The notes under the pieces were generated by a model. It searched no databases. It was not told the DNA's origin and saw only the letters and a program-made list of their open reading frames with translations. Shown here piece by piece: positions 1-64,000 of a DNA stretch of 64,000 nt (its first letter is position 1; each line of letters opens with the position of its first letter). Position numbers and translations under genes: made by a program. Where the stretch lies: NCBI GenBank assembly GCA_036362785.1, contig CP143625.1, forward strand, positions 1,179,401 through 1,243,400, read 5' to 3'. Source of the DNA: a beta proteobacterium MWH-UniP1. GTDB lineage: Bacteria > Pseudomonadota > Gammaproteobacteria > Burkholderiales > Burkholderiaceae_A.

Positions 1-1916
1 ATCTCGACGAACTCTTTGAGATTCGGGTTGCCGGCCTAAAGGCCCAGATGCGCAGCAACCCCGATCAGATCCACGACGACGGTTACTCGGCGGCCACCAC
101 CTATCGTGCGGTCTGCGAGCGCGCCCATGCCTTGGTCGAGCGGCAGTATCGAATTTTGAACAACCAAATTCTGCCGCTGCTGGAACAGTACGGCATTCAT
201 TTTCATTTCGCGGCTGATCTTGATGACGCGCAGCGCCAGCGGGCCCACAAATACTTCACACAAGAAGTTCTGCCGGTGCTCACGCCAATTGGCTTATCGC
301 CCACCCACCCCTTTCCGCGCGTACTCAATAAGAGCTTGAATTTCATTGTCGAGCTTGATGGCCAGGATTCCTACGGCCGTGAAAGCGGTGTGGCCGTGGT
401 GCAAGCACCGCGCGCCCTGCCCCGGCTGGTGGCCATGCCGAAAAAAATATCGGGCTACCCCTATGGTTTCATCATGCTGTCGTCGTTCATGCAGGGGTTT
501 GTGGAAGAGCTCTTCCCCGGCATGACGGTAAAAGGTGTGTACCAATTTCGTGTCACCCGAAATAGCGATCTGTATGTTGACGATGAAGAAGTGACCGATC
601 TGCGCGAAGCACTGCAGGGCGAACTCTCTCAACGCCAATTTGGCGATGCCGTGCGGCTCGAAGTGTCTGAGGGGATTTCCACACCCATGTTACAGCTGCT
701 TCGCGATGAGTTTGGCCTTAACGAATCGGACTGCTACCGAGTGCATGGGCCAGTGAATCTGGTGCGGCTGATGCAGCTGCCCGACTTGGTGGACCAGCCG
801 AATCTGAAGTTTCCAGGCTTTACGCCCCGTTATCCCGCAGCCTTTGAAGGCAAAAATTTCTTTGAAGTCATTCGCAAGCAAGACGTACTCGTGCACCACC
901 CGTATGAGTCGTTTGCTTCAGTCTCTGACTTTATTCGGGCCGCGGCGCAAGACCCACAAGTGGTGGCCATTAAACAGACCATCTACCGCACGGGACAGAC
1001 ATCGGAATTAATGGAGTCTTTGCTTACCGCCACACGTGCCGGCAAAGAAGTCACGGTGGTGGTGGAACTGATGGCGCGATTCGATGAAGAAACCAATATC
1101 AACTGGGCATCGCGGCTAGAAGATGCTGGTGCCCACGTGGTCTTTGGTGTGGTGGGCAATAAAACCCACGCCAAGATGTGTCTGGTAGTGCGCCGTGAAA
1201 GCGGTGGCATGACCCGGTATGTGCATCTGGGCACTGGTAACTACCACCCGCGCACCGCAAAGCTTTACACCGATTTTGGATTGTTCACATCCCACACCGA
1301 CATTTGCAAAGACGTGCACGAAGTCTTTCAGCAGCTCACCGGCCTGGGCCATGCGAAATCACTGCGCATGCTCTGGCAGTCGCCCTTTACGCTGCACGAG
1401 CGATCGATACAGGCAATACAAAAAGAAGCGGCGCACGCCAAAGCTGGCCGGCCGGCACGCATCATCGCCAAAATGAACTCGCTGGTTGAGCGGGAAGTGA
1501 TTGATGCGCTTTACAAAGCAAGCCAAGCCGGCGTGAAGATCGATCTGATCGTGCGTGGTGTGTGTGTGCTGCGGCCCAAAGTACCCGGGCTATCGGACAA
1601 CATCACGGTGCGCTCCACCGTGGGCCGCTTTTTGGAACACAGCCGAATCTTTTATTTCAGAAACGATGGCAAAGACGATGTCTATTGTTCTTCTGCCGAC
1701 TGGATGGACCGAAACTTTTTCCGCCGTGTGGAGTTGGCGTTTCCAATTTTGGATAAAAAACTCAAACAGCGTGTGATCCGCGAGGGCTTGATGGTGCATC
1801 TTCGTGACAACGCACTGGCCTGGACCATGAAGCCCGATGGTACTTACACGATTAAGCGTGTGACCGGGGAAAAGCGCCGTGCATCACAAGAGGTCTTATT
1901 GGGGCTTGCCCCGTAA
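1..1916 (+). CDS. ppk1: Polyphosphate kinase 1 (3' part; gene runs off the left edge)
   Basis: Polyphosphate kinase transfers the gamma phosphate of ATP to a growing inorganic polyphosphate chain, and also works in reverse. The frame is open to the left edge (first full codon at 3) and already encodes LDELFEIRVAGLK, which belongs to the N-terminal domain, so the ATG at 48 is internal and the true start lies outside. The two phospholipase-D-like catalytic histidine regions are present: NKTHAKMCLV, followed by HLGTGNYHPRTAKLYTDFG, and later RFLEHSRIFYF. The C-terminal SSADWMDRNFFRRVE segment is also typical. The stop (1914-1916) lies inside the convergent ABC permease gene, so the two reading frames overlap by 21 bp. 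Identification is secure. Confidence 0.96.
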   Translation, partial: LDELFEIRVAGLKAQMRSNPDQIHDDGYSAATTYRAVCERAHALVERQYRILNNQILPLLEQYGIHFHFAADLDDAQRQRAHKYFTQEVLPVLTPIGLSPTHPFPRVLNKSLNFIVELDGQDSYGRESGVAVVQAPRALPRLVAMPKKISGYPYGFIMLSSFMQGFVEELFPGMTVKGVYQFRVTRNSDLYVDDEEVTDLREALQGELSQRQFGDAVRLEVSEGISTPMLQLLRDEFGLNESDCYRVHGPVNLVRLMQLPDLVDQPNLKFPGFTPRYPAAFEGKNFFEVIRKQDVLVHHPYESFASVSDFIRAAAQDPQVVAIKQTIYRTGQTSELMESLLTATRAGKEVTVVVELMARFDEETNINWASRLEDAGAHVVFGVVGNKTHAKMCLVVRRESGGMTRYVHLGTGNYHPRTAKLYTDFGLFTSHTDICKDVHEVFQQLTGLGHAKSLRMLWQSPFTLHERSIQAIQKEAAHAKAGRPARIIAKMNSLVEREVIDALYKASQAGVKIDLIVRGVCVLRPKVPGLSDNITVRSTVGRFLEHSRIFYFRNDGKDDVYCSSADWMDRNFFRRVELAFPILDKKLKQRVIREGLMVHLRDNALAWTMKPDGTYTIKRVTGEKRRASQEVLLGLAP

Positions 1917-3506
1917 CATCGGCCCTAAGACCACAAGCGGCAATAGGCCCACAATCGCAATCATGATGGCCGGCCAGGCGGCCTCTGATAAGAGTTCGTC
2001 GGCCGCCAAATGATGTGCGGCCACAGCCAGTGTCTCGACATTAAATGGCCGAAGCACCAAGGTTGCGGGCAACTCTTTCATCACATCTACAAACACCAAC
2101 AAGGCGGCCACACCTGTGGCACCGCGCATGAGCGGAAAATGCACACGTGTGAACACCTGCCAGCGCGTTAGCCCAAGGCTTGTGGCGGACCACTCTAAAT
2201 TGCGTGTGATGCGGCCAAGCCCGCTTTCAATGGCCCCCAGGCCCACAGCGAAAAATCGCGTGAGATAGGCACCAATGAGCAATAAGCCTGTTCCCACCAG
2301 CGCAACGCGCCAGCCAAACCAGCGGTCTGCCAATTCGGTAAATAGCCCTGACCAGGCCAATAGGCCCACGGCCACCACCAGGCCCGGCATGGCATAGCCC
2401 GCTGCCGCCACTCGGACGGCCTTGGTCGACCACACATCATTGCTGCGCAAGGCATACCCACACACCCACGCCGCGGGCAGAATCACCACCACCGCGCTGA
2501 CGCCCAACACCACCGTTGACATCGCTTGGCTAGCCAGCTGCTGCCACTGCGGCACGGTCTGTGCCGTAAGCGCGGCGTACAACAGCAGCAACACAGGAAA
2601 CACAAAACCAATCAGCCCAGGAATGGCACAAAAGATCGCCATACCGATGGCTTTTTTTCCGCCCACCATCACCGGCTTTGCGCGTGATCCGATCCGCGTG
2701 GTGGCCCAGGCCGCCCGGCCACGGGCGCGGTATTCCACCCACAATAAGACGGCGACCGTCGCCATCATGAGTAAGGCCAACAACGCTGCCGATGATCGGT
2801 CCCCATAGCTAAACCAGGCTTTGAACAGACCCGTTGATAAGGTCGGCACCGAGAAAAAAGCCACCGTGCCGTAGTCGGCAAAACACTCCATCACGACCAA
2901 GGCCAGGCCAGCAATCCAGGCGGGCCGCGCCATGGGCAAGGCCAATCTAAAAAACACCTGGGATGCCGACAGACCCATGGCACGTGCTGCATCAAAGGCA
3001 GCGCCCTGCCGCTCTTCAAATGCGTTTTTTGCAAGCAGTGCCACATAGGGGCTCAGGGCCACCCCCAGAACCAATCCAGCACCCCAGACTGACCGGACAT
3101 CGATACGCGGAAGTTGAAGGCCCAGCAACAGCAGCCCACTTTGAATATCCCGGTACAGCCAGCCCGAAGGATCGAGCGCATCGGTATAGGCATAGGCCAG
3201 CACATAGGCCGGCATGGCCATGGGAATCACCAGTGACCACTCCAACACCCGCTGCCCACGAAACCGATAGGCTGCCACCATCCATGCACTGGGCAGGCCC
3301 AGCCCCAGGGCCACCAGGCCTGCAATCAAAGACAGCAGTAAGGTGTTGCCGACATAGCCTGCCAAGACCGATTCGGCCATGGCAGCAAGCGTGGCGGTGT
3401 TCGCCAAGGCCTGCAGACCAAACACCGTCACCGCAGCCAGGGGCAGCAGAATCGCCAGCACCAGAACAAAGGTCGACAGGGTTAAGAGCCTTGGGGCAGG
3501 CGACAT
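1896..3506 (-). CDS. fbpB: Iron-type ABC transporter, two-domain permease
   Basis: A 536-residue, highly hydrophobic inner-membrane protein with two binding-protein-dependent permease halves, as in FbpB/ThiP-type importers of Fe3+ or thiamine. The first half carries the EAA-type cytoplasmic loop DAARAMGLSASQVFFRLALP (about residues 175-195) and the second the matching loop around SATSLGLTRWQVFTRVHFP. The permease diverges from the ATPase gene at 3558, with only 51 bp between start codons and a Fur-box-like element there, which favours ferric iron as substrate. No periplasmic binding protein gene is adjacent or elsewhere in the window, so it must be encoded elsewhere or be missing. The 3' end overlaps ppk1 tail to tail. 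Family is certain; substrate is inferred. Confidence 0.85.
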   Translation of the reverse strand: MSPAPRLLTLSTFVLVLAILLPLAAVTVFGLQALANTATLAAMAESVLAGYVGNTLLLSLIAGLVALGLGLPSAWMVAAYRFRGQRVLEWSLVIPMAMPAYVLAYAYTDALDPSGWLYRDIQSGLLLLGLQLPRIDVRSVWGAGLVLGVALSPYVALLAKNAFEERQGAAFDAARAMGLSASQVFFRLALPMARPAWIAGLALVVMECFADYGTVAFFSVPTLSTGLFKAWFSYGDRSSAALLALLMMATVAVLLWVEYRARGRAAWATTRIGSRAKPVMVGGKKAIGMAIFCAIPGLIGFVFPVLLLLYAALTAQTVPQWQQLASQAMSTVVLGVSAVVVILPAAWVCGYALRSNDVWSTKAVRVAAAGYAMPGLVVAVGLLAWSGLFTELADRWFGWRVALVGTGLLLIGAYLTRFFAVGLGAIESGLGRITRNLEWSATSLGLTRWQVFTRVHFPLMRGATGVAALLVFVDVMKELPATLVLRPFNVETLAVAAHHLAADELLSEAAWPAIMIAIVGLLPLVVLGPMLRGKPQ

Positions 3507-3521
3507 AAAAAGGCAGTGGGC

Positions 3522-3556
3522 TTGAATTGGTCTAAATGAGAATTATAATCATTTGG
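3522..3556 (+). promoter_or_regulatory. Divergent promoter with Fur-box-like operator
   Basis: TTGAAT at 3522-3527 is 16 bp from a perfect TATAAT at 3544-3549, placing the plus-strand transcription start near 3556, one or two bases before the ATPase ATG (3558). The stretch 3538-3556 matches the 19-bp Fur consensus at 14 of 19 positions by hand count (GAGAAT, TATAAT, C, ATTTGG) and covers the -10 element. ATTATAAT is its own reverse complement, so a -10 also exists for the divergent permease. Binding by Fur is inferred. Confidence 0.6.
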
Positions 3557-3557
3557 T

Positions 3558-4652
3558 ATGAAAGCCCTTGAATTAAAAGACATTTCGATTCGTTACGACG
3601 ACCCCAAGGCCAAGGGGGGCCAGGTCGAGGCAGTCCACAACGTGAGCTTTTCCCTGGAAAAAGGAAAAATCGGCTGCCTGCTAGGCCCTTCGGGCTGTGG
3701 CAAGACCAGCATCCTGCGGGCTGTGGCGGGCTTTGTTGGGGTGAGTTCGGGCGAGATTTGGCTCAACGGCGAGCTGATTGCGTCGCCAGGCTATTCACAA
3801 TCGCCCGACAAGCGAAGTGTGGGCGTGGTCTTTCAGGATTACGCACTCTTTCCCCACCTCACCGTTGCCCAAAACATTGCCTTTGGACTGACCAAAGGCC
3901 GCAGGCTTGCCAATGACCAGTTACCCGCCCAGGCCAAAGAGATGCTGCAGCTGGTGGGGCTTCGTGAATTTGCCGACCGCTACCCCCATGAACTCTCGGG
4001 TGGCCAGCAGCAGCGGGTTGCCCTGGCCCGGGCACTGGCCCCACGGCCTGGCCTGGTCTTGCTGGATGAGCCCTTTTCCAACCTGGACATCTCGCTTCGT
4101 GAGCGGCTTGCCCGCGAGGTTCGCGATATTTTGGAAGAGACCGGCACCACGGCAATCCTGGTGACCCACGATCAGCACGAGGCCTTTGCTGTTGCCGACG
4201 AAGTGGGCGTTTTGATGGATGGGGAATTGGTGCAGTGGGGCGACCCGTACATCCTGTACCACGAGCCCAATTCGGCTGCCGTTGCCCGCTTTGTGGGGGA
4301 AGGCGCCTTTATCAGCGGCTCGCAGTTTGGCCACCATGTCAAAACCCCACTAGGTGAGCTGGCCTTAAAAGAATGCTGCTGCAACGACTGTGAGCATATT
4401 GGCGATGTCCGTGTGTTGCTGCGGCCTGATGATGTGGTGCATGACGACAGTTCCCCGCTCAAGGCCAAAGTCGTGAGAAAGGCCTTTCGTGGCGCCGATT
4501 TTCTCTATACCCTTGAGCTCGCTAACGGGGAAAAGATCCTGTCCTTGGTGCCCAGCCATCACGACCACGCCATTGATGAACCAATTGGCATTCGTCTGGA
4601 AGCCGACCACGTGGTGACTTTCGCCGAGTCAGAGCCTGTCGCCCACTTCTAG
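3558..4652 (+). CDS. fbpC: Iron-type ABC transporter ATP-binding protein
   Basis: ATPase subunit (364 aa) that energises the divergent permease. It has Walker A GPSGCGKTS (residues 43-51), Q-loop FQDYALFP, signature LSGGQQQRVALARAL, Walker B LVLLDEPFSNLD and the H-loop THDQHEA, then a C-terminal TOBE-like extension of about 120 residues, as in FbpC/PotA-type importers. A CCCNDCE cluster sits in the extension. The start at 3558 is chosen because the domain begins immediately after it and no alternative lies upstream; there is no Shine-Dalgarno sequence and the predicted transcription start is 1-2 nt away, suggesting a leaderless message. The Fur-like box suggests iron repression. Substrate (Fe3+ rather than thiamine or polyamine) is inferred. 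Confidence 0.88.
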   Translation: MKALELKDISIRYDDPKAKGGQVEAVHNVSFSLEKGKIGCLLGPSGCGKTSILRAVAGFVGVSSGEIWLNGELIASPGYSQSPDKRSVGVVFQDYALFPHLTVAQNIAFGLTKGRRLANDQLPAQAKEMLQLVGLREFADRYPHELSGGQQQRVALARALAPRPGLVLLDEPFSNLDISLRERLAREVRDILEETGTTAILVTHDQHEAFAVADEVGVLMDGELVQWGDPYILYHEPNSAAVARFVGEGAFISGSQFGHHVKTPLGELALKECCCNDCEHIGDVRVLLRPDDVVHDDSSPLKAKVVRKAFRGADFLYTLELANGEKILSLVPSHHDHAIDEPIGIRLEADHVVTFAESEPVAHF

Positions 4653-4771
4653 GCCCCAAGGCCTGGCGATGGCCGCTTGGCAACAATTACGGGTTATTTG
4701 TTGACCGGGGGTTCAATTAACTTCTGAATAGGGGTAAGATTCATTGTGCGCCGCATCATTTAAGCGAGACT

Positions 4772-7345
4772 ATGGATAACCAACCTTTATCCCCCCTGCT
4801 CGACCCAGGCACCATCGGCGTCTGGTTTGACGACACCACGGCTGATCCCGTCCGGGTCGCCCTGTCCACCCAACTGGCCAACGCCAAGGCCGAGACCATT
4901 TATTGGCCCGACATCGGTGACACCCGAATCGACTTGGCACTGATCGCCACCAAGCCCGAACAGCTGCTGCAAAGCCTGCGCGAAGCAGCAACAAAACGCG
5001 CCAAGGCCGCAATCGTGTTCACCGCCAATGTGTCGCAGGAACTGCAGACACAGCTGCGAGAAGAAGCACTGCGGCTACGCGTGGCGCTCGTTGGCCCAGC
5101 CTCTTTTGGTATTCAGCGGCCAAGCCGAAATTTAAACGCGAGCGTCTGCGCCACTACGGCAGTCCCAGGCCGAGTGGCCCTGCTGTCGCAATCTGGTGCA
5201 TTGGCATCGGCCATTTTGGATTGGGCCCGTGAGTACAGCATTGGGTTTTCTTCCATCATCACCCTGGGCAACGAGGCCGATGTCGACATGGCCCGGGCCC
5301 TAGATTTTCTTGCCGCCGACCACGAGACCCATGCGATTGTGTTGTACTTAGAGTGTGTCTCTAACCCGCGTGCATTTTTAAGTGCCCTGCGGGCTGCAGC
5401 CAGCATCAAGCCGGTCATCTTGTTAAAAGCCGGTGCAACAACGCATTCCCCCACCGATCCACTCACCCACACCCGCGCCCTGGTCGGCAGCGACGAGGTC
5501 TTTGATGCTGCCATTCGCCGATCAGGCGCAGTGCGTGTGCATTACTTTATTCAACTCTTTGCCGCAGTCCGCATGCTGACGTCCAAACGTCAGGCCACTG
5601 GCAAACAGTTGGCCGTGATTAGTAATGGCCGCGGACCCGCGCTCTTGGTGCAGGATTTGGCCCGTGTCTCGAACATCAAGCTTGCTGAACTCGAGGAACA
5701 CAACCCCATCATTATTCGCACCGACGCACACGACGAGCTGTATCGGCAGAAAATCAAAGAGTTAAGCGAAGCAAAAAATGTCGACGCCATTTTGGTGATG
5801 CACTCCCCGCACATCGGTGCCGACACCCAACAGATCACCAAGGCCGTTGCGGAAGCGGCCGGCAGTATCGACAAGTTGGTCATGGGCTGCTGGCTTGGCG
5901 ACCACAGCACCCGCGAGGCAAGAAATTGGCTCTCGACCCAGGGGGTGCCTTCGTTCAGAACACCGGAAGCTGCAGTCGATGCGTTTCACTCGTTAACGTC
6001 ATTTCGTGACAACCAAGAGCTACTGCAACAAGTGCCGCCCGCACTATCGGCCGATGTAGAACCCGATCTCGATGGTGCCCGCATGATCATCGAAGGTGCC
6101 CTGGCTGATCGGCGTCGCTCGCTGACCGAGATGGAGTCGAAGTCTTTGCTGTCGGCCTTTGGTGTGCCGGTATCCACCACTGTTGTTGCCCGCAATGCCA
6201 ACGAGGCCGCACTGATTGCCCATCAGATTGGTTTTCCAGTGGTGCTCAAAATCAACTCCCCCGATATTGCCCACAAAGCCGAAGTGGGTGGTGTACGGCT
6301 CAATCTGAAAAACGCCCACGAGGTGCGCGAGGCATTTGCAGAGCTCACAGACCGGGTGCATGAACTCGCTCCCAAGGCCCGCATTGAAGGCGTGGCCGTG
6401 CAGCGTTTTGTGGATCGCCACCGCACCACGGAAGCGTATATCGGCATGACCACCGACCCGCTCTTTGGCCCCATCATTTCTTTTGGTGCCGGTGGTGAGC
6501 GCGTGCGCTGGGTCAGAGATCGCGCCCTGGAGCTGCCGCCCTTTAACGCACTGATTGCGCAGCGCTTAATCGAAAGAACCCAGTTGGGCCAAAAACTTCT
6601 GGAAGAAACACCGGACGGAACACAGTCCGGAGTGATTCAGCAGTTGGAAAAAATTCTGCTGCAAGTCTCTGATCTGATCTGCGAAATGCCAGCGGTGACT
6701 GAAATCGACATCAACCCCATCATGATTTCTGATCAGGGTGCGGTCGTGGTGGATGCCCGCATGGTGATTGAAAAGGCCAAAGGCGTGAGCAAGCCGCGCT
6801 ACGGCCACCTGTCGATCATGCCGTACCCGGCCTATCTCACGGCCCAGTACCCCATGTCCGATGGCAATACCTATGAAATTCGGCCCATTCGCTGGAGCGA
6901 TGGCAGCAATCTGCAACGCCTGATTTCCAACCTGTCGGAAGAGTCGCGGTTTATGCGCTTTCTGGCGAACCTAAAAGAGATCACGCCAAAGCAGCTGGCC
7001 CGCCTGACGCAGATTGACTATCACCGCGATATGGCCCTGGCGGCCGTGGTGGAGCATGCCGACCATGAAGACATTATTGGTGTGGCCCGCTACATGTTGC
7101 TGCCCAATGGCTACAGCGCAGAGTTTGCCTTGGTGGTGCAAGACAGCTATCAGGGCCAAGGTATTGGCGCCAAACTCATGACCTCGTTGTTTGAAGTTGC
7201 TCGTGATCAGCAGCTCAGAGAGCTCGAAGGCATTGTCTTGGGTAAAAACGCCAATATGCTTGGGTTAATGACCGCCCTTGGTTTTACAATCGAGCCCGAT
7301 CCCGACGACTATGCCATGCGTCGTGTCGTGAAACGATTGGATTGA
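4772..7345 (+). CDS. Acyl-CoA synthetase (ADP-forming)-like / GNAT fusion, Pat-type protein acetyltransferase
   Basis: 857-residue protein with three parts: a CoA-binding/succinyl-CoA-ligase-like region (about 1-440), an ATP-grasp domain (about 445-690; LLSAFGVPVSTTV, GFPVVLKINSPDIAHKAEVGGV) and a C-terminal GNAT domain (about 690-857) with the acetyl-CoA loop QGQGIGAKL. This is the layout of Pat/PatZ enzymes that acetylate lysines on metabolic enzymes such as acetyl-CoA synthetase. The N-terminal CoA-binding fold is degenerate: the usual GAS and VNP motifs are not visible, although SQSGAL is. The THTRALVGSDEVFDAAIRR stretch keeps the histidine that is phosphorylated in true ADP-forming synthetases, so residual synthetase activity cannot be excluded. 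The stop overlaps the next start by one base (TGATG), implying co-translation. Confidence 0.85.
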   Translation: MDNQPLSPLLDPGTIGVWFDDTTADPVRVALSTQLANAKAETIYWPDIGDTRIDLALIATKPEQLLQSLREAATKRAKAAIVFTANVSQELQTQLREEALRLRVALVGPASFGIQRPSRNLNASVCATTAVPGRVALLSQSGALASAILDWAREYSIGFSSIITLGNEADVDMARALDFLAADHETHAIVLYLECVSNPRAFLSALRAAASIKPVILLKAGATTHSPTDPLTHTRALVGSDEVFDAAIRRSGAVRVHYFIQLFAAVRMLTSKRQATGKQLAVISNGRGPALLVQDLARVSNIKLAELEEHNPIIIRTDAHDELYRQKIKELSEAKNVDAILVMHSPHIGADTQQITKAVAEAAGSIDKLVMGCWLGDHSTREARNWLSTQGVPSFRTPEAAVDAFHSLTSFRDNQELLQQVPPALSADVEPDLDGARMIIEGALADRRRSLTEMESKSLLSAFGVPVSTTVVARNANEAALIAHQIGFPVVLKINSPDIAHKAEVGGVRLNLKNAHEVREAFAELTDRVHELAPKARIEGVAVQRFVDRHRTTEAYIGMTTDPLFGPIISFGAGGERVRWVRDRALELPPFNALIAQRLIERTQLGQKLLEETPDGTQSGVIQQLEKILLQVSDLICEMPAVTEIDINPIMISDQGAVVVDARMVIEKAKGVSKPRYGHLSIMPYPAYLTAQYPMSDGNTYEIRPIRWSDGSNLQRLISNLSEESRFMRFLANLKEITPKQLARLTQIDYHRDMALAAVVEHADHEDIIGVARYMLLPNGYSAEFALVVQDSYQGQGIGAKLMTSLFEVARDQQLRELEGIVLGKNANMLGLMTALGFTIEPDPDDYAMRRVVKRLD

Positions 7346-8196
7346 TGAGCCTTCGCCGAAAACGATTTGATTTAATGGTCTTTGAGCCCGACCGGCATCG
7401 CCTGCTGGTCGGTGAAGACATTGGCAATGAAAGCGCCAATGATCTGTTTCTCTGCCTGCCTGGCCTATTAGAAACACGCAAGAGTTTTGATGAGTTTGTC
7501 TCGCACATGGCCCCGCATGCACGGATCATGACGCTGGACTGGTGTGGCCGTGGTGATTCGCAAAAACTCAATGCCACCCACGACTACCGCATGAGTGTTT
7601 ACCTAAGCGACTTGTCGCTTTTTTATTCGCATGCCACCGGCGCAATTGCCTCAAGCTCGCAGCGAACATCCCGCATTCACCTGGTGGGCACCAGCATGGG
7701 TGGGCTGTTGGCCATGTTCTTGGCCAGCCACAAGCCCCGCCACCTTGGCAGTGTCATTCTTAACGATGTCGGTCCATTCCTGCCCTGGGGCGGTGTGTTT
7801 TCATTGATGGCGGGATTAAGCTCCGCAAAATCGGGCGATATTTCTGCAGATTTATCGGTGCTCAGCGGACTGACCGACGCCATGAGCCCAGACTTGGCCC
7901 AGCGACTGAATGTCGACCCCCAGCTACTGCGGGCCGTGCGTCACCCATCCCATTTGGATTTGCCACACGAAAACAGATTATCCGGCGTGGACTTTAGCCA
8001 GGTCTTTGCATCAGTCACCGCCCCTTTGATGCTTCTTCGCGGCATGAAGTCCGACATCATCAACGACAGCGTGGTGAAGCGCATTTTCGAGCTCCACCCC
8101 CTGACACAGATTCACGACTGCGCCGAGTGCGGCCACCCCGTGCGCTACAGCAAAGATGTGTGTGAGGCGATTTTAAAATTCGTGGCCCGGCATTAG
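7345..8196 (+). CDS. Alpha/beta hydrolase
   Basis: 283-residue cytoplasmic alpha/beta hydrolase. The nucleophile elbow is GTSMGG (about residue 114), preceded by the oxyanion-type region FLCLPGLLETRKSFDEFV, and the catalytic histidine is probably in CAECGHPVRYS near the C-terminus. ATG 7345 is preferred over TTG 7342 because it forms a TGATG stop/start overlap with the Pat-like gene. Substrate is not predictable; the tight coupling to an acyl-CoA/acetyltransferase gene suggests ester or thioester hydrolysis, but this is inference. It ends just before a 25-bp palindrome and a strong terminator. Confidence 0.8.
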   Translation: MSLRRKRFDLMVFEPDRHRLLVGEDIGNESANDLFLCLPGLLETRKSFDEFVSHMAPHARIMTLDWCGRGDSQKLNATHDYRMSVYLSDLSLFYSHATGAIASSSQRTSRIHLVGTSMGGLLAMFLASHKPRHLGSVILNDVGPFLPWGGVFSLMAGLSSAKSGDISADLSVLSGLTDAMSPDLAQRLNVDPQLLRAVRHPSHLDLPHENRLSGVDFSQVFASVTAPLMLLRGMKSDIINDSVVKRIFELHPLTQIHDCAECGHPVRYSKDVCEAILKFVARH

Positions 8197-8197
8197 C

Positions 8198-8222
8198 GGT
8201 GTCAGGCACGGTGCCTGACACC
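8198..8222. repeat. Perfect 25-bp palindrome
   Basis: GGTGTCAGGCAC and its exact reverse complement are separated by a single G. It starts one base after the hydrolase stop codon and lies upstream of a separate terminator, so it is not itself the terminator. It resembles intergenic REP-like palindromes known from many proteobacterial genomes; only one copy is visible here. Confidence 0.75.
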
Positions 8223-8234
8223 AACACCACCCAT

Positions 8235-8265
8235 AAAAAAAGGACTCATTGCTGAGTCCTTTTTT
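8235..8265. terminator. Bidirectional rho-independent terminator
   Basis: An A-run, AGGACTCA, loop TTGC, TGAGTCCT, then a T-run. It has a U-tract on both strands and separates the convergent hydrolase (+) and phasin (-) genes. Confidence 0.9.
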
Positions 8266-8288
8266 GTGAAGCGTTTTGCTACCGAGAC

Positions 8289-8834
8289 TTAGGCAGCTTT
8301 CAGGGCGGTAGAAGCAGCCTTGATGCTGGCCTTGGTGGCGGACTGCACGTTTTGCTCAACAGCAGCAACAGCTTGTTTAGCAGCTTTGCTGGCGGTTTCG
8401 TAAGCAGCGTTAGCAGCAGTCAGAGCCGACTTCACCAGAGCAACACCGCTCTCGGAACCAGCAGGAGCCGACTTCGAGAATTCTTCCACTGCAGTGGTGA
8501 TCTTTTCGTTGCTGGCGTAGATCTGGCTTTCGGCCATCTTTGCAAATGCATTAGCAGTTTCCGAAGCGATGCCGTACACGGCGTTTGCGTAAGAAACAGC
8601 GCTCTCAATCGAGGGCATGGCGAAAGAAGCCTGCAGCTTGATCATGTCTTGCACGTCTTTTGCGCTGGCCAAAGCCTTCATGGAATCAGCGCTCTGAGCC
8701 ATTGCGTTTTTGGTGGCTTGCAGTTGCAGGGCCACCAGCTTCTCAACGCCGTTCATGGCGGTGTCGGACAGCTCAACAGCGGTGTCTACGTTGTTCTTTG
8801 CAACTTCAGCAAACTGCTCGTTTAGGTTTTTCAT
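8289..8834 (-). CDS. Phasin family protein (PHA granule-associated)
   Basis: 181-residue, Ala/Lys-rich, almost entirely helical protein without signal peptide or membrane segment. The N-terminal MKNLNEQFAEVAKNNVDTAV and central ASFAMPSIESAVSYANAVYGIASET regions fit the phasin_2 family, which coats polyhydroxyalkanoate granules. The C-terminal third (AKQAVAAVEQNVQSATKASIKAA) is an amphipathic Ala-rich helix. A clear Shine-Dalgarno (GGAGA) lies 8 bases before the ATG. No PHA synthase gene is in the window; the gene is monocistronic, with its own terminator and a candidate promoter about 85 bp upstream. Confidence 0.88.
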   Translation of the reverse strand: MKNLNEQFAEVAKNNVDTAVELSDTAMNGVEKLVALQLQATKNAMAQSADSMKALASAKDVQDMIKLQASFAMPSIESAVSYANAVYGIASETANAFAKMAESQIYASNEKITTAVEEFSKSAPAGSESGVALVKSALTAANAAYETASKAAKQAVAAVEQNVQSATKASIKAASTALKAA

Positions 8835-8921
8835 TCTTAATCTCCGAATTGGTTGGTTGTTTTTACGTTTCGCCCTGCGATCACCCTACTTGTTCCACCT
8901 TTGATGCAGCGCACAAAGCAA

Positions 8922-8950
8922 ATTAAACCCAAGCTTGGAAGCCTGTGCAA
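8922..8950 (-). promoter_or_regulatory. Candidate phasin promoter
   Basis: On the minus strand TTGCAC (8950-8945) is 17 bp from TTTAAT (8927-8922). It would give a leader of about 80 nt for the phasin. The -35 match is weak, so this is a candidate only. Confidence 0.35.
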
Positions 8951-9005
8951 GCTTTTAATTGAAATATTTGGTGCGTTGCCGCATATTTTTATAATGCGAA
9001 ATATG

Positions 9006-9021
9006 GGGCCTGATCAGGCCC
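9006..9021. repeat. Perfect 16-bp palindrome downstream of the membrane protein gene
   Basis: GGGCC TGATCA GGCCC reads the same on both strands and lies 4 bp past the stop of the minus-strand gene at 9026. It could fold in the transcript but lacks a U-run, so a terminator role is uncertain. Confidence 0.5.
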
Positions 9022-9025
9022 AGAC

Positions 9026-9529
9026 TTATCTGGGCAAGTCTTTGTTTTTATTGGGTTTTTCAGTGGCCTGAACATCGATCGTGTTGGGGTCTTCCGGTTC
9101 CTGGAACCCCGGCCCACGGCCAGAGCCAGCCGAAAACCCACCCGCTGACCGGCCCAGGTGCACCTGGCCCCGCACATTGGATGCGCCGGTGGCCACATTA
9201 ATCAGCAGACTCACCACGGAAATGGCCAGGGCACAGACTACCCCCATCCAAAAGCCAGAAATCTCAAAGCCTGGCACCAGGGCCGCCACGCCCAGCAGCA
9301 CCAGCCCATTGACGAGTGGCAGGGCCAGCCCAAAGGACAGCACGGTGAGTGGCAGCGTGACCAGCAGCAAGATGGGCTTAATGGTGAGATTGACGAGCGC
9401 AAGAATCAAACCACTCAGAATCAGCGTTTGTGGCTGATTAAAGTGCAGGGAATCAAAGATCCCATCAACAATCCACAGCGCCAAGGTGGTGCTGATCCAA
9501 AAGAGTAGAAATCGTTTTAGTGTGAGCAT
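9026..9529 (-). CDS. Phage holin family (YvlD-like) small membrane protein
   Basis: A 167-residue protein with four predicted transmembrane helices (LLFWISTTLALWIVDGIF; LILSGLILALVNLTI; ILLLVTLPLTVLSFGLALPLVNGLVLLGVAALV; GVVCALAISVVSLLI) followed by a polar Gly/Pro-rich tail. The LALVNLTIKPIL signature is typical of the PF04020 family found across bacteria; its role is unknown and the phage-holin name is only an annotation label. The start at 9529 (MLTLKRFLLFW) matches the usual N-terminus; a 25-residue upstream extension does not. Confidence 0.75.
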   Translation of the reverse strand: MLTLKRFLLFWISTTLALWIVDGIFDSLHFNQPQTLILSGLILALVNLTIKPILLLVTLPLTVLSFGLALPLVNGLVLLGVAALVPGFEISGFWMGVVCALAISVVSLLINVATGASNVRGQVHLGRSAGGFSAGSGRGPGFQEPEDPNTIDVQATEKPNKNKDLPR

Positions 9530-9650
9530 TTGGGAATTATTGTTGAAATTTTGGTTGCGGTGCACATAAATCGCGTACACTTGGGGTCTTGCGTTTAGCC
9601 TCACCCTGCTCTGAAACCTTTTTTTCAGGCTTCTGTTTTACCTGGCCGAC

Positions 9651-9670
9651 CGCAACCGCTGCGGTTTTTT
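9651..9670 (+). terminator. Terminator-like hairpin in the leader of the RNA helicase gene
   Basis: AACCGC T GCGGTT (an alternative pairing is CCGCA with TGCGG) is followed by six T on the plus strand. It lies upstream of the plus-strand helicase and has no plus-strand gene before it, so it may end a short leader transcript. Confidence 0.45.
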
Positions 9671-9793
9671 GCGCCTTCTCTTCCGTTCCAGCACCAATCG
9701 TGTGTGCTGCCGGGCTTTCGGCTCCCCCGCTTACTTATAAAACTTAACCGGCATCAATACGGTGAGTATTGCGCTGGTACTCGAAAGACTCAA

Positions 9794-11344
9794 TTGAAAA
9801 AAACGTTTCAAGATCTCGGCCTGGCCGAACCCCTTCTTCGCGCCGTTGAAGCCGAAGGCTATACCCACCCCACCCCCATTCAGGCCGAAGTGATTCCTGA
9901 AATGATTCAGGGCCACGATGTGATTGGTATCGCACAGACCGGCACGGGTAAAACCGCGTCTTTTGTGCTGCCAATTCTTCACGTGCTGGCACAAAAACGG
10001 CTGGATGCCCAGAAATGGTCCGGCCCCGGTGCCCGCAACTTCACTACTTTAATTTTGGCGCCCACACGCGAGCTGGCTAATCAGATCTGCGAAAGCATTC
10101 GCACCTATGGCAAGTTCATGCGCCCATCCGTTGCACTGGTGGTTGGTGGCGCAAGCCCCGTGCCGCAGATCAAAGCCCTTTCCACTGGACTAGATATTGT
10201 CGTGGCCACGCCGGGCCGACTGCTCGATCACATGCGCTCGGGCAAGGCCCGCTTGGATAAGACAACGGTTGTTGTTTTAGACGAGGCCGACCAGATGTTA
10301 GATCTGGGCTTTATGCCCGCTATTGAAGAGATCATGCGCAAGGTCGCCCAAGAGCGCCAGGTGTTGCTGCTGTCTGCCACCATGCCCAAGCCCATTCGTG
10401 CTCTGGCCCAAGAGTTCATGCGCACACCAAAAGAAATCGCAGTTGCTGCGGTGTCGAAACCCGCTGAAAAGATTCAGCAGGAAGTGATCATGGTGCCCCA
10501 GTCCGATAAAAGCGATCTGCTGGTGGATATTCTGGCTGCGCGTGATGTTGACCGTGCCATTGTGTTTACCCGCACCAAGCGTGGCACCGACAAGGTCGAG
10601 CGCATGCTTAATGATGCCGGTTTGAAATGCATTGGCATTCATGGGGACAAGACCCAGGGCCAGCGCAACAAAGCCCTGGCCCAGTTTAAGACGGGTGCCA
10701 AGCGAATTCTGGTGGCAACCGATGTGGCCGCCCGTGGTTTAGATGTGGATGATGTCTCGCATGTGGTGAACTTTGATATGCCCACCATGCCAGAAGCGTA
10801 TGTGCACCGCATTGGCCGAACTGGCCGTGCTGGCCGCAGCGGCATTGCTATTTCGCTGTGCGACAAGGCAGAGCGTAATCTGCTGCGCGACATTGAGCGG
10901 CTGACCAACACGGCGCTTGAGCCACAGAAAGATCTGCCCGAACACCTGCAAAACAATACGCGTTTCGTGTTAAACGCCCTGCCCGCTGGTTTCGTGCGCA
11001 AAGAAGAGCCACGCGGCCGACCCTTTGGTGCGCGGCCCGGCGGCGGTGCAAAGCCAGGCGCAAAGAAGCCCTTTGGCAAAAAGCCCAGCCGCCCGTTTGG
11101 CGATAAACCCGCACGTGCTTTCGGTGATAAGCCTGCGCGTGCAGCTGGTGACAAACCCGCGCGATCGTTTGGTGACAAGCCCGCACGTGCATTTGGTGAC
11201 CAACCTGCTCGCTCATTTGCTGATAAGCCCGCACGATCGTTTGGTGATCGGCCACCGGTGAAATCGGCCTCTGGCAAGCCGACCGGCAAACCCGCGGCAG
11301 CCCGCTCACGCCGACCATCGGAACATCGATCAACGTCGCGTTAA
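9794..11344 (+). CDS. rhlE: DEAD-box ATP-dependent RNA helicase, RhlE type
   Basis: RNA helicase acting in ribosome assembly and RNA turnover. All core motifs are present: PTPIQ (Q motif), AQTGTGKT (I), PTRELANQI (Ia), TPGRLLD (Ib), DEAD (II), SAT (III), ATDVAARGLDV (V) and HRIGRTGRAG (VI). The C-terminal 130 residues are basic and low complexity, with seven tandem octapeptides (FGDKPARA type). TTG 9794 is chosen because it begins LKKTFQDLGLAEPLL, where the family usually starts, with GAAAGA eight bases upstream; GTG 9704 would add 30 non-conserved residues. The long leader contains a terminator-like hairpin and a further stem (9755-9771), possibly for temperature or autoregulatory control. 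Confidence 0.92.
   Translation: MKKTFQDLGLAEPLLRAVEAEGYTHPTPIQAEVIPEMIQGHDVIGIAQTGTGKTASFVLPILHVLAQKRLDAQKWSGPGARNFTTLILAPTRELANQICESIRTYGKFMRPSVALVVGGASPVPQIKALSTGLDIVVATPGRLLDHMRSGKARLDKTTVVVLDEADQMLDLGFMPAIEEIMRKVAQERQVLLLSATMPKPIRALAQEFMRTPKEIAVAAVSKPAEKIQQEVIMVPQSDKSDLLVDILAARDVDRAIVFTRTKRGTDKVERMLNDAGLKCIGIHGDKTQGQRNKALAQFKTGAKRILVATDVAARGLDVDDVSHVVNFDMPTMPEAYVHRIGRTGRAGRSGIAISLCDKAERNLLRDIERLTNTALEPQKDLPEHLQNNTRFVLNALPAGFVRKEEPRGRPFGARPGGGAKPGAKKPFGKKPSRPFGDKPARAFGDKPARAAGDKPARSFGDKPARAFGDQPARSFADKPARSFGDRPPVKSASGKPTGKPAAARSRRPSEHRSTSR
11096..11263 (+). repeat. Seven 24-bp tandem repeats encoding the helicase tail
   Basis: Back-to-back 24-bp units encode [F/A][G/A]D[K/Q/R]PARx; the last unit is degenerate (FGDRPPVK). 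The units differ at synonymous positions, so the amino-acid pattern is conserved more than the DNA. Confidence 0.9.
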
Positions 11345-11370
11345 TTATCTAGCATCGAAAAACAAGAAAT

Positions 11371-11397
11371 AGGGCCCAGAAATATTAGGCCCTTTTT
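11371..11397 (+). terminator. Rho-independent terminator after the helicase gene
   Basis: AGGGCC, an 11-nt loop, GGCCCT and five T. It lies between convergent genes (helicase + and the IalB-like gene -). Confidence 0.8.
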
Positions 11398-11441
11398 CTT
11401 TCTCTGTGCGGCTTCAGGCAAAAACAAAAAGTACTTTTCGA

Positions 11442-12554
11442 TCAAGGCGTTTCAATGGCCCGAAAGAAGTCCACAAAGGGCACGGCAAACTGGGTTGGCT
11501 TGTTTTTCTCAGCTTCATAGCCCACGTGAAGACGCAGGCCCTCTTCCGACCGGCTGAAATCCCGCTGGTCTAAAACATAATTCACTTCGCAGTGTTCTCG
11601 GCGGCAGATTTCAAAGGCAATCCGCTCTTTAGAGTTATTCCCAGCCGCAATCGTCAGGCCAGGCCGAAGTGCGATTTCGGTGGGCGTAAAGAACTGCGCA
11701 GCAATCTTTCCAGAATCGTGGGCCCGCGCACGCATCAATAAAAACCGGCTCTTGTTTTCTTGGTCATACAAAAGCGCTTCGAGATAACAGCCAGCGCCGC
11801 TGGGCGTTTCTTCGCAAATACGCAGCCACTCCCCAAACCGCACTGCCCCCAGCGTGCCCGAAATACTCACACGGTAAGGAATCTTTGGAAGTGGCCCAAC
11901 AATTGGTTTGACATCCACATCAGACTCATAGACCTTGCCGTCGTTATAAGGCAAGGCTGGTTCGGCCAACTTCAAGTCAGACGTTACCTTTGAAGCCACG
12001 GGATTTGTGGGTGTACCCACGTTTGCAGGTGTGTCGGGCTTTGTAGATGTGTCGGGCTTTGTGGGTGCATTGGCCACAAGAGGAGCAGCCGCTTGTGATG
12101 CGCCAATTGCCGACACCACAGGCTTAATCCCTTTTGGAAGCGACAGATCACCACCCGGAATACGCAGATAGAGCTTGCCCTGGTGATCCGAAGCCTCCAG
12201 CCGCCAATTCGACTTCCCTGGGCGAGCACCACCCCAGGAGCGCTCAACGGTGATGAGTTGGCGTTGACCATTAATGCTTTTGATGTCTTTGACCCGGATG
12301 GTGGCGTTTCCCGCTGTCGAAGCACGCGGCATGGCATCGACAAAAGCACGGCCATTATCACGATCAGCGGGATGAATCACCTGCAACAGAGACTCGGCCT
12401 GAGCCGCATTTCTGGCCTTATTCCAAGCAGTGGCCAAACGCAGAGCGTCTGCTTCAAGGGCCGCTTTATCGGCGGGGGCAGACGATTGCGCATAAGCACT
12501 AGAGAGCCCCGCAGCCAATACAGCCGCCACCAAGGCAACACGGAAAGAACTCAT
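11442..12554 (-). CDS. Secreted protein with C-terminal IalB-like domain
   Basis: 370 residues with a signal peptide (cleavage likely after SSAYA, residue 22), an N-terminal domain of unknown function (25-160), a Pro/Thr-rich linker with short repeats of TKPDT (165-190) and a C-terminal domain (215-365). The latter has paired cysteines WLRICEETPSGAGCYLE and FEICRREHCEVNYVLD and a LRPGLTIAAGN segment, matching the invasion-associated locus B family. That domain is periplasmic in other proteobacteria and its molecular function is poorly known. The N-terminal extension and linker make the protein about twice the usual IalB length. IalB assignment is by motif recognition and should be treated as probable. 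Confidence 0.6.
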   Translation of the reverse strand: MSSFRVALVAAVLAAGLSSAYAQSSAPADKAALEADALRLATAWNKARNAAQAESLLQVIHPADRDNGRAFVDAMPRASTAGNATIRVKDIKSINGQRQLITVERSWGGARPGKSNWRLEASDHQGKLYLRIPGGDLSLPKGIKPVVSAIGASQAAAPLVANAPTKPDTSTKPDTPANVGTPTNPVASKVTSDLKLAEPALPYNDGKVYESDVDVKPIVGPLPKIPYRVSISGTLGAVRFGEWLRICEETPSGAGCYLEALLYDQENKSRFLLMRARAHDSGKIAAQFFTPTEIALRPGLTIAAGNNSKERIAFEICRREHCEVNYVLDQRDFSRSEEGLRLHVGYEAEKNKPTQFAVPFVDFFRAIETP

Positions 12555-12608
12555 CCTGCGTTGTTCAAAGCTAGATCCGTGTTGCCCGATTGGATATGCA
12601 AAAAACGC

Positions 12609-13079
12609 TTATTTAACGAGCAGATCTGCGCGACGGTTTTTTGCCCAAGCAGCTTCGTTGGAGCCCTTGGCCAGGGGTTTTTCTTCCCCGTTACTGATTG
12701 CCTCGACACGAGTGGCTGTCACACCACGCTGAATTAACTCTTGGCGCACGGCCTCTGCACGCTTTTGACCAAGGGCCAGGTTGTATTCCACCGTACCACG
12801 CTCGTCGGCATTGCCTTCGATCATGACTTTTGATTTGGTGTCAGATTTCAGGAAGTCTGCATAAGCCGACACCACACCCTTGCCCTCAGGCTTGACGTCA
12901 AACCGGTCAAAATCAAAGTACACGCTGGATTGTGATTTGGCGGGTGCCGAGGCGGCCTTGGCGGCACCGTCTGCACCGGCGCTGCCTTCGGGCTGAGTAG
13001 CGCAGCCAACAAAGGTGGCTGACACCAGTAATGCCGGGATCAATTTGAGGGCTTTTTGATAAGGCTTGTTGGTTAACAT
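12609..13079 (-). CDS. pal: Pal-like OmpA-domain lipoprotein
   Basis: 156-residue outer-membrane lipoprotein with lipobox-like ATFVGC (Cys 26), a short Ala/Gly spacer and an OmpA peptidoglycan-binding domain: VYFDFDRFDVK, IEGNADERGTVEYNLALGQKRAEAV and NRRADL. The sequence is very close to canonical Pal, which tethers the outer membrane to peptidoglycan in the Tol-Pal system. tolQRAB and cpoB are not adjacent, unlike the usual operon, so Pal is orphaned here or this is a second copy. A strong Shine-Dalgarno (AAAGGGAG) precedes the start. The IalB-like gene lies 54 bp downstream on the same strand. Confidence 0.85.
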   Translation of the reverse strand: MLTNKPYQKALKLIPALLVSATFVGCATQPEGSAGADGAAKAASAPAKSQSSVYFDFDRFDVKPEGKGVVSAYADFLKSDTKSKVMIEGNADERGTVEYNLALGQKRAEAVRQELIQRGVTATRVEAISNGEEKPLAKGSNEAAWAKNRRADLLVK

Positions 13080-13152
13080 CGAGAACTCCCTTTTTATGTT
13101 TTTTAAAAATAGCTCTGCGGTTCGATTTTACTCCTAATCTTTTTGTCTAAAG

Positions 13153-13242
13153 ATTGAACTGAAAAACAAGATCGAATTGCAGCCCCGGATTGAACCACAG
13201 GCCAGGATTGAGCTGAATCCCCGGATTGAACTGAAGTCCCCG
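13153..13242. repeat. Five degenerate 18-bp tandem repeats
   Basis: Units starting at 13153, 13171, 13189, 13207 and 13225 share ATTGAACTGAA followed by a C/G-rich end (CCCCGG). No convincing gene covers them; they sit between the pal start and the DUF1289 gene, in the region where both divergent promoters should lie. Confidence 0.8.
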
Positions 13243-13267
13243 CACGAAAGCATTGGAAAGTTTTTTG

Positions 13268-13483
13268 ATGAAACAGGAAGAGTTTGACGGCGTGGCGAAG
13301 AACTTAAGCCCATGTCAAAACGTGTGCACACTTGATGCAAGCGGCAGCTTTTGCACGGCCTGTAAACGGAGTATTCAAGAGATCGCCGAGTGGAGTTCTT
13401 ATTCCCCCGCGCAACGACTTCAGATCATGAATAGCCTGCCGTTAAGAACCATTGGGCAGGCGAAACAGAAACCGGTTAAGTAG
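13268..13483 (+). CDS. DUF1289 domain protein
   Basis: 71-residue small protein with the DUF1289 cysteine signature SPCQNVCTLDASGSFCTACKRSIQEIAEWSSYS (four cysteines that could bind a metal). Small proteins of this family are common in proteobacteria and have no established function. ATG 13268 is chosen over TTG 13253 because GGAAAG lies seven bases upstream and the extra residues are not conserved. It is divergent from pal across the 18-bp repeat array. Confidence 0.75.
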   Translation: MKQEEFDGVAKNLSPCQNVCTLDASGSFCTACKRSIQEIAEWSSYSPAQRLQIMNSLPLRTIGQAKQKPVK

Positions 13484-13488
13484 CAAAG

Positions 13489-13828
13489 TTAACCCGCTTT
13501 CGCGCCGAGCCTAGCCGAAACTTTATTTTTAAGATCCGGCAGATCATCTTGAATAACCCCCCAAACGACCGCGTGATCCACGGCAGCATAACCATGCACC
13601 AATCGATTTCTGAAAGCGACAATTACTGAGACATCGCCTAACTTTGCAGCCTCTTCAGGGAAAAGTTTTGCGAGCCTTGACCGCCTCCCCTATGATCATC
13701 AGCTGCCGTTCGACAGCGGATTGAAGAAGGACACTTTCTTTATATGACCCGAAGTCAAAATCCTTAACAAACCCTTCAATCAAAGCAACACTTGTTTGAA
13801 TGTCCTTCAAGTAGCCGTTTACGCGACT
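13489..13828 (-). pseudogene. Decayed HepT-like (DUF86) ribonuclease toxin gene
   Basis: Read on the minus strand, one frame (about 13828 to 13680) encodes NGYLKDIQTSVALIEGFV and then LQSAVERQLMIIGEAV, and the next frame (13690 to 13489) continues with SRLAKLFPEEAAKLGDV and RNRLVHGYAAVDHAVVWGVI. Together they make a complete HepT/DUF86 domain, including the RNRLVHGY RNase motif, but with a one-base frameshift at about 13680-13687 and no start codon in the first frame. HepT pairs with an MNT nucleotidyltransferase antitoxin; no intact partner is visible. A sequencing error could explain the frameshift but not the missing start. Confidence 0.75.
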
Positions 13829-13889
13829 ATCGGACGTAAATATCTTCCCTGGACCGTTGAATACACGCCAATGGATCTAACTTCTGAAA

Positions 13890-13991
13890 TCACCACAGCT
13901 CGCGACGCGAACCTTCAAGCAAATCCCTCATAGCAAGCTCCAACTGAAGTTTGTTGAGAGGCTCTTGAACCGCCTGACCTTCCAGCGCCAT
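13890..13991 (-). other. Short ORF (33 codons), possible gene fragment
   Basis: An ATG-started minus-strand ORF begins MALEGQAVQEPLNKL and ends GSRRELW. It lies upstream of the decayed hepT where the antitoxin partner would be, but shows no recognisable nucleotidyltransferase motif and no Shine-Dalgarno. The rest of 13829-14087 shows nothing identifiable. Confidence 0.2.
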
Positions 13992-14087
13992 TGAGTGCGA
14001 TCGCGGTGTGCGGGGCGGCGCCTTAAGTGTCGGGTTTTAATTGGCGTTGGGTAGTCTAAGGTCGGGTAGGCCAAATGGCTGAGAGGT

Positions 14088-14123
14088 TTGACGGGGTAAA
14101 ATTTACTGTATAAATTAACAGTA
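14088..14123 (+). promoter_or_regulatory. SOS promoter: LexA box over the -10 element
   Basis: CTGT at 14106-14109 and ACAG at 14118-14121 are separated by eight A/T bases, with symmetrical flanks TA and TA: the CTGT-N8-ACAG LexA operator used in gamma- and betaproteobacteria. TTGACG at 14088-14093 is 15 bp from TATAAA at 14109-14114, which lies inside the box. Transcription would run towards hicAB. Confidence 0.7.
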
Positions 14124-14161
14124 ATATCCTTTTAAAACACCCCAAAAGCAAAGGCAACCTC

Positions 14162-14212
14162 ATGCGGTTTGATCTAGTCTTGATATCACTTTTTGATATC
14201 ATATGGGCGTAA
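14162..14212 (+). other. 16-codon hydrophobic ORF overlapping the hicA start
   Basis: ATG 14162 opens MRFDLVLISLFDIIWA and stops at 14212, ten bases inside hicA. AAAGG lies about eight bases upstream. hicA has no Shine-Dalgarno of its own, so this ORF could couple translation, or be a coincidence caused by the operator palindromes it spans. Confidence 0.3.
14181..14201. promoter_or_regulatory. Paired palindromic operator upstream of hicA
   Basis: Two copies of the 8-bp palindrome TGATATCA (14181-14188 and 14194-14201) are spaced 13 bp centre to centre and end one base before the hicA ATG. This arrangement suits a ribbon-helix-helix antitoxin such as HicB binding its own promoter. Confidence 0.6.
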
Positions 14213-14463
14213 GTGCTAAACACCGCAAAACGCTCGCGGCGATCTTCGCTCGACCGACTTCAGCGTCGATCGTGTTTGCCGACATCGAGGCGCTCATCAA
14301 AGCTCTCGGCGGTTCTGTATCCGAGCGCGAAGGATCGCGTGTCAGGATCGAACTGAACGGTGAGCAGTGGCGCTGTCACCGGCCTCACCCGGGTAAAGAG
14401 GCCAAGCGTTATCAGGTTGAAGAAGCACGCGAACTATTGGAACGAGCAGGAGTGCAGCCATGA
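14203..14463 (+). CDS. hicA: HicA-type mRNA interferase toxin
   Basis: 86-residue toxin of the HicA family, which cleaves mRNA independently of ribosomes. The dsRNA-binding-like fold signatures are visible: HRKTLAAIFARP, ADIEALIKALGG, GSRVRIELNG, and the catalytic-histidine segment CHRPHPGKE (about 64-72), then VEEARELLERAGV. It is slightly longer than typical HicA (about 60-85 aa) but full length. The stop overlaps the hicB start by four bases (ATGA). Transcription is probably controlled by HicB at the TGATATCA pair and possibly by LexA from the upstream box. Confidence 0.88.
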   Translation: MGVSAKHRKTLAAIFARPTSASIVFADIEALIKALGGSVSEREGSRVRIELNGEQWRCHRPHPGKEAKRYQVEEARELLERAGVQP

Positions 14464-14795
14464 ACACCATGACCTTCAAAGGCTATACCGCGCGAGTCGA
14501 ATACGACGAGCGTGACAACCTTTTTGTTGGCCGAATTCTTGGCATTCGCAACATCATCAGTTTTCACGGCGAAACGGTTGCACAGTTGCGTGCCGAGTTT
14601 GAGCTTGCGGTAAAAGACTATCTGGCCGATTGCAAAGAGCAAGGCATTCACCCAGAAAAACCTGCCTCCGGTAAGTTGCTGTTGCGAATGCCGCCTGAAG
14701 TGCATGGCCGCGCAATTGTTGCTGCACAGGCCGCAGGCAAAAGCCTGAATCAATGGGCGACTGAAGTTCTGGAAGATGCGGCGCAGCCAGGATAG
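14460..14795 (+). CDS. hicB: HicB-type antitoxin with ribbon-helix-helix tail
   Basis: 111-residue antitoxin. The N-terminal RNase-H-like domain reads YTARVEYDERDNLFVGRILGIRNIISFHGETVAQLRAEFELAVKDYL, and the C-terminal part PASGKLLLRMPPEVHGRAIVAAQAAGKSLNQWATEVL is an Arc/HicB-type ribbon-helix-helix that binds DNA. GGAG lies eight bases before the ATG within hicA. The module looks intact. It ends 21 bp short of the tRNA-Ser 3' end, a common integration position for mobile DNA. Confidence 0.9.
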   Translation: MNTMTFKGYTARVEYDERDNLFVGRILGIRNIISFHGETVAQLRAEFELAVKDYLADCKEQGIHPEKPASGKLLLRMPPEVHGRAIVAAQAAGKSLNQWATEVLEDAAQPG

Positions 14796-14816
14796 TGACA
14801 CCCCGGTAATCCGGGA

Positions 14817-14906
14817 TGGCGGAAGCGGTGAGATTCGAACTCACGGAGGACTTGCGCCCTCGCCGGTTTTCAAGACCGGTGCATTCAACCGCTCTGCCAC
14901 GCTTCC
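14817..14906 (-). tRNA. tRNA-Ser (anticodon UGA)
   Basis: 90 nt including an encoded CCA. Acceptor GGAAGCG pairs with CGCTTCC, the anticodon loop CTTGAAA has TGA at positions 34-36, there is a long variable arm typical of serine tRNA, and GTTCGAATC in the T loop. Confidence 0.95.
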
Positions 14907-14964
14907 GTTGTTGCGCGAGATGGCCCGCCAAAAACTAAGCCATTTCAACGAAGTCCGTAGTTTA

Positions 14965-15900
14965 TCAGCCCTTGGCGGGGCCACCCGCCTCGGCAAGTAG
15001 CGCGAATGGTCCGCGGGCCAAGTGCTCGCGAAAAAATTCCACACACACCCGAATCTTGGCCGACTGGGCGAGTCGGGCCGTCGTCACTGCCCAGACATCG
15101 GCGGGCTGGCGGTATTGGGGCAAAACATGCACCAATTCGCCCGCCGCGATACTCGGTGCAATGTCATATTCAGTACGCAGCATGATCCCCAGGCCGTCTA
15201 AGCCCCAACGACGAACAGCATCACTATCGTTGGACGACAATCGCCCCGTGACCTTAACGCTTTCCTCGCCATTGGGACCCTCGAGCCGCCAAATACCAAA
15301 CACCTGATCACGTTCCCGCTGGGCCAGGCATCGATGCTGGGTCAACTCGGCCAGAGATTTCGGGGTGCCGTAAGTCGCCAAGTAACTGGGCGCAGCGCAT
15401 AACACCCGGGAACTCTCGGCCACACGATGGCCAATCAAATAGGGCTCGGGAACCTTACCAATTCGGATATCAACATCAAACGACTCACTATATAAATCAA
15501 CGGGTCGATCGACGAGTTCCAACCAGATCTCAAGCTCCGGATAGGCGATCGCCATCTTCGAGACGATGGGCGCGACGTGATTTCGACCAAGCCGAAAGTT
15601 GGCGCTAATTCTGAGCTTGCCGGTCGGTGCCCGCTGTCGATCGGCAGCTAATTCTTGGATCTCATCGGCCTCTTCCAAGAGGCGCTGGGCCTTATCAAAA
15701 ATCTGCTCGCCCAGATCCGTAATAGCCACCCGCCGGGTTGTTCGGTGAAAGAGCTTGGCCCCCAACTGGCCCTCGAGAATCGCCACCCGTTTGCTCACCT
15801 GGGCAGCGGAAACCGATAGATCGGCGGCCGCCTGGGCAAAGCTAGACCGCCTGGCCACGGCGCAAAAGAGTCGAAGATCCTCTAGGGTCAGATTATTCAC
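14965..15900 (-). CDS. LysR-type transcriptional regulator
   Basis: 311 residues with an N-terminal winged helix-turn-helix (about 3-62: LEDLRLFCAVARRSSFAQAAADLSVSAAQVSKRVAILEGQLGAKLFHRTTRRVAITDLG) and a substrate-binding domain. It diverges from the Bug/TctC receptor gene with 140 bp between starts, the standard layout for a LysR activator of the adjacent catabolic operon. The inducer is unknown; a sugar acid is a reasonable guess from the target genes. Confidence 0.9.
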   Translation of the reverse strand: MNNLTLEDLRLFCAVARRSSFAQAAADLSVSAAQVSKRVAILEGQLGAKLFHRTTRRVAITDLGEQIFDKAQRLLEEADEIQELAADRQRAPTGKLRISANFRLGRNHVAPIVSKMAIAYPELEIWLELVDRPVDLYSESFDVDIRIGKVPEPYLIGHRVAESSRVLCAAPSYLATYGTPKSLAELTQHRCLAQRERDQVFGIWRLEGPNGEESVKVTGRLSSNDSDAVRRWGLDGLGIMLRTEYDIAPSIAAGELVHVLPQYRQPADVWAVTTARLAQSAKIRVCVEFFREHLARGPFALLAEAGGPAKG

Positions 15901-16040
15901 GTTTTGTTAATACTAAATTTATTTCAGCGAATTTTACATACCATCTGGAATGAGTACTCTCAGGCTTGTATTTGCCCACTCTAGGGAGGGACTTCCGTCC
16001 GGATAGGCAGATCCACATCGCAGAACATAGGAGAACAACG

Positions 16041-17039
16041 ATGAAACGTAGACCCCTTGTCAAAAGCTTAGTCGCCGCCCTTGGTCTTGGCGCCGCCGTC
16101 ATGGCCACTGGATTGCCAATCGCCCAGGCCCAAAGCTACCCCACCAAACCAGTCCGCCTGGTCGTCCCCTTCCCGCCCGGTGGCGCCACTGACGTCATCG
16201 GCCGAATCATGGCAGTTGAGCTCTCCACGGCACTTGGCCAGCAGGTGATCGTTGATAACCGTGCAGGTGCGAGCGGCAACATTGGTGCCGACCAGGTCGC
16301 CAAGGCGCCAAAGGACGGCTACACACTGCTGATGGGCGCACTGACGTCCCACTCAATCAACGCGACACTGGAAAAATCGAAGCTTCAGTACAACCTGGAA
16401 AAAGATTTGACGGCCGTATCGATCGTCGGCGTCGTGCCCCTGGTCTTCGTGGTGAACCCATCGGTTCCCGCAAAAAACCTGAAGGAATTTATTGCCTACG
16501 CGAAGGCGAACCCACAGAAACTAACCTATGCGTCCTCCGGTGCTGGCGCGCCGCAGCGCATGGCGATGGAAATGTTTAAACGTGCCAACGGCATTGAGGT
16601 CTTGCACGTTCCGTACAAAGGCAGCGGCCCCGCGATGACCGACCTGGTCGGTGGTCAGGTGCTGAGCATGGCCGAAACCGTGCCAGCCGCCCTGCCCTTT
16701 ATTCAGCAGGGCAAACTACGCCCGTTGGCCGTCAGCACAGCGAAGCGTGTTGAGCAACTCGGCGATATCCCCACAGTGATGGAAGTCACCGGCCTGAAAG
16801 ACTTTGATGTCGTGTCGATGTTTGGCATTGTGGCGCCCACGGGCACACCGAAACCTGTCATTGATCGTCTGAACGTTGAAATCGAAAAGATTCTGAAGCG
16901 TCAAGACGTGAAAGACAAAATGCTAGCCGCAGGCGTATATGTGAACTACCTGAATGCAGCCGATGCACAAAAGAAGATCAGCCGTGAAATTTCGATGTGG
17001 GCCAAGGTCATCACCGAAGGCAACATCAAGACGGACTAA
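16041..17039 (+). CDS. Tripartite tricarboxylate transporter (Bug/TctC) substrate-binding protein
   Basis: 332-residue periplasmic receptor with a signal peptide (cleavage after IAQA, near residue 30). Family signatures are YPTKPVRLVVPFPPGGATDVIGRIMA and VDNRAGASGNIGADQVAKAPKDGYTLL. The ATG at 16041 has GGAGAA nine bases upstream and starts the signal peptide; an upstream in-frame start at 15966 lacks these. No TctA/TctB membrane genes are nearby, which is common for the large Bug families of Burkholderiales. A 9-bp GC hairpin follows the gene, before the dehydratase. Confidence 0.93.
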   Translation: MKRRPLVKSLVAALGLGAAVMATGLPIAQAQSYPTKPVRLVVPFPPGGATDVIGRIMAVELSTALGQQVIVDNRAGASGNIGADQVAKAPKDGYTLLMGALTSHSINATLEKSKLQYNLEKDLTAVSIVGVVPLVFVVNPSVPAKNLKEFIAYAKANPQKLTYASSGAGAPQRMAMEMFKRANGIEVLHVPYKGSGPAMTDLVGGQVLSMAETVPAALPFIQQGKLRPLAVSTAKRVEQLGDIPTVMEVTGLKDFDVVSMFGIVAPTGTPKPVIDRLNVEIEKILKRQDVKDKMLAAGVYVNYLNAADAQKKISREISMWAKVITEGNIKTD

Positions 17040-17084
17040 TCCGGTTACGCAAGCATTTGTTTTAGCTTGATCAGAAGTGATTTA

Positions 17085-17104
17085 GCGCCCTCCTCGGAGG
17101 GCGC
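17085..17104 (+). terminator. Strong intercistronic hairpin after the receptor gene
   Basis: GCGCCCTCC TC GGAGGGCGC forms a nearly loop-free 9-bp stem. Only a weak ATTTAT tail follows, so it may protect the receptor message or terminate part of the transcripts before the dehydratase gene. Confidence 0.6.
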
Positions 17105-17128
17105 ATTTATGAGACGAAGACACAATTC

Positions 17129-18871
17129 ATGAGCAACTCAAACAACTCCGCAAAGCCAAAGGGCCTTCGCAAGGGCCTGGTCAACTACGGCGACACCGAT
17201 TTTTCGCTGTTTCTACGTAAGGCCTTTATCAAGGGCGCAGGCTTTACCGACGATGCACTTAATCGACCGATCATTGGTATTGCGAATACGGGCAGTGGGT
17301 TTAATCCATGCCATGGCAATGCCCCACAACTGATCGAGGCCGTACGTCGCGGAGTAATGCTTGCAGGTGGCCTGCCAGTGGAATTCCCCACGATCTCCAT
17401 TCACGAGAGTTTTGCGCACCCCACCAGCATGTTTCTACGCAACCTCATGTCGATGGAAACCGAAGAAATGATTCGGGCCCAGCCCATGGATGCGGTGGTA
17501 TTAATTGGCGGCTGTGACAAGACCGTTCCTGCGCAATTGATGGCGGCAGCATCGGCGGGTGTGCCAGCAATTCAGTTGATTACAGGCTCCATGCTGACAG
17601 GCTCTCACCAAGGGACCCGTGTGGGCGCCTGCACGGACTGCCGACGCTATTGGGGCCACTTCCGCGCTGAAGAAATCGACCAGCAAGAAATTGATCTGGT
17701 GAACAATCAGTTGGTTGCTAGCGTTGGCACCTGCTCAGTCATGGGTACCGCGAGCACCATGGCCTGCATCGCCGAGGCACTTGGCATGACGGTTTCTGGC
17801 GGCGCATCGCCACCGGCAGTCACCGCCGATCGTATGCGGGTTGCCGAGCTCACCGGCAAAACCGCCGTCACGATGATCGAAAAGGGACTCACGCCCGACA
17901 AGATACTGACGGCGAAAGCCTTTGAAAACGCCCTACGTGTCTTACTCGCGATTGGTGGCTCGACCAACGGTCTTGTCCATCTCACCGCCATGGCAGGCCG
18001 CATGGGCATCAAGATTGATCTCAAACAACTTGATCAATTCGCCAAAGAAACACCCGTGTTGGTGAACCTGAAACCATCGGGCCAGCACTACATGGAAGAC
18101 TTCCACGATGCAGGTGGCATGCACACCCTGCTGCGCGAACTTCGGCCCCTGCTGCACTTAGACACCATGACGGTATCTGGCCGCACCTTGGGTGAGCAGA
18201 TGGATGCCGCGCCCGCTGCGTTTAAACAGCAGGTCATTCGTGATCGCAGTAATCCGATCTACCCCGAAGGCGGCATCGCGGTCTTGTATGGCAACCTCGC
18301 CCCGCAGGGCGCGATCATCAAACAATCGGCAGCCCATCCTGAGCTCATGGAGCACGAGGGCCGGGCCGTCGTATTTGAGAACCTGGAAGACATGGCAAAT
18401 CGTATTGACCGTGATGATTTAGATGTCAACGCCAACGACGTGATTGTGCTCAAAAACATCGGCCCCAAGGGTGCACCTGGCATGCCGGAAGCTGGCTATA
18501 TCCCAATCCCTAAAAAACTCGCACGCCAAGGGGTCAAGGACATTGTCCGAATCTCGGATGGCCGCATGAGCGGCACGGCAGCTGGCACAATCGTCTTACA
18601 CGTCACACCAGAGTCAGCGATCGGCGGTCCGCTAGGCCTTGTCCAAAGTGGTGATCGAATTCGCCTAAGCACCAAAGCCCGCAGCATTGAATTGCTGGTC
18701 AGCGATGCTGAACTGGCCAAACGCCGCGAGCACATGTCCGAAACAACTCCAACGGCAACCCGCGGCTATCGCAAACTCTTTTTAGAATCCGTGCTTCAAG
18801 CCGATCAAGGCGTAGACTTCAGCTTTTTACAAGCCGAAGAGGTTCGCGACACAATTCCGAAAAAACGCTAG
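17129..18871 (+). CDS. IlvD/Edd family dehydratase, probable sugar-acid (aldonate) dehydratase
   Basis: 580-residue dehydratase converting a 2,3-dihydroxy acid to a 2-keto-3-deoxy acid. Three cluster-ligand cysteines fit the [2Fe-2S] pentonate-dehydratase subgroup: FNPCHG (C61), GGCDKT (C129) and GTCSVM (C202); K131 of CDKT is the position carbamylated to hold Mg2+. C-terminal motifs GPKGAPGMPE and ISDGRMSGTAAGTIVLHVTPE are typical of the family. Context (sugar-acid receptor, DHDPS-family lyase) argues for a catabolic aldonate dehydratase such as L-arabonate dehydratase rather than the biosynthetic IlvD. The exact substrate is unresolved. Confidence 0.88.
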   Translation: MSNSNNSAKPKGLRKGLVNYGDTDFSLFLRKAFIKGAGFTDDALNRPIIGIANTGSGFNPCHGNAPQLIEAVRRGVMLAGGLPVEFPTISIHESFAHPTSMFLRNLMSMETEEMIRAQPMDAVVLIGGCDKTVPAQLMAAASAGVPAIQLITGSMLTGSHQGTRVGACTDCRRYWGHFRAEEIDQQEIDLVNNQLVASVGTCSVMGTASTMACIAEALGMTVSGGASPPAVTADRMRVAELTGKTAVTMIEKGLTPDKILTAKAFENALRVLLAIGGSTNGLVHLTAMAGRMGIKIDLKQLDQFAKETPVLVNLKPSGQHYMEDFHDAGGMHTLLRELRPLLHLDTMTVSGRTLGEQMDAAPAAFKQQVIRDRSNPIYPEGGIAVLYGNLAPQGAIIKQSAAHPELMEHEGRAVVFENLEDMANRIDRDDLDVNANDVIVLKNIGPKGAPGMPEAGYIPIPKKLARQGVKDIVRISDGRMSGTAAGTIVLHVTPESAIGGPLGLVQSGDRIRLSTKARSIELLVSDAELAKRREHMSETTPTATRGYRKLFLESVLQADQGVDFSFLQAEEVRDTIPKKR

Positions 18872-18912
18872 ACCACAGACTCAATCACCTTAACCAACAA
18901 AGACAAAACACG

Positions 18913-19833
18913 ATGGCACTTCACCCTTCATCACTTCCCATGGTGCTCTCCCCCGTGGTGACACCCTTTGATCGCAACGGCAACCCCGATGCCGCCAAGC
19001 TGGCCAAGCAATGCCAGTGGCTTGGTAAAAACGGGGTTGGCATGGCGCTCTTTGGCACCAACTCAGAAGCCAATTCCATGTCGGTGTCTGAACGCATCAA
19101 TGCCTTGGAATACGTGGTGAAAGCTGGTCTGCCCGCTGGCCACATGATGCCGGGTGCGGGCGCTTGCGCCGTGCCCGATGCAGTAGCGCTCTCGAAAGCT
19201 GCCGTGGATCTGGGCTGCGCTGGCACACTCACCCTGCCCCCGTTTTATTACAAAGACGTGCCCGATGACGGCCTGTTTGCCTACTTTGCCCAGATCATTG
19301 AAAAAGTGGGCGACGCACGGTTACAGGTTTATCTGTACAACATCCCGCCGGTCTCGAAAGTGGGTTTCTCATTGCCGCTGATTGAGCGGCTGATCAAGGC
19401 CTATCCCAAGACCGTGGTTGGCATGAAAGACAGCTCGGGCGACTGGGGCTACACCGAGTCGGTGATCCAGGCCTTTGCATCGACTGGTTTTCGCATGTAT
19501 GCAGGCAGTGAATCGTTCTTACTGCGCACACTGCGCGCAGGCGGTGCGGGCTGTATTTCGGCCACCACCAATGTCAACCCTGGCCCGATCGCAACGCTTG
19601 CTGCCAATTGGCAGGCCGCTGATGCCGATGCAAAGCAAGCGGCCCTGGATGTGGTTCGTGGCATTTTCCAAAGCCGGCCCATGATTCCCGCCATGAAAGC
19701 CGCCATTGCGCATTTCTCGGGCGATGCCCAATGGGCCGAAGTTCGCCCACCCTTGGTCAAGCTTGATGCAGCCAAGACTGCTGATCTCATTTCGGCAATG
19801 AAGGCGGCGAACTTTGAGATTACAGGTCTCTAA
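18913..19833 (+). CDS. DHDPS/N-acetylneuraminate lyase family aldolase or dehydratase
   Basis: 306-residue (beta/alpha)8 class-I enzyme. The Schiff-base lysine is K172 in VVGMKDSSGDW, and the partner tyrosine is Y142 in YLYNIPP. The substrate-binding GTTGE motif of dihydrodipicolinate synthase is replaced by GTNSE, pointing to a catabolic 2-keto-3-deoxy acid lyase or dehydratase. With the preceding IlvD/Edd dehydratase it could make an L-2-keto-3-deoxypentonate dehydratase step, or cleave a 2-keto-3-deoxy acid to pyruvate and an aldehyde. It ends 10 bp from the convergent dehydrogenase gene. Confidence 0.85.
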   Translation: MALHPSSLPMVLSPVVTPFDRNGNPDAAKLAKQCQWLGKNGVGMALFGTNSEANSMSVSERINALEYVVKAGLPAGHMMPGAGACAVPDAVALSKAAVDLGCAGTLTLPPFYYKDVPDDGLFAYFAQIIEKVGDARLQVYLYNIPPVSKVGFSLPLIERLIKAYPKTVVGMKDSSGDWGYTESVIQAFASTGFRMYAGSESFLLRTLRAGGAGCISATTNVNPGPIATLAANWQAADADAKQAALDVVRGIFQSRPMIPAMKAAIAHFSGDAQWAEVRPPLVKLDAAKTADLISAMKAANFEITGL

Positions 19834-19843
19834 GAGCGCAGCC

Positions 19844-20770
19844 TTACTTCTTCGCAGCGATCTCCGAGGCCAACAATTCGCTTGCTGCCGTTAGCAGATC
19901 TTCATAACGCTTGCGCTCGGCGGCCATGGTCTCAGGGGTCCACTCATAAAAACCGCGGCCTGCCTTCATGCCCACCGCGCCCTGGGCCACAAGATTGGTC
20001 AGAATCTCGCTTGGCACAGCGTCGTTGCACAGATCTGGATAGATCGATACGCCCGCGGCCAAGTGAATGTCCAAACCGGCGTGGTCCCGTTGCATACAGG
20101 GGCCAGCAGCAAGATAGCGAAAACCAAAGCCAAACCGCACTGCCGCATCAATGTCTTCTGCAGTGGCGATGCCGCGGTCAATCAGCTTCATGGCCTCGCG
20201 CGACACAGCATGCTGCAATCGATTCACCAAAAACCCCGGCAAATCTTTTTTCACCCGAATGGGCACCTTGCCCACCGAACGCATATAAGCGGCCACTTGA
20301 TCGGCAACGGCCACATCGGTCTTTTCCGAACAGACCACTTCCACCCCCGGCACCAGATGGGCCGGCATGAAGTAATGGGTGCCCACCATACGGGGCTCGG
20401 TTTTTAAGCCCTGTGCAATCGCGCTGATGGGCAGCGCCGAAGAATTGCTGCAAAGCGGAATATTTGCCGGGGCCAGCCGATCCAACTCAGCAAAAATTTG
20501 GCGTTTCAGGTCGAGCTTTTCAGGCACCGCCTCGATCACCAGATCCACGCTTGACCAAGGCACATCGGCCATACTTTGCACTACAGAAAGTGGCACATCG
20601 GCGGTCTTCTTTAGCCTTGTGAGTGCTGCATTAAATCGCTCGGAAATCGTCTTGCCACGCTCGTCTGGCGGATTCACCACAATCGTTTTCCAGCCATACA
20701 CCGCAAACGATGCCGCAATATCCACGCCCATCGTCCCACCGCCAAGCACCACCAACACCTTGTGCGACAT
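19844..20770 (-). CDS. 3-hydroxyacyl-CoA dehydrogenase family NAD-dependent dehydrogenase
   Basis: 308 residues with an N-terminal Rossmann domain (VLGGGTMGVDIAASFAVYG) and the 3-hydroxyacyl-CoA dehydrogenase C-domain. The catalytic SNSSALPIS and GTHYFMPAHLVPGVEVV segments are present, as is FLVNRLQHAVSREAMKLID. It is shorter than fatty-acid enzymes fused to hydratases and resembles the lambda-crystallin/L-gulonate 3-dehydrogenase/carnitine dehydrogenase branch. Convergent with the sugar-acid genes, so joint function is possible but not shown by operon structure. Confidence 0.85.
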   Translation of the reverse strand: MSHKVLVVLGGGTMGVDIAASFAVYGWKTIVVNPPDERGKTISERFNAALTRLKKTADVPLSVVQSMADVPWSSVDLVIEAVPEKLDLKRQIFAELDRLAPANIPLCSNSSALPISAIAQGLKTEPRMVGTHYFMPAHLVPGVEVVCSEKTDVAVADQVAAYMRSVGKVPIRVKKDLPGFLVNRLQHAVSREAMKLIDRGIATAEDIDAAVRFGFGFRYLAAGPCMQRDHAGLDIHLAAGVSIYPDLCNDAVPSEILTNLVAQGAVGMKAGRGFYEWTPETMAAERKRYEDLLTAASELLASEIAAKK

Positions 20771-21010
20771 ACACAGATTCCTTAACTAAAAAGAGAAAGG
20801 TGTAATGGTACCGAGATGGCCATAACCCGACCGCCAACCAAGCTGGGACAAGCACTTTTAAAGCGCCAAATCTGCGCAAATTCCAAATGAATGGGTTGCA
20901 CCTTACTAGTACTTTTCCTAGGTCGAAAGCGCGCTTTTTATCTTGAAAAAAACGCCTTGTCCTGACACCCTTATGGACTTACATCTATTCAAAATCAAGG
21001 AGACCTTCTC

Positions 21011-21961
21011 ATGCGCTTTCCCAAGTTTCTCGCGGCAGTCGCGCTGGCGGCAACCAGCACCGCGTTTGCCCAAAATATCTCTGTCGCCACCGGTGGCACT
21101 GGCGGTGTGTATTACCCCATGGGCGGCGGCTTGGCGGCAGTGCTCTCGAAACACGTGCCCGGCATGCAGGCCACCGCAGAAGTCACCGGCGGCTCGGTTG
21201 ATAACCTGAACCTGATCGCCAGCGGCAAGCCCTATGTTGGTTTTTCCATGGTGGACGCTGCCCTGGATGCGCAAAACGGTGCTGGCAAGTTCAGCGGCCG
21301 CAAAGTGCCCATGAAAACCCTGCTAGTGCTCTACCCCAACCGTATGCATGTGGTCTCCACCGCCTCCACGGGTGTGAAGTCCATCAAAGACCTGAAAGGC
21401 AAGCGTGTTGCCACAGGCAGCCCCGGTAGCGCCACCGAAGTGATGGCCCTGCGCCTGATCGAAGCCGCTGGCCTGGACCCCAACAAAGACATGACCCGTG
21501 AGCGCCTAAGTGTTGCCGAATCGGTCAACGCATTAAAAGACAAAAAGATCGAAGCCTTTTTCTGGGTGGGCGGCCTCCCCACTGCTGGTGTGACCGACCT
21601 GGCCAGCACACCTGGTGTCAAGATTCAAATGATTGATCACGCAGACGCCGTCACCGCCATGAACAAAAAGCATGGCAACCTGTATTACGCCGACGTGATC
21701 CCCAAGTCGACCTATGCCGGCATGACTGCTGACAACAAAATCGCTTCTGTTGCCAACGTGCTGTTGGTCAATGCCAACATGCCCGATGACCAGGCCTACA
21801 AAATTGTGAAGGCTGTCTTCGATCACCAGAAGGAGCTGATCGCTGTTCACAAAGAATACGCCAGCGTCACCATCGCAGCACAGAAACAAGCATCCACACC
21901 CATTGCCTTCCACCCGGGTGCCGTGAAGTACATCCGTGAAAAAGGCGGAAAGATCGAGTAA
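21011..21961 (+). CDS. TRAP transporter TAXI-type solute receptor
   Basis: 316-residue periplasmic receptor with signal peptide (STAFA, residue 20) and the TAXI signature SVATGGTGGVYYPMGGGLAAVLSKHVPGMQATAEVTGGSVDNLNLI. A strong Shine-Dalgarno (AAGGAG) precedes the ATG. It feeds the fused permease at 22067; a terminator lies between the two, which would favour excess receptor. The substrate is not predictable from sequence; dicarboxylates are common for the family. The 240 bp upstream (20771-21010) show only a plausible divergent promoter region. Confidence 0.93.
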   Translation: MRFPKFLAAVALAATSTAFAQNISVATGGTGGVYYPMGGGLAAVLSKHVPGMQATAEVTGGSVDNLNLIASGKPYVGFSMVDAALDAQNGAGKFSGRKVPMKTLLVLYPNRMHVVSTASTGVKSIKDLKGKRVATGSPGSATEVMALRLIEAAGLDPNKDMTRERLSVAESVNALKDKKIEAFFWVGGLPTAGVTDLASTPGVKIQMIDHADAVTAMNKKHGNLYYADVIPKSTYAGMTADNKIASVANVLLVNANMPDDQAYKIVKAVFDHQKELIAVHKEYASVTIAAQKQASTPIAFHPGAVKYIREKGGKIE

Positions 21962-21992
21962 TCGGCAGTTGCCGGATGACTCCGAGAAGCAA

Positions 21993-22020
21993 GAAAGCCC
22001 GCCAAACGCGGGCTTTCGCT
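21993..22020 (+). terminator. Intra-operon terminator between TAXI receptor and permease
   Basis: A perfect 10-bp stem GAAAGCCCGC / GCGGGCTTTC with a CAAAC loop, followed by GCTTTTC. It lies 46 bp before the permease start. Confidence 0.75.
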
Positions 22021-22066
22021 TTTCATACCGTAGTGCCTATACGTTTTAATGATTTAAGGAATAAGC

Positions 22067-24109
22067 ATGAGTGATACCCTGCAGAAAATGGGCCTTCCAG
22101 AAGAAGACCTTGATGAAGAGACCCGGCAACGGATTGAAAATCTCATCAAGGAAGAAGAAGGCGATGCCAATAGCTATCGGGGGTTTCTCGGCGTCTTTCT
22201 CACGCTGACGGCCGTGGGCATGTCACTGTTCCACCTGTACGCCGCGTATTCCATTGTGCCTACCCAGGTCCTGCGCATGACGCACGTGGCCCTGGTGCTG
22301 GCCTTTATCTTCATCACCTTTCCCATCGCCGCACGCTATAAAAACCGCCTGATGTGGTGGGATGTTCTGTTTGCGGGCGTTGCTGTTGCCGCACTGGGTT
22401 ACGCCCTGATCGGTGGCGACGATTTCATGGACCGCAACACCTTCCCCCTGACCATGGATGTGGTGATGGGTACCGGGCTGGTGCTGCTCATTCTTGAAGC
22501 GGTTCGCCGTACCAACGGCCTGGTGCTATTAAGCGTAACGCTGGCGTTTTTGGCCTACGCGCTTTTTGGTAACTACCTGCCCGAACCCTGGACCCACAAG
22601 GGCTACGACCTGCCCCGCCTGATTGGCTTTATGTACATGACCCTGGAAGGCGTCTTCGGTACTGCGGTGGATGTGTCCTCGACCCTGATCATTTTGTTCA
22701 CCATTTTCGGCGCCTTCTTACAGTTCAGTGGCGCGGGAAAATTCTTCATCGATTTCTCGTTTTCTGCCATGGGCGGAAAAACATCGAGCGTTGGCCGCAC
22801 CGTGGTGCTGTCTTCCTTTTTGCTCGGTGGCCCTTCGGGCTCGGGCGTGGCCACTACCGTCACCGTGGGTTCGGTGGCCCACCGCATGCTGACCTCGGCA
22901 GGCTACGATAAAAATGCGGCCGGTGGTCTGCTGGCCGCAGGCGGTCTTGGCGCCATCATCTCGCCGCCGGTGCTGGGCGCAGCCGCATTCTTGATTGCTG
23001 AGTTTCTGAAAATTTCTTATCTGGATGTGTTGCTGATGGCAACCATTCCAACCTTCCTGTTTTATCTGGGGCTATTTGTGATGGTCGAAATCGACTCGCG
23101 CAAATACGGCATGAGCGGCACCCGGATGACCGGCCTTGAGGGCGTATGGTCGCTCACGAAAAAGTATTGGTTCCACTTTTTCTCGCTCGTTTCGATCGTG
23201 ATCTTCATGATGCTGGGTTTTTCACCCATCATGTCGGTGTTCTGGGCAACGGTGCTTTCATTTATCACCAGCCTGTTGCGTAGCGACTCTGCCATGCTGC
23301 CCTATGAGATGTTCACCAGAAAGGCACCGTTTTGGAAAAGCCTCTACAACTCGAAACTGGTAGAGGCTCTTGCCGACGGCTTTACCCAAGTACTCAGCAT
23401 TGCGGCCACTTGCGCGGGCGCTGGCCTGATTGTGGGTGTGGTGGTGCTTACGGGCCTGGGCTTGAAATTTAGCTCGATCGTGATTGACCTTGCGGGCGGC
23501 TCACTCTTTCTAACGGCGGTCTACACCGGCTTAGTCGTCTGGATCGTGGGCCTTGCAGTTCCGGTAACGGCGTCTTACATCATCTGCGCGGTGATCGCAG
23601 CGCCAGCCTTGATCAAGCTTGGTGTGCCGGATTTCGCAGCCCACATGTTTATCTTTTATTACGCGGTGCTATCTGAAGTGTCTCCCCCAACGGCCTTGTC
23701 GCCCTTTGCAGCGGCAGCCATCTGTAAGGGCGACCCATACAAAACCACCTTCCAGAGCTGGAAGTATGTGGCGCCAGCCATCTTGGTGCCGTTTATCTTT
23801 GTTCTGGATCCCGCAGGCGCTGCGTTACTCTTGATGGGTAGCACAAAGGCCCTGGCTACCGCCAACTGGGTCGATATTGGATGGATCACCTTTACGGCAA
23901 CCGTTGGCATTATTTCTCTGGCCGGTGGCCTTCAGAAATGGTTTGTGGTGAAAACCAATTTTGTCGAGCGCTGGGTATTAATTGCGTCAGGCCTTGCCCT
24001 GACCTACCCGTCAAACCTTGGCGATATCGGAGGGTTTATCGGCTTTGGATTGGTGATTGCAAGCCAGCTGATTCGATCTAAACGAGACCGCGCACAGCCT
24101 GCGCAATAG
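22067..24109 (+). CDS. TRAP transporter permease, DctM/DctQ fusion (TAXI type)
   Basis: 680-residue polytopic inner-membrane protein. An N-terminal cytoplasmic stretch of about 45 residues precedes a four-helix DctQ-like part and a large DctM-like part with motifs GGKTSSVGRTVVLSSFLLGGPSGSGVATTVTVGS and AAGGLGAIISPPVLGAAAFLIAEF, and later SEVSPPTALSPFAAAAI. This fused layout is usual for TAXI systems, which use a sodium or proton gradient. The 3' end overlaps the convergent FAD oxidoreductase gene by 32 bp. Confidence 0.93.
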   Translation: MSDTLQKMGLPEEDLDEETRQRIENLIKEEEGDANSYRGFLGVFLTLTAVGMSLFHLYAAYSIVPTQVLRMTHVALVLAFIFITFPIAARYKNRLMWWDVLFAGVAVAALGYALIGGDDFMDRNTFPLTMDVVMGTGLVLLILEAVRRTNGLVLLSVTLAFLAYALFGNYLPEPWTHKGYDLPRLIGFMYMTLEGVFGTAVDVSSTLIILFTIFGAFLQFSGAGKFFIDFSFSAMGGKTSSVGRTVVLSSFLLGGPSGSGVATTVTVGSVAHRMLTSAGYDKNAAGGLLAAGGLGAIISPPVLGAAAFLIAEFLKISYLDVLLMATIPTFLFYLGLFVMVEIDSRKYGMSGTRMTGLEGVWSLTKKYWFHFFSLVSIVIFMMLGFSPIMSVFWATVLSFITSLLRSDSAMLPYEMFTRKAPFWKSLYNSKLVEALADGFTQVLSIAATCAGAGLIVGVVVLTGLGLKFSSIVIDLAGGSLFLTAVYTGLVVWIVGLAVPVTASYIICAVIAAPALIKLGVPDFAAHMFIFYYAVLSEVSPPTALSPFAAAAICKGDPYKTTFQSWKYVAPAILVPFIFVLDPAGAALLLMGSTKALATANWVDIGWITFTATVGIISLAGGLQKWFVVKTNFVERWVLIASGLALTYPSNLGDIGGFIGFGLVIASQLIRSKRDRAQPAQ

Positions 24110-25202
24110 CCAGGCAGCTCGTTAACGCTGGGGATTCCATTCCCATCAAATTCACAAAGCCCGAAAGACCGTGGTCTTTCGGGCCGTGAACGATGTAATC
24201 GGCAGCGGGCTCACCCGGGCCCACCACCTTGGGCCGAATGCCGGCATAGCCGACCGTGACCGAATTCGTGGGCATGCTTGGCCACCAGGTTCGCACGTCT
24301 TCTTCAAAGCGCGTTAACCGCGCTGCATCCACCTGATACGAAAAACTTTGAATCAAGCCCGCCTGGATCTGCTCATGCGTTGGCTGCGGCAGCCATTCCA
24401 CATCGGGACCAAACTGGGCCTGACCACCCAAGTCCAACGTTAAGTGCGTGCCAAGCCCACCAGGAAAAGGAATGGGATAAATCAGGCGCGCAAAGGGACA
24501 ACGGCCATTTAAGCGTGCATAGTTGCCCTTAGCGAAATACATGGGGGGAATATGGGTTTCAGGAATTCCCTTGATCTTTCTGGCCACGGGGATCGCATCC
24601 AGCCCAGCCGCGTTGATCAAAATATCCGACACAATGGTTTCGCCCAGAATCTGCGAATGCCACTGACCATTGATCTGCTCTGCCCCATCAAATCGGCTTT
24701 CCACCGCGAGCATGGCCCCATGGGTTTCGGCATCCCCCAAAAGCGCATGCATTAAGTCGTGGGCATCAATAATGCCGGTGGATGGCGAATGAATTGCCAA
24801 ATCACAGCCAATCGCAGGCTCCAGTTCTTTTGCTTGTGCGCCAGTGATCAGCTCTAAATCGTCAACACCGTTAGCCCGGCCCGTAGCAAAGAGCTGCTCA
24901 AGCCGGCCCGCCTCGTTTTTTCCAGCCACAATTAATTTGCCCAACTGCTTATGGCCGACATGGTGGGACTGCACGTATTCATACAGCAGTGCCTTGCCAC
25001 GAACACACCACTCTGCTTTTTTGGTGCCGGTGGGGTAGTAGATGCCGGCATGAATCACCCCAGAATTTCGGGCGCTGGTGCCGGTGCCGTAGTTGGACTG
25101 GCTCTCGGCAATCACCACCTCTTTCCCCGCCATCGCAAACTCGCGGGCGATTGCCAGACCCACCACGCCCGCCCCCACCACTAGCACGTCAACTTTATTC
25201 AT
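24078..25202 (-). CDS. lhgO: FAD-dependent oxidoreductase, L-2-hydroxyglutarate oxidase-like
   Basis: 374-residue DAO-family flavoenzyme with an N-terminal FAD-binding motif VLVVGAGVVGLAIAREFAMAGKEVVIAE (residues 4-32), then GTGTSARNSGVIHAGIYYPTGTKKAEWCVRGKALLYEY, which is characteristic of L-2-hydroxyglutarate oxidases, and a C-terminal GYAGIRPKVVGPGEPAADYIVHGPKDHGLSGFVNLMGMESPALT segment. LhgO oxidises L-2-hydroxyglutarate to 2-oxoglutarate. The next gene downstream of its promoter side, gcdH, also belongs to glutarate/lysine breakdown in other bacteria. ATG 25202 is preferred to GTG 25205. Specificity for 2-hydroxyglutarate is probable, not proven. Confidence 0.78.
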   Translation of the reverse strand: MNKVDVLVVGAGVVGLAIAREFAMAGKEVVIAESQSNYGTGTSARNSGVIHAGIYYPTGTKKAEWCVRGKALLYEYVQSHHVGHKQLGKLIVAGKNEAGRLEQLFATGRANGVDDLELITGAQAKELEPAIGCDLAIHSPSTGIIDAHDLMHALLGDAETHGAMLAVESRFDGAEQINGQWHSQILGETIVSDILINAAGLDAIPVARKIKGIPETHIPPMYFAKGNYARLNGRCPFARLIYPIPFPGGLGTHLTLDLGGQAQFGPDVEWLPQPTHEQIQAGLIQSFSYQVDAARLTRFEEDVRTWWPSMPTNSVTVGYAGIRPKVVGPGEPAADYIVHGPKDHGLSGFVNLMGMESPALTSCLAIAQAVRGLV

Positions 25203-25308
25203 CACTTAGCAATCAAAAATTTTTGCCATAAAAAATGCCCGGCGCTTGGCCAAGACCTGTTGAATTAACAGCCCCGGCCCAATGTCGGGCACGATTGAAA
25301 CGCCTTAA

Positions 25309-26493
25309 TTAATAAAACGCCTGCAGGCCAGTCTGCGCACGGCCCAGAATCAAGGCGTGAACATCGTGTGTGCCTTCATAGGTGTTCACCACTTCCAGGT
25401 TCACCATGTGGCGCATCACGCCGTATTCATCGTTAATGCCATTGCCACCCAGCATGTCACGGGCCATGCGGGCCACTTCCAGTGCCTTACCGCAGTTATT
25501 GCGTTTTACAATCGATGTGATTTCAACTGCTGCATTGTGTTCGTCTTTCATGCGGCCCAAGCGCAGCACAGCCAGAAGGCCCAGAGAAATTTCAGTCTGC
25601 ATGTCGGCAAGCTTGCGTTGAATCAGCTGGGTTGCGGCCAATGGGCGGCCAAACTGTTGGCGATCCAGCGTGTATTGGCGGGCGGTATGCCAGCAGGCTT
25701 CCGCGGCACCTAGCACTCCCCAGGCAATACCAAAACGGGCAGAGTTCAGGCAGGTAAACGGCCCCTTGAGACCACGAATTTCAGGGAAGGCGTTTTCTTC
25801 GGGAACAAACACGTTGTCCATCATGATCATGCCGGTGATCGATGCCCGCAGACCAATCTTCCCGTGGATGGCCGGCGCACTCAAACCCTTCATGCCCTTT
25901 TCCAGAACAAAACCACGGATCTTATCTTCGTCGTCTTTGGCCCACACCACGAACACATCCGCAATTGGACTGTTGGAAATCCAGGTCTTCGAGCCCGACA
26001 GGGAATAACCTCCCGCGACCTTCTTGGCCCGGGTCTTCATGCCGGCAGGATCGGATCCAGCATCGGGTTCGGTCAGACCAAAGCAGCCAATGTATTCACC
26101 CGAGGCCAGCTTGGGCAGATACTTCTGGCGCTGCTCTTCGGTACCAAACTCATAAATCGGCAACATCACCAGCGAGCTCTGCACACTCATCATGGAGCGA
26201 TAGCCGCTATCGACGCGCTCAATTTCGCGGGCAATCAATCCATAGGCCACGTAGTTGGCCCCTGCGCCGCCGTATTCCGCTGGAATGTAGGCGCCCAGCA
26301 AGCCCATCTCGCCCATCTCGCGAAAAATCGTTGGGTCAGACTGTTCATGACGAAACGCTTCTAAGACACGGGGCTGGAGTTTTTCTTGGGCATAGCTGCG
26401 GGCAGCATCCATGATCATGGTCTCTTCGTCAGAGAGCTGCTGGGCCACCAGAAAAGGGTCTTCCCAGGAAAACTTCACAGGGGCTTTTAACAT
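25309..26493 (-). CDS. gcdH: Glutaryl-CoA dehydrogenase
   Basis: 394-residue acyl-CoA dehydrogenase oxidatively decarboxylating glutaryl-CoA to crotonyl-CoA. The catalytic glutamate is in [17 protein letters not shown] near the C-terminus; the substrate-binding arginine region [16 protein letters not shown] and the FAD-binding [18 protein letters not shown] are typical of GcdH rather than short-chain enzymes. It belongs to lysine/tryptophan/glutarate catabolism. It lies upstream of and on the same strand as lhgO, with 106 bp between, containing only short inverted repeats. Confidence 0.92.
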
Positions 26494-26544
26494 GATGTTC
26501 GTCCTTTAGAGCCAATCAAATACATAAGTGGAATTAAACCACTA

Positions 26545-27162
26545 TCAAAGAGTGCCGGCCACCCAATCCACCTGCCACTCGCCACGCTGCACACGGTCAA
26601 GCCAGAGTGCGCAAGACAGGGTCTTGCTGTCGGTGACCTGGCCCTGATAAATGGCCTGGAAAAATTGCTCGGGCGTGATGGTAATGAGTTCCATGCACTC
26701 GCCCTGCTCGCGGGCGGAATCCCCCGCCACCAGGCCCTTGGCCATGAATAAATGAATCGCCTCGGTGGAGTAGCCAATCACGGGGTGCATCACACCAAGC
26801 CTGGCCCACTGCTTGGCGCGGTAGCCGGTTTCTTCGGCAAGCTCACGCTGGGCCGCAATAAAGGGGTCTTCTGCGGCATTGAGTTTGCCCGCTGGGAATT
26901 CCAGAAAACTACGATTCAAGGCATAGCGCCACTGCCGCTCCATGACCAGGCGGCCATCATCTAGCATGGGAATGACCGCGGCAGCGCCGGGGTGAAGCGT
27001 GTACTCAAAGGTCTGCTCATGACCATCTGGGCCACGGACCCAATCACGGTGAACATGCAGCAACACGCCCTGATAAACAGACTCACCGCTTAAGCGAATT
27101 TCTTCGAGATCGGGAGCCGGCTCTAAAGCAGATCGCTTTGGCCGTGGGTCAACATCACTCAT
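26545..27162 (-). CDS. NUDIX hydrolase, ADP-ribose pyrophosphatase type
   Basis: 205 residues containing a complete Nudix box: G, KLNAA, E, DPFIAAQ, RELAEETGY, which fits GX5EX7REUXEEXGU. The N-terminal GVLLHVHRDWVRGPDGHEQTFEYTLHPGAAAVIPML and C-terminal proline-type segments fit NudF/ADP-ribose pyrophosphatase. The start codon overlaps the DUF2818 stop by four bases (ATGA), and that gene overlaps nuoN, so it appears to be the last gene of the nuo transcript. ADP-ribose turnover next to an NADH dehydrogenase is an interesting but unproven link. Confidence 0.88.
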   Translation of the reverse strand: MSDVDPRPKRSALEPAPDLEEIRLSGESVYQGVLLHVHRDWVRGPDGHEQTFEYTLHPGAAAVIPMLDDGRLVMERQWRYALNRSFLEFPAGKLNAAEDPFIAAQRELAEETGYRAKQWARLGVMHPVIGYSTEAIHLFMAKGLVAGDSAREQGECMELITITPEQFFQAIYQGQVTDSKTLSCALWLDRVQRGEWQVDWVAGTL

Positions 27163-27473
27163 TGGTCAGGCTCTTTGGATCTTCCGCGGCGCAGATAACG
27201 CCAGACAAAACCCGGATAAGCAAGGATCAAGAACATCAAACCGGTGATCGCGTAGAACTGCCACATCTGGCTTTGCGAGCGGCCGACATAAGATTCCAGA
27301 CCAAAACCAATCAGCAGAAAAACACCATAAAAGACAATCAGCTCAAGCAGGCGCCACCAGATGGTTTTTTCTGGCTTTCGAAAGACACCAAAAAACCGTT
27401 CCGTAAAAAACGGCAGGTTGGCCAGCACCGTGGCGATCACCAGCAGCAATACCGCTGCAGCACCGGTATTCAT
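27159..27473 (-). CDS. DUF2818 family membrane protein
   Basis: 104 residues, three likely transmembrane helices (AAAVLLLVIATVLANLPF; LLELIVFYGVFLLIGFGLE; FYAITGLMFLILAYPGFVW) with a basic C-terminus. The ATG at 27473 overlaps the nuoN stop by four bases, and the gene's own stop overlaps the NUDIX start by four bases, so all three are translationally coupled. A longer reading to 27593 would run back through nuoN and is rejected. The family is conserved after nuoN in betaproteobacteria; a role as accessory complex-I protein is inferred from position. Confidence 0.85.
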   Translation of the reverse strand: MNTGAAAVLLLVIATVLANLPFFTERFFGVFRKPEKTIWWRLLELIVFYGVFLLIGFGLESYVGRSQSQMWQFYAITGLMFLILAYPGFVWRYLRRGRSKEPDQ

Positions 27474-28948
27474 GCGGCCAAGGAAATACGAACGGTGTAA
27501 ATGCAAAGTGCCATGAGCGCCCCAGGGAAGATGCCCAACAACAACACGGCCAGACCGTTTAGCGTGAGCAGCGACGAAGAGGCCTTTCCGCAATCCAGCG
27601 ATGTTTCAATCTTGGCGTCGTCGAAATACATGACTTTCACCAGGCGCAGGTAATAAAACGCGCCCACCAGTGATGCCATCACGGCCAACACGGCCAGCCA
27701 AATGTGGCCTGCCTGAACTACGGCTTCCAGCACGGCCAGCTTGGCGTAAAAGCCAACGGTCGGCGGAATGCCCGCCAGTGAAAACACCAGAATTAAAAAG
27801 ATGCCACCCAACCACGGGTGTCGTTTGGCCAGGCCCTTGATGTCATCCAGGGTCTCGCACTCGAACCCCTTGGAAGAAGCCAACATCAACACACCGAAAC
27901 TGCCCAGGGTGGTGATGGCGTACGTGACAACGTAAAAGAGTGATGCCGCATAGGCATCGACGGCACCCACCATATCGGAGCCCACTACCCCCGATGCAAA
28001 ACCCAGCAGCATGAAGCCCATGTGGGCGATGGTCGAATAAGCCAGCAGCCGTTTGACATTGGTCTGCATGATGGCAATCAGATTGCCCACAATCAGCGAC
28101 AGCACCGCCAGGATCATGACCATCTGCTGCCAATCGGCTGCCACCCCAATCAGACCGGACACCAAGAGCCGCACCACAATGGCAAAGGCGGCAAACTTTG
28201 GTGCAGCACCGATCATAAGCGTCATGGCCGTGGGCGCGCCCTGATAGACATCGGGCACCCACATGTGAAACGGCACAGCGCCCAATTTAAAGGCAAGGCC
28301 GGCCACCACAAACACAGTGCCAAAGACCATGATCAGGCGATCGGCCTGGTTTGAGGCCAATTTGTCGGCAATCAGCGGCAGATCCAGCGACCCGGTTGCG
28401 CCATAAATCATGGACATGCCGTAGAGCAAAAAGCCCGAGGCCAGCGCGCCCAACACAAAGTACTTCATGGCAGCTTCGGTCGAGACCGCGTGATTGCGGC
28501 GCAGTGCCACCATGGAATACAGCGCGAGGGATAACAGCTCAATGCCCAGATACACCGTGAGCAGATTGTTGGCCGAAATCATGACGAACTGGCCCAGCAT
28601 GGCAAAGAGCGCCAAGATGTGGAATTCACCGTTGGGAATATCACGATCGACAATGTAGTGCCGCGAGTAGATAAACGTAATCGCGCCGGCCACCGCCACA
28701 CAGCCTTTTAAAAACGCTGACAGTGAATCAGACACCACCAAGCCGTTCATGGCGTAGATGGTCTGGTTGTCGTCCACAAAGGTGAACTGCCAGGCCGCAA
28801 TGGCCAAGAGACCAAGAATCGACACTGCGTGAACCAGAACTGCTGCCGATTTCTTTGCAAACAATTCAATCAGCACCACAAGCGCCAAGAGCCCGAACAA
28901 TGCAATCTCGGGTGCAGCGGCATGAAGATTTAGGGCATTTAGAGTCAT
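27470..28948 (-). CDS. nuoN: NADH-quinone oxidoreductase subunit N
   Basis: 492-residue antiporter-like membrane-arm subunit of complex I, which pumps protons. About 14 transmembrane helices; the proton-channel helix region KYFVLGALASGFLLYGMSMIYG and the PFHMWVPDVYQGAPTAMTLMIGAAPKFAAF stretch are typical, with the discontinuous helix around KRLLAYSTIAHMGFMLLG. Last of fourteen nuo genes; its stop overlaps the DUF2818 start. Confidence 0.96.
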   Translation of the reverse strand: MTLNALNLHAAAPEIALFGLLALVVLIELFAKKSAAVLVHAVSILGLLAIAAWQFTFVDDNQTIYAMNGLVVSDSLSAFLKGCVAVAGAITFIYSRHYIVDRDIPNGEFHILALFAMLGQFVMISANNLLTVYLGIELLSLALYSMVALRRNHAVSTEAAMKYFVLGALASGFLLYGMSMIYGATGSLDLPLIADKLASNQADRLIMVFGTVFVVAGLAFKLGAVPFHMWVPDVYQGAPTAMTLMIGAAPKFAAFAIVVRLLVSGLIGVAADWQQMVMILAVLSLIVGNLIAIMQTNVKRLLAYSTIAHMGFMLLGFASGVVGSDMVGAVDAYAASLFYVVTYAITTLGSFGVLMLASSKGFECETLDDIKGLAKRHPWLGGIFLILVFSLAGIPPTVGFYAKLAVLEAVVQAGHIWLAVLAVMASLVGAFYYLRLVKVMYFDDAKIETSLDCGKASSSLLTLNGLAVLLLGIFPGALMALCIYTVRISLAA

Positions 28949-28989
28949 AGCGCTTTCAAATTCTTTTTGTGCGTTAGATCAAAGGTTGA

Positions 28990-30510
28990 TCATTGGGCAG
29001 GCATGGCTGGAATTGCGCCTGCAGCACCCGGCAGCTTCGAGACTGCCACATGCTTAAGCAGCTCATCTACCGAGACCTGCATCACATCAATAAACGGTGC
29101 CGGCCACAGGCCCATCAGCAACACGAAAAACGCCAAGCCCATGAGCATCCAAAACTCACGGGCGTTCACGTCTTTCAGGCTGGCCACATGATCATTGGCC
29201 ACTTCACCAAAGACCACACGCTTGACCATCCACAGCGAATAGGCTGCGCCCAGAATCAGCGTGGTGGCGGCCAAAAGACCAATCCAGAAGTTGTAATCCA
29301 CGGCACCCAGAATCACCATGAACTCACCCACGAAGCCGCTGGTCGCAGGCAGGCCGCTATTGGCCATGGCGAAAAACACAAAGAGTGCACCAAACTTCGG
29401 CATACGATTGACCACCCCGCCGTAATCGGCGATTTGGCGGGAATGCATGCGGTCATACAACACACCAATACACAGGAACATGGCGCCCGAGATAAAGCCG
29501 TGGGAGATCATCTGCACAATACCGCCCTGCATGCCCAGCGCGTTGAACATAAAAAAGCCAAGCGTGACAAAGCCCATGTGGGCGATGGATGAATACGCCA
29601 CCAGCTTTTTCATGTCGGCCTGCACCAGCGCCACAAAGCCGATATAGACCACCGCAATCAACGATAACGAGATCATCAGGGTGTCGAGTTCACGGGCCGC
29701 ATCGGGGGCGATCGGCAGCGAGAACCGCAGAAAACCGTAGGCACCCAGCTTCAACATAATCGCGGCCAGCACCACCGATCCGCCCGTTGGCGCCTCCACG
29801 TGGGCATCAGGCAACCAGGTGTGGACCGGCCACATGGGCACCTTCACGGCAAAGGCCACCAAAAACGCAAGGAAGATCAGGATCTGGGCTTCGAGCGGAA
29901 GCGGCAGTTTGTGCCACGCCAAAATATCAAAGCTTCCCGACTTCATGTACAGATAAATCAGCGCCACCAGGGTCAAGAGTGACCCCAGCAGGGTGTACAA
30001 GAAAAACTTAAACGCCGCATAGACACGATTCGGCCCGCCCCAGATACCAATGATCAGATACATGGGGATCAGCGTGGCTTCAAAAAAGACGTAGAACAGC
30101 AGACCATCCAGGGCACTGAACACGCCAATCATCAGGCCAGACAAAATCAGAAACGCGCCCATGTACTGGGCCACGCGATCTTCAATGACTTCCCAACCCG
30201 CAATCACAACAAACACTGTGATCAGCGCGGTCAGGGGCACAAACCACATGGAAAGACCATCAACCCCCAAGGCGTAATAGATGTTGAAGGTGTCAATCCA
30301 GGGGGCCTTTTCAGCAAACTGAATCGCCCCAGTGGTGAGATCAAAGTCGGTGAAGAGCGGCACGGTAACCGCAAAGCCCGCAATAGCCGCCAACAAGGCA
30401 GACCAACGAATGGCGGCGTTTGACAGTGTTCGGCCAAACAGGATCACGGCGATGCCCGCAAAAATGGGCAGCCAGATAGAGACCGAGAGAACAGGAAAGG
30501 CGCTTGTCAT
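28990..30510 (-). CDS. nuoM: NADH-quinone oxidoreductase subunit M
   Basis: 506-residue antiporter-like proton-pumping subunit of the complex I membrane arm. Motifs: FYVFFEATLIPMYLIIG (conserved glutamate), KVPMWPVHTWLPDAHVEAPTGGSVVLAA and KKLVAYSSIAHMGFVTLG. The start at 30510 (MTSAFPVLSV) overlaps the nuoL stop by one base (TAATG); a longer reading adds 14 residues lying inside nuoL and is not preferred. Confidence 0.96.
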   Translation of the reverse strand: MTSAFPVLSVSIWLPIFAGIAVILFGRTLSNAAIRWSALLAAIAGFAVTVPLFTDFDLTTGAIQFAEKAPWIDTFNIYYALGVDGLSMWFVPLTALITVFVVIAGWEVIEDRVAQYMGAFLILSGLMIGVFSALDGLLFYVFFEATLIPMYLIIGIWGGPNRVYAAFKFFLYTLLGSLLTLVALIYLYMKSGSFDILAWHKLPLPLEAQILIFLAFLVAFAVKVPMWPVHTWLPDAHVEAPTGGSVVLAAIMLKLGAYGFLRFSLPIAPDAARELDTLMISLSLIAVVYIGFVALVQADMKKLVAYSSIAHMGFVTLGFFMFNALGMQGGIVQMISHGFISGAMFLCIGVLYDRMHSRQIADYGGVVNRMPKFGALFVFFAMANSGLPATSGFVGEFMVILGAVDYNFWIGLLAATTLILGAAYSLWMVKRVVFGEVANDHVASLKDVNAREFWMLMGLAFFVLLMGLWPAPFIDVMQVSVDELLKHVAVSKLPGAAGAIPAMPAQ

Positions 30511-32540
30511 TATTTCACCGCAGGAACTGAATTCAACACAGGCGCAAACCACCAGAGCATCAGGGCCACACCCAGAATCATGGCGATTGCGTAGTGATAG
30601 AGATAGCCGGTCTGACCCAGCCGCATGATCGAGGCCACAGCAGCCACCACTCGAGAACTACCGTTGACCAAGAGACCATCAATTAAGCCCTGATCCGCCC
30701 GCTTCCACAGCTGGCCACCCAGCTGCCGGGCACCGCCTGCAAAGACGAACTCATTGATTCGGTCCATGAAGTATTTCTGCTCCAGCACATGATGCAGGCC
30801 GCTGAATTTCTCTTTCAGCGCCGCAGGAATGGATGGCTTGACCAGATAGAAGTACCAAGACACCACCACGCCCGCCAAGGCCAGCCAGAACGGCCAGGTC
30901 TGCACGCTGTGAAGCCCCAGGGCCACCCAGCCGTGGAAATGGCTGGCCAACTCCTGCATGGCCGGATGCGATGGATCGACAAAAATCACATTTTTAAAAT
31001 AATCACCAAACAGCATTGGGCCGATGGCAATCGCGCCCAACACCACCGAGGGAATGGCCAGCGCAATCAGCGGCAATGTGACCACCCAGGGCGACTCATG
31101 CGGCTCATGGCCGTGACCATGGTCGTCATGACCGTGGTGGCCATCGCTGTGATCATCTTTGTGTCCATGATCATGGCCCTGCCCCCACCGCGGCTTGCCG
31201 TGGAAGACCAGAAAGAACATGCGGAAGGAATAAAACGCGGTCACAAACACGCCGATCAACAGCATGATGTACACCACTGGTGCCGCGATCAGGTTCGAGG
31301 CATGGACCGCCTCGATGATCATGTCTTTGGAGTAAAAGCCTGAGAAGAACGGTGCACCGATCAAGGCCAAGGAGCCCAAGAGCGATACCAACCAGGTGAC
31401 GGGCATTTTCTTCCACAGGCCACCCATGTGGCGAATATCTTGCTGATGGTGCATGCCGATGATGACCGAGCCTGCCGCCAAAAAGAGTAGCGCCTTAAAG
31501 AAGGCGTGGGTCATCAGATGGAAAAACGCCACCGAATAGGCCGATGCACCCAGGGCGACTGTCATATAGCCCAGCTGCGAGAGCGTGGAATACGCGACCA
31601 CCCGCTTGATGTCGTTTTGAATAATGCCCAAAAAGCCCATAAACAAAGCGGTGATCGCGCCGATGATCAACACAAACGACAAGGCAATGTCGCTGAGTTC
31701 AAATAGGGGCGACATGCGGGCCACCATAAAGATGCCCGCCGTCACCATGGTGGCCGCGTGAATCAGGGCCGAGATGGGCGTTGGGCCTTCCATGGAGTCG
31801 GGCAGCCAGACGTGCAGTGGGAACTGGGCCGATTTGCCCATAGCACCAATAAACAAACAGATGCAGGCCACGGCCAGAAGCGGCCACTCGGTTCCTGGAA
31901 TTAACGAAATCGATTGGGTGGCCAGCGTGGGGGCGGCCTTAAATGTCTCGGCGTAATCCAGCGATCCGCCATAGGCCAGCACCAGGCCAATGCCCAGAAT
32001 AAATCCAAAGTCGCCCACACGGTTGACCAAAAAGGCCTTTAGGTTGGCGTAGATCGCTGTTGGCCGTGTATACCAAAAGCCGATCAGCAGATACGACACC
32101 AGGCCCACGGCTTCCCAGCCAAAAAAGAGCTGCAAGAAGTTGTTACTCATGACCAGCATGAGCATGGAAAACGTAAAGAGCGAGATGTAGCTAAAAAAGC
32201 GCTGATACCCCGGGTCGTCATGCATGTAGCCAATGGTGTAGATGTGCACCATGAGCGAGACCGATGTCACGACCACCATCATGGTGGCCGACAGCGTGTC
32301 GATCAGGAAACCGACCTCCAGCTTTAGGCCAGCAATCTGGGCCCAGGTATAGACCGTGCCATTAAAGGTGTTGCCCGATAAGACATCGGCCAGCACCATC
32401 AACGACGCCACCAATGAGACCGCCACACCAGCAATCGTGATGGTGTGGGCGCCGGCCCGGCCAATCGTCTTTCCAAAAAACCCCGCCACAATCGCGCCGA
32501 CCAGTGGCGCGATGGGTACCAGTAAATAAAGATTGGTCAT
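30510..32540 (-). CDS. nuoL: NADH-quinone oxidoreductase subunit L
   Basis: 676-residue subunit, the distal antiporter-like part of complex I with the long lateral amphipathic helix at the C-terminus. Motifs include FFGWEAVGLVSYLLIGFWY, GKSAQFPLHVWLPDSMEGPTPISALIHAATMVTAG and KRVVAYSTLSQLGYMTVALG. A striking histidine-rich loop (about 17 His in 36 residues, encoded near 31090-31195) lies between helices in the C-terminal third; it could bind metal or be neutral. Stop and nuoM start overlap by one base. Confidence 0.96.
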   Translation of the reverse strand: MTNLYLLVPIAPLVGAIVAGFFGKTIGRAGAHTITIAGVAVSLVASLMVLADVLSGNTFNGTVYTWAQIAGLKLEVGFLIDTLSATMMVVVTSVSLMVHIYTIGYMHDDPGYQRFFSYISLFTFSMLMLVMSNNFLQLFFGWEAVGLVSYLLIGFWYTRPTAIYANLKAFLVNRVGDFGFILGIGLVLAYGGSLDYAETFKAAPTLATQSISLIPGTEWPLLAVACICLFIGAMGKSAQFPLHVWLPDSMEGPTPISALIHAATMVTAGIFMVARMSPLFELSDIALSFVLIIGAITALFMGFLGIIQNDIKRVVAYSTLSQLGYMTVALGASAYSVAFFHLMTHAFFKALLFLAAGSVIIGMHHQQDIRHMGGLWKKMPVTWLVSLLGSLALIGAPFFSGFYSKDMIIEAVHASNLIAAPVVYIMLLIGVFVTAFYSFRMFFLVFHGKPRWGQGHDHGHKDDHSDGHHGHDDHGHGHEPHESPWVVTLPLIALAIPSVVLGAIAIGPMLFGDYFKNVIFVDPSHPAMQELASHFHGWVALGLHSVQTWPFWLALAGVVVSWYFYLVKPSIPAALKEKFSGLHHVLEQKYFMDRINEFVFAGGARQLGGQLWKRADQGLIDGLLVNGSSRVVAAVASIMRLGQTGYLYHYAIAMILGVALMLWWFAPVLNSVPAVK

Positions 32541-32546
32541 CTCGGG

Positions 32547-32852
32547 TTAGCCCTTCAGTTCGTCGAGTTGCTCGACTTCCACAGTATTCAAATTACGGAA
32601 CAGCACCACCAAGATGGCAAGGCCAATGGCCGACTCGGCTGCGGCAACCGTCAGAATGAAAAACACAAAGATCTGGCCAGCGGCATCACCCAGGTAATGC
32701 GAAAAGGCGATGAAGTTCATGTTCACGGCCAAGAGCATCAGCTCGATGGCCATCAAGAGCACGATCAGGTTCTTTCGATTCATGAAAATACCGATCACAC
32801 TTAAGGCAAACAAAATGGCGCCAAGGGTGAGGAAATGGGCAAGTGTCAGCAT
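32547..32852 (-). CDS. nuoK: NADH-quinone oxidoreductase subunit K
   Basis: 101 residues, three transmembrane helices, the usual NuoK length. The two buried glutamates of the proton path are visible in [19 protein letters not shown] and [12 protein letters not shown]. It sits between nuoJ and nuoL with six- and five-base gaps. Confidence 0.96.
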
Positions 32853-32857
32853 CTGAA

Positions 32858-33496
32858 TTACTCCCCTTTTTCCGAGCTGTCAGGCGCTGAGGCAGCCGGC
32901 TTTTTCACGGCGGGCATGGAAACCAGCCGCATGCGGTCTTTGGCACGGACCCGAACCTGATCGGCTGGGTTTTGATACTTGCTGTCTTTGCGCCGCCGCA
33001 GCGTCAGTGCAATGGCCGCCACAATGGCCAGCAACAAAATGACCGCCGCAATTTCAAAGGCGTAGACATAGTCGGTGTAGATCAGCCGGCCCAGGGCCTT
33101 GGTGTTGTCGTAGTTCGCCGGCAATGGGGCCACGGCCGACTCGGGCACATTAAAGCTGCGAATCAACACGGCGGACATTTCAAAAATAATCAGTCCACCC
33201 ACCGGCGCGGCAACCCGCAGATTGGCCCAAAACCCCTGGCGCATTTTTTCCAAATCGAAGTCAATCATCATGACCACGAAGAGAAAGAGCACCATCACCG
33301 CACCGACATAGACCAAGACCAGCGTAATCGCCAAGAACTCTGCCTGAAGCAAGAGCCAGATGGCCGCAGCGCTAAAAAAGCTCAGCACCAGATACAGCGC
33401 TGCATGGACCGGATTTCGGGCCGTAATCACCCGCACTGCCGCGAAAACCAGAATCGCGGCAAATGCATAAAACAGCGTTAAGGTGACATCAAACAT
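32858..33496 (-). CDS. nuoJ: NADH-quinone oxidoreductase subunit J
   Basis: 212 residues with five predicted helices; the conserved [23 protein letters not shown] and [23 protein letters not shown] segments identify NuoJ (the latter holds the pi-bulge helix that couples quinone reduction to pumping). The C-terminal 40 residues are a charged, Lys/Ala/Ser-rich cytoplasmic tail. Confidence 0.95.
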
Positions 33497-33511
33497 GAGC
33501 AGGAATTCCTA

Positions 33512-34000
33512 TCATCGATATTTCGCATCGGCCGCCCGGGCCTCGGCAATGTCTTTTTCGTAACGGTCGCCAACGGCCAACAACATTTCCTTGGTGAAAT
33601 AGAGATCACCGCGCTTTTCGCCGTGGTATTCGTGGATGTGGGTCTCCACGATCGAATCCACTGGGCAGCTTTCTTCACAAAAGCCGCAGAAGATGCATTT
33701 GGTTAAGTCAATGTCATAACGGGTGGTGCGACGGGTGCCGTCGGCGCGTACATCGGATTCGATGGTGATGGCCTGCGCGGGGCAGACCGCCTCGCAGAGT
33801 TTGCAGGCGATGCAACGCTCTTCCCCATTGGGGTAACGGCGCAGTGCGTGCAGGCCACGAAAGCGCGGCGAATACGGCGTTTTCTCTTCGGGATATTGGA
33901 CCGTGATCTTGCGCTTAAACAGATAGCTGCCGGTGAGCGCCATGCCCCGCAGCAGTTCCAACAACAAGAATGAACGGAAAAAATTCACGATAGCAGTCAT
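33512..34000 (-). CDS. nuoI: NADH-quinone oxidoreductase subunit I
   Basis: 162-residue peripheral subunit that carries two [4Fe-4S] clusters (N6a, N6b) next to the quinone site. Ferredoxin motifs [12 protein letters not shown] (63-74) and [12 protein letters not shown] (102-113) are intact. The start at 34000 ([11 protein letters not shown]) follows GGAGCC; the longer reading from 34048 would overlap nuoH and is rejected. Confidence 0.96.
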
Positions 34001-34010
34001 GGCCGGCTCC

Positions 34011-35078
34011 TTACCAGATCGTCCATGGCGTCTGCATCCAGATGCCAATCAACACCAGCCAGATCAAGGTGACCGGAATAAAGATCTTCCAGCCCAGCCG
34101 CATGATCTGGTCGTAGCGATACCGCGGAAACGAGGCCCGCATCCAAATAAAGGTGCTGACCACCAAGAAGGTCTTCACACCCAGCCAGATCCAACCGGGA
34201 ATGAAGGCCAGCGCGTCGACCGGCGCATCCCAGCCGCCCAAGAACAAAATCGAGGCGACCATGGAAATCAGGATCATGTTGGCGTATTCGGCCAGAAAGA
34301 AGATGGCAAAGGCCATGCCGGAATACTCCACCATGTGGCCAGCCACGATCTCGGATTCACCCTCGACCACATCAAAGGGGTGGCGGTTGGTCTCGGCCAC
34401 GCCCGACACAAAATACACAACAAATACAGGCAGAAGTGGCAGCCAGTTCCAAGATAAGAAATTTAAGCCCATCTCTTCGGTGAACCAGCCCTTTTGTTGG
34501 CCCAGCACGATTTCGGTCATGTTCAGGCTGCCGGTCACCATCAGCACGCAGACCAGCGCAAAACCAATAGCAAGTTCATACGACACCATCTGGGCTGTTG
34601 CCCGCATGGCAGCGATAAAAGCGTATTTCGAGTTGGATGCCCAGCCGGCCAGAATCACGCCATAAACTTCGAGCGATGTGATCGCCAGTAAGAGCAGTAG
34701 GCCTGCATTGACATTGGCCAAGACCACATCGGGGCCAAACGGCACCACTGCCCATGCGGCCATGGCCGGCATGATGGTCATGATGGGGCCCAAGATATAC
34801 AGACCACGGCTTGCCTGCGACGGCATGATGATCTCTTTGGTCATCAGCTTGAGTGCATCCGCAATCGGCTGTAAAAGCCCCAGCGGGCCAACACGGTTGG
34901 GACCAAGGCGGATGTGCATCCAGCCAATCAGCTTGCGCTCCCAGAGTGTCAGATAGGCCACGCAGCCCAGCACGGGCAGCACCACCACAATGATCTTGAT
35001 CAGAGTCCAGGCCACTGGCCAGGCCCCGCCCAGCAGCGATGCGCCAAAGCTATTGATGTTGAGCAATAGATCTTGCAT
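34011..35078 (-). CDS. nuoH: NADH-quinone oxidoreductase subunit H
   Basis: 355-residue membrane subunit forming much of the quinone chamber. Conserved loops: [33 protein letters not shown] and [29 protein letters not shown]. About eight helices. The start at 35078 ([12 protein letters not shown]) lies one base past the nuoG stop; the upstream alternative at 35108 lies inside nuoG. Confidence 0.95.
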
Positions 35079-35079
35079 A

Positions 35080-37443
35080 TCAGGCAACCTCCAGCTCAAT
35101 GGGGCCAATCATCTCGCCCAGGCTTGCACAGGCACGATGGGCCGCTGAGATCTGAACCACTCCAGGGGCCACACGATCATCGATTGCGACTTCAAATATC
35201 TCACCATGGCGAGCGGTCTGGGCGCACTTCACACGCACACCCGCTGCAAGCCCCAGGCGCTGCGCATCCGCTGGATTCAAAATGGCCTTGGGTGCTGCAC
35301 TGGCCCGCGTTTCTTGCAAGGCAGGTGCGTGCCGTGAAATGGCATCACTGCGATAGATGGGTACATCGGCAATGCGCACCAGCTGTGATTTTTCTGACGT
35401 TGTGATGGCCGGTAGCGATTGAATCGGATGGGCGCGGGCCGACAGGCCCACAATAATCTTTCCGCTCTCGCGGTCTCCAAGAACCGACTGACGAATGTCT
35501 TCCGAAGATTCAAATTCAAAATCGGGGGCACGGACCAAATTGCCCAGCACGCGCAAGACCTTCCACGCCGGGCGGCACTGGCCCAGGGGCCGCACCACCG
35601 CCTGGGTGGTCTGCAGCCGGCCCTCGCAATTGACGTAAGAACCCGATGTCTCGGTGTAAGGGGCAATCGGCAAGACCACATCAGCGACGTCCATCACGCC
35701 GTCTTTAAAAACCGACAATGCCACAACGGTCTTGGCAGACTTCAGTGTGTGCATGGCCTGCTGGGGGTTGCCACAGTCCAGGGCAGGATCAATGTTGATC
35801 AACAAGAAAGCCTCGGCGCCAGTTGCAAACATGGCCGCCGCATCAACACCACCCTTCATGGGGGCGGCCTTGGCAATATAGCCGCCCACGCCGTTGGCAC
35901 CCTCAACAGTAAACCCAAGGCGACAGCCAATGGCTTCGGCAAGTAACTGCGCAGCCGACCAGATGTTTGATGCCTGTGGGTGTGCCAATACATTGTTGCC
36001 CAAGAGAATTGCGGCCTGTTTACTGGGGTCGGCCGACTGGGCGAGCAGATTGGCAACAGCCACTGCCTGATCCGAGGGCTGGCGGCCTGAAAGCTCGGCG
36101 GGCATGGCTTGGCCCTTGAGTTGATAGGCGGCTGCCGCGATGTCTAGAACGGATGCCACCCACTGTGCGGGGCTGCAAACCATCTGCTGCGACACAGGCA
36201 TGAGCAGGTCCTGCGCCACCGCATGCAGGGTGGCGAGCTTTGCACCATGACGCACGGCTTGGCGCAGACGCTGGGCGAGAAGCGGATGGTCTTGGCGCAG
36301 GAAAGACCCAATCACCAAGGCACGATCAAGATGACTGACTTCAGACAGGGTTAGCCCAAGTGTTGGCGTGCCGATGAACTGCTGATCAAAGCCAGCCTGA
36401 CCGAGACGAGGACGAAAATCCACCGAGTCACTCTTGAGTGCACGGGTCAGCGATGCTGCAAGCGTGAGCTCTTCCAGTGTGCAATTTGGGGACGCTAGGG
36501 TACGGACCTGATTGGGGCCCACTTCCCCAGCTAATTTGAGTGCATCAGCGGCCTTGGCCAGAGCCTCTTCCCAACTGGCCTCACGCCATGTGCCGTCTGA
36601 CTGCTTGATCATGGGCACCGTGAGTCGATCGGTGCTGTTTAGGCCCTCGTAGCTGAAACGATCGCGATCGGAGATCCAGCACTCATTGACCTCTTCGTTT
36701 TCCAAGGGGACCACGCGCTTGACTTGGTTGGCCTTGGACTGAACCACAATGTTGGCACCGATGCTGTCATGGGGGCTCACCGAGCGCTTGCGCGACAACT
36801 CCCAGGTGCGAGCGGAGTAACGGAATGGCTTGCTGGTCAATGCGCCAACCGGGCAGATGTCAATCATGTTGCCCGACAGTTCACTTTCCACCGCATTGCC
36901 CACAAAGGACATGATCTCAGAGTGCTCACCGCGGCCAGCCATGCCAAGCTCCATCACGCCGGCAATCTCTTGGCCAAAGCGCACACACCGGGTGCAGTGA
37001 ATACAGCGGCTCATTTCTTCTGCAGAAATCAGTGGCCCCATCGACTTATGAAAGACCACCCGTTTTTCTTCTGTGTAACGTGAGGCCGATGGACCATAGC
37101 CCACCGCGAGATCTTGCAGCTGACACTCGCCGCCCTGGTCGCAGATGGGGCAATCCAGTGGGTGATTGATCAGCAAAAATTCCATCACGCTCTTTTGGGC
37201 CTGCTTGGCTTTTTCAGAGCGGGTGAAGACTTTCATTCCAGCCGTGACCGGTGTGGCGCAGGCGGGTAATGGCTTGGGCGCTTTTTCAACTTCCACCAAG
37301 CACATGCGGCAGTTGGCCGCAATCGACAACTTCTTGTGATAACAAAAGTGCGGCACAAATACGCCAAGCTTGGTCGCGGCGTCCATGACCATGCTGCCTT
37401 CGGCGACTTCTACCTTTTTGCCATCTATCTCAAGTTCAACCAT
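35080..37443 (-). CDS. nuoG: NADH-quinone oxidoreductase subunit G
   Basis: 787-residue largest hydrophilic subunit of complex I. N-terminal [2Fe-2S] domain ([19 protein letters not shown]-terminal ligand in PLPACATPV), the His/Cys [4Fe-4S] domain ([18 protein letters not shown]) and a third cluster ([17 protein letters not shown]), then a molybdopterin-oxidoreductase-like domain without cofactor. Length and layout fit betaproteobacterial NuoG. RBS and spacing to nuoF (29 bp) are normal. Confidence 0.95.
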
Positions 37444-37472
37444 TGCTGTTCTCGCGGCCCTGTGTTCGTGCC

Positions 37473-38795
37473 TTAAACATAATCCGACACCGCACAGCGT
37501 TTGTGCTCGATGTGATGCACAAACTCTGAACGGAAGTGTTTTAAAAATGCGCGCACTGGCATTGCAGCTGCATCGCCAAGCGCACAGATGGTGCGGCCCT
37601 GGATATTGCTGGCCACTTCATCTAAGCGGGCCAGGTCTTCCATGGTGCCCTGGCCTTTTTCAATGCGATCGACCATGCGCCACAGCCAGCCCGTGCCCTC
37701 GCGGCAAGGCGTGCACTGGCCACACGACTCTTCGTAATAAAAGTACGACAGGCGCAACAGACTGCGGACCATGCAGCGGGTCTCGTCCATCACGATCACG
37801 GCACCAGAGCCCAGCATGGAGCCGGCTTTGGCGATTGAGTCGTAATCCATGTCACAGGCCATCATGATGTCGGCGGGCAACACCGGCATGGAAGAACCAC
37901 CCGGGATCACGGCTTTGAGTTTCTTGCCGTCGCGCACGCCGCCAGCCAATTCCAATAGTTTGGCAAAGGGTGTGCCCAGCGGAATTTCATAGTTGCCGGG
38001 CCGCTCAACGTCGCCGGAAATCGAAAACACCTTGGTGCCACCGTTATTCGGCTTGCCCACTTCTAAGTACGCCTGGCCACCGTTGCGAATAATCCAAGGC
38101 ACTGCCGCAAAGGTTTCGGTGTTGTTGATCGTGGTGGGCTTGCCATACAGGCCATAGCTTGCTGGGAATGGCGGCTTAAACCGTGGCTGGCCTTTTTTGC
38201 CTTCGAGTGACTCTAAAAGCGCAGTTTCTTCACCGCAGATATAGGCGCCGTAACCATGATGGGCATGCAGCTGAAACGAGAAGTTCGAGCCCATGATGTT
38301 GTTACCCAGAAAACCGGCAGCACGGGCCTCTTCCAAGGCCGCTTCAAACCGCTCATAGGTTTCCCAGATTTCACCGTGAATGTAGTTATAGCCCACCGTA
38401 ATGCCCATGGCATAGGCCGCAATGGCCATGCCCTCGATCACGATATGCGGGTTGTAACGCAGGATGTCGCGGTCTTTAAATGTGCCCGGCTCGCCTTCGT
38501 CGGAGTTGCAGACCAGATACTTTTGAATGGGCAGCTTGGCGGGCATGAAGCTCCACTTCAGGCCGGTGGGAAAGCCCGCACCGCCACGGCCACGCAGGCC
38601 CGACGCCTTGACCTCTGCAATCACTTGCTCAGGTGTCATGCCGGTGGTGAGAATTTTTCTTAAGGCCTCGTAGCCACCGCGTGACTGATAGTCTTTTAAA
38701 TGCCAGCCATCGGGCGTGAGCCCCGCCAGAATCTGCGGCGAGATGTGCCGCGCGTGAAAGCAGGTGTCAATCACTGGAATCTCGGGTGCGCCCAT
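37473..38795 (-). CDS. nuoF: NADH-quinone oxidoreductase subunit F
   Basis: 440-residue NADH- and FMN-binding subunit. Motifs: [19 protein letters not shown] (NADH/FMN site), [33 protein letters not shown] and the [4Fe-4S] N3 motif [13 protein letters not shown] with a distal cysteine near [15 protein letters not shown]. Its start overlaps the nuoE stop by one base. Confidence 0.97.
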
Positions 38796-39346
38796 CAGTT
38801 GCCCCCTTTCGCAGCACCAGACTTGGCCTGCTCAGTTAGTTCAGCAATCAAGGCATCAATCCGGTCGTTGGACATCCAGCTGCACATGCGGTGGTTATTG
38901 ACCAACATCACGGGCGCATCGCCACAGGCCCCCATGCACTCGCCCTCTTTCAGGGTAAATAGACCATCAGCGGTGGTTTCGTTAAAGCCAATTCCAAGCT
39001 TTGCCTTGATGTATTCGGCAGCGTGATTGCCACTGCGCAAGGCACAGGGCAGATTGGTGCAGACGGTGAGCTTGTACTGGCCCACGGGCTTTAGGTTGTA
39101 CATCGTGTAAAAGGTGGCCACTTCATGCACGGCGATTGCAGGCATGCCCAAATACTTGGCAATATCGGCTTCTACTTCCGGCGAAATCCAACCCTTTTCG
39201 GTCTGGGCAATGGCGAGTGCCGCCATGACCGCAGACTGCTTCTGGTCGGCGGGATATTTCGCAATCTCGCGATCAATCTTTTGATAGGCCTGGGCCGACA
39301 ACACGGGGCCCTTGGGCGCTTCGGCAAGCGATAACTGAACACTCAT
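38795..39346 (-). CDS. nuoE: NADH-quinone oxidoreductase subunit E
   Basis: 183-residue thioredoxin-like subunit with the N1a [2Fe-2S] ligands in [13 protein letters not shown] and [16 protein letters not shown]. It overlaps nuoD by four bases upstream and nuoF by one base downstream. Confidence 0.96.
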
Positions 39347-40596
39347 CGATCAATCTCTCCGAACACGATGTCTTGGGTGCCGATGATGGTGACCACGTCT
39401 GCGATCATGTGGCCGCGCGACATCTCATCAAGCCCCTGCAAGTGGGCATAGCCCGGCGCGCGAATCTTCAGGCGATAAGGTTTGTTGGCACCGTCGGACA
39501 CGAGATAAATACCAAACTCGCCCTTAGGGTGTTCCACTGCGGCATAGCACTCGCCTTCGGGCACATGGAAGCCTTCGGTGAAGAGTTTGAAATGGTGAAT
39601 CAACTCTTCCATGTTGGACTTCATGTCAAGTCGTGCGGGTGGAGCCACCTTGTGGTTGTCCGACATCACCGGCCCCGGGTTGTTGCGCAGCCAATCCACG
39701 CACTGGGCAATGATGCGATTACTCTGGCGCATTTCGGCAACGCGGCACAGGTAACGGTCATAAGAATCGCCACCCTTGCCCACCGGAATATCGAAATCAA
39801 GCCGATCATAAACTTCATAAGGCTGGTGCTTACGCAGATCCCAGACCACGCCCGATCCGCGCAGCATTGGGCCAGTAAACCCCATGGCCTTGGCCCGCTC
39901 AGGCGAGACCACGCCAATGCCCACCAAGCGTTGCTTCCAAATGCGGTTGTCGGTCAGCAGGGTTTCATACTCGTCGACATAGCCGGGGAAACGTTTGGTG
40001 AAGTCTTCAATGAAATCTAGCAGGCTGCCCTGGCGGTTTTCGTTCAGCTTGCGGGCTGAGCTCTCGGAACGCTTGCGATTGGCAATGTATTGGGGCATCT
40101 GCTGCGGCAGATCACGGTAAACGCCACCTGGCCGGTAGTACGCCGCGTGCATGCGGGCACCCGAGACGGCTTCGTAGCAATCCAGCAGGTCTTCGCGCTC
40201 GCGGAAGGCATAAAGAAATACCGCCATGGCGCCCACATCAAGGCCATGGGCACCGATCCACAGCAGGTGATTCAGTAACCGTGTGATTTCGTCGTACATG
40301 ACGCGGATGTACTGGGCACGAATGGGGACCTCCACGCCCATCAGCCGCTCAATAGCCATGCAATACGCATGCTCATTGACCATCATGGACATGTAATCGA
40401 GCCGGTCCATATACGGCACCGACTGAATAAAGGTCTTGGTCTCGGCAAGCTTTTCCGTGCCACGATGCAGCAGGCCAATATGGGGGTCAGCACGCTGCAC
40501 CACTTCACCATCAAGCTCTAACACCAGGCGCAACACCCCGTGGGCCGCCGGATGCTGGGGACCAAAGTTCAGGGTGTAATTTTTAATGTCTGCCAC
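39343..40596 (-). CDS. nuoD: NADH-quinone oxidoreductase subunit D
   Basis: 417-residue 49-kDa-type subunit lining the quinone site. Typical segments: [25 protein letters not shown] (quinone-site histidine), [28 protein letters not shown] and the C-terminal [18 protein letters not shown]. NuoC and NuoD are separate genes here, not fused as in enteric bacteria. Confidence 0.97.
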
Positions 40597-40623
40597 GCCG
40601 CAGTTTCTCCCGTACGCTCGTTC

Positions 40624-41217
40624 TTATTGCGGAATAAATCCGCCGTAGTTTTCTTCACGAATCACCCGTGGGGTCTGATCGCGGGGCTCAATGGTCACCG
40701 GCTGATAGATCACACGCTTTTGCTCTGGGTCGTAACGCATTTCCACGTAACCTGAGATGGGGAAATCTTTACGAAACGGATGGCCCACAAAGCCATAGTC
40801 GGTCAGAATGCGCCGCAGGTCGTCATGACCCTGGAACACAATGCCAAACATGTCAAAGGCCTCGCGCTCGTACCAATTTGCTGACGACCATAGGCTGGTG
40901 ATGGAAGCCACTTCCGGTAGATCATCATTTGGACAGAAGACACGGACACGCAAGCGCTGGTTCAATTCCACCGACAGCAGATGCACCACCACCGCAAACC
41001 GCGGGCCCTCGTGCGTGCCTTCTTTGTAGTCTTGATAGTCCACACCACAAAGATCAATCATGGTGTCAAACCGTAGTCCCGGTGTGTCACGCAGCAGCTT
41101 GCATGACTCGAAATACCGGTCGGCACGCACCACCGCCGTGGTCTCATCGCAGCTATGTGCAATGCCCACCAGAGCATCTCCACAGGTTGCTTGAACGAGT
41201 TCAGCAAGAGTTGTCAT
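40624..41217 (-). CDS. nuoC: NADH-quinone oxidoreductase subunit C
   Basis: 197-residue 30-kDa-type subunit. Signature [13 protein letters not shown], and [13 protein letters not shown]-like [44 protein letters not shown] ribosome-binding site precedes the start, five bases after nuoB. Confidence 0.96.
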
Positions 41218-41222
41218 GTGAT

Positions 41223-41702
41223 TTAACTCCGCGCAATGGTGTTGGTACGGCGAATCTTGTTTTGCAGCTGGATAATGCCGTAGATCAGGGCCTCCGCCGT
41301 GGGCGGACAGCCCGGCACATAAATGTCCACGGGCACGATGCGGTCACAGCCACGCACCACGGAATAGCTGTAGTGGTAGTAACCACCGCCGTTGGCGCAC
41401 GACCCCATGGAAATCACCCAACGGGGTTCCGGCATCTGGTCATAGACCTTGCGCATGGCGGGTGCCATTTTGTTGCACAGTGTTCCCGCAACAATCATGA
41501 GATCGGACTGGCGTGGGCTGGGGCGAAAGACCACACCGAAGCGGTCTAAGTCGTAACGAGACGCGCCTGCATGCATCATCTCCACGGCGCAACAGGCCAG
41601 ACCGAACGTCATGGGCCAGAGCGACCCCGTGCGCGTCCAGTTGATGATTTGGTCTGCCGACGTGGTGAGAAAGCCCTGCTTGAAAACGCCGTCAATCGCC
41701 AT
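41223..41702 (-). CDS. nuoB: NADH-quinone oxidoreductase subunit B
   Basis: 159-residue subunit holding the terminal N2 [4Fe-4S] cluster that hands electrons to quinone. The four ligands are seen in [10 protein letters not shown] (adjacent cysteines), [12 protein letters not shown] and [35 protein letters not shown] is also diagnostic. Confidence 0.97.
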
Positions 41703-41723
41703 GACCCAACTCCCCTGCCTTTC

Positions 41724-42083
41724 TTATTCCCAATCCAGGGCGCCCTTCATCCACTCGTAGATGAAGCCAAGCACCAGGATTGCTAGAAACACCATCATGG
41801 ACATGAAGCCAAAAAAGCCGATGTCTTTAAGAGAGACTGCCCATGGAAATAGGAACGCGATCTCGAGATCGAACAAAATAAACAGGATCGCCACCAGGTA
41901 ATAACGCACATCGAACTGAAGTCGGGCGTCTTCAAAGGCTTCAAAGCCGCACTCATAAGGAGAGAGCTTTTCGCTGTCGGGCCGGCTGGGGCCCAGAATC
42001 TTGCCGATCACCATAGGGCCAACGCCCACCGCGATGCCGACGAGAATAAACAGTAAAACCGGAAGGTATTGCTCTAAGTTCAC
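41724..42083 (-). CDS. nuoA: NADH-quinone oxidoreductase subunit A
   Basis: 119 residues with three transmembrane helices. The conserved cytoplasmic loop [46 protein letters not shown] identifies NuoA. First gene of the nuo operon; the tRNA-Leu 3' end lies only 27 bp upstream, so tRNA processing probably shapes the nuo mRNA 5' end. Confidence 0.96.
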
Positions 42084-42110
42084 TACTCAATCCCCGGAAT
42101 TTATTTTTAT

Positions 42111-42195
42111 TGGTGCCGACGGCGAGACTCGAACTCGCACAGCTTGCGCCACTACCCCCTCAAGATAGCGTGTCTACCAATTTCACCACGTCGGC
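42111..42195 (-). tRNA. tRNA-Leu (anticodon GAG)
   Basis: 85 nt including an encoded CCA. Acceptor GCCGACG pairs with CGTCGGC; anticodon stem CTATC/GGTAG with loop TTGAGGG gives GAG; a long variable arm and GTTCGAGTC in the T loop are typical. It sits between secG and nuoA on the same strand. Confidence 0.95.
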
Positions 42196-42224
42196 TTAAA
42201 AATACCCCCACTACCGGAACAACA

Positions 42225-42266
42225 CTGCAGCAAGTGCCTTTTTTCGGCTTATTGTTTTTGCTGCAG
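42225..42266 (-). promoter_or_regulatory. Long hairpin between secG and tRNA-Leu
   Basis: CTGCAGCAA and TTGCTGCAG form a 9-bp outer stem around a second small stem (GCC/GGC with an A-rich loop). It begins 8 bp past the secG stop. There is no U-run after the outer stem, so processing or mRNA protection is as likely as termination. Confidence 0.5.
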
Positions 42267-42274
42267 CGCGTATT

Positions 42275-42658
42275 TTACTTCTTTGCGCCCTTTTCGGCAG
42301 GCGCAGCCGGCACCGAAGACCCTGCAGGCTGCGCAGGCAATGTCGACGAAGGGACAGGCACCGACGACGGGACTTCCGGCGAAGTCTGCATCACGCTGCC
42401 AGCGCCCTGTGGCTTGCGGTTTTGAGTCGCGATAAACGACAAAGCCAGCGTGGCGACAAAAAAGATCACGGCGAAAACTGCGGTCATGCGGCTTAAGAAA
42501 TTCGCTGAGCCACTGGAACCAAAAACGCTTCCGGCCGAGCCTGAGCCAAAGGCTGCGCCCATGTCGGCGCCTTTGCCCTGCTGCAGCAAGACCAAGACAA
42601 TGATGGCGATCGCGCAGACCACCTGAACCGTGAGAACCAAATTACCAAGCCAACTCAT
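42275..42658 (-). CDS. secG: Protein-export membrane protein SecG
   Basis: 127 residues: two transmembrane helices (NLVLTVQVVCAIAIIVLVLLQ and VFAVIFFVATLALSFI) around the conserved loop QGKGADMGAAFGSGSAGSVFGSSGSANFLSRMTA, then a Pro/Ser/Ala-rich tail. SecG assists SecYE in protein export. It lies 25 bp downstream of tpiA, the usual betaproteobacterial order. Confidence 0.95.
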   Translation of the reverse strand: MSWLGNLVLTVQVVCAIAIIVLVLLQQGKGADMGAAFGSGSAGSVFGSSGSANFLSRMTAVFAVIFFVATLALSFIATQNRKPQGAGSVMQTSPEVPSSVPVPSSTLPAQPAGSSVPAAPAEKGAKK

Positions 42659-42683
42659 ATTGCATTCCTTTTACAACAAGTGG

Positions 42684-43475
42684 TTATACCGTCTGTACCG
42701 AACAGGCGATGTCAAAAAACTCTTGTGCGTGTAAGGCCGCACCACCCACCAGGGCACCATCAATGTCGGGCTGGGCAAATAACTCTGCCGCTGTCGCCGC
42801 CTTGACGCTGCCACCGTATAACAACTGAATTTGCGCCGCCAGACCCGCATCAATACTGGCCAGCGTGCCGCGGACTGCGGCATGGACTTCCTGGGCCTGC
42901 TCAGGGCTTGCGCTTCTGCCTGTGCCGATCGCCCAAATGGGCTCATAGGCAAAAACCGCCCGGCCCAACAGCTTTGCATCGGACAGGGCCTGGGCGACTG
43001 CACGGACTTGTCCACAGACCACTTCCAATGCGCGGCCCTGGTCACGCGCCTGCAGGGACTCGCCCACACAGACCAGCGGCGTTAGGCCAGCTTTCGCCAA
43101 ACGCAGGGCCTTTGCCGCAACCGCCTGGTCGGTCTCGCCGTGACGGGCACGACGCTCGGAGTGACCCGCCAAGGCAAATTCGGCCTCAAAGTCTTGCAGC
43201 ATGGCCACCGATACCTCACCGGTAAAGGCGCCCTTTTCCTCGGTGGAGACATCCTGCGCCCCCCAAGTGATGGGCTGACCCTTTAGGCGAACAGCGGCCT
43301 GAAAGAGATAAGGCGACGGCACAGCAACGCTCAGCTTGGCCATGGGCTGATCAGCGTGACGCTCAATCAGCCCCAGCAGGCTGGACAGCAGGGCCTCGTT
43401 ATCCGACAGGCTGCCATTCATCTTCCAGTTGCCAACCACCCAGGGCTGGCGAGAGGTGACGACCGCTTTTGTCAT
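42684..43475 (-). CDS. tpiA: Triose-phosphate isomerase
   Basis: 263-residue glycolytic enzyme interconverting dihydroxyacetone phosphate and glyceraldehyde 3-phosphate. Catalytic residues are visible: lysine in VVGNWKMNGS, histidine in LAGHSERRARHGETD and glutamate in FAYEPIWAIGTG, plus the phosphate loop LLYGGSVKAATAAEL. The start overlaps the pnp stop by one base, implying co-translation. Confidence 0.97.
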   Translation of the reverse strand: MTKAVVTSRQPWVVGNWKMNGSLSDNEALLSSLLGLIERHADQPMAKLSVAVPSPYLFQAAVRLKGQPITWGAQDVSTEEKGAFTGEVSVAMLQDFEAEFALAGHSERRARHGETDQAVAAKALRLAKAGLTPLVCVGESLQARDQGRALEVVCGQVRAVAQALSDAKLLGRAVFAYEPIWAIGTGRSASPEQAQEVHAAVRGTLASIDAGLAAQIQLLYGGSVKAATAAELFAQPDIDGALVGGAALHAQEFFDIACSVQTV

Positions 43476-45610
43476 TACGCTTCTGGTGCGGCAGGTGCTG
43501 CGGGAGCATCGCTGCTCTCGAGCAGGGCCTTCATGGACAGACGCAGACGGCCTTTGTCATCTGCCTCCAGGACTTTCACGCGGATGGACTGGCCTTCTTT
43601 CAGATAGTCGCTGACCGCATTGACGCGCTCATTGGCGATCTGAGAGATGTGCAGCAGGCCATCTTTGCCGGGAAGAATCGAGACAATGGCACCGAATTCC
43701 AACAGGCGCAGGACAGTGCCGTCATAGGTCTTGCCCACTTCAACTTCTGCCGTGAGCTCTTCGATCTTTTTGATGGCGGCACGGGCGGCATCACCGGTGG
43801 TTGCGGCCACGGTAATGGAGCCGTCTTCCGAAATATCAATCTGCGTGCCAGTTTCTTCAGTAATGGCACGAATGGTGGCACCACCCTTGCCGATCACGTC
43901 ACGAATGCGCTCGGGGTTGATCTTCATGGTGTAGAGGCGCGGCGCGAATTCCGACAACTCTTCACGGGCATGGTCGAGCGTGGCCTTCATCTTGCCCAGA
44001 ATATGCAGTCGGCCCTCTTGGGCTTGCGCCAGTGCAACCTGCATGATTTCTTTGGTGATGCCCTGGATTTTGATGTCCATCTGAAGCGCAGTAATACCGT
44101 TTTCGGTACCGGCAACTTTGAAGTCCATATCGCCCAGGTGATCCTCATCACCCAGGATGTCGGTCAACACCGCAAAACGGCCACCGTCTTTGATCAGGCC
44201 CATGGCAATACCGGCCACGTGTGCTTTGAGTGGAACACCTGCGTCCATCAGGGCCAGACAGCCGCCGCAGACGGATGCCATTGAAGACGAACCATTGGAC
44301 TCGGTAATTTCCGACACCAGACGCATGGAGTAAGCGAAGTCTTCGGGCTTTGGCAGCACGGCCACCAAGGCACGCTTGGCAAGACGGCCATGGCCGATTT
44401 CACGGCGCTTGGGTGTGCCAACGCGGCCCGTTTCGCCAGTGGCGTATGGGGGCATGTTGTAGTGAAGCATGAAGCGGTCACGGTATTCGCCACCCAGCGC
44501 ATCGATGATCTGTTCATCGCGGGTGGTGCCCAACGTGGCCACAACCAAGGCCTGGGTCTCGCCGCGAGTAAACAACGCAGAACCGTGGGTGCGTGGCAAT
44601 ACGCCAGTGCGAATCGAGATCGGACGCACCGTGCGGGTGTCACGGCCATCGATACGGGGTTCGCCATTCAGAATCTGTGAGCGCACCACGTTGGCTTCTA
44701 AGGAGAACAAGGTCTCTGCCACGAGATTGCCATCGACTGTTGCGCCCGAGGCCGCAACCGATTCAGCGATCCTGGTTTCCACTTCCGCATAGACCGTTTT
44801 CAGTTTCTGCGAACGCTCTTGCTTGTTGCGAATGCCATAGGCTTCTTTCAACGGGCCCTCGGCAAGGGCTTTGATCTGCGCAATCAGTGCCTCGTCTTTG
44901 GCGGCAGGCTGCCAGTCCCACTCGGGCTTGCCGGCTTTTTCTACGAGGCGGTTAATCGCATCAATCGCAATGCGGCCCTGCTCGTGGCCAAACACAACAC
45001 CACCCAGCATGACTTCTTCAGAGAGCTGATCGGCTTCCGATTCCACCATCAGCACGGCCGACTCAGTACCGGCAACCACCAAGTCCATGCGGGAGTCTTT
45101 GAGCTGCGTGGCGGTGGGGTTGAGCACGTACTGGCCATTGATGTAACCCACGCGGGCAGCAGCAATTGGGCCATTAAAGGGAACGCCTGAGATGGCCATT
45201 GCGGCAGACGCGCCAATCATGGCGGGAATGTCTGGATCGATCTCGGGGTTTAACGAGATCACGGTGCAGACCACCTGAACTTCGTTATAAAAACCATCAG
45301 GAAAGAGCGGACGCAGCGGACGATCGATCAGGCGCGATGTGAGGGTTTCTTTTTCAGAAGGACGGCCTTCACGCTTGAAAAAACCGCCGGGGATTTTGCC
45401 CGCAGCATAGGTCTTTTCCATGTAATCCACGGTCAGCGGGAAAAAGTCTTGGCCCGGCTTGGCGCTTTTCGCCGCCACAACAGTGGCCAACACAATGGTG
45501 TCTTCTACATTAACCAGTACTGCACCACTGGCTTGGCGGGCGATTTCGCCGGTCTCCAGCACCACTTTGTGCTGGCCATACTGAAACTCTTCTTTAGCAA
45601 TATTGAACAC
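43475..45610 (-). CDS. pnp: Polyribonucleotide nucleotidyltransferase (PNPase)
   Basis: 711-residue phosphorolytic 3'-5' exoribonuclease. Two RNase PH domains ([50 protein letters not shown]), a KH domain with GKGG loop (about 560-620) and a C-terminal S1 domain ([30 protein letters not shown]). It follows rpsO across a terminator-containing 141-bp spacer, which in other bacteria is an RNase III-processed autoregulatory leader. Confidence 0.97.
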
Positions 45611-45660
45611 TGGCTTTCCTTCTCTCTCTCAATAACAACAATCACAACAATCTAGATAGC

Positions 45661-45696
45661 AAAAATGCCCGCACGGCAGACCGGGCAGGCATTTTG
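45661..45696 (-). terminator. Terminator between rpsO and pnp
   Basis: On the minus strand AAAATGCCTGCCCGG pairs with CCGTGCGGGCATTTT (one mismatch) around a TCTG loop, followed by a U-rich tail. Some read-through into pnp is expected. Confidence 0.85.
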
Positions 45697-45751
45697 GTCA
45701 TCAGCTTAACCACAACGCTCGGGACTCGATATCGGGCTCCACGCGTGTCGT

Positions 45752-46021
45752 TTACTTACGCAGTCCCAGACGCTCAATTAGCGTGCGGTACGACTGCACA
45801 TTGGTACGCTTTAAATAGTCGAGCAACTTACGGCGACGGCTCACCATCTTCAACAGACCACGGCGGGAATGGTGATCCTTGGCGTGGACTTTGAAGTGGT
45901 CGGTCAGGTCGTTGATTCGGGCAGTCAGCAGGGCCACTTGGACCTCGGGGCTGCCGGTATCGTTTTTGGCGCGCTGGTACTGCGCCATGACTTCAGGCTT
46001 GTTTAACGTGGCGACGGGCAT
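45752..46021 (-). CDS. rpsO: 30S ribosomal protein S15
   Basis: 89 residues, the usual S15 length, with [52 protein letters not shown]15 binds 16S rRNA and the ribosomal platform. GGAG precedes the start. The leader (46022-46090) contains GGGCC TTGGC GGGCCC, a candidate hairpin for the autoregulation known for S15 in other bacteria. Confidence 0.97.
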
Positions 46022-46130
46022 GGAAATCTCCTAGAAAATGCCAATGGACTTGCGGCCGGGCCCGCCAAGGCCCGCCGTGCTTTACTTAACTCTTTCGAGC
46101 AAGCCTTTGAATTGTATAGGAAAAACGGCC

Positions 46131-47669
46131 TTAGACCAACTGCGGATTGAGCCGCTCGACCTTGCTCTCGAGCTTATTCAATGCGTTCAGATAGGCCTTG
46201 GCCGAGGCCACGACAATATCTGGGTCTGCCCCCACGCCATTGACGATCCGGCCGGCCTTGGACAGCCGCATGGTCACCTCGCCCTGGGACTCGGTGCCCG
46301 TGGTGATGGCGTTAACCGAGAACAAGAGCAGCTCTGCCCCGCTGGCCACCTTGGACTCGATGGCATTGACCGTGGCATCCACCGGCCCATTGCCCTGGGC
46401 CTGGGTGGTGATTTCTTCCCCGTCCACGCTAAAGACCACCTTGGCCTGGGGTTTTTCGCCCGTTTCTGAGCGCTGGGACAAGGACAAGAATTTAAAGTGC
46501 TCGTCGGTCTCGCCGATGGCATCGCCCGAGACCAAGGCCTGCAAGTCCTCGTCGAAAATCTCAGACTTCCGGTCGGCCAAGTCTTTGAATCGTGCAAAGG
46601 CATCGTTTAAGGCCTGCTCGGATTCAAACTCGATGCCCAATTCAGCCAAACGCTGCTTAAAGGCATTACGGCCCGAGAGCTTGCCAAGGGAAATCTTGTT
46701 GGCCGACCAGCCCACATCTTCCGCCCGCATGATCTCGTAGGTCTCGCGGTGCTTGAGTACGCCGTCTTGGTGAATGCCAGACTCGTGGGCAAAGGCATTG
46801 GCCCCGACCACCGCCTTGTTCGGCTGGACCGGATAGCCCGTGATCTGGGAGACCAAACGGGAAGCGGTCACGATCTGGGTAGTGTCGATTCGGGTGTCGC
46901 ACTTAAAGACGTCTTGGCGGACTTTGACCGCCATCACGATCTCTTCCAAGCTCGCGTTACCCGCACGCTCACCCAAGCCATTGATCGTGCACTCGACCTG
47001 GCGGGCGCCGTTTAACACCGCCGACAAAGAGTTGGCCACGGCCATGCCCAAGTCGTTATGGCAGTGGGTCGACCAGATCACCTTGTCCGCACCCGGGGTG
47101 CGCTCAATCAGATACTTAAACCGCTCGCCCAACCCACCGGGCACGCTGTAGCCCACGGTGTCAGGCACGTTGATGGTGGTGGCACCGGCCTTAATCACTT
47201 CGCCAAAAACCCGGACCAAGAAGTCGATGTCACTACGAATCGCGTCTTCTGCGGAAAACTCCACATCAGGTGTGTACTGCAAGGCCATCTTCACGCCCTT
47301 AACAGCAGCCTCAACCACCTGATCGGGATTCATACGGAGTTTCTTTTCCATGTGAATCGGACTGGTGGCGATAAACGTGTGGATTCGACCCTTGGCGGCC
47401 GGCTTGATGGCCTCGCCTGCGGCACGAATATCTTTTTCCGAGACACGGGCCAAAGAGCAGACAGTGCTGTCTTTAATGGTCTCGGCAATGGAGCGAATCG
47501 CATCAAAATCGCCAGGGCTTGCGGCCGCAAAGCCGGCCTCGATCACATCCACACGCAAACGCTCCAACTGGCGGGCGATACGAATCTTTTCGTCTTTGGT
47601 CATCGATGCGCCGGGGCTCTGCTCACCATCGCGCAAGGTGGTGTCAAAAATAATTAAACGGTCATTCAT
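46131..47669 (-). CDS. leuA: 2-isopropylmalate synthase
   Basis: 512-residue enzyme making 2-isopropylmalate from acetyl-CoA and 2-oxoisovalerate, the first step of leucine synthesis. Motifs: [15 protein letters not shown], the metal-site [42 protein letters not shown] and a C-terminal regulatory LeuA dimer domain (feedback by leucine). AAAGGAAA precedes the start. A 228-bp leader between pssA and leuA contains a leucine-rich leader peptide and a terminator (listed separately). Confidence 0.97.
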
Positions 47670-47746
47670 GGTGGTTTCCTTTAACGAATGTCACCTGCTC
47701 TTTTCACAATTGAGCATGTTGACGTTGCTAGTTCTATTTGTTCGGG

Positions 47747-47782
47747 AAAAACGGTCTGCAGATTTAGGTCTCCGGCGCAGAC
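47747..47782 (-). terminator. Attenuator terminator in the leuA leader
   Basis: On the minus strand GTCTGC (47782-47777) pairs with GCAGAC (47759-47754) and is followed by CG and five T (47751-47747). Upstream lie GGGTTT TAG AAACCC (47800-47786) and the nested hairpin GGGTCGA...TCGACCC (47844-47810). Confidence 0.65.
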
Positions 47783-47819
47783 TGGGGGTTTCTAAAACCC
47801 TGCCGGTGGGGGTCGAGTG

Positions 47820-47888
47820 TTAGCGCCCGTGGCGCAGTCGACCCAGGGGAAGTAGGTGTAGAGAGGTAATGAAGGATTCAAAACTCAT
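47820..47888 (-). CDS. Putative leuA leader peptide (22 aa)
   Basis: ATG at 47888, nine bases past the pssA stop, opens MSFESFITSLHLLPLGRLRHGR. Five of nine residues from 10 to 18 are leucine or its neighbours: CTA, CAC, CTA, CTT, CCC, CTG, GGT, CGA, CTG. Codons 16-17 (GGT CGA) form one arm of the GGGTCGA/TCGACCC hairpin and the last codons form the inner GCGCC/GGCGC stem, so the ribosome position decides which hairpins can form. There is no clear Shine-Dalgarno; reinitiation after PssA is possible. Leucine attenuation of leuA is inferred from this layout and from analogy with enteric leuL. Confidence 0.6.
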   Translation of the reverse strand: MSFESFITSLHLLPLGRLRHGR

Positions 47889-47897
47889 AGGGATCAA

Positions 47898-48677
47898 CTA
47901 TAAATCTTTTTCCTCGGGTTCGGCAAATACTTCGATGGCCTCGCCCCTGGCCTTGCGCCAGACAAACAACACCCAGCCCGACAGGCCATAGGCCAGCATG
48001 AGCAAAAAGAGCAATGTGGGCGGGTCTTGGGAGATCAGCACCAGGCCCAGGGCAATCAGGAAGATCACCACAAAGGGCACACTACGGCGCAGATTTAGAT
48101 CTTTGAAGCTGTAAAAGGGCACGCTCGAGACCATGGTCAGGCCCGCGTAGACTGCCACCGACCAGCTGACCCAGCGAAGGTCTTTGGCTGACCAGTCAAT
48201 CCAGCGGGTCTCGCGAAGATCGGTGGCCACCCAGACCAACCCCGCCAGCAAGGCCGCTGCCGCAGGGCTGGGCATGCCTTGAAAAAACCGCTTATCGACA
48301 ATGGCGATGTTGGTGTTAAACCGCGCCAGCCGCAGGGCCGCCCCGGCAATGTAGACAAACGCAGCGAGCCAGCCAAACTTGCCCAGACTCTGTAGCGACC
48401 AGATGTAAATCACCAGGGCCGGTGCCACACCGAAGGCCACCATGTCGGCCAGGCTGTCGTACTGGGCACCAAAATCAGAAGTGGTGTTGGTCAATCTGGC
48501 CACACGGCCATCAAGACTATCCAGCACCATGGCCACGAAAATCGCGATGGCGGCCTCGGTGAAGCGGCCATTAAAGGCCTGAACAATCGAAAAAAAGCCA
48601 GAAAAGAGGCAGCCCGTCGTGAACAGATTCGGCAGCAGGTAGATGCTGGTGCGGCGACGCGGCAGTCTTTGATTCAT
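47898..48677 (-). CDS. pssA: CDP-diacylglycerol-serine O-phosphatidyltransferase
   Basis: 259-residue integral membrane enzyme making phosphatidylserine. The CDP-alcohol phosphatidyltransferase motif D-G-x2-A-R-x8-G-x3-D-x3-D is visible in DSLDGRVARLTNTTSDFGAQYDSLADMVAFG. Six to eight transmembrane helices. It sits with psd between ilvC and leuA, an arrangement that recurs in betaproteobacteria. Confidence 0.95.
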   Translation of the reverse strand: MNQRLPRRRTSIYLLPNLFTTGCLFSGFFSIVQAFNGRFTEAAIAIFVAMVLDSLDGRVARLTNTTSDFGAQYDSLADMVAFGVAPALVIYIWSLQSLGKFGWLAAFVYIAGAALRLARFNTNIAIVDKRFFQGMPSPAAAALLAGLVWVATDLRETRWIDWSAKDLRWVSWSVAVYAGLTMVSSVPFYSFKDLNLRRSVPFVVIFLIALGLVLISQDPPTLLFLLMLAYGLSGWVLFVWRKARGEAIEVFAEPEEKDL

Positions 48678-48723
48678 TTAAATTCAGGGCTCAGTGGGCG
48701 CGAAACACTGGCGTGGATAGACA

Positions 48724-49380
48724 TTACCAACGGGCCAGTGGTGTGGAATGCGCCGAAACTTTATCACCCACCGAGACTAAGGCCTGCGCGGTCAGCGGGC
48801 AATAGACATCGACCCGAGAACCAAACCGAATAAAGCCATAGCGGCTGCCGCGCATCAGGCTGTCGCCGGGCTTGACGTAGCAAAGAATGCGCCGGGCCAC
48901 CAGGCCCGCGATTTGAATGCAGGTGATGCGTCTGCCCTGCGGGTCCTCAATCACAATGGCATTGCGCTCATTGTGCTCAGAGGCCTTGTCGACCGAGGCA
49001 TTCAGAAACGACCCAGGGAAATACTGGACCTGGGTGACCTTGCCTTGAATGGGTGAGCGGTTGGAATGCACATTAAACACATTCATAAACACACTGATCT
49101 TCAGGCTCTCTTGATTGGTGATGGGATCCACGGCCTTGCCCACCACCACAATGCGGCCATCTGCCGGTGAGGTGATCAGGCCCTCCCCCAACGGCGGGGT
49201 ACGGGCCGGATCCCGGAAAAACTGCACCACAAAGATGACGATCAGCCAGAGCAGACCCGACAGGAAATCCAAGTCCAGTACGGATGCAATTAAGGCCGAC
49301 CCAACACTGATTGCGACAAAGGGCCAACCCTCGCGCGCGATGATGGGGTGCGGATAACTGCGGGTATCAACGTCTGCCAT
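48724..49380 (-). CDS. psd: Phosphatidylserine decarboxylase (short type)
   Basis: 218-residue pyruvoyl enzyme making phosphatidylethanolamine. Two N-terminal membrane helices, then the catalytic domain with [13 protein letters not shown] and the self-cleavage site in [18 protein letters not shown] (cleavage expected at Gly-Ser). It is the shorter, archaeal/actinobacterial-like class of proenzyme common in betaproteobacteria. Starts 15 bp after ilvC. Confidence 0.94.
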
Positions 49381-49395
49381 GGTGTGGGCGGCTCT

Positions 49396-50929
<1,534 letters not shown>

Positions 50930-50941
50930 GTTCTGGGCTCC

Positions 50942-52660
50942 TTATAGCTCTTCCGAACCCAACAACATCTCGGTCAGGCCCTTGCCGGCCTGGACCATGG
51001 GCCACACGTTTTCTTCGCGATCGGTAATGAAGTCCATAAATACCAATCGATCTTTCATGGCAAATGCCTCGCGCAGGGCTGGCTCCACATCTGCCGGCTT
51101 GGTGATTTGCATGCCCACATGGCCATAGGCCTCGGCAAGTTTCACAAAGTCTGGCAACGAATCCATGTAGGACTCGGCGTAGCGGCTCTCGTACTCAATT
51201 TCTTGCCACTGACGCACCATGCCCAGGTAGCGGTTGTTCAGGTTGATGACTTTCACAGGCAGCCGATACTGCTGGCAGGTGGAGAGTTCCTGAATACACA
51301 TCTGGATCGAGCCCTCGCCGGTGATACAGGCAACATCGGCATCGGGGTGGGCAAATTTCACGCCCATGGCATACGGCAGGCCAACACCCATGGTGCCCAG
51401 GCCACCGGAGTTGATCCAGCGGCGGGGGTGGTCGAACTTATAGAACTGGGCAGCAAACATCTGATGCTGTCCAACATCAGAAGTGATGAAGGCTTCGCCC
51501 TTGGTGACTTCCCAGAGCTTTTCCACCACGAACTGGGGCTTAATGATGTCGCTGCCCTGGTCGTAAGACAGACAGTCTTTTTTACGCCACTCGTTGATTT
51601 GATTCCACCAATTGCCCAGTGCCTTTTTGTTCGGGCCATGGCCAGCCGCGATCGCCTCTTTGATCTGCGCAATCATCTCGCGCATGACTTCGCGAACGTC
51701 ACCCACAATGGGTACGTCCACCTTCACACGCTTGGAAATTGAAGATGGATCAATGTCAACATGGATGATCTTGCGCGGGTTCTGCGCGAAGTGTTTGGGA
51801 TTGCCAATCACGCGGTCATCAAACCGCGCACCAATGCCCACCATGACATCGCTGTGCTGCATGGCCATGTTGCACTCGTAAGTGCCGTGCATGCCCGGCA
51901 TGCCCAGGAATTTTTCGTTGGTCGCCGGGTAAGCGCCTAGGCCCATCAGCGTGTTGGTGGCCGGATAACCCAGCAGATCCACCAGTTCACGCAACTCTGC
52001 AGATGCATTGCCCAAAATAATGCCGCCACCGGTGTAGATCATGGGGCGCTCTGCGGCCAACATCAATTGAACCGCTTTTTTGATTTGGCCTGAGTGGCCC
52101 TTCACCACCGGGTTGTAAGACCGCATGCTGATTTCTTTGGGGTAATCAAACTTGCAGCGGTCGCGAGTGATGTCTTTTGGAATATCAACCAACACGGGGC
52201 CAGGGCGGCCTGTGCGCGCCAGATAAAACGCTTTTTTAATCGTGCTGGCCAGATCGCGGACGTCTTTCACCAAGAAGTTGTGTTTCACACAGGGGCGCGT
52301 GATGCCGACTGTGTCGCATTCTTGAAAGGCGTCTAAGCCAATGGCGTGCGTGGGCACCTGGCCCGAGAGCACCACCATGGGAATGGAATCCATATAAGCC
52401 GTGGCAATGCCGGTCACCGCATTGGTCACGCCGGGGCCACTGGTGACCAGGGCTACGCCGACCTTTTCGGTGGAGCGGGCATAGGCATCGGCCGCGTGCA
52501 CGGCTGCCTGCTCATGCCGAACGAGCACGTGCTTGAACTTGTTTTGCTTGTATATCTCGTCGTAGATGTAGAGAACGGCACCGCCAGGGTAGCCAAAGAT
52601 GTGATCCACCTGCTCTTCATGCAGGCAGCGCACGACGATTTCTGCGCCAGTAATTTCCAT
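50942..52660 (-). CDS. ilvB: Acetolactate synthase large (catalytic) subunit
   Basis: 572-residue ThDP-dependent enzyme making acetolactate or acetohydroxybutyrate. N-terminal GYPGGAVLYIYDEIYKQ and HEQAAVHAADAYARSTEKVGVALVTSGPGVTNAVTGI (catalytic glutamate), a central FAD-binding domain and the C-terminal ThDP motif GEGSIQMCIQELSTCQQYRLPVKVINLNNRYLGMV. First gene of ilvBNC-psd-pssA-leuA; the 170-bp leader has several mutually exclusive stems. Confidence 0.97.
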   Translation of the reverse strand: MEITGAEIVVRCLHEEQVDHIFGYPGGAVLYIYDEIYKQNKFKHVLVRHEQAAVHAADAYARSTEKVGVALVTSGPGVTNAVTGIATAYMDSIPMVVLSGQVPTHAIGLDAFQECDTVGITRPCVKHNFLVKDVRDLASTIKKAFYLARTGRPGPVLVDIPKDITRDRCKFDYPKEISMRSYNPVVKGHSGQIKKAVQLMLAAERPMIYTGGGIILGNASAELRELVDLLGYPATNTLMGLGAYPATNEKFLGMPGMHGTYECNMAMQHSDVMVGIGARFDDRVIGNPKHFAQNPRKIIHVDIDPSSISKRVKVDVPIVGDVREVMREMIAQIKEAIAAGHGPNKKALGNWWNQINEWRKKDCLSYDQGSDIIKPQFVVEKLWEVTKGEAFITSDVGQHQMFAAQFYKFDHPRRWINSGGLGTMGVGLPYAMGVKFAHPDADVACITGEGSIQMCIQELSTCQQYRLPVKVINLNNRYLGMVRQWQEIEYESRYAESYMDSLPDFVKLAEAYGHVGMQITKPADVEPALREAFAMKDRLVFMDFITDREENVWPMVQAGKGLTEMLLGSEEL

Positions 52661-52672
52661 AGGTTTTAGGTC

Positions 52673-52814
52673 CTATCAAGTTCCAGTGATCCTTGCCCGC
52701 CGGCGCCACCAGAGCCTAAAGCTTCAGCGACGCAGACCTTGCGACAAGGGCTTTGAGTTGACGGATCGCCGTTGCTGGCTCTTGTGGAGACAGTACCGGC
52801 AAGGTCAAGCCCAC
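52673..52814 (-). promoter_or_regulatory. Candidate attenuator leader of ilvB
   Basis: On the minus strand GACCTTGC (52806-52799) can pair with GCAAGGTC (52742-52735), while the second arm can instead form CCTTG TCG CAAGG (52749-52737), and AGAGCC/GGCTCT (52782-52777 with 52716-52711) encloses both. A GTG-started 32-codon ORF (52814-52716) has seven Leu, two Val and one Ile. No U-rich terminator is visible, so termination is uncertain. Confidence 0.35.
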
Positions 52815-52832
52815 TAATTTAACATATCGGGT

Positions 52833-53396
52833 ATGAACCCAAAGGCTTTGGACCATTTTTTGGCTGGCGTAGAACGGCGCGCCTTCCGAATGGCCATGCT
52901 GGCCACCCGCAACGAGCCGGCTGCCTTGGATCTGGTCCAAGACGCCATGATGCGCTTGGCCGAGAAGTACGGCTCACGGCCAGAGGAAGAGTGGCCGATG
53001 CTGTTTCAGCGGATCCTGCAAAACGCGATTTTGGACTTCCATCGGCGGCAAAAAGTCCGCCGGACCTGGATAACGCTGTTTAGTGATCTGTCCCCAAAGG
53101 GCTCCGAATCCGAAGACGACCAAGCCTTTGAGCATCCGCTGGCCGATACCGCGGATGAGTCCGAACGGCAGCCAGAAGCCCTGCTTTCGCGCAAACAGAC
53201 CTGGGAACAAATCACCCAAGCCATTGCCCAACTTCCCGCTCGTCAACAACAAGCCTTCCTGCTGCGTTATTGGGAGGGACTGGACATTTCAGAAACCGCC
53301 CAGGTGATGGGCTGCTCAGAGGGCAGCGTGAAGACCCACTGCTCGCGGGCAGTAGCCGCGCTGACCAAAGCGCTGCCTCACCTGCAATCGGAATAA
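52833..53396 (+). CDS. ECF-type RNA polymerase sigma factor
   Basis: 187 residues with sigma region 2 (RAFRMAMLATRNEPAALDLVQDAMMRLAEKY) and region 4 (LPARQQQAFLLRYWEGLDISETAQVMGCSEGSVKTHCSRAVAAL), joined by a long acidic linker (GSESEDDQAFEHPLADTADESERQPE). It is divergent from ilvB and 13 bp ahead of a membrane protein that could act as its anti-sigma or sensing partner. This sigma/DUF3619/DUF3106/RDD block recurs in betaproteobacteria; target genes are unknown. Confidence 0.9.
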   Translation: MNPKALDHFLAGVERRAFRMAMLATRNEPAALDLVQDAMMRLAEKYGSRPEEEWPMLFQRILQNAILDFHRRQKVRRTWITLFSDLSPKGSESEDDQAFEHPLADTADESERQPEALLSRKQTWEQITQAIAQLPARQQQAFLLRYWEGLDISETAQVMGCSEGSVKTHCSRAVAALTKALPHLQSE

Positions 53397-53409
53397 AAGC
53401 GCCAACAAC

Positions 53410-54369
53410 ATGCAAGAGCAACACCTCTACCAAGCCCGACGGGCCCTGAAAGAAAGCGAGAACACGGTCTCTCCTGAGATCGCTTCAGCGCTGCTGAAGG
53501 CGCGCAAACGGGCAGTGGCTCGGGCGCAAGAAAAGCAGCATGGGGATCAAATCTCGCGGGGTTGGGCATGGCTGCGTTTGTGGCCAAGCCAGGCCTGGGG
53601 AATGGGGATCACCGCAGGTTCGGTGTTGGCGGTGGTGCTTGGTCTTAATTTGGCGGAGCAGGTTCGTATCGATGGCAACCTGAATCGACTCGCCAGCATT
53701 GACCAGAAAATGATCTCTGGCCCCCTGCCTGTGCAGGCCTACCTGGACCCAGGCTTTCTCATCTTCCAAGAAAGCGCCATTGAACAATCATCCTCGGCGG
53801 CCCAAGCCGGATCGGCCGGTGCATCGTTGATGCAGCGGGCCGCTGAGATGCGCAATTTCTGGTCTGCCGAGAGTCTCTTTCCAGGCCTGAACCCCAATCA
53901 GCAAGGCCCAATCTGGAGCAAACTCAGTACCGCCCAGAAAGAAGCTTTAGCGCCCTTGGAATCATTTTGGGGCGAGATGGAAGCCCATCGCAAACAAAAA
54001 TGGATCCGAATCGCTGATCGCTTCCACATGCTCAGCCCCGAGCAGCAGGCCCTGGCCCAAGAGCGGATGCAGGAATGGGTGTCCATGCCTGCAAACGATC
54101 GCCGCCAGGCACGTGCCGTTTTCGATGGCTTTAAGGAAATCATTCCCCAAGAAGTTCAGGTCATGAAGTGGAACGAGTATCAAAACCTGTCAGCCAAAGA
54201 ACGGGCCCAGCTCATGGCGCTTGCCCAAGAACGGGCTGCTGGTGCCGCTGGCGCTTCAGCTGGTTCGACGGGCGCCGCAAACACCAACGGGGCCTTTGCG
54301 TTAAACACCAACCCCAAGCCCCACTCCGCCTTATCGCGGCATTCGGATAAACCGTTCGCTGCCCAGTAA
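53410..54369 (+). CDS. DUF3619-DUF3106 fusion membrane protein
   Basis: 319 residues. The N-terminal part resembles DUF3619 (cytoplasmic helix rich in Arg/Lys, one transmembrane helix at about 62-83, then IDQKMISGPLPVQAYLDPGFLIF). The second half (about 165-275) resembles DUF3106: PIWSKLSTAQKEALAPLESFW, KWIRIADRFHMLSPEQQALAQERMQEW and KWNEYQNLSAKERAQL. The tail is Ala/Gly/Asn-rich. In related genomes these are normally two consecutive genes; here they share one frame and a single transmembrane anchor, which would put DUF3106 in the periplasm. Position after an ECF sigma suggests a regulatory role, but neither domain has an assigned function. Confidence 0.7.
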   Translation: MQEQHLYQARRALKESENTVSPEIASALLKARKRAVARAQEKQHGDQISRGWAWLRLWPSQAWGMGITAGSVLAVVLGLNLAEQVRIDGNLNRLASIDQKMISGPLPVQAYLDPGFLIFQESAIEQSSSAAQAGSAGASLMQRAAEMRNFWSAESLFPGLNPNQQGPIWSKLSTAQKEALAPLESFWGEMEAHRKQKWIRIADRFHMLSPEQQALAQERMQEWVSMPANDRRQARAVFDGFKEIIPQEVQVMKWNEYQNLSAKERAQLMALAQERAAGAAGASAGSTGAANTNGAFALNTNPKPHSALSRHSDKPFAAQ

Positions 54370-54378
54370 ACTTGTGGG

Positions 54379-54864
54379 GTGAAATCTCAACCACCCCGCC
54401 CTCCTCTGCCAATCGATCAAACCCCCAAGCCCGCCGCTACCGTGTGGCGGCGTTTTATGGGCATGGTGTACGAATCACTATTGCTCTTTGGCCCACTGCT
54501 ACTGATTGGTTTTTTATATTCCGTCGCGGTCGACTTCAGCGACAAAGCATCGCCAGAATTGAACGATCTCAAACGCCTGGGCCTGCAGGCCGTGATCGGC
54601 GCTGGACTGCTGGCCTATTTCAGCTGGGGCTGGAGTCTTGGCCGCTGCACACTCCCGATGCAGACCCTGGGCATGCGGGTTGAAACCGAAGGCGGAGACG
54701 ACATCAGCGTGGGGCGTGCAGCAATTCGTGCGCTGGTGGCCCTGCCCAGCGTGATGAGTGGTGTTGGGTTTCTATGGGCAGTGGTTGATCGCGATTCGCA
54801 GGCCCTGCACGACCGCCTGTGTGGCACACGGCTGGTTCATATTCCAGTCAAAAGAATAATCTGA
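54379..54864 (+). CDS. RDD family membrane protein
   Basis: 161 residues starting with GTG 54379, 9 bp after the preceding stop. Three transmembrane segments with the RDD pattern: VWRRFMGMVYESLLLFGPLLLIGF, GLQAVIGAGLLAYFSWGWSLGRCTLPMQTLGMRVE and IRALVALPSVMSGVGFLWAVVDRDSQALHDRLCGTRLV. Function of the family is unclear; transport has been proposed. Third gene of the sigma-factor block. Confidence 0.85.
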   Translation: MKSQPPRPPLPIDQTPKPAATVWRRFMGMVYESLLLFGPLLLIGFLYSVAVDFSDKASPELNDLKRLGLQAVIGAGLLAYFSWGWSLGRCTLPMQTLGMRVETEGGDDISVGRAAIRALVALPSVMSGVGFLWAVVDRDSQALHDRLCGTRLVHIPVKRII

Positions 54865-54917
54865 ACAATACGTTGCGGGCCGATTGGCCTGACCGGCAAA
54901 TAAGAAGATAGCGTACA

Positions 54918-54941
54918 TGGTGCAGGCTTTCACCTGCACCA
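54918..54941. terminator. Hairpin between convergent RDD and clpB genes
   Basis: A perfect 9-bp stem TGGTGCAGG / CCTGCACCA with a CTTTCA loop. No U-run on either strand, so it may act as a transcript end-protecting hairpin rather than a classical terminator. Confidence 0.5.
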
Positions 54942-54960
54942 CGCAAATCACAGCGGTAAG

Positions 54961-57564
54961 TTAGTGGACAACGCGGTCGAACTTGAATTCGCCGTTTGTG
55001 AAGTCCACCGGAATCACATCATTGGGACCGAACTTGCCTTCCAAAATCAGCTTGGCCACCGGGTTTTCAATTCGCTGTTGGATCGCACGCTTTAATGGCC
55101 GCGCGCCAAAGAGCGGATCAAACCCAACCTTGGCCACTTCATCAAGCGCGGTGTCTGACACCTCGAGCTTCATATCGTGCTCTTCGATGCGTGCCTCAAG
55201 GCGCTTCAACTGAATACGCGCAATGTCGCGGATATGCTTTTGATCCAGTGCGTGGAAGACCACCATCTCGTCGATCCGGTTGATGAACTCCGGCCGGAAA
55301 TGCGATTTCACTTCCGCCATAACGGCTTCTTTGATCTCGCTTGTGGGCGACCCTGCCATCCGCTGGATCTCGTGCGAGCCCAGGTTCGAAGTCATCACCA
55401 CTACCGTGTTGCGGAAATCCACCGTGCGGCCCTGGCCATCGGTCAGGCGGCCATCGTCTAGCACCTGGAGCAACACGTTAAAGACATCAGGGTGGGCCTT
55501 TTCAACTTCATCAAGCAGGATCACGCTGTAGGGCTTGCGGCGCACCGCTTCGGTGAGCGTGCCACCCTCTTCATAGCCGACATAGCCCGGGGGCGCACCG
55601 ATTAAACGCGAGACCGAGTGCTTTTCCATGAACTCACTCATGTCAATGCGCACCAGATGTTCTTCGGAGTCAAACAAGAACTGGGCCAATGCCTTGCAAA
55701 GCTCAGTCTTGCCCACACCCGTAGGCCCAAGGAACAAAAAGGAACCATAGGGTTTGTTGGGGTCAGAGAGACCTGCCCGCGAGCGACGGATCGCATCGGA
55801 GACCAGGGTGACGGCCTCGTCTTGGCCCACCACGCGGCCATGCAGGTGGGCTTCCATGGTGAGCAGCTTTTCACGCTCACCCGTCATCATCTTCGATACC
55901 GGAATGCCGGTGGCCCGTGAGACGACTTCGGCGATCTCTTCCGCACCCACTTGGGTGCGAAGTAACTGCATCTTCGCCGCCTTGCCATCGCCGCTGGCGT
56001 CTGCCGCTTTTAGCCGCGCCTCGAGCTCGGGCAGCCGGCCATATTGCAACTCAGAGACTTTCTGCCAGTCGCCTTTGCGGGTGTAGCTCTCGATTTCGTG
56101 ACGGACCTGATCGATCTCTTCTTTGATCGATTGCGAGCCCTGCACGGCTGCTTTTTCAGCCTTCCAGACTTCTTCTAGATCGGCTGACTCGCGCTCAAGT
56201 TTGGCAATCTCTTGCTCTAGCAACTCGAAACGTTTTTTCGATGCATCGTCCTTCTCTTTACGCACGGCCTCGCGCTCGATCTTTAACTGAATGAGTCGGC
56301 GATCGAGTTTGTCCATGGACTCGGGCTTCGAATCAATTTCCATCTTGATGCGAGATGCGGCCTCGTCGATCAGGTCAATGGCCTTATCGGGCAGGAAACG
56401 ATCGGTGATGTAACGGTGGGATAACTCGGCCGCCGCAACAATGGCGGGGTCGGTAATTTCTACGCCGTGGTGGATTTCATAACGCTCTTGCAGGCCACGC
56501 AGAATGGCAATGGTGGCCTCGACCGTGGGTTCACCCACCAAGACTTTTTGGAATCGGCGCTCAAGCGCCGCATCTTTTTCAATGTACTTGCGGTATTCAT
56601 CCAGGGTGGTGGCACCAATGCAGTGCAACTCACCGCGTGAGAGTGCAGGCTTTAACATGTTGCCAGCATCCATGGCGCCTTCGGCCTTACCGGCACCGAC
56701 CATGGTGTGGATCTCATCAATGAAGACGATCGGGTGGCCAGACGGACTGGTTTCCGCCATCTGGGCAATGTCTTTGAGCACTGCTTTTAAGCGCTCTTCA
56801 AACTCACCACGATATTTCGCACCGGCCAAGAGCGCGGCCATATCGAGTGTGAGAACTGATTTTCCTTTTAAGCCCTCGGGCACTTCCCCATTCACAATCC
56901 GCTGGGCCAGGCCCTCGACGATGGCGGTCTTACCCACGCCAGGCTCGCCAATCAGAACAGGATTGTTTTTGGTACGACGCTGCAGAATTTGAATACAGCG
57001 GCGAATCTCGTCGTCACGGCCAATCACCGGGTCCAGCTTGCCACGGGCGGCACGCTCGGTTAGATCAATGCAATATTTTTTCAGTGATTCCCGCTGGCCT
57101 TCGGCCTCAGCAGAGTCCACCGACTGGCCGCCGCGAACGGCGTCAATGGCCAACTCTAAATTCTTGCGGGTCAGCCCGCTTTCGCGCAGCAGCTTTCCGG
57201 CAGCCCCTTTGTCGTCAGCCAGTGCCAGCAAGAACAATTCACTGGCGATGAATTGGTCGCCACGCTTTTGGGCTTCCTTGTCCGTGAGATTGAAGACTTT
57301 GACCAGCTCCGAGCCCACCGTCACATTGCCGTCGGCCTGGGCCACTTTGGGCAGATTCTCGAGCGCAGTGTTGACGGCGTTGGCCAGCCGCTGGGTGTTC
57401 ACGCCCGCGCGCGCGAGCAGCGATTTGGTCGAACCCTCGTCTTGCTGCAGCAGTGCCGAGAGCACGTGCAGGGGCTCAATGGTGGGGCTGTCATAGCCCA
57501 CGGCCAAGCTCTGGGCATCGGCCAGGGCCTGCTGAAAGGCGGTGGTTAGTTTGTCGGTTCTCAT
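54961..57564 (-). CDS. clpB: ATP-dependent disaggregase ClpB
   Basis: 867-residue Hsp100 disaggregase working with DnaK. N-domain (1-145), first AAA+ with GEPGVGKTA and the pore loop [16 protein letters not shown], the coiled-coil M domain (about 405-525, [19 protein letters not shown]...), second AAA+ with GPTGVGKTE and [32 protein letters not shown], and a C-terminal small domain. No ClpP-binding loop is seen, as expected. A consensus sigma-32 promoter and a short GNRA-loop hairpin lie in its leader. Confidence 0.97.
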
Positions 57565-57613
57565 TCGTTCTTCTCAGGTCAAAAGGGGGTGGCTTTCGCC
57601 ACGGATGAGAAGA

Positions 57614-57642
57614 AGATGGGGCCAACCCGCCGAAAATTCAAG
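57614..57642 (-). promoter_or_regulatory. Sigma-32 (RpoH) heat-shock promoter of clpB
   Basis: On the minus strand CTTGAAT (57642-57636) is separated by 14 bp from CCCCATCT (57621-57614); the consensus is CTTGAAA-N11-16-CCCCATNT. The transcription start would be near 57607, giving a leader of about 43 nt that contains GTGGC GAAA GCCAC. Confidence 0.8.
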
Positions 57643-57796
57643 GCTTGAGTCGCAAGAGACTTAATCCCTCAAATCGCTCGAAGTCTTTGTCGAAGGTGAC
57701 CAAACGCAGGCCTGAGCAAACGGCAAAGGCGGCAAGGTAGGCGTCGGTCAGATACTTGGGGGGGGTAATGCAGGTGCCAGAAAGCCTGCGGCTCAT
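57638..57796 (-). pseudogene. VapC-like PIN-domain toxin remnant (C-terminal part)
   Basis: A 52-codon minus-strand ORF reads TPPKYLTDAYLAAFAVCSGLRLVTFDKDFERFEGL, the C-terminal catalytic half of a PIN nuclease: the conserved TDAYLAA aspartate and the TFDKDF pair are intact. The N-terminal half with the first catalytic aspartate is missing and no VapB is visible. An eight-base C/G tract (57757-57764) lies upstream of the conserved part. Its stop codon lies within the clpB -35 element. The rest of 57797-57968 shows nothing recognisable. Confidence 0.7.
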
Positions 57797-57968
57797 CGAG
57801 ACTTATTCAGGAGCTCAAAAAGAGCAGCGTTCGAAGTTAAGGCTTTGGGATATGGCTTTCCAATCGATATCGACGGGAATGCTGGCGCCCTGCGCCCCAT
57901 GCTTTCTTTGGATTGCATAAACTCAAAATTACATAAAAATGCGTTTGTTAGCAATCCCCGCCAGAGAC

Positions 57969-59165
57969 TTAAGTCCGAACCGGACTGCGAGACTCGAGCT
58001 CGTTCACATAAGCCTCCATGCCCTGTGACTCACGCGCCAGGTACCGGGCTACGGCATCTTTGAACCGCGGTTCCGCCAGCCAATGGGCCGAGTAGGTCTT
58101 CACCGGCTCAAAACCGCGGGCAAGCTTGTGCTCGCCCTGGGCGCCACCTTCAAAGCGACGAATCTTCTGGGCAATCGCCCATTCAATGGGCGAGTAATAT
58201 GACACTTCGAAATGCAGGCAATCCACCCGCTCAACTGCGCCCCAATAGCGGCCATAAAGCACGGCATTGCTATGCATAAAAAAGGAAGCGGCGATCGGCC
58301 GCCCTTCCCGCTCGGCAATACAAAGCAACATGTTCTGCGGCATAGATGTGCGCAAATGCTCAAAGAAGGCAAGATTCATGTAAGCCGTTGAGCGGTGTTC
58401 AACATAAGTGCGCTCGTAACACTGATAAAAAAACGCGAGCTCATCTTCTGTGATCTCTGGGCCCTCGATCATTCGGGTCGAGACATTTGCCTCGCGCACT
58501 TTGCGCCGCTCTGCCTTAATCTTTTTTCGTTTGGGCTGCGTGAGCGCAGCAAGATAATCTTCAAACGAGGCGTAGCCAGGGTTTTGCCAATGAAACTGCA
58601 CGTTTTCTCGAACCAGCCAACCCGCGGTTTTGAGTGCATCTAAATCCTGGTCATCGGGAAATAACACATGGGCCGAAGACAAACCGCTGGATTCGACTTG
58701 GGCCTGCAGCCCTGCAATTAATGTTGCTTTCACATCTTTTGGATTCCAAGCGGCCTTGCCCGCCAGTGCACCATCGGCGACGTTCTCGCGTAGCGACGAT
58801 TCACGCACCAACAGCCGCGCACTGGGAATTGGTGAAAACGGAATCGCCACCAAGAGCTTGGGAAAGTAATTCAATCCCGCCCGCTGATAGGCATCGGCCC
58901 AGGCCCAATCAAAGACATATTCGCCATACGAATGGCCCTTGGCATATAGGGGTGCAGCACCGATAAGCTTGCCCGCATCGTCTCGCACCGTTAGCGGAAT
59001 GGGCTGCCAGCCAGTATCGGCCGTGGTGCAGCCCGTTTGCTCTAAGCCAGATAAAAATTCCCAGCGCAGCATGGGGCATGCAGCAGAGGGCGATTCCGCC
59101 AGGTCATTCCACTCATCACAATCGATCTCGGAATACGATCCAGTCAGGGTGAGGTTCAGCGTCAT
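57969..59165 (-). CDS. GNAT/FemAB-like acyltransferase (DUF482, COG3146)
   Basis: 398-residue protein of the family annotated as peptidogalycan biosynthesis/recognition proteins, with a GNAT-like fold. Visible segments typical of the family: CPMLRWEFLSGLEQTGCTTADTGWQP, GLSSAHVLFPD, YQRAGLNYFPKLLVAIPF and YGRYWGAVERVDCLHFEVSYYSPIEWAIAQ, ending near GARGEHKLARGFEPV-like AQGEHKLARGFEPVKTYSAHW. Biochemical role is not established. Monocistronic in appearance. Confidence 0.82.
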   Translation of the reverse strand: MTLNLTLTGSYSEIDCDEWNDLAESPSAACPMLRWEFLSGLEQTGCTTADTGWQPIPLTVRDDAGKLIGAAPLYAKGHSYGEYVFDWAWADAYQRAGLNYFPKLLVAIPFSPIPSARLLVRESSLRENVADGALAGKAAWNPKDVKATLIAGLQAQVESSGLSSAHVLFPDDQDLDALKTAGWLVRENVQFHWQNPGYASFEDYLAALTQPKRKKIKAERRKVREANVSTRMIEGPEITEDELAFFYQCYERTYVEHRSTAYMNLAFFEHLRTSMPQNMLLCIAEREGRPIAASFFMHSNAVLYGRYWGAVERVDCLHFEVSYYSPIEWAIAQKIRRFEGGAQGEHKLARGFEPVKTYSAHWLAEPRFKDAVARYLARESQGMEAYVNELESRSPVRT

Positions 59166-59229
59166 TGGTCTGAGATTTCGGAAGAGAACCGAGGGCCGAA
59201 GGCTGTGAAAGCAACCCCGAGCGACGCCA

Positions 59230-59694
59230 TCACCAGCGCTTTAGCGCTGCCTCGTCTTTTTCTCGGGCCTCGACCCAACGATCGCCTTGGGGGATTGATT
59301 CTTTTTTCCAAAATGGGGCTTTAGATTTCAGAAAGTCCATGATGAAGGCACAGGCTTCAAGCGCGGCCTCGCGGTGGGCGCTGGTCACGCCAACCCAAAC
59401 GATTTCATCGGCAGGCTGTAGCCGACCAATTCGGTGGATGACTCGAGCGTTAAATAAAGGCCAACGGCCCATGGCCTGATCAATAATTTCCTGAATACTG
59501 GATTCGGTCATGCCGGGGTAGTGCTCCAAGACCAGGGTCTTGACCGTATCGCCTTCGTTCATATCGCGGACCGTGCCCACGAAACTGGCCACCGCACCCA
59601 CACGGGTGTCCCACTGGCCATCAGCGGTCTGACGCAAGGCACGCAACTCTGCGCCCACATCAAAGGCCTGCTGCTGAACACGGACCGCTGTCAT
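59230..59694 (-). CDS. moaE: Molybdopterin synthase catalytic subunit
   Basis: 154-residue large subunit of molybdopterin synthase, which inserts two sulphurs into cyclic pyranopterin monophosphate using MoaD thiocarboxylate. Signature segments: VGAVASFVGTVRDMNEGDTVKTLVLEHYPGMTE, RIGRLQPADEIVWVGVTSAHREAALEACAFIMDFLKSKAPFWKKE (catalytic lysines). Start 59694 is one base past the moaD stop; a longer frame to 59931 runs through moaD and is rejected. Confidence 0.95.
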   Translation of the reverse strand: MTAVRVQQQAFDVGAELRALRQTADGQWDTRVGAVASFVGTVRDMNEGDTVKTLVLEHYPGMTESSIQEIIDQAMGRWPLFNARVIHRIGRLQPADEIVWVGVTSAHREAALEACAFIMDFLKSKAPFWKKESIPQGDRWVEAREKDEAALKRW

Positions 59695-59695
59695 A

Positions 59696-59953
59696 TCAGC
59701 CGCCCGTGACTGGCGGAAAGAAGGCGATTTCGTCGCCCTCATGCAGGGCATCGGATTCCTGGGCCATGCGCTGATTGATCGCGCCCCGAATGGCCCGTTT
59801 CGCATCAAGCGCCTGCGACCAAGACTCTCCCCGGCTGCGCAAGTGGTCACGCAATTCGCCAAGCGTGGAGATGTGCTCTGGAATGTCCAGGGTTTCATCT
59901 TCCACTCCGGTGAGTTCACGCAAAGAAGCAAAGAGCTTGAGTCGAACCTTCAT
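59696..59953 (-). CDS. moaD: Molybdopterin synthase sulfur carrier subunit
   Basis: 85-residue ubiquitin-like sulphur carrier. It ends in FFPPVTGG, the diglycine that becomes a thiocarboxylate. N-terminal KVRLKLFASLRELTG is typical. Gene order moeA-moaD-moaE with 45-bp and 1-bp spacings supports one operon. Confidence 0.95.
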   Translation of the reverse strand: MKVRLKLFASLRELTGVEDETLDIPEHISTLGELRDHLRSRGESWSQALDAKRAIRGAINQRMAQESDALHEGDEIAFFPPVTGG

Positions 59954-59998
59954 AAGATTGGGCGTCGAGCAACCGAGTTTTTATTAGCGAGTCGAGTG

Positions 59999-61195
59999 TT
60001 AATTAACGAGTGCAGTGTAAGGAATAAACCGCACAAATTCACCAGCCACAACCGGGGTTGATGCAGGGATTTCGACCAGCCCCGTGCACTGGGTGACCGA
60101 TGAGAGCACCCCGGAATTCTGTCGGCCATGAATCTGGGCCTGCCCCTGCGGATTGATCCAGGCCCGCAAGAACTCCTGACGGCTATCGGGCTTGGGCAAA
60201 TCAAAGGCCGCTGGCACACGAAAGCCCATTGGTGCTTCGGCCTGGCTCCCCATCATGCCCAGCAGGTACGGGCGCACCAGCAGCGCAAAGGTGACCCAGG
60301 CTGCTACCGGGTTGCCGGGCATCCCCATAAAGACCGACTGACCCACGCGGCCAAAGGCAAATGGCTTTCCGGGCTTTACCGAAATCTTCCAAAGATCTAG
60401 CGACCCGAGCGCCGAGATAGCCGCCTTGATGTGATCTTCTTCCCCCACGGACACACCGCCACAGGTCAGAATCACATCGCTTTGCTTTGCCGCCTGCGAC
60501 AGACGACTTTTCGTTTCAGAGAAATCGTCGGGCAGGCAGCCCATATCCAAAACTTCTGCGCCAAGGCCCTGGGCCAGGGCCATGATCATGGGCCGGTTGC
60601 TGTCATAGATCTGGCCAAGGCCAAGTGGTTGGCCAGGCTGTTGCAACTCATCTCCCGATGAAAACACCGCCACTTTGAGCCTTCGGTAGACCGTGAGTTG
60701 CGCCTGACCCACCGAGGCACACAGGGCAATGTCGGCGGCAGAGAGTCGACGGCCTTTGTCTAATATCACCGCACCGCAGGCTATGTCACCGGCACACGGA
60801 CGAATGTTTTGACCAGGCGACACTGACTCTAAACATCTCACCCGCCCATCATCTTGCACCTGAACCTGCTCTTGCATGATGACCGCATTGGCACCGGCAG
60901 GAATCGGCGCACCCGTAAAAATCCGGGCGACGGTGCCTGACACCAAGGGGGTGCCCGGGTGGCCCGCAGGGATACGCTGACTGACCACCAAAGGTTCCAT
61001 GGCGTTGTTCATCTCGACTGCCACACCCGCGTAGCCATCCATCTGGCTATTGTCATAGGCTGGAACATCAATCGGTGAGGTCACTGACGCTGCCAAGACA
61101 CGGCCAAGGGCCTGCTGCAAGTCCACCGACTCGGTCTGACCAACCGGCGATAGCGTTGCCGATAAAACTTCAAGCGCCTGATCGAGCGACTTCAT
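59999..61195 (-). CDS. moeA: Molybdopterin molybdenumtransferase
   Basis: 398-residue enzyme inserting molybdate into adenylated molybdopterin. Motifs: AYDNSQMDGYAG, FTGAPIPAGANAVIMQEQV, SSGDEL, the MPT-binding TCGGVSVGEEDHIKAAI and GMPGNPVAAWVTFALLVRP. It starts three bases after the thrC stop and precedes moaD by 45 bp. Confidence 0.95.
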   Translation of the reverse strand: MKSLDQALEVLSATLSPVGQTESVDLQQALGRVLAASVTSPIDVPAYDNSQMDGYAGVAVEMNNAMEPLVVSQRIPAGHPGTPLVSGTVARIFTGAPIPAGANAVIMQEQVQVQDDGRVRCLESVSPGQNIRPCAGDIACGAVILDKGRRLSAADIALCASVGQAQLTVYRRLKVAVFSSGDELQQPGQPLGLGQIYDSNRPMIMALAQGLGAEVLDMGCLPDDFSETKSRLSQAAKQSDVILTCGGVSVGEEDHIKAAISALGSLDLWKISVKPGKPFAFGRVGQSVFMGMPGNPVAAWVTFALLVRPYLLGMMGSQAEAPMGFRVPAAFDLPKPDSRQEFLRAWINPQGQAQIHGRQNSGVLSSVTQCTGLVEIPASTPVVAGEFVRFIPYTALVN

Positions 61196-61198
61196 GGG

Positions 61199-62650
61199 TC
61201 AGGACAACGCGCGTTCCGAAATAATGCGCTTTAGGTTTGCCACATCCTGGTCAATGTTTTCCACGCGCTGTGGCAAAGACTCCAGGTGTTCAAGCCCCTT
61301 GGGTCTTGGCGCTGGCCGATTGAGCGCCTCTTCAATCGTTTCAGCAAACTTGGCTGGAAGTGCGGTCTCCAAACAAATCATCGGCACACCAGACTCCAAG
61401 TACTGGCGGCCAACAAACACGCCGTCTGCCGTGTGCGGATCAATCACGCGTTGATACTTTTGATCAATCTCACGAATGGTGGCCAGACGATTGGCATGGG
61501 TACTTTTTCCTGAATGAAGGTTCGATTGTTGGACGGCCTGCCATGCAGGCGTGCCGGCAAGACTAAACTGACCGGTCTTTCCCAGCTGCTGCCAGAGCGC
61601 CGCGCAGGCCGCACCGTCTTGGCCAAGAACCACATAGACATAGCGCTCAAAGTTTGATGCTTTGGAAATATCCATCGATGGGCTAGACGTCTGAAAGGTT
61701 TCTTTCGAGCCCCGCACGCGATAAACGCCCGTGCGAAAGAATTCATCCAACACATCGTTTTCGTTGGTGGCCACAATCAGCTTGTGAATGGGCAGCCCCA
61801 TGGACTTGGCCATAAAGCCAGAAAACACATTGCCAAAGTTGCCTGACGGCACCGAGAACGACACGCGATCACCGATCCTTAGCCCATAGGCTTTCACCGC
61901 CGAGAGATAACCCCAGAAGTAATACACCACCTGGGACATGATGCGGGCCCAGTTGATCGAGTTCACTGTGCCAATGCGCCACTTCGCCTTGAATTCCAAA
62001 TCGGCCGACACGGCCTTCACCATGTCTTGGCAATCATCAAACACACCAGACACCGCGAGATTATGAATATTGGGCTCTTGCAGGGAATACATCTGTGCCC
62101 GCTGAAAATCACTCATTCGGCCCTGGGGCGAGAGCATAAAAACCGACACCGCATGCTTATCGCGCATGGCGTATTCGGCGGCACTGCCCGTATCACCAGA
62201 TGTGGCGCCCAGAATATTGAGCTTCTCGCCGCGTTGCGTGAGCACGTATTCAAACAACTGGCCCAGCATCTGCATGGCCATGTCTTTAAAGGCCAGCGTG
62301 GGCCCGTTGGAGAGTTCCAAAATGGCCAGCGGTGCACCCTGCTCCACACCCAGTGGGGTGAGCGGCGCAATATCCGCATGGCCAAACTTCTGAACCGTGT
62401 AGGCCCTGGCACAGAGCTGATCGATCACAGCACGATCAATGTCGTCGGCAAACCGGGAAATGATCTCTGCCGCAAGCTTTGGATAACTCAAGCCAGCAAA
62501 GCCTTGTAAGTCGGCTGCGGTAACCTGTGGAATCGACTTGGGCATGGCCAAGCCGCCGTCTTGGGCAAGGCCCTCTAACAGGATGTCTTGAAACGATCCC
62601 ATGTCCGCGGACGCGCCAGTGCCGCGCGTCGATACATAGTGCAGGCTCAA
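61199..62650 (-). CDS. thrC: Threonine synthase
   Basis: 483-residue PLP enzyme converting O-phosphohomoserine to threonine, of the long type seen in proteobacteria. The PLP lysine is in LSNGPTLAFKDMAMQ and the phosphate-binding loop in GATSGDTGSAAEYAM. Start overlaps the hom stop by four bases, so both are coupled. Confidence 0.96.
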   Translation of the reverse strand: MSLHYVSTRGTGASADMGSFQDILLEGLAQDGGLAMPKSIPQVTAADLQGFAGLSYPKLAAEIISRFADDIDRAVIDQLCARAYTVQKFGHADIAPLTPLGVEQGAPLAILELSNGPTLAFKDMAMQMLGQLFEYVLTQRGEKLNILGATSGDTGSAAEYAMRDKHAVSVFMLSPQGRMSDFQRAQMYSLQEPNIHNLAVSGVFDDCQDMVKAVSADLEFKAKWRIGTVNSINWARIMSQVVYYFWGYLSAVKAYGLRIGDRVSFSVPSGNFGNVFSGFMAKSMGLPIHKLIVATNENDVLDEFFRTGVYRVRGSKETFQTSSPSMDISKASNFERYVYVVLGQDGAACAALWQQLGKTGQFSLAGTPAWQAVQQSNLHSGKSTHANRLATIREIDQKYQRVIDPHTADGVFVGRQYLESGVPMICLETALPAKFAETIEEALNRPAPRPKGLEHLESLPQRVENIDQDVANLKRIISERALS

Positions 62651-63963
62651 GCGAAGGCCTCCATGCGCAGCACCACGGCCTCGGACAGCACGGTGGGCAG
62701 CTTCTCAATCTTTTGAATGGCTTCGCGCATTTTCTTTTCAACACACAAATGCGTGATCAGCACCACATCGGTCTGATCCGACCCTTCGTCTGGTTCACGC
62801 TGAAAAAATGCATCAATCGAAATCTGGCCATCGGCCAGGGCGCGGGTGATGTCGGCCAGCACGCCCGGCTGATCTTTGACACGTAGCCGCAGGTAGTAGC
62901 TGGATTCAATCTGATCAATCGGCACCACCGACAGTGCGTTCATCTGATCGGGCTGGAAGGCCAGGTAGGGCACACGATTGGCTGGATCTGCAGTGAGTGT
63001 TCGGGCCACATCGACCAGATCTGCAATCACCGCACTGGCGGTGGGCTCAGCGCCTGCGCCCTTGCCGTAATACATGGTGTGGCCCACGGCATCGCCCTTC
63101 ACCCAGACGGCGTTCATGGCGCCTTCCACATTGGCGATCAATTTCTTGGCAGAAATCAATGTTGGATGCACACGCAACTCCACGCCATTGGCGTGGCGCT
63201 TGGTAATGCCCAAAAGCTTAATGCGATAGCCCAGCTGCTCGGCGTATTGAATGTCTTTGGCCTGAAGCTTCGAGATGCCCTCGATGTGGGCGCGGTCAAA
63301 CTGCATGGGAATGCCGAAGGCGATTGCCGACATGATGGTGGCCTTGTGTGCCGCATCCACGCCCTCGATATCAAAGGTGGGGTCCGCTTCGGCATAACCA
63401 AGCCGTTGGGCTTCTTTGAGCACATCAGCAAACGGCAGGCCCTTGTCCCGCATCTCGGACAAAATGAAGTTGGTGGTGCCATTGATAATGCCGGCAATCC
63501 ACTCGATACGGTTGGCGGTTAAGCCCTCGCGCAGGGCTTTGATAATGGGTATACCGCCAGCAACGGCTGCCTCAAAGGCCACAATCACGCCCTTTTTCTG
63601 GGCTGCTGCAAAAATCTCATTGCCGTGAACAGCCAATAAGGCCTTGTTCGCCGTGACCACATGCTTGCCATTTTCAATGGCTGCCATCACAAAGTTTTTG
63701 GCAAAACCGTAGCCGCCAATTAATTCCACCACCACGTCGATCTCGGGTGATTTCGCCATCTCCATGGCGTCGGCATAAAACTTGGCCTTGCCACCTGTGA
63801 GCGCGCTGACCTTGGCCGCGTCCAGGTCGGAAACACCAGTAATGGCAATCGGGCGGCCCGCACGACGGGCAATTTCATCGGCATTTCTTGTGAGCACCGA
63901 CCAGGTGCCACCACCCACGGTGCCTGCACCGGCAAGGCCCACGCGCAAGACTGCTTGACTCAT
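62647..63963 (-). CDS. hom: Homoserine dehydrogenase
   Basis: 438-residue enzyme reducing aspartate semialdehyde to homoserine. Rossmann motif VGLAGAGTVGGGTWSVL, catalytic region GIINGTTNFILSEMRDKGLPFADVLKEAQRLGYAEADPTFDIEG and a C-terminal ACT domain (about 355-430) for threonine feedback. GGGAGAG precedes the ATG. The reading frame upstream ends in a TGA overlapping this start. Confidence 0.96.
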   Translation of the reverse strand: MSQAVLRVGLAGAGTVGGGTWSVLTRNADEIARRAGRPIAITGVSDLDAAKVSALTGGKAKFYADAMEMAKSPEIDVVVELIGGYGFAKNFVMAAIENGKHVVTANKALLAVHGNEIFAAAQKKGVIVAFEAAVAGGIPIIKALREGLTANRIEWIAGIINGTTNFILSEMRDKGLPFADVLKEAQRLGYAEADPTFDIEGVDAAHKATIMSAIAFGIPMQFDRAHIEGISKLQAKDIQYAEQLGYRIKLLGITKRHANGVELRVHPTLISAKKLIANVEGAMNAVWVKGDAVGHTMYYGKGAGAEPTASAVIADLVDVARTLTADPANRVPYLAFQPDQMNALSVVPIDQIESSYYLRLRVKDQPGVLADITRALADGQISIDAFFQREPDEGSDQTDVVLITHLCVEKKMREAIQKIEKLPTVLSEAVVLRMEAFA

Positions 63964-64000
63964 GCGGACTCTCCCTGGGCAGCCCCTGCGGCTGGCTGAA
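63960..64000 (-). CDS. C-terminal end of the upstream gene (partial)
   Basis: The minus-strand frame ending at TGA 63962-63960 reads QPAAGAAQGESA and overlaps the hom start by four bases (ATGA), so a coding gene probably runs off the right edge. In related genomes an alanine/aspartate-type aminotransferase precedes hom; that identity is inference from gene order only. Confidence 0.5.
   Translation of the reverse strand, partial: QPAAGAAQGESA

Follow-up and report, generated by a model that had tools for sequence, protein, structure and literature searches.

Does the spacer between pssA and leuA in the betaproteobacterium MWH-UniP1 (order Burkholderiales) hold a regulatory leader for leucine synthesis and, if so, how would such a leader act on leuA? 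The spacer lies in a 64,000-nucleotide stretch (the window) from a genome (G000) of 2.05 Mb in one contig. On the minus strand of the window the genes follow in the order ilvB, ilvN, ilvC, psd, pssA, leader and leuA; the leuA, pssA and psd families were checked against NCBIfam, and ilvB, ilvN and ilvC were named by sequence only. Leucine attenuation is textbook knowledge in enteric bacteria, and the original prediction for this locus was a device of that type, with a 22-codon leucine-rich ORF carrying two CTA codons, a nested hairpin over the ORF end and a terminator in front of leuA. We propose that the spacer carries a leader-peptide attenuator that serves leuA alone and responds to leucine, a reading to which we give a probability of about 0.6. 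The sensing of leucine by leader translation is well supported, translation being judged from the conservation of the frame, while the acting half of the device is not settled. The features are collected in Table 1. Nothing resembling a leader for ilvB in the same cluster was obvious in the 172 bp upstream of that gene.

Table 1. Features of the pssA-leuA region, in window positions
Feature	Position	Strand	Basis or remark
-35-like hexamer TTGCCG within the pssA 3' end, 18 nt upstream of TATAGT	47921..47926	-	TTGCAG/TTGTCG there in relatives
-10 box TATAGT, overlapping the pssA stop codon	47897..47902	-	family and order comparison
pssA stop TAG	47900-47898	-	direct reading
Leader ORF MSFESFITSLHLLPLGRLRHGR, 22 codons, stop included	47820..47888	-	direct reading; frame kept in 68/68 leaders
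Leader ATG	47888-47886	-	
Leucine codon cluster CTA CAC CTA CTT CCC CTG, immediately 5' of hairpin P1	47844..47861	-	direct reading
Hairpin P1, across the ORF end and stop codon	47810..47844	-	folding and family comparison
P1 outer stem GGGTCGA/TCGACCC	47844-47838 / 47816-47810	-	
P1 inner stem GCGCC/GGCGC	47835-47831 / 47827-47823	-	
Leader stop TAA	47822-47820	-	
Pseudoknot-type element S1+S2	47754..47806	-	pairing in the family, covariation, energy scan
S1, CCGGC with GCCGG	47806-47802 / 47776-47772	-	
S2, GTCTGC with GCAGAC	47782-47777 / 47759-47754	-	
GGGTTT-TAG-AAACCC hairpin inside pseudoknot loop L1	47786..47800	-	absent from all 16 aligned relatives
GGGTTT/AAACCC arms	47800-47795 / 47791-47786	-	private to the window genome
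U5 run after S2 (GCAGAC, then CG, then U5)	47747..47751	-	2/17 family members
leuA ATG	47669	-	direct reading
leuA, type-1 2-isopropylmalate synthase, the putatively regulated gene	46131..47669	-	NF002087 and TIGR00973 above cut-off

The ORF is present as predicted, with leucine at codons 10 (CTA), 12 (CTA), 13 (CTT), 15 (CTG) and 18 (CTG). The window sequence alone does not go beyond chance (minimum free energy z = -0.94 for the region in single-sequence folding), and the significance of the leader comes from the comparison with related genomes. A terminator scan that accepts loops of at most 8 nt did not list the GTCTGC/GCAGAC stem. The covariance models of Rfam release 15 gave no match at the leader locus up to E = 5, and Rfam matches in the region were discarded as sub-threshold chance. 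Pfam and NCBIfam profiles gave no match for four leader peptides, a search whose sensitivity is limited by the shortness of the peptides.

In the family of the window genome, represented here by 26 genomes, the leader is present at 17 of 23 leuA loci. Among the usable loci, it stands between pssA and leuA at all seven of the same genus, at 10 of 11 in the sister genus and at none of five in a third genus. At the sister-genus locus of G001 (L018) it has been cleanly lost, and the leuA ATG occupies the position of the leader ATG; in the third genus (L021-L026), whose genomes are AT-rich and smaller, the leader is lost and leuA directly follows pssA. Using a family-specific pattern, 12 matching stretches were obtained from 84,980 species genomes, all of them MAGs labelled Burkholderiales, Burkholderiaceae or Betaproteobacteria. 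The family peptides end in LGRLRxGR or near variants, mostly after leucine-rich stretches such as ALLLPLGRLRLGR; in two members (L008 and L019) the leucine run has decayed and few leucine codons are left. By codon counts, the leader leucine codons of the window's genus are biased to rare ones: of the 36 leucine codons upstream of RLR, 22 are CTA or CTT, in sequences that are related and hence not independent, whereas over eight window genes the share of these two codons is about 10%.

For the order as a whole, the position of leuA was established in 150 genomes, and the upstream DNA was read in 120 genomes outside the window's family. A leader of the same plan was found in 69 of these 120 genomes, representing 30 of 45 families; two of the 69, L036 and L107, were identified by visual inspection. 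The common 3' end of these leaders reads CTG CTG CTG CGC NNN GCG CGC TAA and folds as a small hairpin, the arms of which co-vary in places, for example in L067 as GCGU/ACGC and in L074, around the stop codon, as GCGCC/GGCGC. At the neighbouring leader positions leucine is found in 62-74%, with synonymous codons mixed. The leaders in the order survey and in this count of leucine were selected by -10 score and leucine content, and three checks avoid this circularity: one on the reading frame, given here, and two on the enzyme and the promoter, given below. When leaders were chosen by -10 box, ATG and hairpin with the reading frame ignored, the CTG of P1 shared the frame of the ATG in all 68 leaders, from 25 families, with no premature stop. 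From family to family the ORF keeps its frame and its wealth of leucine codons.

The leader is also tied to one enzyme activity. The pattern CTGCTGCGCNNNGSGCGCTRA gave 31 matches in the 150 order genomes, all preceding a 2-isopropylmalate synthase (26 type-1 leuA genes, one leuA fragment and four type-2 genes), and the reversed pattern gave one match in the same genomes. Four genomes (G060, G104, G145 and G071) possess a type-1 leuA without the leader, and the motif precedes a second gene instead. In G060 this second gene is a type-2 2-isopropylmalate synthase (TIGR00970, 755 bits), and those of the other three match it over the whole length; further type-2 genes with such leaders occur at L179, L181, L186 and other loci. 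With the motif before either type of gene, the leader is tied to leucine synthesis whatever its position in the genome. That the leader belongs to pssA was rejected, as in other families it accompanies leuA away from pssA. The assignment of the leader to leuA, and its most likely role as a sensor of leucine, are borne out by its conservation, its frame, its rare leucine codons and this association. Spread beyond the order was also rejected: among 370 genomes drawn from the class, the pattern matched once, as often as its reversed control. A second leucine-rich, ORF-like element (..CGACTGC..GGTTGCCTGGCC, with a peptide ending in ..GCLA) is conserved upstream of type-2 leuA. It either follows the LLLRxAR leader, ahead of type-2 leuA, or takes the place of that leader, at L177, L178, L180, L182 and L183 and likewise at L185, L190, L196 and L199, and the two together may possibly represent tandem leaders.

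The leader also has a predicted promoter of its own at a conserved distance, with a -10 box that reads TATA[GT]T across families. In leaders picked by the 3' motif and a minimum leucine count, without use of the -10 box, TATA[ATG]T precedes the ATG in 62 of 67 order leaders, and 60 placements fall 6-9 nt before it, compared with 0.43 expected. From this spacing, transcription would start on the leader ATG or no more than about 3 nt from it, which implies that the leader mRNA is near-leaderless. The gap of nine bases between the pssA stop and the leader ATG can thus be understood as promoter spacing, the conserved -10 box lying on the pssA stop. leuA had been taken for an internal gene of a multi-gene operon; with the conserved TATAGT it probably has its own transcription start, besides any read-through from ilvB. 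The suggestion that leuA could be tuned apart from ilvBNC stands, given this promoter. In the sister genus (L009, L014, L015 and others), a conserved TACAATC or TTAATC directly follows the 3' arm of S2; it might be a second leuA -10 box or part of the output step.

Two RNA structures follow from the end of the ORF onwards. First, the nested hairpin of the original prediction is present and is kept, as P1, in all family members with the leader, with a compensatory change in the outer stem in G008. It is retained in G002, G003 and G011 despite a moved stop codon. Arrest by the nascent peptide through its LRx[AG]R end was set aside, as the end residues vary (RY, RT, RS) and P1 is kept; because the residues change with the moved stop while P1 stays, RNA structure better explains the conserved leader end. 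Second, P1 is followed in the family by four arms in alternating order (S1 5', S2 5', S1 3', S2 3'). An automatic scan for H-type pseudoknots recovered S1/S2 in 15 of 17 family members, in which L1 measures 1-4 nt, L2 0-1 nt, S2 6-7 bp and L3 6-12 nt. The stem energies are about -23 to -28 kcal/mol (mean -24; mean of shuffles -2), and 10 of 600 control windows from the same loci reached -23, some of them overlapping the element itself. The GGGTTT/AAACCC stem of the original prediction is also present where it was placed, but it is an insertion private to the window genome and accounts for the long L1 of 19 nt there; with a loop of this length allowed, the energy there too is -24.5, a value reached by one of 72 controls. 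Over the whole structure, 92.7% of the cells of a core alignment pair (24-43% in slid controls) and 18 cells are double-changed (6.6 in shuffles), numbers which lean towards this structure as the alignment was built by hand, fitted to it and trimmed of its loops. The covarying arms themselves are visible in the unaligned sequences, as CCGGC/GCCGG, GCUGG/CCAGC and GUCGG/CCGAC for S1 and as GUCUGC/GCAGAC, GUCCGC/GCGGAC and GCCUG/CAGGC for S2.

Using these parts, the following course can be proposed for the attenuator. Transcription would start at the promoter within the pssA end, and a ribosome would at once translate the short ORF. When leucyl-tRNA is scarce, the ribosome would stall on the rare codons CTA, CTA and CTT, whose downstream edge lies in P1, and P1 would open; in the window's genus, the 3' arm of P1 could then invade the S2/S1 junction (about -13 kcal/mol), and leuA would be expressed. 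With leucine in good supply, the ribosome would reach the UAA and cover the 3' arm of P1, and the pseudoknot, which begins about 13 nt past the stop and just beyond the ribosome footprint, would stay folded, so that leuA transcription would be cut short. The output might run through a weak U5 terminator in the window genome and perhaps through Rho elsewhere. A further-reaching form of this proposal, a betaproteobacteria-wide near-leaderless leucine leader on two distantly related synthase types, with the family pseudoknot at the edge of the terminating ribosome as the off-state and no intrinsic terminator, is tentative, and we put it at a little under even odds.

Strong U-run terminators stand behind diverged leucine-rich leaders at L104, L146 and L147 and at the type-2 loci L187, L191, L193 and L198, which indicates that a transcriptional output exists in the group. 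Intrinsic termination as the conserved output was rejected, as a U-run follows S2 in 2 of 17 family members only (the window genome and G004); outside the family, at least five U follow the conserved hairpin in 13 of 67 leaders. One alternative that needs no U-run is Rho-dependent: the leader ribosome would decide whether Rho loads on C-rich, G-poor RNA past the stop, and the pseudoknot or hairpin would mark the remaining RNA ends. In line with this, the first 20 nt after the stop in the 67 leaders outside the family are rich in C (48 then 39%) and poor in G (5 then 9%), and a conserved hairpin lies about 30-60 nt past the leader stop (about stop+32; mean z = -1.8), mostly without a U-run. The C-rich tract is short, however, and only in part present in the window's family, and the shielding of the tract by a ribosome stalled upstream is left without explanation. 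We regard the Rho-dependent version as a genuine possibility that falls clearly short of even odds.

A classical enteric-type attenuator in the window genome, with S2 and U5 as terminator and the 3' arm of P1 pairing with GCGCC as antiterminator, fares less well, and we consider it unlikely. All its parts are found in the window, G004 also has the U-run, and the 2:3 pairing, in which the 3' arm of P1 joins the S2/S1 junction, has an energy of about -13 kcal/mol in six of the seven members of the genus. For five of them, 4-9% of shuffles do as well, and the pairing is weak or absent, and without significance, in the sister genus and not significant outside the window's genus; a classical antiterminator is supported only in that genus. 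Six of the seven genus members, furthermore, lack the U-run while having the same S2, which has a long loop and only 6 pairs. The GTCTGC/GCAGAC sequence with its five U is present as described, and S2 with U5 is possibly a weak, non-conserved intrinsic terminator in the window genome, but the stem is one half of the pseudoknot-type pair.

It is similarly doubtful that S1 and S2 act as a switch between two hairpins that exclude each other. The arms abut, steric exclusion is imaginable, and the pairing data alone fit both readings; the H-type geometry of the 15 family members is of the textbook kind, though, and in a crude energy estimate the pseudoknot beats any nested fold by about 2.7-5.5 kcal/mol in 15 of 15. 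This estimate favours a single predicted H-type pseudoknot, with alternative hairpins as the competing reading. A pseudoknot as an order-wide feature was rejected (mean -4.2 for the 67 leaders outside the family and -3.0 for shuffles).

Control of translation or mRNA stability, in which leader and pseudoknot would govern the translation or decay of leuA and not termination, appears improbable. The U-run is not conserved, and actinobacterial leuA is also preceded by a pseudoknot and a leucine-rich leader (PMC1262725), both of which would suit such control. Against it, modelled ribosome positions gave no consistent change in access to the leuA Shine-Dalgarno sequence (15 up and 20 down of 84), and the distance from the pseudoknot to that sequence varies widely. 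Outside the family, neither the C-rich tract nor the 3' arm of P1 paired with RNA further downstream or with the Shine-Dalgarno region more than by chance, and the leucine codons showed a weak excess of pairing with that region (their mean percentile was 0.37, and 10 of 67 leaders had 0.05 or less, where 3.4 are expected). A chance ORF with hairpins in the spacer, as the unremarkable single-sequence fold might suggest, is refuted by the conservation across family and order and has a negligible probability. As a separate observation, a motif CCCACAATTCG lies about 10-25 nt past the leader stop in many families outside the window's (8-9 of 67 exact 9-mers).

Compared with known leaders, the proposed attenuator combines familiar features in a different arrangement. 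As in enteric leuL, a short leucine-rich ORF with a hairpin near its stop codon precedes leuA. The enteric leader (leu operon leader, leuL) is represented in Rfam by Leu_leader (RF00512). Unlike it, the window leader has no Rfam match and a start that is putatively near-leaderless, its hairpin P1 extends over the ORF end, a pseudoknot-type element replaces the conserved terminator, and leuA would be controlled from inside an ilv-psd-pssA-leuA cluster. The actinobacterial LEU element consists of a candidate leader peptide with a leucine run and a conserved pseudoknot 5' of leuA without an obvious terminator; its leucine codons pair with the leuA Shine-Dalgarno box, and control of translation or stability was suggested (PMC1262725). 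The likeness to the window locus, with its leucine-rich leader and predicted pseudoknot before leuA, is one of features. In the window the pseudoknot lies wholly 3' of the leader stop, and in the leaders outside the window's family no strong pairing with the Shine-Dalgarno box was found. In the Epsilonproteobacteria, Campylobacter LeuL has rare leucine codons at the C-terminal end of its peptide, 5' of leuABCD (PMC3847290; ribosome profiling PMC11955535), and the window leader shares the bias to rare leucine codons. Unlike the putatively near-leaderless window leader, LeuL is described as having a site for ribosome binding and giving rise to a terminated short RNA, and it is not known to have a counterpart of the pseudoknot or the C-terminal LRxAR hairpin. 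A leaderless attenuator RNA that begins with the leader ATG itself is known from Sinorhizobium meliloti trpL (PMC7298713), which the window leader would resemble in its start at or near the ATG, as judged from the -10 spacing; trpL responds to tryptophan, has a classical terminator and produces a known trans-acting sRNA and peptide, whereas the window leader would sense leucine and its terminator is not conserved. No leader of betaproteobacterial leuA was found in Rfam, NCBIfam, Pfam or the open-access literature searched, a scope that cannot settle priority. A survey from 2004 reportedly treated proteobacterial attenuators.

In conclusion, an unannotated short ORF is present in most families of the order and stays with the enzyme activity even where this is provided by a different type of synthase. 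For annotation, a rule is gained by which such leaders can be recognised: a leucine-rich ORF, a CTGCGC hairpin at its stop and a -10 box 6-9 nt before its ATG. If the pseudoknot is the regulatory output, the family would possess an attenuator that works without a conserved terminator.
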